Shown here in pieces: positions 1-64,000 of a stretch of 64,000 nucleotides of DNA. The DNA lies in NCBI GenBank assembly GCA_037833965.1, contig AP031355.1, forward strand, positions 15,277,501 through 15,341,500, written 5' to 3'. The translations under genes and the position numbers were made by a program. The notes beneath the pieces are model-generated. The model ran no database searches and was not told the DNA's origin. It saw nothing but the letters and a program-made list of their open reading frames with translations. How positions within the stretch are numbered: position 1 is the first letter of the stretch; every line of letters begins with the position of its first letter. The stretch comes from Marchantia polymorpha subsp. ruderalis (Eukaryota; Streptophyta; Marchantiopsida; Marchantiales; Marchantiaceae).

Positions 1-79
1 TCGCCCCTTTTCTCGCAGCTGCGCTTCGCAAGATGAAGACCGGAAGCAAAAAGAATGAAAGTATACTGAACAAGAGATG

Positions 80-3000
80 TCAGCCACTGGCAAGAGAGCC
101 ACCCCTGTGATGGGAAGGAGATCTACTGACTTCAGATGAACAGACAGGATCTGGAAGCCCAAGAGCCTGCGCAAATATCCTGCAAGCTGCAACGCCGGGT
201 CGCGAATTTCTCGATGGTCTCACTTGTGCCATGGTAGGACTGCTAAAAGTCTTGTGGACACTTTCACAAAAAACTTCGTCATTGTGAGAAGAGATAACCG
301 CGATGTTCTCCCTGATTTGTACTCCACCAGCAGGCACGTTGAGCCCTCCAGGTGAAAGTGGCCTACAGCTTTCTGCAAATAGACGTGACACATAGCATCA
401 CACATGAGGAACTGGGAGTCGTACCTACTGACCCAGCATGAGAAAAAAGAAGAGAAAAGACCCGTGTACAACACATGATGGATTACAGAATCGTACCAGA
501 AGCAGGTAATGGCGATAAAGTAGATTCCTCCACCAAGTTGACAACTGGATTGACAGCTATCCTGCATGGAACCTGGCGGGAAGGAAACCTTGGTGAGCTC
601 CCAGACGGTGGCAGACCAAGAGCGCTGGCGAACATTCTCTTGGCAGCTTTGACCGAAGACTGTTGCATTGCTTCCTTCGTCTCCTCCGAAGTTAGCTTTC
701 CGAGTGTGGTGCTTGGAGTTTCGTCGGTCGTTCTTTCGCCAAACTGAATGACTAAGTCTTGTGGCGTGATCACTTCAATCGAGGGGCTAGTGACAGCCAA
801 AAGCTTGGGCTTTCCTAAAGCGTGCGCGATCATTCTCCGAGCGACTACAGGATCCGATCGCGGCCTAGCATGTCCAGACTCCTTTGTATTCTCATCCGCA
901 TGTTTCCATTTCTCAGAGAATATCCTTTGCCTCGCTGCTAAATACGCTGCCTGCCTCTCTTCCAAGGACAAGCCAGGTGTGTTTACCAACGCTTGACCTT
1001 GAAGACCATCTGCAAGTAAAACAAAAAATACCTCACTCTTAGTAAGTAAAGTTGATCTGAAGCTTGCATTTTTAATTGAGAACATATAAGCGGGAATGAT
1101 GTTAGGCCTCTCAACAACGTCCAACGCGTTTGCTCCCAGCCAAACATCCCTGGATTCCTCATGTAGCGAGAGCTAGAGTGCATGTAATATCGTAATCCTA
1201 CGGTGTACTCTGGATGTCTTTGCAGTCAAGCAAGGTGTTTATTTGCCGTAAAAGGAAACTTCGGCCTCTCTGCGACGACATCCAGGTATCAGGCTTGCTA
1301 CTGCATCCAAGTCTGAACCAGCAGGTTCAACGACTTGTTGTTTCGAGTGGAGCCAAGGCAGACAAACCTGTTGGAGATGCATGGCGCTTTAAAAGCTGCC
1401 GAGAAGACTGAGGGTGATGTGCTTCTCCATCATTGTGTTCTAGTACATCACTCACAAGCACCGCAGGGCTGCAAAGAATCCAGGGGCTCAATGTAGGGTT
1501 AGCGAATATCTAAACATTACACGAAGATTAAAATTCGACTTCAGTCCAGAAAACTAGTCAAATATTGAGTAATCACATATAAACTATTACATGAAAATAA
1601 ACGTGACCCTGTTATCGGCAAGCAGATACACAAAAACCGCGAACAAGTTCAACGATGACACATACTAGCTCTACAAATGGGTTTGTAAGGTGACTGCCGA
1701 CTAGAAAAATAACTGCTATGCTTACATTAGTGATTCCTCGCATTTCTCCACCACAAGGTGCCTTTCTTCTCCTTCCCCCACGGACTCGTGTGCCAACCTG
1801 TTGGTAAAATCATAGGTGCAATCAAATTTTCAAGCCAGACTGATCAAAGGGCGTGCCACGATTACAAGCCATTCATCTGCTAAGAAGAAATGTTACAAAC
1901 CTGCAGCAAACTGAACGTGGCTTCTATAGATGGCTTCAAGCAGGGTACTAGAATGACTCTCTAGGTTCAACCAACCAAGGTTGGGTTGAAGACGCAGGAT
2001 TCAGAAACACGCTGGGTTCCGAGAAACGAGGGAGGCTAACTTTTGCAACAGTAGTTAACAAACGATCTTCCTTATACGTCGATGACCGTGGATGTAAAGC
2101 AAACAAATACATCGTTGTAAAAGGTGTACTTTCCGTTTGTTAATATTTCCTGTGCCCCGCAAGAAAATGAGTCCTTCAGCGCAATATTCCCCTGTTAAAA
2201 GGCTTGGATTTCTTACCCAAAGAGATCAGCGAGTCGATGCAGCAACATACGTTGGTAAGACACCATTGGCTCCAGTGCCAACGTTTCCTCCTCGCTGAAA
2301 CAGAAAACACAGTACTCAGACACGATTGCAACTTAACTGGACTTACCAGGTTAAAATTGCAGAAGCATACACATAACCCCGTCCAGAAGTCCTTACTGAG
2401 AAATGGTCCCACGGTTCATAAGTTAAAACCTCACCTCAGGGGACATTCCAAAAACTCCACGAACAACTCTTCGACAGAAAGTACGAGGTGCTTAGCGTAC
2501 AGGTTGTCTTTCACTAACCACGCCAGCTCTTCTACCTGATTCATATCCAAACACAATTTGACATCAAGCACAAAAATTGCCTGCTCTAGTCATTCATTAA
2601 GTTTCAGCGTAACTAAGAGGAATGCGGAGAAGCTGAAATATCAAGGGTGAGTGATGCACAAGAGTGGGGCCGCGCATGAGAAGGCTGGCTGCTGGTAGGC
2701 AATTACCAGGAAAAAGTCTGGTGATAACGGCCCGTAGGGCGGGGCACTGGCATGACCAAAATACGACGGAAAAGCGCACTTCTCAGGAAACTGGCTCGAT
2801 GGGATGCAAGGAGCCGTAGGACGGGAAACTGTCACGTACGGTTCTGAGTTGGCGGCCAGGTGGGAGACCCCTGGTCGACCATAACATGCTAGCAGATGTT
2901 GTCACCATCATAGGTACTCAAGATATTGTGTTTGGAGAGGTAGATAGATAGGACTACTAATTGCACAGGTAGGACAAAAAAATCTATATTGTTTTCCAGA

Positions 3001-3263
3001 AACTTATCCTTAAAAATGATACAACAATGTCTACAAGAGAGGTGCCACTTTGCCTAATATGCTGGAATAAGAAGGTGCACAAGAGGCTTAACCTGTGAGC
3101 TAGAAATTGCCAATGAGTAGCTCGGACTAACACAATACGAATCTTAAAAACCGTTCGTGATTCGGCACTCATTTGCACGCAGACAGACTTCTCGCAATCC
3201 AATAAAAAATTCAAATCCAGGAAGGCATACTTTCAACACACTTACAGGAGTCGGAATGCCCAT
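80..3263 (-). CDS. R3H and SUZ domain protein, seven exons
   Basis: Predicted single-stranded nucleic-acid/RNA-binding protein. I built the exons by eye from GT-AG sites and protein similarity: 3263-3246, 2535-2435, 2294-2217, 1797-1726, 1468-1368, 1009-589 and 239-80. They total 951 nt and stay in frame, giving 316 residues. Exons 2 to 5 encode the R3H domain: a VEELAWLVKD lead-in, the R-x3-H signature in QRMLLHRLADLFG, then AHESVGEGEERHLV and VLVSDVL. Exon 6 encodes the SUZ motif LEERQAAYLAARQRIF. The tail holds three related motifs (RRMIAHALGKP, KRMFASALGLP, CRIFAQALGLP). The start at 3263 has a good context (purine at -3, G at +4); an in-frame ATG at 3350 would add 29 residues. The last intron (588-240) is the least certain, because its donor GTTTCC is weak; without it the frame stops at 483. 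Intron 1 contains a group II intron fragment on the other strand. Confidence 0.85.
2590..2890 (+). other. Organelle-derived group II intron fragment (3' end), probable NUMT
   Basis: This GC-richer block inside intron 1 of the R3H-SUZ gene, on the opposite strand, ends in a group II intron domain V (2811-2844). A domain VI-like stem follows (CCAGG...CCTGG, about 2856-2873), then GGTCGACC and a pyrimidine-ended AAC. Bacterial and organelle group II introns end this way, and plant nuclear genes do not carry them, so the likeliest source is mitochondrial DNA copied into the nucleus. Both limits are approximate. I see no 5' intron end (GTGYG) and no maturase. Two short open frames on the minus strand (2597-2779, 2641-2835) are antisense to this fragment and are probably not genes. 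Confidence 0.75.
2811..2844 (+). ncRNA. Group II intron domain V
   Basis: Exactly 34 nt. An 8-bp outer stem (GAGCCGTA with TACGGTTC, including one G-U pair) is followed by a small bulge and a 5-bp inner stem (GACGG with CTGTC), closed by a GAAA tetraloop. The catalytic AGC triad of this domain is present at positions 2-4. This matches the family consensus in size, loop and triad. It appears inert here, since it lies antisense within a nuclear intron. Confidence 0.85.
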
Positions 3264-4930
3264 TGCGACAAGGCTCCCCACAGCTCCAATTCTCGAAATT
3301 TCCCAACACACGGCAACTCTGAATTCCTCAGTCACCCCACCTCGGGACATCCAGCCATATCCCCGCGTCTTAAAAAGTCGAATCTGGATCTATCGATGAT
3401 CGGGGTCTCCTCGACCGTGAATCAAAGCTGAAACAAAGTTCATCGACAAGAAGCAAAATCTTCTTCGCCCGAAATCCCAAGAGGAGCTGGCCTCTGCGAC
3501 AGCGGAGGTGCGTGCTCCCACAGGAATCGATCCGACAATCTCCGAACTCTCCGAACGTGTATGCTCAGCAAGCGCTCGTCTGCAGCAAATGCTGAAAACA
3601 CCCTACGAGTGCCAGGCTAGGCCAGTAGCTGAGCCATGTCTAGCCAAAAGCATTCTCAAATTCGGAACAACAACAGCGATCGCGCGGGGCAGTATCTCCT
3701 TTCGCTTCGACAGGACTCGTGGAAAGTCGCCTTCGTCGGTGCGGTGGGTCGTCCGTCCGACTGCCACGAGAGCTCGTGAGACAAAACCCTAGCGAGTGAA
3801 GCTTACGCAATGCGAGGAGGAGAAGGACGAGGTGAGAGATTGCTCCGGGAAAGCTCCTCGTCTACAGGGACATGCTCGCTCACACGACTAGGGTTCGTCG
3901 TCGTCTCGCGAATCGCTCAGAGCTGCGAATTGCGCGTTCGATTCATGCCATTCGACCACAAATTCTCGTTGCGCAGCGAGTGCTAATCGCTGCAGCAACG
4001 TCACGACATTTGTCGATCGCCGCTCGAAAATGCTGCCCAAATTTGAATGCCATAGATTCTTTCGCGAAGTTTGCGCTTCGTCAAGCTGGCCCCCTTGAGG
4101 CCAAGATCTCGCCCTCGGCGAGCCAACTTTTCTCCACTGTCGTCGTCTGCGTCTCCCGTTCCCGTGCCCCCGTCCTTCTGGGCTGCCCGCCGGACCTGGC
4201 CCCGGCCCTGCCATGGCTCGGCTCGGCGCAGGTTCGGATCTCACTCCAGCCTGGACTGCCAGCGTGGTGCATTTTGCACTTTACGGCCACTCGAGCACAC
4301 GGTGTGGTCAACTTTCAGTACAGCGTGATCGTCCACGTGCGTGCCGTTTCGGTGCAGTCTATTCCTCGCCGACCGCTTAGATGTTCACTCTTAGGAGAGA
4401 GGGGCCAAGTGAGCATCCGGTGACCCAGACAAACAACATGAAACTGAATGTGTAATGGCACCACTTATATCACAATTACAAGGATGTAACAGATTAAATT
4501 AAATCTTCCTGACTATCAATTGTGAGGAGTAAGTATATTTCAACTTTTTGTATAAATTTTAACAGGGAAATTTTTTTTCAGTATAGGTTGTGATCATTTA
4601 GATTTTAAGTCAAGATTGATGCGAAATATAATTTTACTATTATATTTTGTTTATAGTTTTTCTTTCTTAATTTCATCCAAAATTTTGTTACATGATCATC
4701 AAGTATGAAATTTGATTTTGGATGATATTTCAAAATATAAATTATACGATTTCAAATAAATATTACATTTAATAGTAGTATTAGCAATGATATCTTACAT
4801 AGTTATTGTATTATATTGAATTTAAAATTATTAGGTTATGATTATATTATTTAATTATTTCACATTTATTGATATTATACATCTTCTAACGCACACGAAA
4901 TATTCATAAACGGATTTCCCAAAAAACGGG

Positions 4931-4962
4931 GAAAATTTTCATCTATTTAGATGAAAATTTTC
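4931..4962. repeat. Perfect 15-bp inverted repeat
   Basis: Arms at 4931-4945 and 4948-4962 (GAAAATTTTCATCTA and its complement) are separated by TT, in AT-rich DNA. It could be a chance structure or a remnant of a small transposon. No function is indicated. Confidence 0.6.
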
Positions 4963-6989
4963 ATCTATTCATAGCTGCAAATTGTCTAAAATTTTCGCAA
5001 ACTTACATCCTGCGATTCGTACCTAAAGACCACGATGAATACTATATTATACCATGTAATTTAGTGGTAATCAAAAGATTCATCCCACTTAATCTATTTG
5101 AATTTAAAAGGTTAATCTTCAATCTACGATATTTCATAATTCTTCATCAATTTTCTCAAAATTGACATTTCAAACACATGAGATAAATTTCTGTCGACAC
5201 AAATTCACAAATTGATAAGATATTGTAATTGTTTGCAGCATGCTATGGTAAGTTCGCAGGTAGTAGCAAATGGCAATCTCTTCGTGCTCTCCAATGTGAT
5301 ATTGATTCCCTATATGCTGTTTAGTCGTGTGTACATTACAACAAATTTCGTTTGCAAGAGGGGGACTTTGACCGGCATCAGCATGAATGCAGAAGAGATC
5401 CAGCGAGACATTACACTTTGTGTTTGACCCAGACTCTACTTTGCGTATTCATCGGAGGACCCGACTTTGTACTTGTACTAGCCTAGGAGTGCCACCAACG
5501 AGTGGAAAGGAAAAAGAGGAAAACTCTGCTTATAATACTTGACAAGTTAACAAGTTAATATAACTTGACAAGTTAAAAAAGAGTCATTTTCCAATAATTG
5601 TGCAGCTTAATCGATTTTGTGGTCACAACTGTGGGATGAAGTCCAGCAATTGAATCACTCGAACCAGGTCTCATGCTCGAGAGTATCTGCCAATAAGAAC
5701 GGAGTTCAACACCGGGGCCTCGTATGTCATGGATGAATGTTCATCCAGATCTGTACCGCGGACACCGGTGCCATGAGGACTACGGTGGCATGGAGGAAAT
5801 TTATCTGCTGCTGTACAGGCACTAGTGAAGAACGATGGGTACAGCAGTCAACAGCCCTTTGTTCGTTGTGAAGAACATGGGTCACGTAGTAGCATCGTCA
5901 CTCCGTAGAGCCCTGTCCGGTAAGTTGTTCGCTCGTCGCTTTGTCCAAGCGACGTAGCTCAAGTATGTGGCAAACCTTTCGAGTTATACCTTGCGGTTCA
6001 CTGTGTGCATGCATCCCTGCTCTCGGTCGATCTCACCGGCAGGGACAAACTGTGAGACACTACTTGATGATGCGGAAGCTCGGAAGAATCACGAGAAACA
6101 TTGCATGATCCTAGCTTCCTATCGGCTGGATATCATGATCGGGAGTCAACCATTTCTTTCACAATTACGTCGGTTCCTGACGCGGACGTCCGAGATCCAG
6201 TCTGCACAGTTCGAACGAAGTTCGACGAAAGTCGATCCTTTAAGGTTTGGGGTACTTGGACATCTTACACGTGCACTTGTCAAAGCCGCTTACAAACGTT
6301 TACCAATCGTGCTCAGCTGTGACGACAGATCCCTTACACCATCTGCCAGAGATCACACAACAAGGGTTCATACATACTCTTCCCCAGTCCAGCATGAACA
6401 TGAATGAACAATGGTTGTAACACTGCTATCTTTCGCGGCATACTCAGCCGGCCGATGAGAAGCTCCTGAGTACACTGCACATGGGTATAAATAGGACTTT
6501 ATCAAAGGATAAGAGTCATGCCTGCATTCTAGACTCGAGTACGAATGTGATCGCTCTAGACTCTGAGAAGGATTACCACGCGAGTCAAGCATGGAGAAGT
6601 CCAAATATACGCTCATAAACAGAACCATTGAAGGCCGACAATGTTTGACACTTGCATGAAAGCACGCATACTCGGAAGAGGGACTTTCTCGCCTGAGTCG
6701 AAACGAGTCAGTTATAAGCAACTGTGATACAGACTGGACTGATTCTGCTGTACAGGCAACCTCCATAAGGTTGCCGCTACCCGGGGCAAATGTAGTGTGG
6801 CTAAAGACGAGCGTATGGTTTCATCGAAGAGTTTGTCAATTCCCAATGACCTTGATAACAGGCGATGTGTAAATGAGTGCAGTCTTTTTAGTCAACAAGT
6901 TTCGTTGCTGGAGTAGATTCCACTAAACTCTGTAAGGATCATGCATGGCTGCTGATCAACTATGGTTTCAGGCCTAGGCTTAGACTTTC

Positions 6990-7015
6990 CAAGCGCATAA
7001 GCTATTATGCGCTTG
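6990..7015. repeat. Short inverted repeat (11-bp stem, 4-nt loop)
   Basis: CAAGCGCATAA and its complement surround gcta. No run of T or A next to it suggests a defined RNA end, so I assign no role. Confidence 0.5.
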
Positions 7016-7476
7016 CCTCTTCCGAGCAACCTCTCCATCTAGTAGTCTAGATGTTCGTTCGAAGGAGCTTGAGGTTGTGTATCTCGAGCTCTAGTCAGCC
7101 TCAAACGTTGCACACATTCTTCGGAGTGCGACGAGGTTTGATTAGCTGGGACGGGGACCTTCCGTTCTGACGGCCTTGAAGTCCGTGTCCATCGAAGGAA
7201 ACCAATGAAAATTGTGTTGAGCTTGCACCATCTCTTGCTGACGACTTCTGGCCCCTGTCCTCGTCAATTTCTGGCGACTTTGGCTCTCTCTCTCTTGCCT
7301 TGCTTGGTTGACACTTCCATGCTTCGCCATTTCTCCCTCCACCTTCACTCGGCCCTGCACTTCGTCCTCTTCCGACACATTCCAATGTCCGCGTCCCTCT
7401 GTGCTATTACCGTGACAATAGTAGTGCTGCTCTGTGACGTAATGTTCAGGACCTCAATTTCGTTGCTTGACTAAAC

Positions 7477-9486
7477 TCAACGTAGCGACCAGTCCAAAGT
7501 CCTCACAAACAGGGCTGCTGATCTGAGGTTTCTGGCTCCGAGGTTTTGAGCCCAGGATTGCTTGGCCTTCTGAGCCACCTCTTCACTGGACACACTTGTC
7601 TCCAAAGAGACCGACGTTCTCGGTCTCCTCTGTTCTAGTAAGTCCTGAACGCAATGCACATATTCGTCTTCATTGAGCGGCGTGAGTTTCACGACGCAGG
7701 TGAGACCGAAGAGATGAGCCAAATCCAGAACTTCCATGTCTCTAAATTTTACATGGACAGAGCAGGTCCGAATCTTAGAGCTTGTTGCACACAGTAGGAC
7801 ATTCGCCGGCCATTCCTGGTGATTCCCATCGAATGCAGATTTTAGAATGTTAAATGTGTGCTTGCAGAATGCCGAAGGCATCAAGTCGTCGATGAAAAGA
7901 ACGAAACGAAGTTTCCATTGGCGAAGCCCAAGCTGTCGAAGAATTTTTGGAAAGTTGTATCCTTTTTCATCACCATCTTCGGATCCCAGTTCGTCCTCCG
8001 GCCATCTGAAGGAAGGCAGTGTGACGATTCTTAAATCTCCGCCGCTTGCGACTTCGGAGAGTGCTGATCTGAGCAGCCAAGTCTTCCCGACTCCACTGGG
8101 ACCGTAAAGCAGGACATGCTGAGCCGAGCGTCCATTGGCATGTTTGGTGAAGTTCCTCACGAGCATTTCTTTCTCGTCTCTCTGAATTCTTAGATTGCAT
8201 GCCTCGGTTGTCCTAGCTGTCCATCCCTGTTTGTCCGGATAGAAATTCCCTCTTCTGACTAGCAGAAACTGCTCGGATGCAATCAATCCCACGCCGTACA
8301 CGGCATGGTACCTTTCCAACAAGAGCACGGCATCAGACCACCTGCTGAAAGATTTTATACGTTCTCTCAATCGTGCCCGGATCCGAGCAAGTGACTCGTT
8401 TGTTCTGCTAAAATAACTGCTGCTGCTGTGACACTCAGGCTCCACTTGGAGTGCAGAAGACGACGCAGACGCCTCGCCATGAGGCTGCTCAGACTTGGGC
8501 ACAATTCTGTATCCGGGCTCGATGACTCCATCAGCTGCCTTCTGTAATTTCAATTCGAAGGATCTTGCACTCGTGGACTCCTCACCAATTCTCGAGGATC
8601 GAATTCGGTGATCCGAAACCTTAAAAGGTTGAGATTCAGGAATGCAGTTGGCAGTGGTTCTGAAGAGCGAGCAAGTTTCGGTGCCGAAATTGGACACGGC
8701 GATGAGCCAGTCCGGAGTGTAATCCACCTCCGTTTCTGCCACCCACTCACTTAATGTCGACTCCGAGACACTGAGCCGCTGCAGGGTGTCGAGATCAGAA
8801 GCAGCAGCCGCCTGCAATGTCGCTGGAACCTGTGCGCCTGATGTCCAGCGAGCCTTGGGGTTCCCGGCAGTTGCAGCTGCTTCCGCGAAAGGATTGTTCT
8901 CGCATGTGAGAATGGCCTCGAGGATGTAATCCTTCCAGCTGGGGAGTCGGGTGATGCACATGAGCTTGAAAAACAGTCCATAGTACTCGAAGAGTCGGCC
9001 ATCGGCATCCTTCCGGGACAGGCAGTCCAGCACCTTCAAAAACGCTTTCGCCGGAGGCTTGCTGAACACCTCTTGATACACCAAGAGCGTGGACACGTCC
9101 TGCAGCAACTTCGTCGTCTTGTCGACGACACTGGCACGAGGAGCCTCCGGATCTCCCGATCGCCAAGCGCACGGACTCAAGCTCTTACTCAAGCCTCTCC
9201 CGAGTCCGAGTCCGAATCCGAATGCGAAAGCTGCCGGTCCTGCAAGCTTCAGCTGCCGCTGGATCGCGCTCCTTTCGCTGCGAACCGCGACGAAGGCTCT
9301 TCGATTCGCCTGCAGCGCTCTGATATCGATGGGCGAGGCTTCGAGCCTCGCCGGGGACGTCGACCCTCCAGCTCTCGTCAGAATCTCCGACATGTTGTCG
9401 ATCCTCCCTTCACTCACGCTTACGAGCACCGCGTTTGTATTGCCCTCTGCTGTCGAGAATCCGAGACCGCCTGCCTCGACATACAT
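7477..9486 (-). CDS. DUF815-type AAA/P-loop ATPase, intronless
   Basis: A 669-residue protein. The C-terminal 200 residues match the DUF815 family (PF05673): RNFTKHANGRSAQHVLLYG, then Walker A GPSGVGKT at residues 462-469, Walker B VLFIDD at about 529-534, a sensor-1-like stretch NVLLCATSS, and LAHLFGLTCVVKLTPLNEDEY near the end. Residues 120-260 (LLVYQEVFSKPPAKAFLKVL, FEYYGLFFKL, SWKDYIL) look like the helical region that precedes the ATPase core in this family. The first 110 residues are rich in Ala, Arg and Ser and could be an organelle transit peptide; that is inference. The family's cellular role is not established. The start is the first ATG of the frame; the frame is open further upstream, so a 5' exon cannot be excluded. 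There is no sign of decay. Confidence 0.85.
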   Translation of the reverse strand: MYVEAGGLGFSTAEGNTNAVLVSVSEGRIDNMSEILTRAGGSTSPARLEASPIDIRALQANRRAFVAVRSERSAIQRQLKLAGPAAFAFGFGLGLGRGLSKSLSPCAWRSGDPEAPRASVVDKTTKLLQDVSTLLVYQEVFSKPPAKAFLKVLDCLSRKDADGRLFEYYGLFFKLMCITRLPSWKDYILEAILTCENNPFAEAAATAGNPKARWTSGAQVPATLQAAAASDLDTLQRLSVSESTLSEWVAETEVDYTPDWLIAVSNFGTETCSLFRTTANCIPESQPFKVSDHRIRSSRIGEESTSARSFELKLQKAADGVIEPGYRIVPKSEQPHGEASASSSALQVEPECHSSSSYFSRTNESLARIRARLRERIKSFSRWSDAVLLLERYHAVYGVGLIASEQFLLVRRGNFYPDKQGWTARTTEACNLRIQRDEKEMLVRNFTKHANGRSAQHVLLYGPSGVGKTWLLRSALSEVASGGDLRIVTLPSFRWPEDELGSEDGDEKGYNFPKILRQLGLRQWKLRFVLFIDDLMPSAFCKHTFNILKSAFDGNHQEWPANVLLCATSSKIRTCSVHVKFRDMEVLDLAHLFGLTCVVKLTPLNEDEYVHCVQDLLEQRRPRTSVSLETSVSSEEVAQKAKQSWAQNLGARNLRSAALFVRTLDWSLR

Positions 9487-12072
9487 GCGATCACCAGGAC
9501 CCTGTGCAAATGCTTCACGTGAGCAGCTCGGCGAGCTCAGTCCTGGGGTCCTGGGATTTGTCTCATCTCACTCACCTCGACATGCCAATTCGCCACGTCC
9601 GATGATGAAACACTTGTGCAGATTATGGGCATGCCGGATTTCATGTCTTTATTTGGGATTGCGATTCCGTAGAATAATTCGGACGATGCAAAGGCTTGTC
9701 GGCGGCTACCTCCTACGAGGTCGCTCTCTCTCTCTCTCTCGCCCGCCACAGTCGCCTCTCAGACTGGCGATTGTTAAAATCTCCTGAGCCAAATCGCGAG
9801 GCAGGGCGAGCGCTGAGCCGTCGCTGTGCCGATGGCCAATCTGTACGCAGTGCCGGTGGCACTTGTTCCTTCGCGAGCTGCGGCGTGGACCGTGTGGAGT
9901 GGTCCTCGGTTGTCGATCGCTTTGATGTGCTTGGCTTTGCACGCATTGCCTCATGGACTGGCAGACGACAGGCATGTTGCGTACGGGAAGCATTACGGTC
10001 TCTTCGAGGTTCCCTTTGACAGCTGGTGTTCATCGGTTCCATGGCTGTAGAATTCGGACGCTTCGGTTCGCAATGTCTCGGCCGGGTGAAGGTTCTCGAT
10101 CGACAATTTCAAGAAATTCAAAGACGATACGAAATTCGCTACTCGGTGCTCGTCGGACACAACGGGAGGGAGGCAGCGGCGCTGAGGAACGACCACAATT
10201 TCCGAGAGCTAGTGAACCGAAGAAGCCGCTCTCTACGCTCGTCCGATCTGGGACCCGATCCGAGAAAGATTGCACGCAGGCGACGGGTAGATCGCCATGG
10301 ATGGATGAGTCACAAGCATCGCTCACGTCGAGCCAGGGCTGAGATACGAGACTTCTCGAATCGAGTACCGAGGGACGGATGGCAGGACATTGACGGCCGC
10401 TTGCAGATTCACGAGCTCGCGTTGGGCTCAGCACAATTCAACAGCTGCGACTGGTTCGAGCGTTTCTATCCCGTTGAATTGAATCCATAATCCGAACATG
10501 CGGCAAGTCCATGGAGTCCGCGAGTGATTGTCGTCGAAGAATTGGTAAATTTGGATTTGAGCCACCAATCTTCAGAAAACCTCATTCCATGAACCGAATA
10601 TCTTGGCCTATGTTCGTCTCAGGGAACAAGTCGGGGAACAATTCTTATTTAAGATGAGTATCTTTTTCAATGCAAACTTGCAATAGCATGTAAGTGAAGG
10701 ATATCAGTCGTTCGACGCGATTCCTCGAGCTCACCGCTCCTTGCTATTCAATTCGCGGCTAATTGCTTTCCATGTATCTGCGATCTTGTCTGCTACTCAA
10801 ACCAGTTCCTGTCAAGCTGGAAGAGGAATCATCCGCGAATCAAAATCGATTGGCGGATGGTACACATGTCTGGACAGTAGTGCCCGACGTGTTGACGTGT
10901 GAACATCTAAACCAAGACGCGATGAGAATCGAAATCTCAGCTCGAGAGAATAACGGAGAAATCGGTCTTCGTAACGACAAAAGGTTGCTCGACCAAAGAG
11001 TTGTAAGCGTTTGCCACCCACCAACGCGGTGCGAATCAGTCGGTCGGACGCGGAAGATGAATGGAGGAATCAATCGAAGACGTCTTCTGATGAGGTGACA
11101 AAGCACATTCATTTTCAAGATAAAATTAGTTCGAAGTCTCAAGGGACTCGGATTCCACTTAGCGACAATGTTCACTCAGCTCAGCTCAGCTCACTGTGAT
11201 ATGGCATTAATGGAGACGAGGCAATTCACGGCCACACTTCATTCCACACTTACAGCACATACAAATCCGCTCATTCTCTGCGACGGTCCACGACATCTTC
11301 CAACTTCTCGCACTGAATTCCAAGATTCCCATCCGCAAATGAGCGCATAGGGAACACTACAAGCGAGCGTGCGTGCTTGCGTGACAGCAGCTCGAGCTGC
11401 GCACACGGTGCTGGGGGAGCTTTCATCGATTATGCCAAAACACGTGATCAGTGGACTCCACATGGCCGATCAACTCGAGGTGGTCCCCTGAAACTCGAGT
11501 GCCTCACCATCGATTTCTTGGTCCTGCAAGGTAATCCGTTAAAACTCGATGGATTCGATTGTTGGGATGCAATCGACTTCTCCCAAAACACAAACGAGTA
11601 CGCCGGTTGCAGTTGCAGTCATGGAATCCGCGCCGCCTCATTTCCGATCTGAACTTCGACCTCTGGACCGACCGAGGCTCAACGGAAGTCGAAGTCGAAT
11701 CCGAACGGGAGGGACGAATGGCGACGGATTTCAGAGGACTCGAAATTTGTATTCTCGGCCGTCGTGACATTTCTTTTCCCGTTTGAGCTTTTCATGTGCT
11801 CCCGTGGACCGGACCGTTCACGGCTTTCGTCCTGGTCGGTGTGTGCGCATGTTCTTCGGTTTTATGACGCGATGTTCATGTGGCAGGCTGTGGACCTGGA
11901 GATCTTGTGCTGCATTCGAGATGGAAACGAAGTCGATTTCCCTACAGACTGCATAACCACGGGAGCCGTGGGATGATTTCGTAATAGGTATGCGGCAAGA
12001 AGGAACTCGGGCTTTCGCTTTGGAGATCATAGTCAAAATCTTTGGAGTGACCGGACGCTGGCAGGATTCCTC
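9487..12072. other. Divergent intergenic region, probable promoters and 5' UTRs
   Basis: This 2.6-kb gap separates the divergently transcribed DUF815 (minus) and F-box (plus) genes, so both promoters should lie here. Overlapping open frames occur on both strands at 9696-10490, but none shows a domain and all have skewed composition. A CT-rich microsatellite lies at 9721-9740, and the triplet-like run tcagctcagctcagctcac starts near 11175. I see no confident TATA box that fixes a transcription start. Confidence 0.5.
9721..9740. repeat. (CT)n microsatellite
   Basis: Uninterrupted CT dinucleotides about 0.25 kb upstream of the DUF815 start codon. Y-patch or CT tracts are common near plant transcription starts, so it may belong to the core promoter. 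Confidence 0.7.
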
Positions 12073-13323
12073 ATGGAGCCGGAATCAAGCACAAGTCGAG
12101 AGACTTGCCGATCGGAATCGAGCACAAGTCGAATGATGCTAGAACCGAACCCGTGGCAGAACCTCGACCACGAGATCGTAGAGAAAGTTCTAGCGAAGTT
12201 GCCTCTCTCCAGCCTTCTGCAATACCGTCGCGTGTGCAAGAGGTGGAAAGAGTCTATCTCGTCTCCCAAGGTTGCTCGACATTATCATGATCTGAAAACG
12301 ACAATTTTCTATTGCAATCCTGGCTATGTCTTCACCTTTCGTGGTCGAAGGATATGGGGGCCTTGCCTTATCATCCGCAACAATCGCTCAGGAGATTGGA
12401 TTAGAGAATCTCTGCCTTTCGCGAGACGCCACGAAACGTATCACCTCGTTGCTGCTGGAGGAGGATTGCTAGGTTTTTGCAAGGGCAACAAAGCAGAATA
12501 CATCGTTGTATACAATCCACTTTCAAAACACTGGAGAGCTCTCGCGCTACCGTCGCCTCTACTACCACGACTTCCTCTGGGGGCCTACTGGTGCAGTCCT
12601 TTGCGTCACATTTTGTTCGGGTTTATGGTCAACAGCGACACAGGTGATTACAATTTACTGGTCACAGGGTTTCATGATGAAGGTCCTAAAATCACTTACA
12701 TTTATGACTCGAGCACGAAGATCTGGCTACAATCCAATGCTCGGTTCCCTTCTCTGCCTAAACGCCTGAATGGAATCTGGGTCAACACAGATCCAGCTGT
12801 TTCCATCTCCGATAAGCTCTACTGGTATGTCTGGGAGCGTTCCTTGGACAACAATGACATCATCAAGGGGGTTGCTGTATTTCGGTTCAAAGACGAAGTC
12901 TGGAAAATATCAATACAGTCTTATTCAGATTCTCTCCCCTGTGGCTTTCATCTGGCTGCCTTCGACGGACGTGTAATACTTATGGACTGGTTCGATGACA
13001 CTTTTCATGATCTCAGTTATCCATCGAACGGACTCGGGTGCAGCCTGGGTGAGGAGATTGATGTTCTACCGTATAGCCTGTTTTCGGAACTCGAACATTT
13101 AGGTGAGAATTCTTATTCACCACGAAAAAGCTTCGCGGACGGATCCACTTTGTTCACACTGTATAAATCGACTCCTGTGGATGTGGCCAGTCCACCTCCT
13201 TCGTTCTATGCTGTTGGACAATACAATCCCAAGGATGGACACTCCTTGGTGCCGCTAATCATCTCTCCAAGAGATGAGTCTAACTTTGGGGTTTTCACAC
13301 CACGACTTCTAGCTTTTCCTTGA
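12073..13323 (+). CDS. F-box protein with C-terminal beta-propeller-like region
   Basis: A 416-residue, intronless protein. Residues 27-66 (PWQNLDHEIVEKVLAKLPLS...YRRVCKRWKESI) are a typical F-box, the Skp1-binding motif of SCF ubiquitin ligases. The remainder resembles the C-terminal region of plant F-box proteins of the At5g15710/UFO-like type: VAAGGGLLGFC, YNPLSKHWRALALP, ITYIYDSSTKIWLQS and FRFKDEVWKI are spaced like propeller blades that would recruit substrate. The substrate is unknown. The ATG at 12073 is the first of the frame. The N-terminus contains a small duplication (ESSTSR at residues 4-9 and 15-20) that comes from a near-exact 16-18 nt direct repeat in the DNA. The gene is intact. 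Confidence 0.9.
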   Translation: MEPESSTSRETCRSESSTSRMMLEPNPWQNLDHEIVEKVLAKLPLSSLLQYRRVCKRWKESISSPKVARHYHDLKTTIFYCNPGYVFTFRGRRIWGPCLIIRNNRSGDWIRESLPFARRHETYHLVAAGGGLLGFCKGNKAEYIVVYNPLSKHWRALALPSPLLPRLPLGAYWCSPLRHILFGFMVNSDTGDYNLLVTGFHDEGPKITYIYDSSTKIWLQSNARFPSLPKRLNGIWVNTDPAVSISDKLYWYVWERSLDNNDIIKGVAVFRFKDEVWKISIQSYSDSLPCGFHLAAFDGRVILMDWFDDTFHDLSYPSNGLGCSLGEEIDVLPYSLFSELEHLGENSYSPRKSFADGSTLFTLYKSTPVDVASPPPSFYAVGQYNPKDGHSLVPLIISPRDESNFGVFTPRLLAFP

Positions 13324-13744
13324 CGTAGATCCGAGAATTTCACATGTTCTTGACAGAAAAGATTCTTGTAAAACTGTGCCATGCAAGCTTTATGAAGCAC
13401 CTTCTGTAATATTATTTCCATGGCCAAGTTGTACATTCTCAAGCCGGGGTTTGTTTTCTGTACATCCTCATCATGTAACATTCTAACAGTTTCACCTCCA
13501 CGTGCTTGCTTGAGTTGCATTTTGACTCGGCAAAAACAACCTCGGAATTCAGCAATCGGGAATTGTTCAAAACACAGGTGGACATTGAAAATATTTTTTG
13601 TCATGTATATGTCTATAGAATGCATTGGTCAATTTCTGACGAGAGAACTGATGTCGAGCGTTTCGAAAGACTCTGGTGATAATGTCCGTCCATAATAGCG
13701 TGCACCGACATATTGAGGAATATGAGCAGCTCATGTATAGTAGT

Positions 13745-13750
13745 AATAAA
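13745..13750 (+). promoter_or_regulatory. Possible polyadenylation signal for the F-box gene
   Basis: AATAAA lies 422 nt after the F-box stop codon. The signal is weakly constrained in plants, so this is only a plausible 3' UTR end. Confidence 0.35.
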
Positions 13751-14195
13751 GAGAAATGACGACAACAGATTGAAAATAGCAATGAGCATTTTTTCGTTTT
13801 CCCTTTCGTTTTTCCCTCTTCTGGAGAACCTCGGGAGATTAGAAGAATTGCGTCGAGAGTTTATTAGAGAAGTTTTGAAAATTTCAACTTAGATTCGACT
13901 CAGAAAGATTCGTCACACGATGTAGAACTTGTCACAGCATGGCAATGTGTGAATGAGGTCTTGAAGTGGGAATATCTGAACAACTGCAGATGTTGAAGAT
14001 GTCCTTGAAAAGAGATTGCGTTGCTCAGCAGCCAGTTTAAGTAATATTCTTCGTGGAAATGGATGAATACTCCCACTCAGCAATCCTCACTCTGATCTCT
14101 CGCACTTTGTGCTCGAGCCAGCCTGGAGGTAGAGCTGCATTGCCAAGTTGACTTTCTAGTCTTTCAAGTTGATTTTGTTGCACCAAAATCTGTAC

Positions 14196-14228
<33 letters not shown>

Positions 14229-17200
14229 GATAGATATGACGAGAAATCAATTAGAGCCACATACAATAGTTCGAGCCATAGTGTGTACAACATCTGATCT
14301 TTCCAAACATATCCAACATATTGTCGACTCCTCTTGAATACCACAGATGTATCTAAATGTGACCACAAAGGGGAAGTGAGAAAGATTCATTGCAACATTC
14401 TTAATTTCATAGTCGGCTTTCCAACATGATTTACATGGTGATTCATCCACGTTGATGAGATTATTCGACTAAAGCTTGGAATGATGATTACAACATTTGA
14501 ACTTAGAGTATAATCTGCTTCAAAATTCAAATGCTTTGGCATTCAGGTTTTTGAGCTCGAGTCTAGTTCAAATCTACTTCAATGGCTGTTTGATAGTCTA
14601 TCATAAACTTAGAAGTTATTCTTCACTCACGAAGCATATAACAATGAGTTTTCTTGCACAAACTCACAATTCTTATCGTCATAACAACATTGAGGTATAT
14701 TCTACAAACGACTTTTTTCATAAGCTAAAATAGTACTCAATACAAGAAAATATCAAAATTTGCTTGAGATAAGACTCTCAATTTTGTATATATAATATTT
14801 ATGATTTACCATAAGAATTAAGATATACATATCAGAAAAGATTATTTTTATCGTTTTAATTATTGTAAATATATGTAAACTCGATTTAAAAAAAGTCCAC
14901 ATGCGATTGGCATTTAGATCTCTTAGAAATTCAACTTATCTTTCAATTGATTGTCCTAATTAGTTTGATGCCACGATTACTCCGAAAGTGTCGTGTAGTG
15001 AATGATGTTTACATTAGACATGAGGTTAGGCCCTAACAACGGCGTTACAATACTCAGCGTTCAAGAGATGGAGGTCAAACGAGGGCTTTCCGTTTTGCAG
15101 CTGTAGGTGTGTTTGATATTAGCGATTGTGAGTATTTTAAGTCTTTTAGGTTCTGAGTGGATTTTGGCTGATTATGATTTCTTTCTTATATTACGGTTGT
15201 GAACGAAGTATTCTTGTGTAAGTTTTCAGCGTGAATTATATAATTTTGTACACTCGCATGAATGTGAAAACCTCTATATTGTGATCTTATACGTAAATTT
15301 AGGACAACTAGAACATAGCCTTTTGCCTGTAAGTTTTAAAGCATAGATCAATATATTTGATCTACCGTGACTCAATCTTTGTCGTGCATGGTGAGCTTCA
15401 TAAATGAAATTTTTTTAGAAAAATAAGTAATTCATTCAGGTTACCATTCATGGACCCGCCCAATAATCCTTACTGCAGTCAAGACTTTCAAAGATGTAGA
15501 TGTGATGATACGTGTCACACTAGTAACTTGATAACGTAAATATATCAGTTGTCTTCCCCTGCTTGTGGCTTATCTTAGTACTCATAAGTTCTCACGTTAT
15601 GGTTCCCAACCGGTTAATGAGGTTTTTTTGTGTGAGCCCTTCACTACAACCCAAAGAAACCTCCAATCCTAAAATTGAAGTATGGAATTGAATCATAGGC
15701 AGGTCTACGAACTGTCCGGTGACTACAGATGTTTGTCATCCAGGTCGATATTGGCAGTTATATCAAAAGACTCTATATCCCAACTTGAACTCTAATATAT
15801 GCTTTCTTCTTTGTGTGGTGATGACACACCTGTGTGTAGAGGTAGAGGCCTTCATTTCAACATAATTTTTTCGTTTCCTGAACTTTTTCATGAATAGAAA
15901 CTCTATTCTGGCGAAAATTTCAGCAGATATATGTACATATGGAATGACTAGTAGAGGACAAAGCAATTCTCAAATGCCTCCAGAAATTGAATAATCCCTT
16001 TGTTCTTCAAGCTTTAAATTACTCTGTTTATTTTTTGTTTATCCACCACGTTCCTTTCAAGAGAATATTAGCAAACCATAATCTAATATCAAGAAATATT
16101 TATGAAAATGTGAAATAGAGTTCCCTACATTTTAAATTTTTTTTTCACTGATACATGAGTAATTTATTTTTTAAACTCCACATGGTCACAAAATTTGAAA
16201 TATATTTGGATTTGGATCTGCTAGTTGTTAGTTTTAGGACGAAAAGAAATATCCTCACTTGAAATTTAATTAAAAGAAGTTCTGAAGATAGAAAGGACTA
16301 AGCTCCTCGTCTGTCTTGACAACTGCTTCAGTAGATCTATCTTTTTATTTTCAGCGAAAAAGCCAATGACTTTCCCAGAGCCTTGTCAATTTTTTCCTTT
16401 TTTGTCAGACAGTCCACGGTCCCGTCTGACAGGGCCTTTTGTCATCAGGAGCCAAAAGCCTACACACATAGTCTGGTTCAGATTCCTAAACACATGTGTG
16501 AGAGCAAATTTGCGTTGCTTCATAACGTAATTTAGCTCAATCCATCATTTCTGAGATGGTGAATGGAAATAGTTCACTTGTATGATCTGCTGTAAATGTG
16601 TAAGCCCATATTTAAGAAAAATGGTTAAAGATTGTGCGCATGTGGACATGAGGGAAGGTCAGATCTTGTCTGAATTTACAGTTAGTCACAGTAAGGCACT
16701 GCAATCGTGAGGAGGTATATTCCCAGTTTCAATTATGCTATTTCCGATTTCATCCTTCCTGTGCTAGATCTAGACGCAGGCTAATGTCATTCAAAACCAC
16801 CACCTACATGCAGGAAAGGCTCACCATGTCTAAACTTGAAATCAAGGGAGAGACGTACGATGGGAATCACACTAACCACGCCCTCTTGTCTTCCAAAATT
16901 CCACCTGCCCTGCCCTGCGCTTCCCTTCCCTTCTGTCTTTCAGGGGGACAAAACATCCACCGAGTGTTGTCTTGTGCAACTCAACGCAGGTATCAAGTCT
17001 CGATCAGGAGAGCGAAGAGGCAGTGCAGAGTGAAGAGAACTGAAGGAACTGGCTAACGGTCGCAGCACTACAGAAACGTGAAAGGGAGGCCAAGGGAGGC
17101 GGAGCATCGATGCTGGGTGGACACATCCGTCCATTCTGTGGCGACTGTAGGCATCGTGTAGATATTTCCAAATCCGAGAGGCTTGGGTTCTTTAAATACG

Positions 17201-20200
17201 CGATACAGTGCAGTTCTCCAAAGAGTCAAGCCAGTCTGAATTAGATAGAGTTCTAAGGTCCGAGAAGGTGGAACTGGTCCATGGGTGTAGTTTCTAGCGA
17301 CCAGCGACGCCGATGATGATAAGCTCGTGGGAAGGCTAATGGCGTCTAGCAGTGTCAGGAGACCTCATCAGAGACTAACACTTGCTGGGCCTGGAACGTA
17401 GCTACTAAATGCTCGGGGGCAAATTTCAGAATAAACCGTAGTGGTTGCCAAACCAAAAGCCATTTGCACATAGTGCATGAGTACAGAACGGGCGGAACAG
17501 TTGCAAAATATGCAAATGATGGTGGGTATGTGAGAAAAGTATATCACGAAAGCAGGCACTGTACAGAAATTGATTATCTCTGATGAAACGGATAATTCAT
17601 CTTTTAGCTTGCCGAGATGGTGCAGCTCTCCATTGATCGATGGCCTTTCCATACGCCACAAATATCTATCCAGCCTTGATTACTGGAGAGTCCGATGTCA
17701 GGACCGCATTTCCAGCTTTGGCAGTTTGGAGGCTCGGACATGACATATGCTTCTGACCACCTATGCTCAAGGCCTTCGGAGTTTATTCAACGCATGCCAG
17801 CTCATGTTTTCTGCTTCGTTCAACTCATGGAACTGGATCCATACGCCACATCCGAAAGCGCTGGCTAGCATCAGTCTTTATGCACCGGGAAGTGTTTGCA
17901 TTATGTGTTTTATTTCAAGTTTCTCAGCTGTCCATTTGGCCCTGCATAGATTGACCCTTGCACAGATTTACAAAAAAGATGGATCACGGTCAGGCCACAG
18001 AAACACTGAAGAATCTGTCATCTGAGAGGGGCCATCCTCTGGTCGATTCGTAAGGAAGTGGTACGAGCTAAGTTTAGAATTTGGCTGAAGCAAGAGCGAA
18101 AGGCTAAAAATGGCTCGTGCAAAGTTTCGTTCGACCGCTTCAAGCAGTCCTCTATTGGCCAAGCTGAACGGGCGTGCGCGAGAGGGGAACAACTCCTCGT
18201 CGACGGCCAATCTGAAATGCCTCCGGTCGTGGACTCCTTGCTGCTAGCCAGGATGCATAAAAGCAAGCGAAGAAGGCCTTCAACGTATTCTTTGTGGCTC
18301 CAACTCCAACCTTGTGTTAGAGGACAAGAGATTGCATTCTCAGGCATGCGAACATCCCAATCTCTCAGCAATCTCTAGCCCAAAGAATCATCTCCAAAAT
18401 CTCTAAAGAGGATCCAAGAAAGGTTCGAGATGTCGTCGGCCAGGAATCAGGATCAAGGTTTGCAAGAGTGGGAGTGGTCATTCACCGACCTTCTGTTATT
18501 CCTCTTCGTTGACCGATCCTAGAGGGACACGTGCATAAGAGTTCTATGATGTCTATTTGACGACTGCAACTGTCTATGACAACTTCATCTGATTCCTCCC
18601 CCGTCCATTATTCACACGTCTCTATCGAGACTCAGAGGAGCCAATAGCTAAAATGTGGAATTGTCTCCTGTACCCCGATGCCACCGAGGAGCTTTTGGAG
18701 AGGAGAAGATTGTCGTTGATTGCAGCTTGTACAATACTGCGACACGAGGACGATGACTTATTTTGCACAGAGTCCGTGTCCATAAGGGAGTGTTTGTTGG
18801 CCAGTGCTAACAACCAAGTCATTCGCTGGCAGTATAGCGGAACCGTATCATTATGGTTTTATCATTTGATATCATCTATGGCTCACTCGCTTTTAGTTTA
18901 CCTCTGATTACCACGCTCAGTCACATCGAGGAGTTCAGGCTGATGCCCGACGACGGTCGAAGCAAGCGTATGTTGCAAGAGTTTACAGGATGCTTGTTCT
19001 CAGTCCTTTGCTGCTGCAGACAGGAGTCGATAGATTGTTGTGAGCACGTGATATACAACAACATCGGAGCAGTCCTGTCAGCAGCTTCTCGAAGAACAGT
19101 CGAAGGTGCCTGGCTGCTCGGGATTCGAATGCGGATGTGGAGGATTGAGGACGGAATGTGACTAATGATTCGTAGCGACGCAAACAAAGCTGCCTGCCTT
19201 TTGTTCCTTCCACGGGAGGAATCGGGAGGGACATGTCTGGCGAGCTTCTGCACCACGTGGCTTCTGTCTCAACCAAGATACTAATTGTTGCGGATCTCTG
19301 GCCGGGGTGAAGTGCAGAGCAGAGTTTCACGCTCATCGACTACGTGACGGTGGAGACGCAGAGCCCGATGGCCGGGCTAGATCGTCCGACCACGCCGGCC
19401 ACACACTGAGGAGCTTTCTATAAATTCGTCGACAAGCATGGTAGAAGACAAATTTCGCACCAGGCGGATGAGGGTTCGAGTCGAAAGTCGGTACTACGAC
19501 AACCCTCGAAAGCACGAGACGTTTGCAGAAAACTGTAGGAAGCTCTTGGATACAGGATTTATGTACCCTCTCAGATGAAGGCGATTGGTTTCTGGAGTGG
19601 CAGCAGGATAATGACAGATGTAGAAGCCGAGGCTGTACTGAAGTTGATGCGCGGAAACGGCAGACATTTGGACGACGGAGCAGAAGAAATGAACGAGGAG
19701 ATTCAGAGAAGCTGCATTTCGAAGACATGCATCCGTCCCGTTTGATAGATACTGAGGCAGAGGAATGTTTGATGAAAGAGGAGGATATCGACACATGATT
19801 CTAACAAATCGTAGAGGGAACGAAGAGATCTACACTTACGATGAGCGTGCAGAACATTCCGACAGCCATTGGCCAGCGAGCGAGGTGAGGTCATACTATC
19901 GAGAACAACTCTGTCAACGATGCGTGGCCGGATGAAACTGCAGCATTTGTAGTCAAACGAGGAGCAATCTAGTGGAGGAAACAGGAACAGGGACTGGAGG
20001 GGAATTGACGCGGAGGATCAGACAAATTCACAGGAGAATCGGAGGGGACGGGGAATGTCAAAGCGATGGACTTAGTGCAAAGTCGAAGGAAGTGACTTCA
20101 AATAGAACAGAGGACTCTCGTACGCATCAGGTCTAGACTAGAGCCAGAGCCACTCCAGAGCAGTAGATTCAGCGACACTTGTTTCACGGCATCGGCAGAC

Positions 20201-23010
20201 GGTTTGCAACAGGAGTGAGCAGTAAAATAGTACTGCAGGGTTTCAGATACTTCGCTGAGTACTGAGCGTATCCAGACATGTGCATATGGCAGCTGCTTCT
20301 TGTATGGAAGATTGATGTGGCGATCAGATTTTTGAGCTATAAGTGTATATAGTCCAAATCTTTTCGTGAATAGGGTGCGAACACTTCGTCCTTAGAGGTC
20401 TTCGAATCCGCTTCACAGCTGGAAATCTGAGTCCAGAGATTGAGTTTTGAAGACCTTCGTATAAGAAACTGTATCTACTCTTGAAACTTGTAATCTGAGT
20501 ATTTCGGTTTATTGGTCATATCATGTGCCCAGCCACGATGAAGTGATGCTCCATGGAGCTACTAACTGCGATGTGGCTTAACCTTGGCCCTAAGTGCTCT
20601 GGCTCATCAACCTCCGCAGCTTGAGGAGCTTGCCCACTCTTGTGATTACAGAGATCTGGGTTAGGACTTTTTGACACGGACCTTATTCAAAATGCAAAAG
20701 CCCCTTCACTCCTTCGATGCGGCGAAAAGGCTTACAAAGTCCGTCTAGTACTCCATTTATAACATGAAAGGCGTAAGATATCCCAGACGGTGTACAAGAA
20801 TAAGATACACGTACAGCAACAGATTCTCCATCCTTTAAGATCTCCTGACATCTCTGACAGAATCGTGTGTTGAAGCCTAGCTAGTTCTTTTACAAGATGC
20901 TGAGCTGAGCTGAGCTTATTAAAAGCCAGAGCAAGATAAATTGGTGCAATTTCGAGCCGAATATGTAGGTTCAAGAATTTGTTGTTGCAGTAATGCGTTC
21001 CAAGTAATGTAACTTTCAGCAGATATGCAAACTGAAAAGCTGTGAATGTAGTTCTGAATTAGCACAATCACTGCTATTTTATGTGCAAATGTCTCAGCGA
21101 TGGATATTAAAGTACAAAAACTCGAGTCATGTCTGAAGAGGGTAGATCCTTGTTACTATGATTATTCTGACTGACCTCAGATTGTTCGTAGAGCTCTTCC
21201 GGGACCAAAGGCAGTAGATCCGGGAAATTTGGTAATGTAGCTACGGTAGCATTTCATAAATACCTTACGCAACTCGACCCAATATCTTAATGTGTGACTG
21301 AGCCGGCTGGACGTGTGTCCTCGGCAGAACTTGGCTCCCACATGAACCGTCATAATGAGTGTATCTGAATGGAGAACTATGTCAAAGCTGGCTACTGTCA
21401 CAGGCCAGAGATCTGGACGTTGCTTACGGATAGACATATCAGAGGTATATTTTATTGATGAGGAGGGCTGGCATCAAGAAAAATGCAAATAGTTTGCGTC
21501 ATATTATATATAACACAATATCTTAAATTAATACCTAAGATTAAATCACATGCACGAACAAGAACGAGCACGAATATTGAATCAGCCCGTCCGGTCCCTT
21601 TGACTTCTTATGAAACTGCCAAATTTCTCATCGTTATCGTACCAAGAATATGAGCAAAACTCCTCTGGACGCAGTGTCAAGGATCGTTGATTTTGGCTGT
21701 ACGCATTATAAAGTGGATGAAGTCTGTGCCCGTTCGTACTGGGCACCTTCTGTAAGTTGCTCCTCATCTACCACGGCAGAAACTGTCGACATGGGAATCT
21801 TATGATGTCGATGTCGCTAAGAACAGTGCGAGCATCCTGAGGACTTCAACTAGATATTCAAGTATAGTATAGTATTTCAAGGTGACTCCTAACAAGTGAA
21901 CTAGGTAGAGACGATTTCCTGTCAATTATTTTCTTCCAATGACAGAATCCAGTCGTAGCCGTATCCTCACTGCCAACTGCGGAGGGTACAGTCCGAGATC
22001 GAGGTGCAGTGTACATGCCATCCTCTGTTATGATTACAACGACCACCTCAAGGAGAAGGTGCGATAGTTTTTGAACCTCCTTAGTTTACAATTTAGACAC
22101 CTGCTCGGTACCTTCATGCTATTACTTCATCATCCTCATGATTCTTATCCATAAAAAATGTCTGTATCCAAGTTTCATACGGGGAACAATTTGATTCTGA
22201 AGTTGATGTGCAGTGCAGCGTTACTAGAGTCCTGTATACGAGTTGAGTGACAGCGTCCAATCGATGCATGAGGACTGCAAGGAAGTACAGGTTTCCATGC
22301 TCAAAGTTTGGAAACCGAGGACCCAGAAAATATCCATTTCTTACAAAGACTGACAGTGTCTCAATAAGCGTGTGTGAAGTCCACGGATATCGACACAAAC
22401 TCTGCAGACCGCAGAATTATAAGAAGATGCATTCCGAGCCATCTCTCTTGTGTCCTGCGACATTGACGACATCGCTTGGAAGAAATTGCCATCTCTCAAC
22501 GAAGATTTTTCCGTGTACTGATAGAGTTTCTTCATAAGATTGAATTCTTTCATAAAAGAAACGCAAAGGTTGAGACCATCTTTAAATCGGGTTTTTGTGA
22601 ATGTGTTGGCGTAAGTTTGCCGTCAAGGTTTTCATCTTCTTCTTCCTTTGCGTCCCTTTATTCTCGTCAATAACCCGATCGTCAGGAGCAAGACCTGGAC
22701 ACTGCAAGCTGATCAGATGAATCTAATGTGTGTCCTGTAGACTTTATTGAATGCTTCTACGCCTTTACAAGCGGTTTACTTGATTAGAAATTGGAAGAAT
22801 GCATGACGATCGTTAATCATGGCCACAACATTTCCATTTTCAATGCACAGAAACTGATCTTGGATACGTGCCGCTGCGATGGTGAATGACCATTGGAAGT
22901 GCTCTATGAATCCTGCCAGATATTCTTCGCACGTTTGGTCAAGTTGATTATTGATCAGCCCGCAGTTTAGCCACCCGCTTCGGAGGTACTTGGAATTCCG
23001 TCACGAGTCC
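13751..23010. other. Long stretch without a recognisable gene
   Basis: I find no convincing coding exon, tRNA or rRNA here. About 13.8-16.8 kb is AT-rich and holds a TA microsatellite at 14206-14228. About 16.9-20.5 kb is closer to genic composition, and short open frames occur on both strands (for example 18653-18907 plus and 19333-19794 minus), but none has a domain. A small frame beginning at 19574, after a good acceptor-like CCCTCTCAG, reads protein-like for about 56 codons and could be an exon or chance. Confidence 0.45.
14206..14228. repeat. (TA)n microsatellite
   Basis: Uninterrupted TA dinucleotides followed by gatagatag. Confidence 0.9.
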
Positions 23011-23100
23011 AAAGATGTCGGCCAGTTTTGGACTAAGTCGTCTGCGTTTGCCTTGTAAGCCAAACGCAGACGTCTTTGTCCAAAACTAGCCGACCTCTTT
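23011..23100 (+). ncRNA. Candidate microRNA precursor hairpin
   Basis: A 90-nt near-perfect hairpin. The 5' arm starts at 23011 and pairs with the 3' arm ending at 23100 over 41 positions. I count five isolated mismatches (T-C, C-A, T-T, T-T, C-C) and no bulges, around a loop of about 8 nt. Isolated mismatches in a stem of about 40 bp are the pattern of plant pri-miRNA foldbacks. No reading frame crosses it and it is not part of a recognised transposon. Either strand could be transcribed. I do not recognise the mature sequence, so the identity is open; a young MITE-like inverted repeat is the alternative. Confidence 0.5.
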
Positions 23101-23639
23101 GATGCAATCTGAATGTCAGCCGCAAGACTGCTTGAATTCTTTCGATATATTCAAGTTTCTTCACAAGCGCAGAAGCTAAGACTGCTTCGATAACCGTCAT
23201 CCACGTTTCCTGGAAAGCTGCAGCGGTACAAAGGCAAGCTGCAGATCCTCACCCAAATTCGCAGCCGGTCTGGATGGTGAACGTCAATGAAAGAAATGAA
23301 CACAATGATTGTATAGAAATTCGAACCTTACGATTTCGTTCCTATGCGAAGATACAATGCATGAGAGACGTCACAAGTATGTTTTCTCTCCGAAGAGTTG
23401 ATGTCTACTTCAGCTTATTTATGTCAAGACAGGCAGAAGCTTGCTCATTGCAAATAAATACACAGACACACATTCTCTCTCTAAACTAAATTGAAATTTG
23501 ATGGACTGGATAGTCGGCTAAATGGATGGGACGGGACATAAAAATTACCGAGGAGCGAGCGGCTTGCTGAATGGAAGTCCCCTGGTTCACCCCTGTTCAT
23601 TCGAATATGAAAGTGGCCTTGGAGTCGCCTAGATGAAGA

Positions 23640-26600
23640 ATGTGCTTTGAACTAGCTAGCCGATCGTGAGAAGGTAGAAGCCAATTACTGAAGGAGTCAG
23701 ACTTGCTGACGAGTTCATCCTCACAAGCGGCTAGCATGCTCTAGGCACATTGCTCGTGATCAAATGCCTGGTTTCTGGACTTCTCATCCGACCTCACTTG
23801 GAAGCTGAACCTGTTACGCGAGAACCCTGATCACGTTGGCGACATCGAAGAGAGAATTCTGATGAGTACTAATGGAGTGTCCATGCGCGGTACACCGTCA
23901 CCGTTATCTGGCACGCTGAATGAAGATCCAAAGGTTTTACCCTTCACCACACTCCTCCTCTTCCTTTCGTCCTTGTGCTCGACAACAAGAGGAGCTCCAC
24001 GGAGACTTTTAACTGATTGTGGGACTCTAGTGCCTGATGCAACATCTCAGACTGAGTTTCGGATCTTCCTTTGCCAGCAGCCACCATGCTGAGTGAACAT
24101 CCGAGTCGTATCTCTCTTTCTCTCGGCCACTATGCTGCGGGCCGTCTCCTGCAGGATTACAAAATGACAATGATTATATGTATGTACGTACGGCTGAAGC
24201 TCAAAGAAGACACTCGGAACGAACTCCGAGACTCCAGAGGATTTCCGTCTTTGTCCTCGCACCAATAGTTACAGACAGACCTGCAAGAAACTTGCCAGCT
24301 GAACGCAAGAGTTTTGCAAGAACAATTCATCTGTAACAAGTGGTCAGCATGCCTCTTACAGATTCCATGTATGAGGATCGCTCCGATCCTTGAGTCGAAA
24401 GATCTCCACTTTGGTCGAGACTCACAGAGTTTAAATCCGACTTGTCAGCGTCTCGTGAGTATTTACTAGGACGAAAATCTCTTCAGTGTTACTTCTCCCT
24501 CATGCTAATAGCACGCTCTGGGAATATCTTAATACAGATTGCGTCTGAGGTCCACGTCCACTTCCTGAGTCAGCTTTGAAATCTTGCCTCGAAATATTGA
24601 TGATCTTTGGTACTCGAGTACCAAAGCTTGACCGAAAGCATGAAGCTCGGGAGCAGTTGTGAGAAGAATACAAGTTAATGATCACCGATTTCAGATTGCA
24701 GTGGTGTGCTCGTTTGTTGTTCTGCTTCTGGGACATAGAACTAGCGTGCTCCATGAAAACTTGAACGCTTGGTACCTGCCACAGGCCACGCGGAAAGTCT
24801 GCAATAACTGATTGCAAGGCATGTTGCGTAACGAGGAAATCAAATACTCCCACCAGCAGCTCGCAAGCTTCTCATACTCCAAGTGTGTTAATTCCGACCC
24901 ATCTATCATGTTAATGATGTTAACAATAGGAGGAGTTGTCATTGGAGGAATGAGCATGAAGCTTGCAGCAAGCTGGAAGCTTTTTTATGAACCGTGAAGA
25001 ACCAGGAGAGCTCAGTGAAAGCTCTCCCTGGCCTCTCAACCGGGTACGCTTACAAGAGGCAAGCTTGATAATAAACCTTCCAACGTTGAAGGGTGTGACC
25101 GATATGATCTCCAGTTAGATCTCGTGTAGCATAAGAATGCCGTTTGACAAAGAACATTGACCTCGACAAGGCATTGCGATTATGTACATACTGTCCTAAT
25201 TTCTCACCTTTGATATGCATTATCAGAATTGCCTTAATGGGTCTCGTCCCACTGCGGACCTCGTTCAACGGTTTGGAGGTTTATGATGATTACTGTGAAT
25301 TTGTTTCTTTTTTTTGGGGAATTACATCACAAGTCGTATTCTCATACGACTAAGGTATTGGTACTCAATTTGGGTGCAATGGTACATTGAGTGCCTGACC
25401 TATAAAATCAAATAATTATTTATGGCTGTCTTCAGATAGTTTAGCGTAAATTAAAAAGCAGATACTTCTTCTATATAAAATTACAAGTGTATTCACTGGA
25501 AATGTTGTACGCAAACCCAATCTCTTTTTCGTAAGAAGTAAACTTCATTCATGAGAATCATCTTTATATTTCCCGAGCGGCTGGCTTGCCTTCTGAACGT
25601 TCGAAGTTTACTTCAGTTCATAGTCCAAAACATCTCCAGAAATGTGCATCGAAGTTGGCGGTCGGTTACGAGGATTCGGATATGCATTGAAAGACGCCAG
25701 AACAACTGCGGATCACGGTTTTTTTTCGAGATGAGGTGCCGGCATACTAAGAACGAATCCAGTAAAAACTGAGCAATGTGGTTGAAGTTTTGATAGAATT
25801 CCAGCGCATTCATGCATTTCCCTTTCACTTTACCTGGGTCAAGAGATAGCAGCCATATAGTTGAGACATGTCTTCTGAATCGCGCACTGATAACGGATGG
25901 AATGAGTATCAAACTTGCAGCCCCATTGCGAATGTGTTTCATAGGAAGTGCTACATTTTCGCAGACCAGGACTGTCATGCTTTAAGTATATTCCACGCGT
26001 TTTGAAAGTTTCAAGTACATGCCGGCACTGTCGAGTTCTTCAAATCATGAACATGGCGACTGATGGAATTTGGATCCATTTCCCCATTGAGCAGTGTCGA
26101 CTTATCCCTCACCTACGGCTAGGCATTCCAGTTTAGAAGAAGTTGAGCCAGTCTGGATCACAATAGATTGATCTACACAATGGGTATCATGCTTGCTGGG
26201 CCATGGTGAAATTTTCCAGGAACCTTGCTGAACATTTTCAACCCTGCTAATATGCCTCGTATATGTTCGAAGGTTTGCTCATTCGTGGCACAAGACCGCG
26301 CTGGAGATCTTGAATGCAGAACTGCGAGTGTGGAGACTGAAGACATGCATGCGCATCCAGCTTGCGCGTCATTTGCGAGGTTCCCAGTCGACAGTGATAG
26401 AGAAATTACAGAGCAACGTAAAGTCTTACCACACATTCGGCTTGCATGCTGTATTAACATCCCAAACTCATTTTGAACTCCACTTAATGTTTAGTAAGTG
26501 CAGTAGAAGGTTCAGTTCTGCATCCAACGAGCAAGCCGAATGCGAGTATGTTGAGTAGCATGGAATCAGATCCTTCAGATCAATCTCACGCCGCCCTCAG

Positions 26601-27720
26601 AAGCGGCTACCATACTGAAGGGAGTATGAAGCAGATGACTACACTCGAAGGCGTTGATAAAACTGGCAGCAGTTCTGATAACGTTTTTTTGGTCCGATGG
26701 CAAACGTATCAAGCTTGCTGCCCACTTGCGAGCATTTCCCGGACACATTGATTCAATGCTTCCCATTATACCTTCGCAAGCGGATAACAAGCCGTATTCA
26801 TATGCCAAACGATTAATGCGTTGAGGACACTCAAGATTCATGTAATATCGACTGTTACAATTGAAGGCATTGAAGGAGTGCGAGACCAGCGTGCCAGCTG
26901 GTTGCGACGGTCCGGATCTACGTTGACAGAAGAACTCTAGATGAATGCGTTCTAGTTTCTCACAAGCGACGAGCATGCTGAATGCAAATCCCGAAATTGA
27001 GGAAGCGCCACTCGCATGTGATATTTGCAGGTCAGGCAGAATCTGCAGAAAGCGGGAATGTTGTGCAATAGGGGTGCACGTTTTCAGTCCACACGCGTCT
27101 CACCCTCACAAGCGCCTAGCATGCCTTATGACCTACCATTCGAAGGCTTCGTAAATGCCGGTGCCCTTGCTAGAGATCTCAGGACTAATGTCGTGCCCAA
27201 GAAATATCCCTCTATTCTGCCAGCCGCTTGCAAGGACCAGGCGGACATTGCGAGGGGTAGAAGTTATCCTCCCTCACACACACGCGGCAAGCATATGCTG
27301 AATGCAAACCCCATACTTTCAACCCGTAGGATCAATCCCAAAGTCATGTACTGGAAAGTGAAGCAGAATCTACATTACGGTTTCAAATATAATATGTGCA
27401 AACGTATCTAGAGTGAACATTATGTGGCATTCTGAGAGTAATATGAATCAAGCATGCTAGTCGAATGCCATGATTCTACACAATACTGAGTAAGAATTGC
27501 AGATCAAGCTTGCCATACGCTCACAAGTGACGAGATTCCTTGGTGAAATCTCCGGAAGGAAGGTTTCTGGAATCCAGATGAAAAATGTGTGCATTTTCTG
27601 TATGCCATAGTGTACGATCGATGGAATGTGCATTACGATTTGTCATTCACACTGTTTGCAGCACTCAGCACTTGTGGGAGTTTATTACCTCCACAAGTGG
27701 CTAGCATGTTTCATAAACAT
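23640..27720. repeat. Field of diverged repeats (units about 150-250 bp)
   Basis: A motif close to CTCACAAGCGRCTAGCATGC recurs at about 23731, 26957, 27105, 27273, 27523 and 27690, with a reverse-complement-like form at about 23643. The last five are spaced about 150, 170, 250 and 170 bp apart. A second motif close to ATCAAGCTTGCTGCCCA..TTGCGAG recurs at about 25910, 26184, 26365, 26705 and 27502. It can be followed by TGAATGCAAATCCC-like or TTTCATAAACATCCC-like text. The copies are too diverged to define a clean unit by eye. I find no coding sequence in this interval. Confidence 0.45.
24605..24626. repeat. Perfect 22-bp palindrome
   Basis: The half-site CTTTGGTACTC is followed directly by its complement, centred on the XhoI-like CTCGAG. 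Nothing adjacent indicates whether it is a binding site or chance. Confidence 0.6.
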
Positions 27721-27855
27721 CCCAGGTGTACGTACCATCTTGACTTTATATCGTGAAAATTCAGTAGGGTATCCAGCCAGCACAATGTAAATAATTTGCA
27801 TTTGCTTCTTGGGCATGGCGTACGTTGATCGAACAGCTTCAATTGGGCAGAGCTT

Positions 27856-27895
27856 CAAATCCAATGTGTGCGTATGAACGCACGCATTGGATTTG
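27856..27895. ncRNA. Inverted repeat hairpin, 18-bp stem
   Basis: Arms 27856-27873 and 27878-27895 pair over 18 positions with one mismatch (a G-U pair in RNA) around the loop atga. It is shorter than a normal plant pre-miRNA stem. It could be a small foldback element. Confidence 0.4.
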
Positions 27896-28982
27896 GTAAT
27901 CACAAGGATTTCTGCTTATTACTGTCAGACTTCAGGCATCCAAAGCATGCAAAGACGAAAGTTTGATGTAGTTTGTATAGACATAAGAGTCTGGAAACCT
28001 ACATAATCGTCTGCATCTAATTTTACAGTCCACATCAACCTTCCCATCTGAGTTCACATCGCAAGAACATGATTTTTTCCGAAGATACTTTCTGATGCCA
28101 CATTTCGAAGAATCTGCATCAAGGTTGCTCACCATGTTGCGCACTCAGTCTGATTGAGCATCTACAGAATAATGTGTACTTTTCGCTCGTACGCACCTGC
28201 CCTGGAGCTAGCCAGAAAGTGCATTCTGCTGTGTGCTTTGAAGCTTCAGAAAATCGAGCATCAATATCTAGGCCTTGCAAGAAGAATCTCAAAATGCTGA
28301 GATATCACTCGTGTAAAGCTGAACACTTCTTTACAGCTGAACAGACTTCCCAATCTTGAGTACGACCATTAGTATGCAAGCAGTATTCCATCGTTCTTCC
28401 GTATGTTAACAGATATCATAATGTGAAGATCTGTACCCGCCGTGAGGCGCTATTCGTTCAACAACCTCGGTTTAGTGTGTACGATTCTTTCAGAATCCAC
28501 TGACAATGAGTCAGTGCGTTCTACTGAGTATTCCGAAATTTGAGTAAATCTAAAGCATCGAGAGCATGCAGAAACGAGCAATGCAGTAGTCTACAAACAG
28601 CTACCACATACTGGAAATGTGGAGACTTATAAAGAGCTCAAGATACATGCTCGGTGCACGTAACACAGGCAGTTCATATTGCAAGAATGCTACTGCTTCT
28701 GATAGACAAAGTGTGTATCTCTACCAGAGTCATAGAAATGGAAGCCGAAGTAGAAAAAGTATCTGAACATGCTCATGCAACGTGGTCTGAAATATAGTAC
28801 TGTGATAGGACAGCCCTAGTTCCAAGGAGGACTATATGAAGATTCCCCAACTTGACCCCAGCGACTTCTTTCGTCGATGATCATTGATGTAGAACAAGCA
28901 GGAGTAGACAAAAGCTGAAGTAGAAGACTGCTGGATGGACACTGAAGCTTAAAGCCAGACATACATTATACTTATACCAATT

Positions 28983-29038
28983 ACTGCAGGCGTGGGACGG
29001 CTCTGGCACTGACCACAGAGCCGTCCCACGCCTGCAGT
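28983..29038. ncRNA. Perfect 23-bp inverted repeat with 10-nt loop
   Basis: Arm 28983-29005 and arm 29016-29038 are exact complements around gcactgacca. The stem is GC-rich (ACTGCAGGCGTGGGACGGCT...). A perfect 23-bp GC-rich stem without decay suggests recent origin or selection. Possible readings are a short small-RNA hairpin, a protein-binding cruciform or a transposon footprint. Confidence 0.45.
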
Positions 29039-30744
29039 GTTCAAAAGTAGTTGGCCTCGAATGAATGACGCTCCCATTATAACGACACTTTTCCACACGC
29101 TAGTTGTTGAAGGACTCCATGTTGTCTTCTCTTTATGTAAGCTTTGGGCAGTTGTTTTAGCATTCAGTTTGGATGTGTTTTTTCGCTGTCAAATCGAACC
29201 TGTCAGTTGGACCAACATGATCGATCGATTAACACTGATTGTGTTCCAATTTGCCGATAACTTATTCCAGTGAATGTTGACCAGCATTGGTGCTCTTGTG
29301 GATTGGCAAGACCGCGTAGAAATATATGATAATTCTCGCCAGCAACTCTGAACTAGGAATGTTCATGCTCCTGCTTGCTGGCAAGCTCGTGAGTTGCGAT
29401 TACTTGTTCGGATACACAGTCCTTATTTTATACTAACTTTCATTTGCCTTTAGTTTCAGTCGATTTCCGCCACAGCTAATTACAACCACTATGTATCACT
29501 TGGAATGTATGATTTTCCTGAACTTGCACCTTCGGTCTCAATGCTCATATAGTAGCTAAGCTCGGGGAATTCCAAGTTCGTGCCTTGCTTTTCTTTGTCT
29601 CAAGAGACCTTGGCGTCTCTGCTCATGTTAACTTAGATTGGTTTGTCTGTCCCGTAACATCGCTCATCCTCTGGATTTAACTCAAGTATGTCCACTACTG
29701 TTAGAAAGTTGACTGTCATCTTCAAAGAGGTTTGCGTAGGCATTAGTGGCTTCGCTTATGCTAGTCATTTGTTTGCACTCAGAGACCTCTGAACTTTATT
29801 CATTCTTCACAAAGAGATTCCTTGGTTCATTTTCATCCAGAAGAATCTGACGCAAGGAGTTTCCAGCGACCTTTCTCATAATATTGAACAGTTTTGCAAG
29901 GTTCTTTGTCAGAAGTGAGTGAGACACTTCATAGTACCTGTTGTTTTCATGTGGCGCTATTGATCTCGCTTTAATCCGCATAGGTATGCAAAGAGCCTTT
30001 AGGTCTATTACACTGGAATAGAAAAAAAAAAACATCAACATACTGGAAAGGTTAACAATGGATCACCACCACACACGGCCATGTAGTGGTGCAGAATGAC
30101 CTGCTCTACTGAGTCTCCTCATTCACGGGCATTGTCAGCAAGGCGCTGAGTTCCGTCGATTTTGTCAGCTGATGGATCCGAGCACAGACAAGATCGGAGA
30201 ACGGTCTCGTTGTGAAAGTCTGTGCGCATGGGTTAGGGATTGATTGTACTCGCTGCATGTCTGATAGAGGGTCTAAACTTCCTACACGGCAGTTCCCTCT
30301 GTCTGGAATATTGGCATGTGCACTACATGCCCTCTTTTATATCAGCTGTATAGTCCACACTATCCACTGGTCGTTTTTGACATGAAAGGAAGTGGAAATG
30401 AAGATTACTTTGGTAGCATTGTAAGCGTTCTAGATCACAAACGCGTTCATGCCGTCCTCTTATCAGATGTATGCTTCGAAAAGAGAATAATCCGGTTTAC
30501 AGCTCTCGAGGAATACGAAGACGCTTTCCACCAAACCGCTGGAACCTAATCCTAGGCTTTACAACTTACTTCCAATTGTAACTGTTCACACAATGACGAG
30601 ATGGCTGTTACGACAAGCGTTCAGATGTCTAGAAGTCCACAACACAGTTTACTGAAACCTTCCAGCTTGAAGCCTTCTTCATAAGAGCTGAGCTGAATGC
30701 ACCGATGTAATCCTCGTGACTGAACACGATAAACGCTTTTACGG

Positions 30745-31479
30745 ATGGAGAAGAAAGTATACTCAAGTCTTCCGAAAGTTTCTTACAGTGGAACAAGTCA
30801 GAAGTCCAGAATTCCTTTGCGGGCGAAAAGCTCAGCCGCCAAAGATGGATCTGGAGTTGCTGGAATCCAATCATATGAATCTGGTAAACTTTGGTCGCAA
30901 GAGATGCAAGCAGCGAGCAAAGAGCTCGAAAAGAATCTCAAGTCACTCGATGAAGTGCATCTCAGAGAACTTGATGATGTGATTCGAGGCGCTCATGAAG
31001 AGATTCTAGACAGACACGACAGTGCTCTGACGAGGTACATTTCAATTTTGAACGAGTCTGCCAAAGAATACAAAGGAAGTCTGAAAAGGCACGAAGAGCT
31101 CCGACAGAAGCAGTTCCAAGACACCATGAAATATTATGCAAGTCTATTTCCTTCGGAGTTTTCAGGCTCTTTCAGGTTGTTCGAAGGTGTGCCTGCAAAG
31201 GTCATTCAGGAAAGGTCCAAAGAACGTGAGGAAGCTCTTCAAAGGAAGCTTGATGACGAGGTCAAGAAACTAGAACATGTCCAGAGAGATCTGGAGAAAG
31301 AGAAGGAGAAGAGCTTATGTTCTATATGCTTCTCATTTCCTCGCGACACGGTTGTTCTCAACTGTATGCATTTTCAGTACTGCAGTAACTGCATGTGTGC
31401 CAATCAGTTGTCCAGTAATCGCTGCCCAACTTGCCGAGGGAACATAAGTGGTGTACTGAAGCTTAATCTCAATATCTGA
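30745..31479 (+). CDS. Coiled-coil RING-HC protein, probable E3 ubiquitin ligase
   Basis: A 244-residue protein. Residues about 55-130 and 153-190 are charged, heptad-like helices (for example KEREEALQRKLDDEVKKLE), predicted to form coiled coils for dimerisation. The C-terminus holds a C3HC4 RING: C192-x2-C195, C207-x-H209, C213-x2-C216 and C227-x2-C230 (ending CPTCRG), expected to bind two zinc ions and an E2 enzyme. All eight ligands are present. The chosen start is the first ATG after an in-frame TAA at about 30730. However, a strong acceptor (TTTCTTACAG) at 30788 lies inside this frame, so the true first exon may lie upstream (about 30.3-30.6 kb) and the first 15 residues may be wrong. 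I cannot assign it to a named RING family. Confidence 0.8.
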   Translation: MEKKVYSSLPKVSYSGTSQKSRIPLRAKSSAAKDGSGVAGIQSYESGKLWSQEMQAASKELEKNLKSLDEVHLRELDDVIRGAHEEILDRHDSALTRYISILNESAKEYKGSLKRHEELRQKQFQDTMKYYASLFPSEFSGSFRLFEGVPAKVIQERSKEREEALQRKLDDEVKKLEHVQRDLEKEKEKSLCSICFSFPRDTVVLNCMHFQYCSNCMCANQLSSNRCPTCRGNISGVLKLNLNI

Positions 31480-32246
31480 TCTCCAACAACTTCATCTTCA
31501 AGTCAAGACTGACCTTATATTTACAACCTTTCATTCTGTCTTTCACGACAACAATCTGATAGTCAGATATAAATTATCGGCCTACTTTAAACAACTGCAG
31601 TAATTCTCTGAACAATCCTTGTGATCCTTGCATTTAAATCGCAAATTCCGCTCAAATGAATATTAAGATAGCGTTTCAAGGTATAACACGGCCTCGCGAG
31701 GAGGTAATATTTCGATCACAAATCCTTCGAAATTGTAGTCAGTTGAGTTATAATTGTGTGTCTATGACCTGCTGAAAGAGACTCTCAGATGTCCTCGTCG
31801 TAATCGGTTGCGACTGAAGGATCACCGAATTGTACTATGAACGATCGACTCTAATCAGTGAGACCTCGAAATCGGTTCCGGCAATTCCGTCTATGTTGAA
31901 GTCCAGAATTGGTCAATGTAGCAATGTCGGGTTCCATTTAGTCCTTCGACACATCTGCCCCAAAAGTCTGTGGTGTGTTCCAAGGTCCATGATCTTCGAC
32001 AAAACTCCGAAATTAGATTCTATTCTATTTAAACTAAGACTAAAACTCTCTGCACGAAAAGGCAAGGAACGGTCCCCGATATGCAACTCGTAGCTTCAAT
32101 TCAACCAATGAGCAAGAGATGGCTTCGAGTGAAGTGTGCACAAATGATAGAAAAGCTAGCAGCTATAATCGAGGCGTGTTAGAGGAAGAGAGAGAGAGAG
32201 AGAGAGGAGTGTGTGTGTGTGTGATGAAGGGGCACTGAGGCAGAAG

Positions 32247-32421
32247 TGGTACAACACAAACATCGTGAACAAGTATCGGAGATCTGAGGTAAATTTCCTC
32301 GAAAGAGAAGTTCGTGATGAGGGGGGACTGATGCAGAAGCGGTGTGGTGCGCGTTGGTACAACACAAACATCGTGAACAAGTATCGGAGAAGATCTGAGG
32401 TAAACTTCCTCGAAAAAGAAG
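32247..32421. repeat. Two-unit direct repeat
   Basis: Unit 1 (32247-32310) and unit 2 (32355-32421) share about 64 bp with a few substitutions and a 3-bp insertion (aga). They are separated by 44 bp. They lie next to (GA)n and (GT)n runs, which suggests replication slippage. Confidence 0.8.
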
Positions 32422-33841
32422 ATCCTTCTCCAATACATTTCCACGATATCTTTGTTGCAGCAACCGGATGGCCTTGTTGGGTCACCGACCACTGAGAAAA
32501 ATTTCGAATCCAAGTTTCCTGCTCAGTCAAAGAACCAAAACATACAACAGATGCCGGCCGAAAATCCCGGGGACGAGCGATGCTGCCATCGGCGAGTGAT
32601 CTGTTCTGATCGCGTCTCGTCCCATCAGTACTAACGATCGGGAGAGAATCTGGAAGCGACAATTTTTGCAGATCTATGAAAATGGCATCTAAACAAGTAG
32701 GGACCGAACAGCATTAGCGGAATCTCCCGACAGCCTGCGGTCGGCAAAATTGGATCTTCTACTCCAGCTCAGCGGGGAGCCACGCCGAGAAATGCTGCAG
32801 CCAAAGCCACCGATCTCCCATTTAGAGTTTCATCACTGGAGAGTTCGAGACCGCAGCTGCAAAGCCCGCATCTGGAACCATTGTAGCCTGCAGCACCGAC
32901 GAGATGAGAATATTATCTCGTTGAGGGGGAGGTCACCCAAGGATTTAATCAAGCTCTTCCCATCGACCCAACGACAGAGTTTGGTGGCCTAGAGAGGCAG
33001 CAGCAGCCGGACTAATTCGTTGGGAGACTTTTTCCACCTCAATGAGATTCCATTTCACTATCATAGCTGGATCACCTACTGCATAGCCCGTTCTCTGTCA
33101 CAAAGTGCTATGCATTCTGATGCGCGGGCAGATCTGCTCTAGACAATCATCGAGTCGATTTAAGCTCCAGGAAAACACATCTACCTCACAAACCTTACCC
33201 CTCAGAATGAAGCCATATGCGCAGTCCAGTGCTACCATACAGGGCTGGCGACAATGAGGTAGCTAGGCACTCCAGAACAGAGGACGGCGCATTGCTCGTG
33301 GTGGTTACTCCCTCCACGACTCTCACGGTGACAGATGTTTACCATGACTCCGCACCTTTGAATGAGAATGCTCTGGTTTTAGAATGAATCCACATTATCA
33401 GGCATCTGTTTCGGGGAATCTATAATTGAGCTCTGTAGATCGCACAAAATAACTCGGTACATGGTTCTAGGAGTAAAATTGCAATCCTGTACTCCAGGTC
33501 ACGGTCTCAGGGCCTCTTTGTCGGAGCAAATGTCTGTACGAATTTGGGTTTTAGCCTACAGTGAATCGGTACATTCTTACTGCGTTACAGGTCCCATCTC
33601 TCCCTCATCCATAAATATACATTTGTTTTGTGGACGAAACAATACAAAATGCGCCGATTTGTATTTTCCTGTCATAGCCGAAGACCTCAAGACAGTGACC
33701 AAACACTCTTTCATGCTCTCGACGAAGCTCTCCACTTGAAATCAACTAGTAATTTCTAGATAGCAAATAAATTTAGGAGGAACTTTCCATCATTGACTGG
33801 CGTTCAGCCTCATATGTTGACTTGACTCTCGTGGATTCAAA

Positions 33842-33864
33842 CTCTCTCTCTCTCTCTCTCTCTC
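33842..33864. repeat. (CT)n microsatellite
   Basis: Uninterrupted CT dinucleotides in gene-less DNA. Confidence 0.9.
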
Positions 33865-34868
33865 TTCCTTACAAAACTCCCTCTTTGGGGAAGCAGGAAT
33901 ACCATCTGATGCATAGGTGTCACTGTGCCCGGAAACTGGGATAAAGACACACATGTACATGGATAATGACGTTCACCGCGACTAGTGTACAAAGTTCCAG
34001 GCTTGAACAATCTTCACTGCGTTCAAGGCCTATAATACTGGTTATCATATTATTACTCAGCATAAAGTCTATGACAATGCTGTCATACATACTTTAAGCA
34101 AGTCATTTACGTACAATTTCCACGAATGGCGAAGTTAGTGAGTTCCATGTGGCTTTCTGTCAGTTCCAATGGATAAGACTTGTGGGTGGGGATGGCTTTT
34201 CAACAGCCCGTCCTGAGGGTTGATCTATTGGTACTTGACCCATTACCAAATGTACTGGTTGTTTCTACCGTCAATCTTGGTTGTTGGTAGTGTAAAGAAA
34301 TAAAAAAACGGTAAACTTGGAAAGCTAGAGATGAAATGACCTCTAGATGCGAACCTTCAACTGACCAAGACATACCCCTGCGATTTTGGCTAGAGTGAGG
34401 TGTGGGCACGAACTTCTCCGACTGAGTGGAAGTACGTGATCCAATGCTAAATATTCGCAGCGTCAGCTGTTTTATGTGAGTCAGACATGCACTCTGATGG
34501 AGGGTTAATTAGTATGGAGCGGGCATTTTTCTCGGAACGAAGCCATTGTCGTGTCTGTTTCGTGGCGAGACACGTATGGTGCACCTGAACAGAGGCTGCC
34601 TCTTCACGCAACATGAAGACAAACTAAGGTCGGTTGTGGATGCAGCTGTAAAACCTCTCTGTATTACGGTTAGGAAGGGGAACATAACTCTTAACCGTGT
34701 TGTACTGTGGACAGTAAGCTTGGGACGTCTTACCAACCAATACAACTTGGTCTTACGACAGATGTGAATTCAGAAGTGGATCATTGCTGTCATTTTCATC
34801 GTAACCCATCGAAGTGACAGAAGTGGTGATAGCAAAAAATGAATCTATGACCGATGTCTTCCTCTCTC

Positions 34869-34908
34869 TCTTATGTACATTCTAGCTCCAGCTAGAATGT
34901 ACATAAGA
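34869..34908. ncRNA. Perfect 19-bp foldback with 2-nt loop
   Basis: Arm 34869-34887 (TCTTATGTACATTCTAGCT) is followed, after cc, by its exact complement at 34890-34908. The near-zero loop is more typical of a palindrome or MITE remnant than of a miRNA precursor. Confidence 0.4.
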
Positions 34909-37081
34909 TGAGCACATAACGAGATCTACCGGTGATACAATCGACTCCTCTTAATCAAAACCTTTTGGATCGTCAAAACCTCATATTCAGCTGAGACAAG
35001 TTCATTCTTTCCTCTATTTGGCTCATTTTATGTCCTCCACATGAAGTGTATACGAACACTCTTAGATGTGGGAAAAATATGAGGTATTGTCAAATAAGTA
35101 GATCATTGTCTACTGAAGCCAAAGGATAAATTCCAACTTATCTCTTCCTTTTATAAACTGACATTTGCAAACGTCGACTGTATAAGGTACTCCAAGACCT
35201 GCCTTTGACTAGTCTTGCCGTTCCCTCAGATTCTCTTTGAAAGCTAAGTCAGTTTACGATTTTGCGACAAAACTGTTATAGCTAAAGTTCGGACGTAGTC
35301 GACATTTCCATCGGGGAGAACCTAACACAGAGTTGAACCGTGCGACCAATTCTGAATGTCTTTCACGGGTGAGCTCATGCCCTCACGGTTCTGACACGGG
35401 CAGTCCTGTGTGGTCTTGGAAACCAGCTCACTCCGGAGAACGCACAGCGTCGGCAATCGACCAGTAGGTGGGGGGAGAAGAAGCAATAACCTCTCAATGT
35501 GCATCTTGCTCAAGATGCCAAACTTTCATGCATGTGTGCCTTAGTTGCTTCAATCATAACTTTGCACTTTTTATATCAAACATCTGCACCCCCTAATTCT
35601 AAGTTTAGCTGGCAGATCCCCTACCACCCTCTTGTAAAGTCGAGGTAGCCACATACACAGCACAACGAACTAGAAGTTAGAATTGTGTAAAAAACCTGAC
35701 ATGGTGAAAACACCACAAACCCGCTTGCCTATTATGTTTATCGAAGAAAATTACAAGTTCACTGCTTTGGCTCTCGGTTCAAGTTAAACGATACAAGAAG
35801 GAGTCAAGACTTCTTAGTATATAGCGTAAAACATGATCTAACCACAGCCTCCTCATGGATGCATGAAACTTTTCATTGTTCTTTCCCGACCTTGACTAAG
35901 AACATACTCATCGCGTGGCCACCTCCGACCACTTTCAAAATGTTGTTTGAAAGTAACTCCGCGCCTCAACGGCTCTCACAATCAAACTGCTGTTTGAAAG
36001 AACCAAGGGCTAGAAATTTTCTCAAATACATCTTTAATTAAGTGTTGGAAGATGACAAGTGCTTTGATAAAACCAAAATCCATGACATTGTATTCAAAGT
36101 GTACATACATAGTTCGAATCACAATCTTCAATTTGTCAACTTCCTTTATACATATGAGCTCGTACGCTCCACAAAGATCAATCTTGGTGTGGATCTTTGA
36201 TTGAACGAGTTGGTCAAGAAATCATGAAATGAATGGCAATGTATACTGGTTCTTGATTGTGATCTTGTTTAGTACTCAATAGTACATGCACATCTGAAGG
36301 GAGCATCTTTCTTCTTAACATATAAAACAGAAGTTTCATCAGATCACATGGAATGTCGAATGAAGTGTGATAACCAACAAGTACCAAAATGGAGCATAAT
36401 GATAAAGATTTGTTCCCACAAAGACATAAGCATCACCAAAGAGTCAAGATTTGTCACTAAGTAACATTCTATTGAGGAGTTTTACTTCTCAAGCACATGT
36501 CACTCCCAGAAGACACTGCTCGATTACGTCCGAAGAGCAGAGTTTAGTCATCCACACAACCTTAAACTTATCCAATCAAAGCCAGCGGAGATCCCACACT
36601 TATTTGATCCCACACTTAGATTTCAAGGGGAAACTTCCCAGATTGCACATTCTCAGCCCACTGAACCGAATACCCAGACTCGAACTTGCTTAAAATCCGA
36701 ATAGCCTCATGCACACTTGAAACATCCGAATCGGACACTCGCAGCTTCAGATGCGGTATTTTCGACAAACTGAAGCGCACCATGCACGGTGACAGAACAC
36801 ACAAGCTCACAAACGCATATGATAGACACAAGTTGACAGCCAAGACAAAAAAATTGACAAAAAAACCCCAAAGAAAAGAGTCTTGGTTTCTATTCATTCC
36901 GAACTCCGAGACATCTCAATCGTTCGAGGCGAACTACTCTCAAGGCGCAACGCCATCCGACGCAGCAGTTACAACGTCCTCTGAGCTTCTGTTTGCTCCT
37001 AACCTACACAACACGTCTAAAATCTCCATCTCTAGATTCTCTCGTGCCTCTTCTAATTCGGAAGAGAAAGAATTGACTAAT

Positions 37082-39279
37082 CTAACTAACTACAGATGCC
37101 ATGCGGTTCTGTTGGTTTTCATGCTCATCAATCGCCGCTAAATTGAGTCCAATTTCAGCCACTTCAAAGTTTGGACTTCCCACATAACAAATTCTGCGCC
37201 AACACTTCTCACCCCGCAGACGCAAACTGTCGGTCATCTCCTCCTTCAGTTGACGAAACGCCAATACCGCCGCTTTCGCTTTTGTTCGCGACGTCTCTAA
37301 CTGCTCCGTAACTGCCTTCAATTGATTCTACAATCAATCGCAATCTGCATCCAACTTTACTCTACATTCGAACTCCAAAGACTTGGCCAATTCGCAATCC
37401 GTCAATCTCTTTGCCCAATCGGCTAATTCGACTTCATGCTTCTTCATCTGCTCCGCCAAACTTGCCATAAGCTCATTTGCGCTTCGCAATTCCTCATTAT
37501 ACACATTTGTGCGTGCCATGATCCTACCTCAAAGCTCCATCTTTTCGATCTTCATGGCTGCAATCTCTCGCCGAAGGTCTTCGGTTTTGAGTTACTCTTC
37601 AGCCCTAAACTCCTTCTCCTTGGCCAGGTTCAAAAGAAGAACCTCACACTCCATTTCCTTCGTCCGAAGGTGTTCTTCACGCTCCTGCAAAGTAACCTTC
37701 ATGGTCGCGCACTCAGACGTCAAGCTCGCAACTCTTTCTGCTGCCTTCGCAGTTGCTGCCTGCCATTGTCTCTTCACTGCCACCGCTCACTTCATGCAAG
37801 TCTTATTTATGACCAATTGTACATAGAATACTACCTCCTTCGAGATTGTGTACTTCTCTCGCTTCCCATTCAAATACTTTAGCAAGGGAACAACGTTATC
37901 CTGTAGGAAGTCCGGAAATGTAACTACTAACTCCTTCGGCTCTTGCTCCGAAGACTTCATCTCAGCTTCGGGTCTTACCACTTCCTTAGTTGCTTGTGGC
38001 GAGAGAATCTCAGGAGATTCCACCACCGTCCCACCAACCTGCGCTGCTACCTGTTTCACTATCAATTCGCTCAGAGTAAGCTCCTTTGTCTGCTCCTCGC
38101 TTGTCTTCGGCTATGTCACATCTTCCTTCTCCGAAGACTGCCTTCTCTCCGAAGGCGAAAGACCTTGACTTGTTGGCGCCGTCCTCTCCTCCGAAGGTTC
38201 CACTTCTTCCTCCATCGGATCTTCATTCTATACTCCCGAAGGTCCTGCCTCTTCAGTTCAAAGATTCACCTCTTCCCTTCTATCTTCGTCCGTCGTGGAT
38301 GCATCGCCCTCCATCATGGCTACACTACACTCCGAAGACTCTGATATTACCACCTTGCGGTTTGCTTTCTTCTTCGGTCTTGCATGTCGCTTTGATGTCT
38401 TCCACCACGTTACCTCCGTTTCGGCCATACATGCTTCCAATCTTCGGCCTTCGCCGCTAGCTTCTGCTACCTTTTGCCTTTTCGCCGATCCTGCCTATTC
38501 GATTCGTCTTCCACTGTAACTACATCTACACGAACTAGTCCTGGTGTTGTTCTTTGAGGAGGCTATTCGGCTTGAATGTCATCTTCCTCCTCGATGACTT
38601 CATCCGAATCGAGAGTCAACACCTCTCGCTTCTTAGGAATTTGCTTCTCCTCATTCTTTGTTAGTAATCCCATTCTATGATAGAAGTTCACCAAGAAGGG
38701 TGTAATGTGACTGATCAAATCTCCTTTCCATCTGGTACTAATATTAATCCAAACTAGGTCGTAGAAGATCTTCGCCTAGTGAATTGCTTCCTCTCGCAAT
38801 GCGCGTTCAATGAACTCCACCTGCCATGCTGTGACGTATGTCGTGCGTTGCGGCCGAAAGATATGCATTACCGTTGTCGCCATCGCCCGGCTTTTTGAGT
38901 CGCAATACTCCATTGTTCGCCGTTCGTTTGAGCTCGATCGCGGGTTCTTGAAGAGTGGCGCGAATGTGAATTCTTCGGCTTGCGTCACCTTCACACTCTC
39001 CTTCTCAAACGTATAATCACCATCTTTCCCCTCGCATGATCCTAAGACTCTTGTCCAATGTTTGAACGTCCAAAGCATCGGGTTGACTCGGAGATCGGTG
39101 CCCTCGAGCCGATTCTTGTTAATCATCTCCTTGCAGATCGTCGCCAACACGCAATTCCAGTCCCACAACAAAAAATCCAGGCGCATCTTGATTAGCTCTC
39201 GACGATACTTCCGCAATTCGACGTCGGGCACCCTAAGCGGAATCAATTTTGGCACAGCATCTTTTTTAGGTCGTGTCAT
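37082..39279 (-). pseudogene. Broken second copy of the unknown 950-residue element gene
   Basis: Successive minus-strand frames reproduce the order of the protein at 55770-58622. The piece 39279-38776 starts MTRPKKDAVPKLIPLRVP, against MTRPSRLRMVPLRLP in the intact copy, and shares the LDFLLW.WN, KVT..EE and YIT.WQV.F.E blocks. At its end the tryptophan of the intact IHWA is a stop here (IH*A). The piece 38065-37787 carries NVVPLLKYLNGKREKY, matching QVIPLLRYLDRKVDKY. The pieces 37783-37592, 37519-37334 and 37321-37082 match the coiled-coil tail. Stops and frame changes break it, so no full product is expected. The DNA is rich in CTTCGG/CCGAAG, as in the intact copy. Its element termini are not visible; the right side meets decayed Copia sequence near 39.6 kb. 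Confidence 0.75.
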
Positions 39280-39699
39280 GTCTCTGGTCGTGTATTCCTC
39301 GTCACTCTCGATTGCAAATCTCTTTCTTGCACAATGTCGGCGCGAAGTGCCCGCTTCGTGCCCTTACCTTCGACACCCTAACGATCTTCACATGCGCGCG
39401 AATTGGCGCTTGCAATGCGCGAAGTTCTTGTTCGACCTTTGGCAAATTTGAATTATGACAAGTCATCTTCTCCATAGGCCCAACTATTACATCGCCGAAG
39501 AATTTTGCGTCGAAGATCTGAAGACATTCGGCCAAAGGCAAATTCATCTTCCTACTACTTGTTACCTAATTTCCATTAGATCTCATAATTTTTATGACTC
39601 TGAACTTATATGTATTCTTTCTACTAACAATATGTTTAAAATTTACTACTTTATGCAAAAATTGAAAAAACTAGACACCACATGAAGATCTTCATGAGA

Positions 39700-41447
39700 T
39701 TTTTATCAAGGTAATATCATAATGAAGTAACTTACATCCGGAAGAGTATGTAAATCGGATCAAAAAGAGTTTGCGCATCTTTTTGAAGTTCGATGCCACA
39801 ATCATAAGGTCAATATGGTTGATTGTTTTTCTCAAACACGTCTTGATACATCCCATATTTTATTAATAACTTGATTGATATTTGAACATACTAAGATGTT
39901 GAAATTGCATAAATTGTAAGCATATTTTTATTCTTCACTACCCAATTTTTGATTTTGCATCTTGCACTTAAAATCAATCCAACATCTTGGTGATATACTT
40001 TTATCCTACGACAAAGTTAGATTATCTATTCCTTGATTTTGAGAAATGCGCATGCCAAGAATTTAACTTGGTGAATCCATATAGTTCATCTCAAAATTCT
40101 ATGCTAATTCTCGTTTTAACATGTTGATTTATTTCATACTTGCACGTTCAATGAACATGTCATCGACATACAAAAGCAAAATAACATAAGAGTCATCAAA
40201 ATCTATGGAATAGCAATAGAACTATGTGTCACCTCGTCTGAATCCATAACTACTTATGAATTTGTCAAACTTTTTGTACCATTGTCTTGGAGCTTGTTTC
40301 AAATTATGTAGGCTTTTCTTTAATTTGCAGAGAAGAAAATTTTGTTGTTCATGAGTTGTGAATTTTCAACACTACATCATGTAGATGAGTTTATTCAAAT
40401 CTACGTGAAGTGATGAAGTCTTCACATCATTTTTTCCTAGCTGCAAATTTTTGGCTGCCACAATCCAAAAAATAACTCAAATGATTGTAAGTTTCACCAC
40501 AGGTGAAAAAACCTTGGTATAATTCATAACTTTCTTTTGTATGAAATTCTTGTACACCGGTTTTGCCTTATAACGCTTATTGTCACTCTACTCTTTTTTT
40601 ACTCGATACATGCACTATTTTCATAGCGTCTTTTTTCCACATGGCAATTAAATCAAGACTCATGTCTAATTTTTACTAGGGATCTTAACTCCTCTTTCAT
40701 TGCTAGATCTCATTTGATTGCATCATTTGAAGATATGAACTCTCTTTTGTTTTTAGCTTTGCTTGTATCCATCAAAAAATAAATAATTGAGAAAATATAG
40801 ACACATTTATGTTAAATTTATGAACTAGAATTAATAGTTCTCAACGTCGGTTCTAATGGATTAAATTATTTTTTATCATTGATTGCATCTTTAGTCACAA
40901 CATCATCAAATTCATCATTCGTTTTATGATTTCTTTGCATCGCATCATCATTGATCATTTAAATTTGACCATAGCATTTAGAATTTGCAAATTATTCAAA
41001 TCAATCTTTTTCACTTTATTCAATATGCACATTATTTTACATAATTCAAATTTTGTTGAATTTGTCATTTCTTGAGATAATTATTTTGTGAAATTTTTTC
41101 ATTACAAAATCTATAACCAAGATAATTAGATTCATATTTAACAAAAATACATTTTTTGGCCTTTGAAAGTCCAATTGCACATATACCGTACATCCAAAAT
41201 ATTTCAATTAAGATAGAAATATACTTTTATTCTACTACTTCTCTTTGGCCAGCTCAAATTCTTAAGCCATCAAGAAATTTCAATTGATGAGATTAGCTTT
41301 GTATTTATTGACTCCATCCAAAACATCTTTTGAATATCTACTTGAAGTTACATTGTCCTAGGATGTTCATTGCAAGCTCAATTCATACTTTCAATAGTCT
41401 CATATTGTTGTGGGCGGTTGAAAATAATTCACATGAGGTTGATTCCA
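39700..41447 (-). pseudogene. Decayed Copia retrotransposon, integrase end to reverse transcriptase
   Basis: Read on the minus strand, this AT-rich DNA still shows Copia pol text. An integrase C-terminal piece lies near 41.1-41.4 kb (FWMESINTK; GQKMYF). Reverse transcriptase follows near 40.15-40.35 kb, with LKQAPRQWYKKFDKFI and the catalytic YVDDM. Many stops interrupt it. It continues the Copia segment at 47492-48157; the two halves were separated by insertion of Gypsy element A. Plant Copia elements run GAG, PR, IN, RT, RNase H, which is the order seen. Confidence 0.75.
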
Positions 41448-41818
41448 TGTAAACATCTTTACTTAATTATAATTGAAATAGAGTTTACTCAAGACAAAGT
41501 TATAGAGACTTATAATGCAAAATTTATAGTTGCTACATTAGTGATCTGTGTGCTTGTTATATATATATATATATATTGAGTGTGTTAGTTAGTGAAAGAC
41601 TTCAGAGCCATATGTCAACCATTTGTGTGTTTGTTAGTGTTATCTGTCGTGTCATCAATACCATAGAATTAAAATATAAGATGGAGGATGAGATCTTATC
41701 TCCTTGTACATATCGGTTTAATCTATATAAGAAATAATGAAATCATTCTAGATATATCTCATCTTTTGAATTGTGTTCCATCTTCAAGTGAACTCTTCTC
41801 TTGATATCTAATGTTACA
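41448..41818 (+). repeat. 5' LTR of Gypsy element A, with decayed primer-binding site
   Basis: It begins TGTAAACATCTTTACTTA and ends TAATGTTACA, matching the ends of the element B LTR. It retains TATATAAG near 41717. The next bases, TGATATTGAAGT (41820-41831), are the decayed form of the intact initiator-tRNA site TGGTATCAGAGC in element B. Confidence 0.8.
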
Positions 41819-44800
41819 ATGATATTGAAGTTATCTTGCTCTTTTTTTGAGTTTGAATTATCCCTTACAAAATAGCAACATCGTGATAATATCATTTAGA
41901 TTTTGAGATCATATAATGCCAAACAAAGTTTAGTGATTTGCATGTGTAGAGAAGAGAAAAGAGAAACTTGTGGTGTGTTGATATGGATGTGATTGGAAGA
42001 TAATCAAAATCACAATGGCGTATCTTCAATTTCTTTCATATTCATCTTTGTTATATTAGAAATCATCATTTTGGAGTTATATTGTGGCATATTGAAATCT
42101 AGATCTTATGACTAAAGTAATGAAGTCAATAGTGCTTTTGATATTACCAATCTTTAGTTACAGAAAGACATAGACCTTTATCATTTACAATCTATATTCA
42201 ATGTTTGATGGATTTGAATCGTGAACAATCTGACCTGGTTTGATTCAATACATAAGTAGAGATCAGCAGAATATATCGACGTAGTAGATTGTCTAGAGAT
42301 TATTTGAAAACAATTTTGGTGAAGAATATTATGGAGATGTTATAGAGTCAATTCAATCTTTTGTGACTACTTTAATGAAAGGTTAAATAGTCATTATACT
42401 TATCTTGTATGAAAATGAATGAGAGGAAGCATGAAAACAATCTCTAGATATGCATGAGGTTCTAAATTTTATGATTGTCAAGATGAATGAGTTAAAAAAG
42501 CAATAATAGATGGACATACAAAGCAGCAAGCCATGAAAGATAAAAATTATTGTGTTAGAGAGTGACAAAGAGAAGAGTAAGGAGTACTAAAGATCAAGAT
42601 TAAAACTTTAGTACTTGATATTCAAGTTCAACAAAAATCAAATTCTATTGACGCTGCAGAGTCAAATAGCAAATGAAAAAAAAAAAGATTGAAAATCAAA
42701 CCACTCTCTTGCTTAGAATGAAAAAAGTCATGTGAGATGAAAACATACAAGGATATAAAATTCTGGGGGTTTAAAAGGTTTTAATCATGAGGATAAATAT
42801 ATATTTGTTTCAATTCCATGTTTCTGATTTTATTATAAAAATGTTCATGAAATCTTACCTTGTGGATGAAGCATTTATGTGATATACCACATGGAAACAA
42901 ATTTTATCAAAACAAGATGCTTCAATCTTGTGGAATGAAATGCAAAATATGTTTATGTAAAACTTTTAAGCTGTTGTTCTCTTAACAACAAGAATGAAGT
43001 TGTGGAATTTGACATAGAAAAAGTTATCTACTAATATATTGAAAAATTACGTGATCTTCAAGCATTCATCATCATCATGAATATGAGTGGAACAAAAGCT
43101 TTGAATGTCTTCAAACAAGATTTGAAAAACCAAGTAAGAAAGAAGATGATGGTAATTAATTCAACCATAGTAAATGAAACAATCACAATTTTTTAACTAT
43201 TTTCATATGCTTGTGAAATCATATAGAATGAATCATCAAGCAATGTTTGAAATTCTTCTACATAAAAGAAGATTATGCACCATCATGTGGACCAACATCA
43301 AAATTAAGAGGTAAAATTTGAAGACCATTGATTTCAAATTTGCAAGAAGTGTATGCAAATAATGAAATGATTCGAGGAGAAGTCAAATCTTGTCATGCTC
43401 GTCAATGTTATGTGTGCGGCAAGACAACTCTCATTGCCAAGTTTTTTTGAACTTGATCATAATCACAAAGAGGACTTCTAATGCATTAACAATCTTCAAA
43501 CAACATGGAGGTTTACAAATACAAAAAAAGCTGAAGAAGTAGCTTTAAAAAAAATCATCAATAAATTTGACTCGCGGTTTTATTAGTTCCACAAAACAAA
43601 AAAATTCTAGATTGGAAAAAAACAATATTTTGTAATTCATGGAAGGAGCAAGAAACAAACTCAACGAATTGTCACGGATGACATGATGGATGGATTGTAA
43701 GACTGGTTTTTCTATGTGTGAAGTAGTATCAGAAGTAATCAAGGAGTTGATCATGATTAGGTTAGATATAACTAAGTGTAGTTTGTTATAACTAATTTTT
43801 TCTAGTGATGATTAAGTTTAGCTATAATGTCTATTTTTGGCAAAATAATAAGATGTGTTCTAGATTATTTGAGTGTGCACATCTATTTTGTCTCTTACAA
43901 AAATCTAGATTCAAAGTGAAAAGATTTTTGACTACATGATTAGATTAAGTCTAAAGTTGACTTAGTGTCAAGTGGAAAATGTAGAAGTTGAAAAGTCTCA
44001 AATGACATGTTTTCATCTCAATCTAGAAATTAGAAAATTTTTAGAAGGTTCAGGAGACCAATGACATGTTGCAAGGTATTGAAAACTAATTAAATCTATC
44101 ATAATTTATTTTTGTAACATTATTTACATTCTTGATTCCTTGAACGATATTTGTATTTAGTATAAAAATATCTTTCTAGATAATTTACGTGCAAGATTAC
44201 CAGCAAAGAGGCGTGTAGATTATAAGATTGAAGCAATATCTTGAAGTAAATAAGCTTGCAAAGCTCCATATCATTTAGCTTCAAATAATAACTTCAAGTG
44301 GAAGAAATGCTAAGCAAAGAGTTTTTTCAACTGAGTGTTTCATCTTATGGAACCCTAGTGATAATTGTGAATAGATAGATGGGAGCATGTCATTATGCAT
44401 TAAATACAATGAATTGAATCAGCAAATGATGAAAAACAAGTTTTTATTATTTTGTATGGATGATTTGTTTAATCCATTCAAGGAGCAAAATCTTCATCAA
44501 ATCAGATCTAAAGAGCGATCACAATCATATTCAAATTGTGGATGAAGATATTCACAAGATTGCTTTGTACTAGATATGGTTACTTTGAGTATCTAGTGAT
44601 GACTTTTAGTTTCACTAATGCTTTTGTTACATTCATGGAATTTATATATGACATTTTTTTTTTCATATTTAGAAAAATCTTTAATTGTTTTTTTAGATGA
44701 TAGTTTGGTATATAACAAAATTTGGAATGATCTTAAACATAATTTACAAGAGGTATTTCAAGTATTGAAAGAAAACTAATTATATGTCAAAGCTTCAAAA

Positions 44801-46930
44801 TGTAAGTGTGGCAAGTCAAAGTTTATATCATAGAGTTATAGCACAATAAATCTTATTGATGAGTGAAAAATAGAAGCTATTCACAAATATACAACATTTG
44901 AGATTCAAACTCAACTTAAAAGCTTTCTGATACTCACAGGTGTTTATTATAGATTTGTGAAAGATTTTGCTTGTCTAGTACAAACTAATCAAAGATAACA
45001 AATTGGAGATGGAAAAAATTCAAAACTTAGCTTTTAAATCTTTGAAATATGCTTTGTTACATGCATCTACCCTCAAGTTATACGATCATGCTTGATCTAT
45101 CAAAGTTGGCTACTGATGCATTAGGTACAACAATGAATGACATACTTCAACAAGAATGGGAGGATATATGACATCTTGTTGTTTTTTTCTTTCACAAGTT
45201 GATGGCAGCAAAACAAAATTATAACACAACGGAACAAGAAGAATTAACTATTGTGCTAGCAACAAAACCCTAGAAGCATTACTCGATGATAAAAAGTTTG
45301 TAATTGAGATCAATCATAAATTATTGAATTATCTAGAAATTCATAAGGATCCATTTTAACAACATGTTCGATGGACAGAGTGGCGTTAACGTTTCAAGCT
45401 AAAGATTGTGCATGTGAAGAATAAGAAACAACTTGCGGATGCTTTCACACATATGTCATGTCTTAATCATGTGGCAAATGTGAAGATTCAAACTGATTGG
45501 TGAAGCAAGATAAACATGTCACGAAGAAGAATGAAGAAATTATGATAGCATTACAAGTTGGAAAGCAAAAAAGATTAGAGGTTTTGAAATCTTACAAACA
45601 AAGTATATGGTTTTGTCAAAAACAAAAATCGCGCAGAATAATTTTGTTGAAAAATCATGAACAATCATTGCACTACATGTGATAGTGGAGAAGATCTCGG
45701 AGAACATTCAACAAATGCACAATTAGCTTGAAATACAGAAGGATGTGGAAATTTATGTTCAAAATTGTGCAGCTTGTCAACAAAACAAGAAAAATAACAA
45801 AAAACCATTCGGTTTATTTCAAACTCATTCCATTCTAAAACAACAATGAAAGCATGTTACCATAAATTTGATATGAGAGTTACCAAAAACTTTGTTACAA
45901 CATGATTCATATGTGGTTTTTCTGAATACGTTGACCAAGATGATTAACATCATACCAACCACAAAAATAATGATGGCTCCACAACTTGCTTAGTTGTACT
46001 TAGATTTAGTTTTTGCAAATCATTGATTTAATATAGTCTTAATCACTTATAGAGATATTAATTTCATTAAATTTTTTTTGATAAAATCTGGTTAATTATT
46101 TTAAAAAAAAAAAAAGTAATGTCAATGGTTTATAATCTTCAAATTGATGATCAAATAGAAAAAGTTTATAGATCAGAAAGAGTGTTATAGGCATTTACAT
46201 TAGAAAAGCTACAAGAGTAGAATAATCTTTAGACTCTTGTGGAATTTGCGTACAACAATTCTATAAATGTATTCACAAAGTTATGTACATTTTATTTTAT
46301 ATCAATGTTCATTACATAAGTCTCTCGAGTTTGATGAAATTTTTGAAAGGAGAAGAGTTTTAAATTTAAACCATCCCGGTCAACAATTTCGTGAAACATA
46401 CTTTCATAATGCTACATGAAGCAAAGTAAAAGTTATTGATTGTTCAGAATTGACAATACATGCAGATTCTTATCATAGAGAGTTGTTGTATATTATACGT
46501 AATCATATTTGGTTAACTATAACAGTCTGTCTCTTTTAGTAACACCAAAACTTAACTTTAGATTCATTGGTATTTCTGTGATATTAAAACATGTTGGTAA
46601 AGTGTCATACAAGTTTAAACTTTTGTCAGATTTGAATATGCATCATGTATTTCATGAGTCACGATTGCCAAAAAATGTACCACAATAAATTTTTTTTAAC
46701 AAATCATTGTTTATTTTCTCAACCAACCTTGTTAGATGATCATGAAGAAATGAGATAGAAAAACTATTTGAAAAATTAACTTGAGGTCATAAATATTCCA
46801 AAATAGAGTATTTGGTTCAATGAAAAAGATATTCATCAAACAAATCAACTTGAGAATCATCTAGAAATCTAGTTAATGCATCTTTGATGATTAAGTAATT
46901 TGAACGGATGTGCAACAAGGACGTTGCGTC

Positions 46931-47308
46931 TTAAAAGAACTAAGGTTTGTTTCCATTTTTAGTTAGTTAAAATAAAGTAAATATTAATCAAGATGAAGTT
47001 AAAGTCACCTTATAGTGCACTATACATAGTTTTCATGTTAGTCATACGTGTGTTTGCTATGTATGCATTGAGTATGTTAGTTGAGAGAGACATGTCAACA
47101 ATTCATGTGCTTGTTAGAATTAAAAGAACTAAGGTTTGTTTCCATTTTTAGTTAGTTAAAATAAAGTAAATATTAATCAAGATGAAGTTAAAGTCACCTT
47201 ATAGTGCACTATACATAGTTTTCATGTTAGTCATACGTGTGTTTGCTATGTATGCATTGAGTATGTTAGTTGAGAGAGACATGTCAACAATTCATGTGCT
47301 TGTTAGAA
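46931..47308 (+). repeat. 189-bp tandem duplication across the polypurine tract/3' LTR junction
   Basis: 46931-47119 and 47120-47308 are identical as far as I can read. The unit starts in the decayed polypurine tract (TTAAAAGAACTAAGGTTTG) and runs into the 3' LTR. Because the copies are identical inside a heavily decayed element, the duplication is much younger than the insertion. Confidence 0.9.
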
Positions 47309-47486
47309 TTATCTGTCATCTCATCAATTGAGTATGAATGAAATGTATGATGACAATGAAATCATATCTCTTTGTACTTATAGGTAAAATCTATGTAAGG
47401 AAGAGGTACATCATTCTAGATATCCCTCATCTTCAAACTCATCTTTCATCTTCAAATGAGCTCTTTTCATGATCCCTAGTGCTACA
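46950..47486 (+). repeat. 3' LTR of Gypsy element A (with duplication)
   Basis: It starts after the decayed polypurine tract and ends CTAGTGCTACA. Without the 189-bp duplication it is about 348 bp, close to the 371-bp 5' LTR. The two LTRs are strongly diverged, so the element is old. Confidence 0.75.
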
Positions 47487-47491
47487 TTTCA

Positions 47492-48157
47492 TGAACCTAA
47501 CAATAAGCTTTGAAGTTGGCATCATATTTTTCACCAATTTCTACTGCGCACTTTTTGGAAATCTCGAACACTTTAGTTTTGTGTTTTAGAAAGTAGATTC
47601 ATATCTTGCAAGTGTTGTTGTCAGTAAACATGACATAGTACCTCAAAACTCCTTAAGATTAGACCGATCCTAGTACTCACATGTTAGTATGCACAAATTC
47701 TAGTCTTGACTTTTTTCTGTTCTCGCATCATTTTTGAAAAGCTAATCTGCTTTTATTTGCCGGTTTCAATCATTGCATAGTTAGTAGTAACACTTTTGAT
47801 GCCAGATCTTTCAACCCGGTCTCATTCATGTATTCTAATCAGTTGTGCCACAAGATTATATTAGTGTCAGTCCCCGCAAATATTACCAAGTCTACACTTC
47901 TAAGTTAAATAAACTGTAGTCATCTTGATATCTTGTGCTACAAGTAGAGCTACTTTTGTTATTGTCCAAGAATCTTCTCCAAAGATGATTATGTGACTCT
48001 CATCATCCACAGGGATTAAATTGTTCTTCAATTTGAGAATGTAACAAACATCATGCAATGTCCATATGTAATGATTACTTAACTCAATATGAACATCAAC
48101 TTTGCTCGTAATTTCCAAAGTATATAATCTGCTATGAATCTTTCATAGTATGCGGGA
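47492..48157 (-). pseudogene. Decayed Copia retrotransposon, GAG-pre-integrase and integrase start
   Basis: A minus-strand frame at 48118-47900 reads DVHIELSNHYIWTLHDV and LKNNLIPVDDESH, typical of the Copia protease/pre-integrase region. Further along (about 47780-47560) it reads KQISFSKMMREQKKVKTRI and similar integrase zinc/core text with stops. Upstream Copia sequence should continue beyond the Gypsy B insertion, from 62036. Confidence 0.75.
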
Positions 48158-48162
48158 TAAGT

Positions 48163-48582
48163 TGTAACACTAGGGTTTAGAGAGAAGTTCACTCGAAGAT
48201 AGAAACGTAAACTCTGAAGATGAGAGATACCAACAATGGTTCTCCTTTCCCTTATATAGCTCTCACCAACAAGTACAAGGTGATAAGATCTAATCCCCAC
48301 CATCCATCCCACTCCTAGTGGATGGATGACGTGGCGGATAACCCTAACAAGCACACGGATCGCTGACGTGGCGCACCCAACTAACACACTAACTAACACA
48401 CTCAATCCTTACCTACAAGCACACGGATTGCTGACGTGGCACTGTCAACTAACACATCCACTCTGTACCTACCAAGTGCGCGGATCGCTGACGTGGCAGC
48501 TATGACTGGTGCACACTAAAGTATCTACATCAATATTCAGAGTAACCTCTACTTTAGTTCTAACTAACTAAAGATGGTTACA
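48163..48582 (-). repeat. 3' LTR of Gypsy element B
   Basis: On the plus strand it starts TGTAACACTAGG and ends GATGGTTACA. It is 420 bp and differs from the other LTR by one base that I can see (ctccttt versus ctcctct, near 48247). It contains four TGACGTGGC copies and a TATATAAG box. Confidence 0.95.
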
Positions 48583-48599
48583 AACCTCCCTCCTTTTAA
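48583..48599 (-). promoter_or_regulatory. Polypurine tract of Gypsy element B
   Basis: The minus strand reads AAAAGGAGGGAGGTTTG immediately before the 3' LTR. It is the expected primer for plus-strand DNA synthesis during reverse transcription. Confidence 0.85.
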
Positions 48600-49339
48600 G
48601 ATGCAACGTCCTCGTTGCACATACGTTCAAACTCCTGAACTATCAAAGGTGCATTTGCTAAATTTTTAGCTGGTTCCCAAGTTGATTCATACGATGGATA
48701 GCCTTTCCATTGAATCAAATACTCTACTTTGGGATATTTATGACCTCGAATACGTTTCTTGAGTATCTTTTCTACCTCAAACTCCTCATGATCTGCTATC
48801 AAGGTTGGAAGAGGAGGTGGTGCTGGTTGGTTGGTGAATTGTTTTGGTCGTGGTACATGTTTTCGCAATCGTGACACATGAAATACTGGATGTATTTTCA
48901 TATTTGACGGAAGTTTCAACTTGTATGACACTTCACCAACACGCTTCAAAACCAAAAATGGACCAATGAACCTAGGGTTTAACTTTGGTGTTCCTACAAG
49001 AGACAAATTCGTTGTAGATAACCAAACATGATTTCCAACCTCAAAAATCACTTCTCTACGATGACATCGGCATGTTGCTTTTGCCGATTTTGAGCTATCA
49101 CCAACTTCTCCTTGGCCTGATGTAGTCCTCGGTGAATATGCTCCACGAATTCGTTGACTGCTGCAACTTTGGTTGAAAACTCCTCTCCTTTCGGAAGTCT
49201 CATCAAACTTGAAGGAGTTATCGGATGAGCTCCATACATAAGAAAAAATGGAAACACTTTTGTGGATGCATTAACAGAATTGTTATATGCAAATTCCACA
49301 AGTGGCAAAAGGTTGTCCCACTCTTCTTGCTATTCTAAT
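48596..49339 (-). pseudogene. Gypsy B integrase C-terminus with chromodomain
   Basis: This is the part of the integrase gene left of the non-LTR insertion. It covers EEWDN..LPLVEFAYNNS, the GPY/F-type region ([20 protein letters not shown]) and a chromodomain ([36 protein letters not shown]), which places the element among chromoviruses. Chromodomains of this type steer integration to marked chromatin. The frame changes at about 49050, between the two halves (49308-49048 and 49051-48596). Confidence 0.85.
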
Positions 49340-51772
49340 ACACCTCTTTTATTCACTCTTTTGTTGTCAACGTCAATCCCTCTCCCTACATGTCACTATG
49401 TTTCTACTTCCCCCAAGTTTTGTTTAGATGCTAGTAAGAAGCAACTTTATAGTGAACATTTCCAAGACCTCTTGACTTGTACTACTTGGAGCCTTGATCC
49501 ACATACATCTAGTTTGCAACTAACAGAGTTGCTCCAAAACTCTGCTTCTAAGTTCTTTTTGAGACATAAGACCAGGAGAGCTAGAGGTCTTCCTTGCAAT
49601 GGATGGTTTGACTTTGATTGCAAGCAAGCAAGGGCGAGATCACTTGATAAATCCTTGGATCTTCACAATCGGTTGATTATGACAAGACTTTACAAAGACT
49701 TGGTGAAGTCCAAGAAACGAGCATTTTTGAGGCAGAAGCAAGAGTGCTTGACAAAGGAGCTCTTGGAGAATCCCAAATCCTTTTGGAGGCGGTTGGCAGT
49801 ACGATCTTCTAAACCTACTCTTGATCCCAAGTCTTTGATTTCTTTTGCTGAAAAGCTTTATTTCTTTCCCAATGTTGCATCTATGCCACATTGTGAAGGA
49901 AATCCAGGCTTATTTTCAGAAGTTGAAGTGATGACTCAACTCAGACAATTGGCAAATGGTAAATGTGAGGATTTGGATGGGCTTTCCATTGAACTTCTCA
50001 AGTGGGGAGGAGATGCTATTGGGCCTATACTCACGAAAGTGTTAAAGGATGCTGCTATTCATGGCTTTCCTTCATCTTGGTCTCTACGGAAGATTGTTCC
50101 TATTCACAAATCTGGGAGCAAGGCCTTGGTGACAAACTATCGCACTATCATGGTGGGTAGTATTTTTGCCAAGTTATTTGGCAAATTGGTGGAGTCAAAG
50201 TTGAGCACATGGGCTGAATCTTGTCAGAAGAGAGCGTGGTTCCAAGCTGGTTTTCGTCCTACATTCAACACTATAGACCATATCTTGGTTTTACGTGTTC
50301 TATGGGAGAAATCCAAGGGCAATGGAAAAGCTTTGTTTTGTGCCTTCATTGATTTCAAGAAAGCTTTTGACACAGTACCTCGTGAGCTTTTATGGCAAAG
50401 ATTGCAAACCATTGGAGTACCATCAGATCTCTTGGCAGCGGTGGCTGCATTATACCACTCAGTTCGGGCCAAGATCAACACTTCTCAAACCGAAGAGATT
50501 ATCAGCACCATTGGAGTCATTCAAGGTTGTCCTCTCTCTCCCACTCTCTTTGGAGTTTTCATAGATGATATAGAAAGGTGGTTGGAGGATTGTGATAGCG
50601 AAGGTGTTAAACTTGGAGGCTTTGTCATCAAAGCTCTTTTGTATGCAGATGATGTCATATTACTAGCACGTGATGCCACTAGTTTACAGAAACACCTAGA
50701 CACTTTGGCTAGCTTTTGTACTCAAAATCAGATGGAAGTCAATTTGGAGAAGTCCAAAGTCATTCTTGTGGGCACTAGATCCAAGCTCTCTTTCTGTTAC
50801 AAAGGATTAGAGTTGGAACAAGTGAAAAGTTACAAATATTTGGGCATTGATTTCTCATCTGATTATAGTTGGGCACTTTGTGTGCAAAAGAGGGTAGAAG
50901 CTGGTTTCAAAGCTCTATATTCATTGCTAAATAGATGTAGAGGAGCTCATCTAGTGTCTTGGAGTCTTAGGAAATTCTTATTCAGGAGCTTAGTGTTTCC
51001 CGTTATCTTATATGGAACACAAGTGTGGGGTCCTGGTTGTAAGAAGACAGGTTGGCAGCGTTTGGAGAGGGTGCAAAAGATCTTCTTACAAGAAGAATTG
51101 GGTGTGAGGACCCAAACTTCTTATGCAATTCTTCTTGCGGAAACAGGTTGTCTACCTCTTGAGGCTGAAGCTCTCTTTTTGACTATCACTTACGTCAAAA
51201 GAGTGAGATCTCTTGATGCTTCTCGACTTCCTCTTGAAGCTTTGCGTGCCACACGTCCCAAGGGTTGGTTTGCAGATGTGGTGACTTGGTCTTTGAGGTG
51301 GAATGTGACGGAACTCGATTGGAATTTGCAACCTATTGCCCTACGCGAGCGTATTAAGGAGGAATTTCTCAGCATTATGTGGAGCAGACGAGGCACCAAG
51401 ATGCAGTTTTATGAACTTCATGTGAATCCTATGCTTGTTTATTGTGAGCAAGGATACTTACTTGCAGAGATATCTACTTCTTTACGTCATATCATTGCTA
51501 GACATAGAACTGGATCTCATAGTCTTGGGATTGAAGAAGGGCGTTGGTTGAACATTGATAGGAGTGAACGTATTTGTAGGCTATGTGATGGGAGAAATGT
51601 TGAGGATGAAGAGCATGTGTTTATTACTTGTACTAGATATATAGAGATTCGAGTAGCGCATAAAGTTGATGTCGAGAATTTCTTTTCTCTGCTTCAACTC
51701 GAGCCTTATGATTTAGGTTGTTACATTAGAGATATTATTAGTTACCGTTCTAGTGCTTTGGGCACTAGCTAG
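49340..51772 (+). CDS. LINE reverse transcriptase ORF (5'-truncated, otherwise open)
   Basis: About 810 codons are open without a stop. Domains in order: remnants of the endonuclease end (to about 49500), a linker, then reverse transcriptase with FIDFKKAFDTVPRELLW (about 50346), the catalytic LLYADD (about 50636-50654) and KYLGIDFS (about 50836), followed by a thumb region and a C-terminal CCHC zinc-knuckle-like motif CRLCDGRNVEDEEHVFITC (about 51575-51632). The open frame runs leftward into host Gypsy sequence to 49262, so its first 20 or so codons are not LINE. The first ATG in frame lies well inside (LIMTRLYKD, about 49677), so translation as it stands is doubtful. Confidence 0.85.
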   Translation, partial: TPLLFTLLLSTSIPLPTCHYVSTSPKFCLDASKKQLYSEHFQDLLTCTTWSLDPHTSSLQLTELLQNSASKFFLRHKTRRARGLPCNGWFDFDCKQARARSLDKSLDLHNRLIMTRLYKDLVKSKKRAFLRQKQECLTKELLENPKSFWRRLAVRSSKPTLDPKSLISFAEKLYFFPNVASMPHCEGNPGLFSEVEVMTQLRQLANGKCEDLDGLSIELLKWGGDAIGPILTKVLKDAAIHGFPSSWSLRKIVPIHKSGSKALVTNYRTIMVGSIFAKLFGKLVESKLSTWAESCQKRAWFQAGFRPTFNTIDHILVLRVLWEKSKGNGKALFCAFIDFKKAFDTVPRELLWQRLQTIGVPSDLLAAVAALYHSVRAKINTSQTEEIISTIGVIQGCPLSPTLFGVFIDDIERWLEDCDSEGVKLGGFVIKALLYADDVILLARDATSLQKHLDTLASFCTQNQMEVNLEKSKVILVGTRSKLSFCYKGLELEQVKSYKYLGIDFSSDYSWALCVQKRVEAGFKALYSLLNRCRGAHLVSWSLRKFLFRSLVFPVILYGTQVWGPGCKKTGWQRLERVQKIFLQEELGVRTQTSYAILLAETGCLPLEAEALFLTITYVKRVRSLDASRLPLEALRATRPKGWFADVVTWSLRWNVTELDWNLQPIALRERIKEEFLSIMWSRRGTKMQFYELHVNPMLVYCEQGYLLAEISTSLRHIIARHRTGSHSLGIEEGRWLNIDRSERICRLCDGRNVEDEEHVFITCTRYIEIRVAHKVDVENFFSLLQLEPYDLGCYIRDIISYRSSALGTS

Positions 51773-51888
51773 GGGGTTCTTTTGGTTCTCTCCTAGTTTG
51801 GAGTTGGATTGTTTGTATTGTGTTTTTTTAGCCTTTTGACCCTTTGGGTCCCACGGGCTTGATCTATTTACCATTTACCATTTACCAT
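49340..51888 (+). mobile_element. 5'-truncated non-LTR retrotransposon (LINE) inside Gypsy B
   Basis: The plus-strand insertion interrupts the integrase between codons that are contiguous in element A. The 3' end carries a short simple-repeat tail of three heptamers (ccattta) at about 51867-51888 in place of a poly-A. The left junction is near 49339 and both sides show TAAT, so the target duplication is short or blurred. The 5' part of the element, including most of the endonuclease, is missing, as is usual after incomplete reverse transcription. Confidence 0.85.
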
Positions 51889-52939
51889 TAATGTGAATGC
51901 TCGTAGCATATCCTCTATGGTTCTATTTGCCCTCTCAGTTTGTCCATCAGGTTGAGGGTGATAGGCCGTTGACATTGCTAGTTTTGTTTTGAAAAAACTA
52001 AACAAAGTTTTCCAAAATAAACTAGTGAAGTGAGTACCTCTATCCGTGATTAACACTTTGCTTAAGCCATGATTCACAAAAACTGCATCTAGATACAATT
52101 GAGCTAGTTGTGGAGCTGTTACTGTTTTTGTGGTTGGCCTGATGTGAATCATCTTGCTCAATTTGTCCACAAAAACCACCACAGAATCATGTCCTAACGA
52201 AGTCCTTGGTAACTCACATACAAGATCCATGGTGACATGTTCCCACCGCTGTTCGGGATTAGGAAGAGGCTGTAATGGCTGTATCATGACTTTCTGCCAA
52301 AATCATTGTGCGCAAATCGTGATCTTGTGGAATCCATATACGCTGATTGTAAAACGCCAAACCTCAAGATTTCTCTGCCTTTCCAGTTTGTAGTGCTCGA
52401 GTGATCTCTTCATCCTCCTTTGTGGCTTGTGACATCTTGCTCCACCAATCCGCCTGAATTTTCACTTCTGCAACATGATTCAAACAAGGCATGCGTGTGA
52501 GAGCATCTGCAAGTTGCTTCTTTCCCTCCACGTACACAATCGTCATGTTGAAGCGTTGACGCCACTCTGCCCATCGAATTTGTCGTTTGGACAGATCCTT
52601 TTGAGTTTCCAAATAAACCAAGGGTTTATGATCAGTCTCCACCACAAACTCCTTATCACCCAAATAATGCTTCCAATGTTTGGTTGCCAACACGATAGCT
52701 AACTCCTCCCGTTCTGTCGTGTGATAATTTTGTTCCGCCGCCACCAACTTTCGAGAATAGAAAGCAACTGGATGCCATCCATCCTCCCATTCTTGTTGAA
52801 GTATGCCACCTACTGTTGTACCTGATGCGTCAGTGGCCAACTTGATAGAACGGTTAGGATCATATCACTTGAGAATAGGTGCGTGTAACAAAGCATCTTT
52901 CAATGCTTGAAAAGCTAACTCTTGAGCTGTTCCCTATCT
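51889..52939 (-). pseudogene. Gypsy B RNase H and integrase core, broken
   Basis: RNase H (52840-52364) shows TDASGTTVGGILQQEW, TTEREELAIVLATKHW and HKPLVYL. It is preceded by three stops between about 52866 and 52942; two of them stand where tryptophan codons are expected, which suggests G-to-A change. Integrase core text follows (52287-51889): WEHVTMDLVCELP, VFVDKLSKM, DRGTHFTSLFW and YHPQPDGQTERANRT, including the D,D,E residues. Between them, near 52285-52300, the sequence jumps from ESHDT directly to QPLPNPEQRW. The HHCC zinc-finger region, still partly visible in element A, is deleted. Confidence 0.85.
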
Positions 52940-54520
52940 TCACTTCTGACCTTTCCCTAACATGGAAGTCAAGGCCTGAGCTAGTCGAGCAAAACCTTTC
53001 ACAAATCTACGATAGAATCCAGTGAGCCCTAGAAAACTCTTCAATTGAGTTTGATCCTCAGGTGCTATCCATTTCTGAATGGCATCTATCTTCTCACTCA
53101 TCACTTGGATTCCTGTAGCTGTAACTCTATGACCCAAGTAATCTACTTCTGACTTGCCAAATTCACATTTTGAAGCTTTGGCATACAATTGATTGTCTCT
53201 TAAAACTTGAAGTACCTCTCGTAAATGACTTCTATGATCACTCAAAGTTTTGCTATACACCAATATATCATCTAGAAAAACAATGACAGATTTATCTAGA
53301 TAAGGGCGAAAGATATCGTTCATCAATCCCATGAATGTAGCTGGTGCATTAGTGAGACCAAAAGGCATCACCAGATACTCAAAGTGTCCATACCTAGTAC
53401 GAAAAGCTGTCTTGTGAACATCTTCATCTGCAATTCGAATTTGATTGTAGCCGCTTCTCAAATCTAGCTTGGTGAAGTACTTCGCTCCTTGAAGTTGATC
53501 AAACAAATCATCCATACGAGGTAATGGATATTTGTTTTTCACCGTTTGCTGATTCAACCTGCGATAATCGATACATAGTCTCATGGATCCATCCTTCTTC
53601 TTCACAAAGAGTACTGGAGCTCCATAGGGTGAAACACTTGGTTGAATGAATCCCTTGCTCAACATCTCCTCCACTTGAGCTTTGCATTCTTCCAATTCGT
53701 TTGGAGCCAAACGATATGGAGCTTTGCAAGTTGGTGTACTTCCAGGTATCACCTCAATCTTGTGATCAACTCGCCTCTTTGGTGGTAATCCTGCAGGTAG
53801 ATCATCTGGAAAAACATCTTTATACTCCATAAAAATGTCGTTCAAGGACTCCGGGATGTAAGGTTTGTCCGTGGACCCAATATCTCTTATAAGTCCAAGG
53901 AAACATACATCATCTCTAGAAATGGATGCTGTACCCATCACAAAGAGGGGTAAATTCCTATTCTGAGATCTAATTCTATCTCCATAGATCTTCCATCCAC
54001 TACTTGTAATCACTTTTCTTCTCCAATCTACCTTTGGATTATATTGTTCCATCCATGGCATTCCAAGGATGACATCATACCGAGCTAAACGAATTACTCT
54101 CCATTCAATGCTCTCCTTGTATCTACCTATGGATAATTCTACACTCCGTGGTAGTGTTTCTATCACTTCAGTTTGCCCGTTTGGCAATTCAACTTCTTCA
54201 CTCACGTCCTTCATCAACATCAAACCTAACTTCATAGCAACACTCCTTGATAGAAAATTCTCAGTTGCTTCAGGATCAATTAAAACTCTCACCTTGTGTC
54301 CTTCCATGAAACCATCAGTGACAATGAGTTGAGCTTGCTTCTTACTCCTTCCATGAGCTCCCAACCATTGCTTTCTTCCAACCTCGCCTTTTCTTCGCTT
54401 TGTAGAACCAGTAAGGCCGCGAGGCAAGATTACTGGTGATATTCGTTTCCCGAAACTGCTTCCTCCACCTCTTCATACTCTATCCCCTCCATATTGTTGA
54501 ACGGTCGTCGCTGCATGGGC
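52940..54520 (-). pseudogene. Gypsy B protease and reverse transcriptase
   Basis: The long open frame (54427-52940) starts without an ATG and was once joined to gag upstream. Protease-like text [15 protein letters not shown] carries D-P-E-A in place of the usual D-S/T-G-A. RT is complete: [51 protein letters not shown] and the catalytic [10 protein letters not shown], then [10 protein letters not shown] and [16 protein letters not shown]. The frame ends at a TGA at 52940, before RNase H. The piece 54427-54520 ([15 protein letters not shown], in another frame) is the gag-pol linker up to the insertion at 54525. Confidence 0.85.
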
Positions 54521-54921
54521 CGTCCTGTGGTACCCCACTTTTGGCAATTTTGAGGAAATTAAAACATTTTTGGAAAACTGTACCCTGGCAGCATTGTAAA
54601 TAGCCTTCGGTACATCAAAACAGAGTGAATCCGGAAGATCGCGGGGATTCTCGAGGGATCTTGTAGAATCTGGGATTTGGGGTGCCGCAGTAAGGACAGG
54701 CACCACCCTCCCTGCGAGCTCTGCAGTTAGGATCTCTACGGCGCAAGGCGCAAAACCCGCCTTCGGAGGTTGCGTCCGCGGCTGTAGGGAAACCCTCCAT
54801 AATTAGGTCAACCCTCGGGCGCCTTGACCAAGTTAGGATCCCGTTGGAAAGAGCTCGACGCACTGATTCCAACGAGCCCAAGAACGCTTGGAACGGATGA
54901 GGACTTAGGGAGTTATCGCTA

Positions 54922-55490
54922 TTGGAAGAAACGGAGGCGGTCGCCTACGGCGGAAGGAGTTCGCCACCGGCGCGAATTCCGCCTACGCGGAAGGGGGAAT
55001 CAAGTTTTGTCCTATGCGCGGACGAAGGCGTTCGCCTGTGCACAGGCGAAGTAGGGTTAGGGAAGGCGCGAAGTCCGCCTATGCGCAGGCGCTTGCCTGT
55101 GCACAGGCACTTCGGCGTCGGCGGAAAATCCGCCTTGGGCCCTAGAAATGCGCCTTGTGAGGTAGAAAGTGTACGGCGCCTTCCGCGCCAGCGCAGCGCC
55201 GCGTACGTCGGAAGGGCCGCCAGAGTAATCAAATCGGTACGGACCATGCGGACGGGAAGGGTGGATACGCTCTTGGACGGACGGAGTTGCGGCGGCGGAA
55301 GCGCCGACGAAGAGACAAGGAACGGACAGACTGGACGGAGACGGCTGACCACGGTCAACGCCTTCCGCGCCAGCGCAGACCCGCGGACGGAATTCGCCTG
55401 CGCACAGGCGAACGCCTGTGCACAGGAGGATGAAGTTCCGCACCGGCGGAGAATCCGCCGAGGCTCCTGCCTGCGCACAGGCAGGAGTTG
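54922..55490. repeat. Leader palindrome cluster of the unknown element
   Basis: The palindrome core CCTGTGCACAGG appears at 55035-55046 (within the perfect 20-bp palindrome 55031-55050), 55096-55107 (within 55094-55109) and 55415-55426. Near-palindromes with one changed central base lie at 55393-55412 and 55464-55487. A second inverted pattern, GGCGGA...TCCGCC, is scattered among them. These lie upstream of the long ORF. Open frames on both strands cross this area but their products are just translations of the repeats. Confidence 0.8.
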
Positions 55491-55769
55491 AATTTTTGTC
55501 CAACATGCGGACACACGCGTCAAGGCAGAGGGGGATTGGCCGAGGGGCGGTACGAACAAGTGTACCGCGCAAGGCGGAAAACTCGCCTTCGGCGCTACGC
55601 CCCCATGTCCGCAGGGTGACACGCTCGCGGAGTTCAAATCCGCCAATTCGAGCGTGAGAGTTTAATCGACGACGGCGGAGCGTGAAGCCGCGCGTGAGAG
55701 CGAAGACCGTTCCAGCGTACAGCCGGCGCGGCCTTCAAGTGAGACGTTCTTCACGACCAAGAGCCGACC

Positions 55770-58622
55770 ATGACCTTCGACCGGGCGGCGGAGAACGTCC
55801 CATTCTTGAATTCGCGATTCCAATCTCTTGTGCGCGCTGCGCGCATCCATCTGCTGGCTGCGGAACATTCTCGATGTCGTCGCACAGGAGATTTCTTGTT
55901 GATTGAGGGAGAAGTGAGTGCGCGTGATTTGGAATTGAGGGCGATTAGAGTTTGCCGAGAGAGAAAGAAACCCGGGCGGTGCGGAAGTAGAATGAGCGGG
56001 CGAGCGAACCCCAGGAACGCAATGACGAGACCGAGCAGATTGCGGATGGTGCCACTTCGCCTGCCGCAGAACGGGCTGCGCGCTTTTGAGGAGCGCTTAA
56101 TAGCAAGAAAGCTCGATTTCTTGCTATGGGGATGGAATTACATCTGTGCGAACATGGTGCGCGAGTGGCTAGAGCCACAGGGACCACCCTCGCGCGGATT
56201 GCGTCCGCATGTTGACCGGTGGACAGTCCAAGATTGGGCGCAGGCGTTGGGAAGATGTGCTGGCATGCCAGGGCATCTCCTTTTCGACAGTGAGAGCATC
56301 AAGGTGACCAAGCAAGAAGAGGCGCAATTTGTGGAGCTGTTCAAGACCGGGAGGTCTACCAAGAATGGGTACAGGACCCGTGATTACAAGGATCGATTTC
56401 GCCGGACTTTGTCCGCGGCGCTGATGCAATTACTGCAGCCGCACCGCGCCTGCTACATCACATTGTGGCAGGTCTCTTTTGTGGAGTGCGTCATCGAGGG
56501 AACTCCAATTCACTGGGCGAGCATCCTGCACAGGGTGATGCGACAGCACGCGTTTGAAGAGAAAGGGGGAACTCTAAACCATCTTTCTCCTTTCCTCATC
56601 AATTTTTATCGACAGCGGAATTGTTTGACAGCGGCGGAGCTTGAACATTTTCCGCCATTGTCCATCGACCATCCCGGGAAGTATGTGCGGGAAAACGAGG
56701 TCGATACCGATGCAGAGGAGTCACCGACTTCTACCCCATCAAGACGGAGGGACGAAGGGAGACACACCCCTGCAGCGCGAGTGCCGCGGAAGCGGCGATG
56801 GAGGGAAGAGTCTGAAGAGGAGCAGCATCAAGAACCCTCTGCTCCCATTCGACCGCGGCCGCTGTGCGAGCCATACAGCCGGCCGAAGCAGAAGGCACGC
56901 AGACTGGTGTTGCCAGCTGACAGTGCAGACACGGCGACGATTGCGACGGAGATAGGAAGTGCGTCGCCAGAGAGGCGAGAGGAAGCGCGGACGACCGCAG
57001 GAGCAACGGGCCACGCTGCAACCTCGACGGGAGAGAGGCCGCCTACGGGTCAAGGGCCTCCGGAGTTACCACGTGCGATGCGGACAGATGTTCCGTTTGC
57101 GCACAGGCGAACCTCCGCGGACGGACGAGCCTCCGCGGACCGGCGAACACAAGTGGACGTGGATCTACGCTTACGCGTGGGAAGGAGCAGTCCGCCTGTG
57201 CACAGGCGCTCACCTGTGCACAGGTCGCCTGTGCACAGGACACCTCCACACGTGCCGCCTGTGCACAGGCAAGAATCACCCCCGTTCCAACGTAGGAAGG
57301 GGAAGGAGCCGGCGGAAGAACCGCCTACGAGACACCGGCCCTCGGGGCCAGACCCTCCGGCGCACCACGCGCCGCAATTTGCGCCTTCGGCGCCAGGGCC
57401 TTCGAGCCGAGGAGATACGAGCAGAGAGCGTGCGGAGGCCGCACCATCGGCGGGAAGTCCGCCGATAGATGCGCCTTCGGCGGTAGGGCCTATAGGCCAA
57501 GGAACATCGGGCGTGCGGCCCCCGGCCATGTCGCCTTCGGCGATAGATGTCCGCGGCGCTACGCCTGCGACGGACAAGGCGCCGGCAAATGCGCCTGCGC
57601 ACGGGCCGGGCACAGCTCCCACGGACCGATCAAGGGAGCAGCAGCAGACGGAGGAGCGTAGTGACTGTCCGCGGGATAAAATCTCGATGCGCGATGCGCA
57701 ATCCAACCCCGCGCAGCCACCCTCCGCTCAATCGCCTTCGGCGACGGACGACGGAGACAGAGAGAACGCGGTAGGCAATCAACAAGCGAGAGACGGGGAT
57801 GCCGCACGGGTACATTCGCCTTCCGCCTTAGACATTTTGGCGACGAGCAGCGAGGCTGCAGCCGTGCCTTCGCAGGCAGCACACGTCGACGACGTGCCGC
57901 CCCACTCGGGGCAGTCGCCGACGCAATCAATGGCGACTGAAATTCTCCACTCGGATGATGACGACGGAGGCTCCACGGAAGAAATGTCAGGAGCAGAAGA
58001 CACCGAGGAGGAGGAGGAGGAAATTGTTGGAGCGCCGGCGGCTGCGCTCTCTAAGCAGGTGATTCCGTTGCTGCGGTACTTGGATCGCAAGGTCGATAAA
58101 TACGCCGATCCACTCCAGCCGGGATCTTACATCGAGTTAGTGCGCAGACGGACTCGCACTAAAGTCCACACCAGCAAGCTATTAGCTAGAGTGGACCAGG
58201 AGTTGAAGGACTTGAAGGAGAAGCATGCGTGCTTGTGGGGTCAGTACAAGCCTAATCAGAAATTCTACAAGCACACCGAGAAGATGAAGGATGAAAAACT
58301 GGGCGAGCTCACCAAGGAGCAGGTGAAGGTCAAGGAAGCATTCATTTCTGAGCAGGCCCAGAATCGGATTTTGTCAGAGGAGCTCGTGCGACAGACGCGG
58401 TTGTTGGAACAATGTCAGCTCGCACGGCAGGCGGATGAAGAGTTAATCCGCAGGTTGCAGTCAGAGTGTGGCGAATTGAGAGCGCAACGTGCTGAAGCCG
58501 AATCACAATTAGTGATACTTGAAGAGGATCGCAGGAAGGAGGCGGATCGCACGAAAGTGGAGACGGCGAGGCGAGTCGCCCACTGTCTCAAGGGCTACGC
58601 CCACTGGGAAGTGAAGGCGTAG
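55770..58622 (+). CDS. Unknown element-encoded protein, 950 codons
   Basis: I do not recognise the family. The frame opens at an ATG at 55770, but similarity to the broken copy at 37.1-39.3 kb begins at MTRP (56022), so translation may start there or at MSGR (55992). Residues about 85-300 form a conserved, Trp-rich, probably folded domain (RKLDFLLWGWNYICANM, YITLWQVSFVE, IHWASILHRVM, LSPFLINFYRQRNCLT). A Pro/Arg/Ser-rich disordered region follows (about 305-720), with a PVHR-rich repeat created by the palindromes. Next come an acidic run (about 727-752), the conserved block QVIPLLRYLDRKVDKY (about 764-779) and a long coiled coil to the end. The layout of the N-terminal domain faintly recalls the putative plant transposon protein domain; that is a guess. 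Its TAG stop (58620-58622) interrupts a frame open to 58910. Confidence 0.75.
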   Translation: MTFDRAAENVPFLNSRFQSLVRAARIHLLAAEHSRCRRTGDFLLIEGEVSARDLELRAIRVCRERKKPGRCGSRMSGRANPRNAMTRPSRLRMVPLRLPQNGLRAFEERLIARKLDFLLWGWNYICANMVREWLEPQGPPSRGLRPHVDRWTVQDWAQALGRCAGMPGHLLFDSESIKVTKQEEAQFVELFKTGRSTKNGYRTRDYKDRFRRTLSAALMQLLQPHRACYITLWQVSFVECVIEGTPIHWASILHRVMRQHAFEEKGGTLNHLSPFLINFYRQRNCLTAAELEHFPPLSIDHPGKYVRENEVDTDAEESPTSTPSRRRDEGRHTPAARVPRKRRWREESEEEQHQEPSAPIRPRPLCEPYSRPKQKARRLVLPADSADTATIATEIGSASPERREEARTTAGATGHAATSTGERPPTGQGPPELPRAMRTDVPFAHRRTSADGRASADRRTQVDVDLRLRVGRSSPPVHRRSPVHRSPVHRTPPHVPPVHRQESPPFQRRKGKEPAEEPPTRHRPSGPDPPAHHAPQFAPSAPGPSSRGDTSRERAEAAPSAGSPPIDAPSAVGPIGQGTSGVRPPAMSPSAIDVRGATPATDKAPANAPAHGPGTAPTDRSREQQQTEERSDCPRDKISMRDAQSNPAQPPSAQSPSATDDGDRENAVGNQQARDGDAARVHSPSALDILATSSEAAAVPSQAAHVDDVPPHSGQSPTQSMATEILHSDDDDGGSTEEMSGAEDTEEEEEEIVGAPAAALSKQVIPLLRYLDRKVDKYADPLQPGSYIELVRRRTRTKVHTSKLLARVDQELKDLKEKHACLWGQYKPNQKFYKHTEKMKDEKLGELTKEQVKVKEAFISEQAQNRILSEELVRQTRLLEQCQLARQADEELIRRLQSECGELRAQRAEAESQLVILEEDRRKEADRTKVETARRVAHCLKGYAHWEVKA
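57193..57270. repeat. Palindrome cluster inside the unknown ORF
   Basis: CCTGTGCACAGG cores lie at 57195-57206 (within the perfect 16-bp palindrome 57193-57208), 57213-57224 (within the perfect ACCTGTGCACAGGT at 57212-57225), 57228-57239 and 57258-57269 (within the perfect 14-bp palindrome 57257-57270). They are translated as repeated PVHR. A related degenerate copy is at about 57097-57110. Confidence 0.85.
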
Positions 58623-58910
58623 GAGAAACTCACACTGCGTGAGTTTGAATTGCGCGCAGCCGGGTTGTTGTCAGGCGACAGTAGGAGTCGGCGGAAGGTA
58701 GCAAAGAAGCTCGATGCCTTTCTGTCGAAGGCACAGGATACCATGTCCGCCCTCGAGGGGGAGGTGTCCGCGGCGATGCAGCGTTTGGGACTGCGCAGTC
58801 GAGCGGAAGATTGGCAGGGTAGGGAGTTAGTGCGCGGCAGTCGGCCGCGCAGGAGGCGTAGTACAGGTTCCGCGGAGTGTAGTGTAGCGTGGTTCCGTGC
58901 AGGCGTGTAG
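58623..58910 (+). other. In-frame continuation of the unknown ORF after TAG
   Basis: The same reading frame continues open for 95 codons after the TAG at 58620-58622. It begins EKLTLREFELRAAG and continues with more coiled-coil-like, charged sequence (RRKVAKKLDAFLSKAQ). This suggests the TAG is a recent nonsense change (CAG-to-TAG would suffice) or that the product is made by readthrough. Confidence 0.6.
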
Positions 58911-59358
58911 CGTAGTGCAGTGTAGTGTTAGGTAGGATTTAAAAGGTATAAAATAGTTCCAGGCGTTTTGCCTGGGGTTCTTTCCCATCAGAAGTGCAGA
59001 TCAGGAACCCATTTCCTTTGCGTGTTTGTGTCCTTGAGTTCTGTCACCACGCACGAGGAGTTACAACTTAGCGTTCCGCATTTTGTAGCTGAAGGCCTTC
59101 GGCCGAATGTTCAGAGCTAGTACATTGGTTAGAGACTTGAGTAGTTCGGATCTGCACCTGCGGGTGACTGCCGATGCTCAGAGCCAGTGACTAGTTAGAT
59201 ACTTGAACAGTTTCGCCCCTACACCTTCGAGTGTTTCTTTCTGATTGTACTCCTTTGGGATTTTTCCCCTGAATGCCAAAGTGAAGTTTTGCTACTTCGT
59301 GTAAGCCTTGGTTGTAAATTCAGGTTACGCTGCAGCAGGTGCCTTGAGGGTAACCCCT

Positions 59359-59826
59359 GTAGTATTTCTGGGAATGACAAGTGCCTGAGAATTCAAACTC
59401 TTCAATAGACTGTTGTTGTGTTACTGGAATGTTTCTCAGTGAGCCCTTCAGTGCGGACCTGTGTTCTCTGCGCGTTTTGTGAGTTGAGAGTGTTGTTCAC
59501 CGCGTATGAGTGACTTCGATCCGAAGTAGGCAGTCCAAACCGGGTTTCCTACACTAGCAGCAAGCTAGTGGAAGTGTTGTAAAAGCCGGAGTTGGAAGTC
59601 ACTACCCGCAGCTTCGCCGAGTGTGCTCGCGAGAGACTTTCCCCCCTGAAATCTTGAGTAGAGGTCCTAACGGATCTCTGGGTTGTGTTTCTGTAGTTTC
59701 AGGTGTGTGTGTGTGTGTGTGTGTGTTACGCTGCACTTTGCGACCTCCGAGTGCGCTCCGAGTGGACACTTGCAGTATTTCTGGGAGTGACAGTTGCCTG
59801 AGAATTCAAACTCCTCAATAGTCTGT
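59359..59826 (+). repeat. Duplicated ~56-bp segment in the 3' region of the unknown element
   Basis: 59359-59414 and 59772-59826 share GCCTGAGAATTCAAACTC and neighbouring text (TATTTCTGGGA.TGACA, TTCAATAG.CTGTT) with a few differences. The copies are about 413 bp apart. A (GT)n run lies between them at 59703-59726. Confidence 0.85.
59703..59726. repeat. (GT)n microsatellite
   Basis: Twelve GT dinucleotides in the 3' region of the unknown element. Confidence 0.9.
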
Positions 59827-59929
59827 TAAAACGTGACACTTTGTACCCTGTGTGTTCCTCTGTCCCTGTGGGTTCGACCTTTCTACCACTATATTGCAGT
59901 TTTAGCCTTTAGTGGGTTATTACACGTCC

Positions 59930-60996
59930 TCCTTGTTGTGTCGGCCGCACTCGAAAAAACTTGGCTATGTGACCCATTCGTCCACATGCATAGCATTGGT
60001 GATTGTCACGAACTCCAGCTCCTCGAACCATTCCATTATTTGCATAACCTTCTTGCAAATTTGGAACTCCTGGTCGCCTAATCTCACCTCCAAATCTTGG
60101 TGGTGGTCCTCTTGTTGGTGCAAAACCTTCTCTACGTCGAAGGTTTCCCAACTCCATCGGTGTTGGACCAGATGGATCTCTAAAATTGCTCACTGGCTCA
60201 CCGTGTGTGACACCAAAAGCACCTGAAATTCGTTGAGCAATTGCGATTGCTTCATTCACAGTAGATGGATTGCTTACCATCACCTCCTTTCGAATTCGAT
60301 CTTTCAAGCCTCGTTTGAACACATCCAAGGCTTCAGCTCCACTCATATCCATGATAGATACTTGAAGATCACGAAATTCTTCAATGTACTCATGAATACC
60401 TCCTTTCTGCTTCAGATCCCACAACTTCATTCTTGCAGTTTGAAGAGAATCCACCGCTTGAAAATTTTGCAGAAGTACTTCCTGCATTCCACTCCACGAA
60501 ATGATAGCACCTTGTTCTGAAAGCATTCTCTCCCATGTTGTGTACCATGTGAGAGCCTTATCCGTAAGATAAGATCTCATGAACATTCCTGCAATATAAT
60601 CAGAAACATGAAAATGGGATAAATGAATATTCATCCTCATAATCCATCCCTCTAACACTCCCATTGCTCTACTCCCTTTGTAAGCTTCCACCTTACAGGA
60701 TTTTCCCATTCGAAGCAAAAGATTTGCTTGATCTTCAATCTCTTGAAGACGTCTCCTATTTGCCTCTGCTGCATCAATAGGGGTTGGTTCTGGCTGAACT
60801 TGGGAAGCTTGAACTTGAGGTTCAACTTCCATCTCTCCAACTCTCTCTCTCTCTCTACTTTCTCACTCTCTAATGCAAAGATTTTATCTTCCATGGCTTG
60901 CTGCTTGGTATGCCCATCTACTATCGCTTTTCTCAACTCCTTCATCTCTGCCATGATTGCATTGAGAACCTCACCCATATCAATTGATGTTCCCAT
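59930..60996 (-). pseudogene. Gypsy B gag, frameshifted
   Basis: The N-terminal part reads from ATG 60996 (MGTSIDMGEVLNAIMAEM..., helical, charged). It leaves frame at an AG dinucleotide run at about 60837-60856. The remainder is open from 60832: a capsid-like retrotransposon gag domain (AYKGSRAMGVLEGWI, ALTWYTTWERML, DLQVSIMDMSGAEALDVFKRGL) and a zinc knuckle CYACGRMGHIAKFF near the end. The knuckle's fourth ligand, normally Cys, is Phe. The C-terminus is cut by the unknown element at 59929. Length change in the AG run is the likely cause of the frameshift. Confidence 0.85.
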
Positions 60997-61013
60997 GCTT
61001 TTTCACACTCCCT

Positions 61014-61476
61014 CTAATACAAAGTGAGTATAATCACTATGTGACCTCTCAACAAAGGAGTCACAAAAGGTGCAGGTGACTCTATCACAGCTCTATAGTA
61101 CTCCTCTCCATAATTCCTCACAAGAAAATCTCTCCATATCCTCTTCTGTCTATATACTGTTCTAATCTCTACATACGTGCTGAATCGAACCGGGACAGGT
61201 GGTTCGCGATTCAAATCCATGAAACAATCAGTATAGAATGTATATAGTACAATCCCAAGTCTCTCCATAAGTAACTATTGGAAGAATCAGTGGCACTCTT
61301 GACTCCATCACTCTAGTCATAAAATCTGCACCCCAACAAGCCACAAGGTACATCCGAAAATGATGTTTCTCCATGCAACGAAGGTGAATATCGAATAGGT
61401 TAGGAATTGGCCAGTGCGGTACTGGATTCCTGTCAATCCCGTCCATATCTGCAAAAACACAATGTCCCCCTTCCAC
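61014..61476 (-). other. Two related short ORFs in the Gypsy B leader
   Basis: ORF 61476-61228 (82 residues) and ORF 61268-61014 (84 residues) lie between the primer site and gag and overlap by 41 nt. Both end in a similar block: FRMYLVACWGADFMTRVMES in the first and WRDFLVRNYGEEYYRAVIES in the second, followed by a P-rich turn. They look like copies of one another. Related text (GEEYYGDVIES) survives in the leader of element A. The function is unknown. Confidence 0.6.
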
Positions 61477-61597
61477 CTCTCTCTACATGCAGATGAATGA
61501 CCTCTGCCAGCCTCTATACACTCTCAAGACTACACTCCATCATCACTCACTTGCTATTCCATGAGGGGTAATCCACACTCAAGGAAAGAGCAAGGTC

Positions 61598-61609
61598 GCT
61601 CTGATACCA
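61598..61609 (-). promoter_or_regulatory. Primer-binding site of Gypsy B (initiator Met tRNA)
   Basis: The minus strand reads TGGTATCAGAGC one base after the 5' LTR. It is complementary to the 3' end of plant initiator methionine tRNA, the usual primer of these elements. Confidence 0.95.
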
Positions 61610-61610
61610 T

Positions 61611-62030
61611 TGTAACACTAGGGTTTAGAGAGAAGTTCACTCGAAGATAGAAACGTAAACTCTGAAGATGAGAGATACCAACAATGGTTCTCCTCTCCCT
61701 TATATAGCTCTCACCAACAAGTACAAGGTGATAAGATCTAATCCCCACCATCCATCCCACTCCTAGTGGATGGATGACGTGGCGGATAACCCTAACAAGC
61801 ACACGGATCGCTGACGTGGCGCACCCAACTAACACACTAACTAACACACTCAATCCTTACCTACAAGCACACGGATTGCTGACGTGGCACTGTCAACTAA
61901 CACATCCACTCTGTACCTACCAAGTGCGCGGATCGCTGACGTGGCAGCTATGACTGGTGCACACTAAAGTATCTACATCAATATTCAGAGTAACCTCTAC
62001 TTTAGTTCTAACTAACTAAAGATGGTTACA
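61611..62030 (-). repeat. 5' LTR of Gypsy element B
   Basis: 420 bp, with the same ends as the 3' LTR. The promoter TATATAAG (minus strand) is at about 61699-61706. Four copies of TGACGTGGC (plus-strand reading) lie upstream of it in U3, at 61775, 61812, 61880 and 61937. Confidence 0.95.
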
Positions 62031-62035
62031 TAAGT

Positions 62036-64000
62036 ATACAAAGTTATGAAATTCATATTAATTCCAATGAAAAAACATTGCAATTACATATCCCATACTA
62101 ATATTAATCTGATGAAATACATGTAATATATAATATCAATTATCAATCAAATCATCTACAAATAATATATAAATCTAATTTTTCATCATAAAAAGTGATT
62201 GACATTTTAAGACTAAAATTTAACAAAAATAAATCTACTCAAACAAATTGCACAATAGACTAGGAACAAAAATCACATACCCTGATATAATAGATTCGAG
62301 TGTATGCTCTTATTAGCATCTTAGCTTCATATATAAAAGATGCTAAGAGATGCTCTTACTCATTTTGTACTTTTCAATGCAAACCAGTGGCTATGCATAT
62401 GAGATATTGAAGTATTGTGTTATAACAAACAAAAGATGTTTAATTTTATCTTGCATAGCTTTCATCTTCATGGTAAGCGAAACTCTAATCAAATGTGTAA
62501 TTTATAATTTTTAGCATAATGACATGTGAATCATGAGCATATGGAATAATATATCAATTTCAAGCAAAACCTCATTAATTTAATAAAAGCATTAAATGTA
62601 AGTAAACTGACTTATTGCACAATCAAGCGAAGATCCAAATGTACAAGAGATGATTGTACTTAATAAGAACTAATGTAAAGCATGTTGTGGCTTTAGTTTT
62701 ATCAAAATAGATTGTTATAGATTGTAAATATCTATTAACCATTTGTAGAGATCTAAGGCAAATGTAAAAATCATATCATTGTTTAGAGATCAAAATGGAT
62801 CTTGTTTGGATTAGAGTTAAATAAAATAAATTCAATCATATATCCATATCAATCACAAAAATCTCAAAAATTGCTATATAAGAATATAGCTATTTTTGAG
62901 TATTAACAAAACACAATGATAAAAAATAGTCGAAAATATCCACTCTTTTATCTATGTAAAACATAAAATCAACTCTATGCGCGGAATAAACAATAAAGAA
63001 TAAAGAAGAAATAATATTTTATAATAATTTTAATTCAATCAATCAAAATTTTGATTCAAATATGTTTTCAATCTTACTTAAAAATAATTAAGATGAAATC
63101 ATGCCAAGTATAAAATTTGGATTTGTGAAAAATAGTGAAAAATTGTAAATTAAATATCACATGTGGATTTTATTATTAAAAATCAGCTCTTGCAATATAT
63201 AATAAGAATTTTTTCGTCTAAATAATCTGAGACAAGATTTTTGACTTCAACTTGGTATTAGACTACAAAATATTTTTAATAATTTCAAACACAAAAATCT
63301 ATTTTAAAAAAGGTTTTATAATCTAAAACTTCATTGTATGAAACAATTTTTTTTTCTTGAAGCACTTTACAGAATAAAATATGTGATATATAAAAAAAAT
63401 ATACGATTTTTTGAAAAGAAGCAAAGAATGTATCAAGTTTGTAAAAAACACTTTCAACATCTGTATGCAATACACATCAATTTGGATAGACACTAAATAT
63501 TGTGAAAACGCTCGATGATATTATCTCAAAATCTAGAAGTTTGGAAAATTCATATTACTGTGAACAAAAATAATACAAGATTCAAATTATTATCGAAATT
63601 ATTAAAGATGATAAATTTTCATCATTGCATGCGCAATGATCATTACTATTAAACAATATATCTCTTTAAAAGCAATAATTTTAAGCCAGTAAGTTATCTA
63701 TATTTTAAACAATCTATTCATGGCTAGCAATTGAAAGAGAAATATTTTTCATTTAATCAAAAATTTTCTCTTGTAATTGACTTATTCATACAAAATTCAG
63801 TAAAATTCAGTAAAATTATTAAAATATACTTATTTAATAAATATTTTTTAAAAAATCATACATCAGAAATCACATGACTTCACAAGATATATGTAGTTTA
63901 GATTTAGATGAAAAGAAAAAAAAACCAGGAAGACATAAAAGCACTTATTGCTGATAAACGATTGCATGCATAATAGACATACATTGTCATTTGTTAATCC
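62036..64000. other. AT-rich sequence without recognisable features
   Basis: By position this should continue the decayed Copia element that Gypsy B entered, but I cannot find convincing Copia gag text. There is no gene, tRNA or clear repeat. The open frames are chance products of AT-rich DNA. Confidence 0.5.

What the first reader, a model, noticed from the sequence alone, without database searches (positions are those of the whole stretch)
54526..59924. A 5.4-kb mobile element of unrecognised type, bounded to the base
The sequence shows an exact 5-bp duplication (CGTCC) on both sides, TG...CA ends and 20-bp imperfect inverted termini (14/20). Deleting it rejoins the Gypsy gag-linker frame. 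Five-bp duplications with TG...CA ends are the mark of retroviral-type integrases, yet there are no LTRs and no RT or integrase. The only long protein has no domain I know. Either an LTR-type integrase moves an LTR-less cargo element, or this is a DNA transposon family with an unfamiliar transposase.
Basis: partly seen in the sequence, partly recalled or inferred. Interest (0 to 1): 0.85.

Follow-up and report, generated by a model that had tools for sequence, protein, structure and literature searches.

The report
Solo LTR carrying a conserved gene
The 5.4-kb insert is a single end-repeat (solo LTR), likely left behind by recombination, of a very abundant Ty3/gypsy retrotransposon in what is likely a liverwort genome, and unusually the repeat itself carries a long reading frame whose variation shows the imprint of selection for a protein.

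Summary
In the same genome (241 Mb, 9 contigs, likely Marchantia) 19 copies spanning its whole length were read. Six have exact 5-bp duplications (solo LTRs), eight run directly into 1.5 kb or more of a gag-pol internal region, four more directly follow its polypurine end, and one shows neither. Genome-wide there are 1,391 LTR-internal and 1,203 PPT-LTR junctions. The internal part encodes gag, an in-frame UAG followed by CAAUUA, then RT, RNase H and integrase; its primer-binding site matches tRNA-Asp 18 of 18. What is left is unusual: the LTR's U3 holds a 1,046-codon frame (cut to 950 in the window copy). Variants shared between copies fall mostly at third codon positions (26/29/74), those in the rest of the LTR do not, and dN/dS against one diverged relative is 0.36 (0.21 and 0.25 in the end parts; shifted-frame controls 0.8-1.7). 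It is likely an accessory gene in the place of env-like genes but inside the LTR, as in MMTV sag (recalled). New variant of a known kind.

The parts
54521..54525 (.). target-site duplication CGTCC, left
   Evidence: read directly
54526..59924 (+). solo LTR, 5,399 bp, TG...CA
   Evidence: 19 copies in the genome share both ends; flanks of those copies; LTR-internal and PPT-LTR junction counts
55770..58622 (+). reading frame in U3 of this copy, 950 aa, cut short by a TAG
   Evidence: 15 of 23 copies carry 1,046-1,051 aa from the same ATG; selection tests
58623..58910 (+). remainder of the frame that is open in 15 of 23 family copies
   Evidence: coordinates from the sequence
58947..58953 (+). 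TATA box of the LTR promoter (predicted), taken to mark the end of U3; start site not determined
   Evidence: the 12-mer around it is identical in 22 of 23 copies; no TATA-like match upstream of the frame in the window copy
55035..57269 (.). seven exact copies of the palindrome CCTGTGCACAGG (starts 55035, 55096, 55415, 57195, 57213, 57228, 57258)
   Evidence: 7 in the LTR, 0.0 per LTR in 300 Markov resamples, 0 in the rest of the window, 0 in the relative L038
59353..59827 (+). 62-bp direct repeat pair (59353-59414 and 59766-59827, 87%) downstream of the TATA box
59925..59929 (.). target-site duplication CGTCC, right
52940..54427 (-). protease-RT frame of the resident Gypsy element into which the LTR inserted
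   Evidence: Pfam RVP_2 and RVT_1
59909..60832 (-). gag frame of the same resident Gypsy element
   Evidence: Pfam Retrotrans_gag, Ty3_capsid

Best explanation
The insert is a solo LTR of a Ty3/gypsy retrotransposon whose other copies in the same genome read LTR-gag-pol-LTR; it was probably left when recombination between the two LTRs deleted the internal part. Shown: exact 5-bp duplication, shared LTR ends, adjoining PBS/gag or PPT in other copies, and the interrupted resident Gypsy. Inferred: a full element entered the resident Gypsy by its own integrase, and LTR-LTR recombination then removed gag-pol. Shown: the LTR holds a frame, 1,046 codons in most copies read, upstream of its only TATA-like sites, with the substitution pattern of a protein under purifying selection. 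Inferred: the frame is expressed from the 3' LTR as the last gene of the genomic RNA (R-U5-gag-UAG-pol-U3 frame-R), probably after splicing. It would thus serve as an accessory protein in the position of plant env-like/aORF genes, with the PPT lying upstream of it so that reverse transcription copies the gene into both LTRs. Inferred: pol is made by reading through the gag UAG.
For: Of 19 copies with both ends, 6 have exact TSDs; 8 continue into the internal region (15 bp read; the next 1,500 bp match it at 98.2-100% in 8 of 8), one of them also preceded by it; 4 more are directly preceded by its last 1,500 bp with the PPT; 1 shows neither. Junction counts 1,391 and 1,203, reversed-pattern controls 0. 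Internal region: Retrotrans_gag, zinc knuckle, weak aspartyl protease, RVT_1, RNase H, Integrase_H2C2, rve. PBS 18/18 to tRNA-Asp, 29 exact among 33 genomic matches; the 3 fetched are tRNA-Asp(GTC) by ARAGORN. Five of five internal copies read keep gag 943-944 codons ending GAA-TAG-CAA-TTA; four of five keep pol 946. All 100 listed of 765 gag-pol junction sites read TAG at the wildcard codon (reversed control 9). U3 frame: shared variants 26/29/74 by codon position against 21/17/24 and 11/15/11 in the rest of the LTR; dN/dS 0.36, shifted frames 0.9 and 1.27.
Against: No transcript or protein evidence. TAG conservation among copies about 2% apart is partly common descent, and CAATTA was fixed in the pattern. 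The PBS starts 22 nt after the LTR end (5 bp in Diaspora and Calypso), and the trimming this implies is unexplained. Singleton against shared variants differ only weakly (Fisher p 0.065). The dN/dS test rests on one relative (L038), itself a broken solo LTR, and dS there is above 1 (near saturation). No conserved domain and no usable fold for the U3 protein. L013 fits neither a TSD nor a junction.
Confidence: 0.93

Rival explanations
1. The U3 frame is a by-product of G+C-rich, palindrome-rich sequence and codes for nothing; long LTRs simply tolerate it.
For: Middle third is weakly constrained (dN/dS 0.64); no Pfam domain; 8 of 23 copies are shortened.
Against: Codon-position bias inside the frame but not in the rest of the LTR, dN/dS 0.21 and 0.25 in the end parts with shifted-frame controls 0.99-1.7; 15 of 23 copies intact; homologues at 38-65% identity within Marchantia.
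Confidence: 0.1
2. An LTR-less cargo element is mobilised in trans by an LTR-type integrase.
For: Six of the 19 full-length copies are bounded by TSDs with no internal region attached.
Against: The same sequence forms the LTRs of gag-pol elements at over a thousand junctions, so solo copies need no separate mechanism.
Confidence: 0.02
3. A DNA transposon family of unfamiliar type (Ginger-like or other) with an unknown transposase.
For: Inverted termini 14/20 and 5-bp TSD.
Against: PBS, PPT, gag, RT and integrase in the full elements; no Pfam family, so no known transposase, in the 950-aa frame.
Confidence: 0.01

Closest known systems
Athila/Calypso/Diaspora and Tat plant Ty3/gypsy elements (OTA group)
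   Same: Ty3/gypsy pol without a detected chromodomain; tRNA-Asp PBS of 18 bases, as described for Diaspora, with Calypso alike (PMC1142308, passages seen); long LTRs; env-like coding sequence beyond pol in Athila and Calypso (same passages), here a frame beyond pol too.
   Different: LTR 5.4 kb against 2.5 kb in Diaspora; PBS 22 nt rather than 5 bp from the LTR; the extra frame lies inside the LTR, not between pol and the PPT. No sequence relation of the frame to env-like genes was tested.
[not shown]
   Same: Same host group, Ty3/gypsy pol with no second RNase H detected by Pfam.
   Different: Not placed by phylogeny here; no LTR-encoded gene is mentioned in the passages seen.
Mouse mammary tumour virus sag (recalled)
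   Same: A gene encoded in U3 and so present in both LTRs.
   Different: No sequence relation tested; function of the plant protein unknown.
Retrosat2 (PMC3485330, abstract seen)
   Same: Plant LTR element with LTRs over 3 kb and an extra frame (ORF0).
   Different: The abstract does not place ORF0 in the LTR; Retrosat-2 is listed under chromovirus Del/Tekay in a passage of PMC6317226.

Membership tests
Solo LTR | TG...CA sequence shared with the LTRs of full elements, flanked by one TSD, no internal region | tested here: met
Ty3/gypsy LTR retrotransposon (full copies) | two LTRs, PBS, gag-protease-RT-RNaseH-integrase order, PPT | tested here: met
   the protease match is below the Pfam cut-off
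Chromovirus | chromodomain at the integrase C-terminus | tested here: not met
   no chromodomain family at E<=0.1
Tat with aRH | additional RNase H domain | tested here: not met
   only RT_RNaseH/RT_RNaseH_2 found in pol at E<=0.1
[not shown]
   no reference set on hand; the four best pol relatives are Riccia sorocarpa proteins (best 120 of 4,349 listed)
Athila/Calypso-type priming | PBS complementary to tRNA-Asp | tested here: met
   18/18
LTR-encoded gene (MMTV sag-like arrangement) | conserved protein frame within U3 | tested here: met
   U3 boundary inferred from the TATA box
LTR-encoded gene (MMTV sag-like arrangement) | expressed protein | not testable with these tools
   no RNA or protein data
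Type I stop-codon readthrough (TMV class) | UAG CAR YYA between two in-frame genes | tested here: met
   consensus as given in PMC3542737 (passages seen); readthrough itself untested
LTR-less DNA transposon | own transposase, no LTR retrotransposon copies | tested here: not met

The most novel reading that the evidence does not exclude
A plant retrotransposon has moved a whole selected gene into its U3. Every round of reverse transcription therefore duplicates the gene at both ends, and every LTR-LTR recombination leaves a single-gene relic, so thousands of LTR copies are dispersed copies of a retrotransposon protein gene that can still feed or interfere with active elements.
Probability: 0.3. 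Interest if true: 0.75.

Novelty: new variant of a known kind. Interest (0 to 1): 0.52.

Why it matters
A 5.4-kb solo LTR with a long frame looks like a new transposon or a gene and can be annotated as either. The family has 3,336 LTR left ends and 6,404 right ends in 241 Mb, so it shapes the genome. If the U3 protein is made, this is an LTR-encoded, selected protein in a plant retrotransposon; I know that arrangement from MMTV (recalled), and no plant case showed in the titles and abstract starts listed. It also offers a TMV-type gag-UAG-pol site for testing readthrough in a bryophyte.

Tried and rejected
Fold of the U3 protein: AlphaFold2 on residues 85-320 with 28 rows gave mean pLDDT 40, so no fold search was made. 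Distant homologues: a profile search found 37 proteins; the 32 named ones are all Marchantia polymorpha and five are unnamed contigs (P0017, P0018, P0019, P0022, P0038). The first tRNA pattern had an extra N and found 1 off-target site; corrected. Ginger-like transposon and trans-mobilised cargo were considered and dropped because full copies carry gag-pol. Papers: searches list no LTR-encoded protein in a plant element by title or start of abstract (open-licence library, 20, 23 and 17 papers listed), which is weak evidence of absence. (17 listed) likewise shows no plant Ty3 gag-pol UAG-CAA-UUA case.

Full report
Observation. The insert at 54526-59924 is flanked by CGTCC on both sides, begins TGTGG and ends TTACA, and its termini match 14/20 in inverted orientation. 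Removing it with one CGTCC gives a 342-codon open stretch of the resident Gypsy gag region across the junction, and the uninterrupted site occurs 360 times in the same genome. The 950-aa frame has no Pfam family at E<=1.

Host. The window lies in a 241-Mb, nine-contig assembly. All ten database proteins related to the 950-aa frame in the first search are from Marchantia polymorpha, and nine contigs fit the nine chromosomes of that species (recalled). I take it as Marchantia or very close; the species was not established.

What it is. A search of the genome returned 23 scored near-complete copies, 19 spanning 1-5399; the other four matches stop at 5184-5242, in or near the TG microsatellite, and their right ends were not pursued. 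Flanks of the 19: L001, L003, L008, L011, L015 and L018 have exact 5-bp duplications (6). L002, L004, L010, L012, L014, L016, L017 and L019 run past TTACA into TAAGAAGCCGAC and match the internal region for the next 1,500 bp at 98.2-100% (8). L002 is also preceded by the last 1,500 bp of the internal region with the polypurine tract TTGAGGAGGGGGGCA; L005, L006, L007 and L009 are preceded by it only (4). L013 shows neither (1). Among the solo copies L018 lies inside a diverged relative's internal region, which is 66-81% like this family's. Pattern counts with up to two mismatches: LTR-internal junction 1,391, PPT-LTR junction 1,203, LTR right end 6,404, LTR left end 3,336, all with zero hits for the reversed control. 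These are junctions, not intact elements, and the right end may be shared by related subfamilies.

Full elements. L031 (C5:26866700-26872600) is the internal part between two LTRs. It holds gag (944 codons: Retrotrans_gag, zinc knuckle, weak aspartyl protease), one in-frame TAG, and pol (946 codons: RVT_1, RT_RNaseH, Integrase_H2C2, rve); no chromodomain and no second RNase H were found. The PBS TGGCGCCGCTGCCGGGGA starts 22 nt after the LTR and is complementary over 18 of 18 bases to the tRNA-Asp end with CCA: 33 genomic matches, 29 exact, and the three fetched are tRNA-Asp(GTC) by ARAGORN. tRNA-Asp priming with 18 bases is described for Diaspora, where as in Calypso the PBS starts 5 bp after the LTR (PMC1142308, passages). 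Pol relatives are widespread (4,349 proteins, best 120 listed), the four best being from the liverwort Riccia sorocarpa at 71-76%.

Arrays. On C5 the elements form LTR-int-LTR-int-LTR-int-LTR in one orientation, one LTR being interrupted by a further LTR copy. The outer flanks share ACGAG, and the whole lies inside another LTR copy at its positions 3858-3862. The three uninterrupted array LTRs differ by 20-28 of 5,394 bases and the other two internals are 99.8-99.9% identical to L031, so the array is young. A second array on C6 has three LTRs and two internals, one with a broken pol. Equal spacings of about 11.2 kb among listed PPT junctions (for example C2:31345312, 31356496, 31367680, 31378864) suggest more arrays. 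Unequal LTR recombination would explain arrays and solo LTRs alike (inference).

The gene in the LTR. From the same ATG, 15 of 23 copies have a frame of 1,046-1,051 codons and eight are shorter; the window copy stops at 950. The only TATA-like sites in the window LTR lie just downstream of the frame (LTR 4413 and 4422); the 12-mer around the second is identical in 22 of 23 copies. The frame thus fills most of U3. Variants shared by two or more copies fall 26/29/74 by codon position inside the frame (59 nonsynonymous, stops included, of 129; 0.649 expected under C-to-T/G-to-A changes, p 1e-5) but 21/17/24 in the upstream part and 11/15/11 downstream. Read in the two shifted frames the same variants deviate the other way (107 and 101 of 129 nonsynonymous, p 3e-6 and 0.035), as the third-position excess requires. 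The frame against the relative L038 gives dN/dS 0.36 (874 codons; N-domain 0.21, middle 0.64, C-terminal part 0.25), while shifted frames give 0.9 and 1.27 overall and 0.8-1.7 by part. L038 is itself a solo LTR, 4,948 bp, TSD GGTTC on both sides, 66-79% identical in its two long aligned stretches, with a broken frame, so the arrangement extends to a second subfamily.

How it likely works. Transcription would start downstream of the TATA box, run R-U5-gag-UAG-pol, and include the U3 frame of the 3' LTR before polyadenylation. Pol would be reached by reading through UAG: TAG CAA TTA matches the type I consensus UAG CAR YYA of tobamoviruses (PMC3542737, passages). Five of five internal copies keep it, and all 100 listed of 765 sites read TAG at the wildcard codon, though CAATTA was fixed in that pattern and copies are young. 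The U3 protein would be an accessory protein, placed like the env-like frames of Athila-type elements (reviewed in PMC7264820, first of three parts seen) but inside the LTR because the PPT lies upstream of it. Its biochemical role is not known; I think a particle- or nucleus-associated accessory protein most likely, given a conserved N-terminal domain and a charged C-terminal part that looks coiled-coil (by eye).

Known or new. Two Tat lineages without the additional RNase H are reported from Marchantia (PMC10508981, section 5); this family may be one, untested. A liverwort survey counts 222 full-length LTR elements in M. polymorpha ruderalis (PMC9985172, passages); the 1,203 PPT junctions here are not the same measure, but 5.4-kb LTRs may be under-called. 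No paper on an LTR-encoded protein in a plant element showed in the listings. The solo LTR itself is ordinary; the selected U3 gene makes it a new variant of a known kind.

Noticed in passing
window 49262-51772 (+): An 836-aa frame with a reverse-transcriptase domain as its only Pfam match, probably a LINE-type element, next to the resident Gypsy.
   Followed up: partly
window 55035-57269: Seven exact copies of the palindrome CCTGTGCACAGG in the LTR, both upstream of and inside the frame, and none in the related LTR L038; CGCCTTCGGCG occurs 5 and 4 times in the two.
   Followed up: partly
window 61768-61961: Imperfect repeats sharing GACGTGGC, beyond the gag side of the resident Gypsy.
   Followed up: no
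L031 5855-5816 (minus strand): PBS lies 22 nt beyond the LTR end although integrated copies end exactly at TTACA, so the right cDNA end should need trimming of about 22 nt.
   Followed up: no
C6:9797852-9798273 and C6:9624706-9625127: The same 88%-identical LTR fragment (1-424) lies in opposite orientation 27 bp from a 3' LTR at two places, probably a segmental duplication.
   Followed up: no
C2:31345312-31378864 and C3:22622616-22645011: PPT-LTR junctions at near-constant 11.18-11.20 kb spacing, indicating tandem LTR-internal arrays.
   Followed up: partly
L011, L012/L007, L013, L014, L016, L017: Many of the 19 copies directly abut other LTR copies of the family on one or both sides, so insertions into family LTRs are frequent; whether beyond what abundance gives was not tested.
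   Followed up: no
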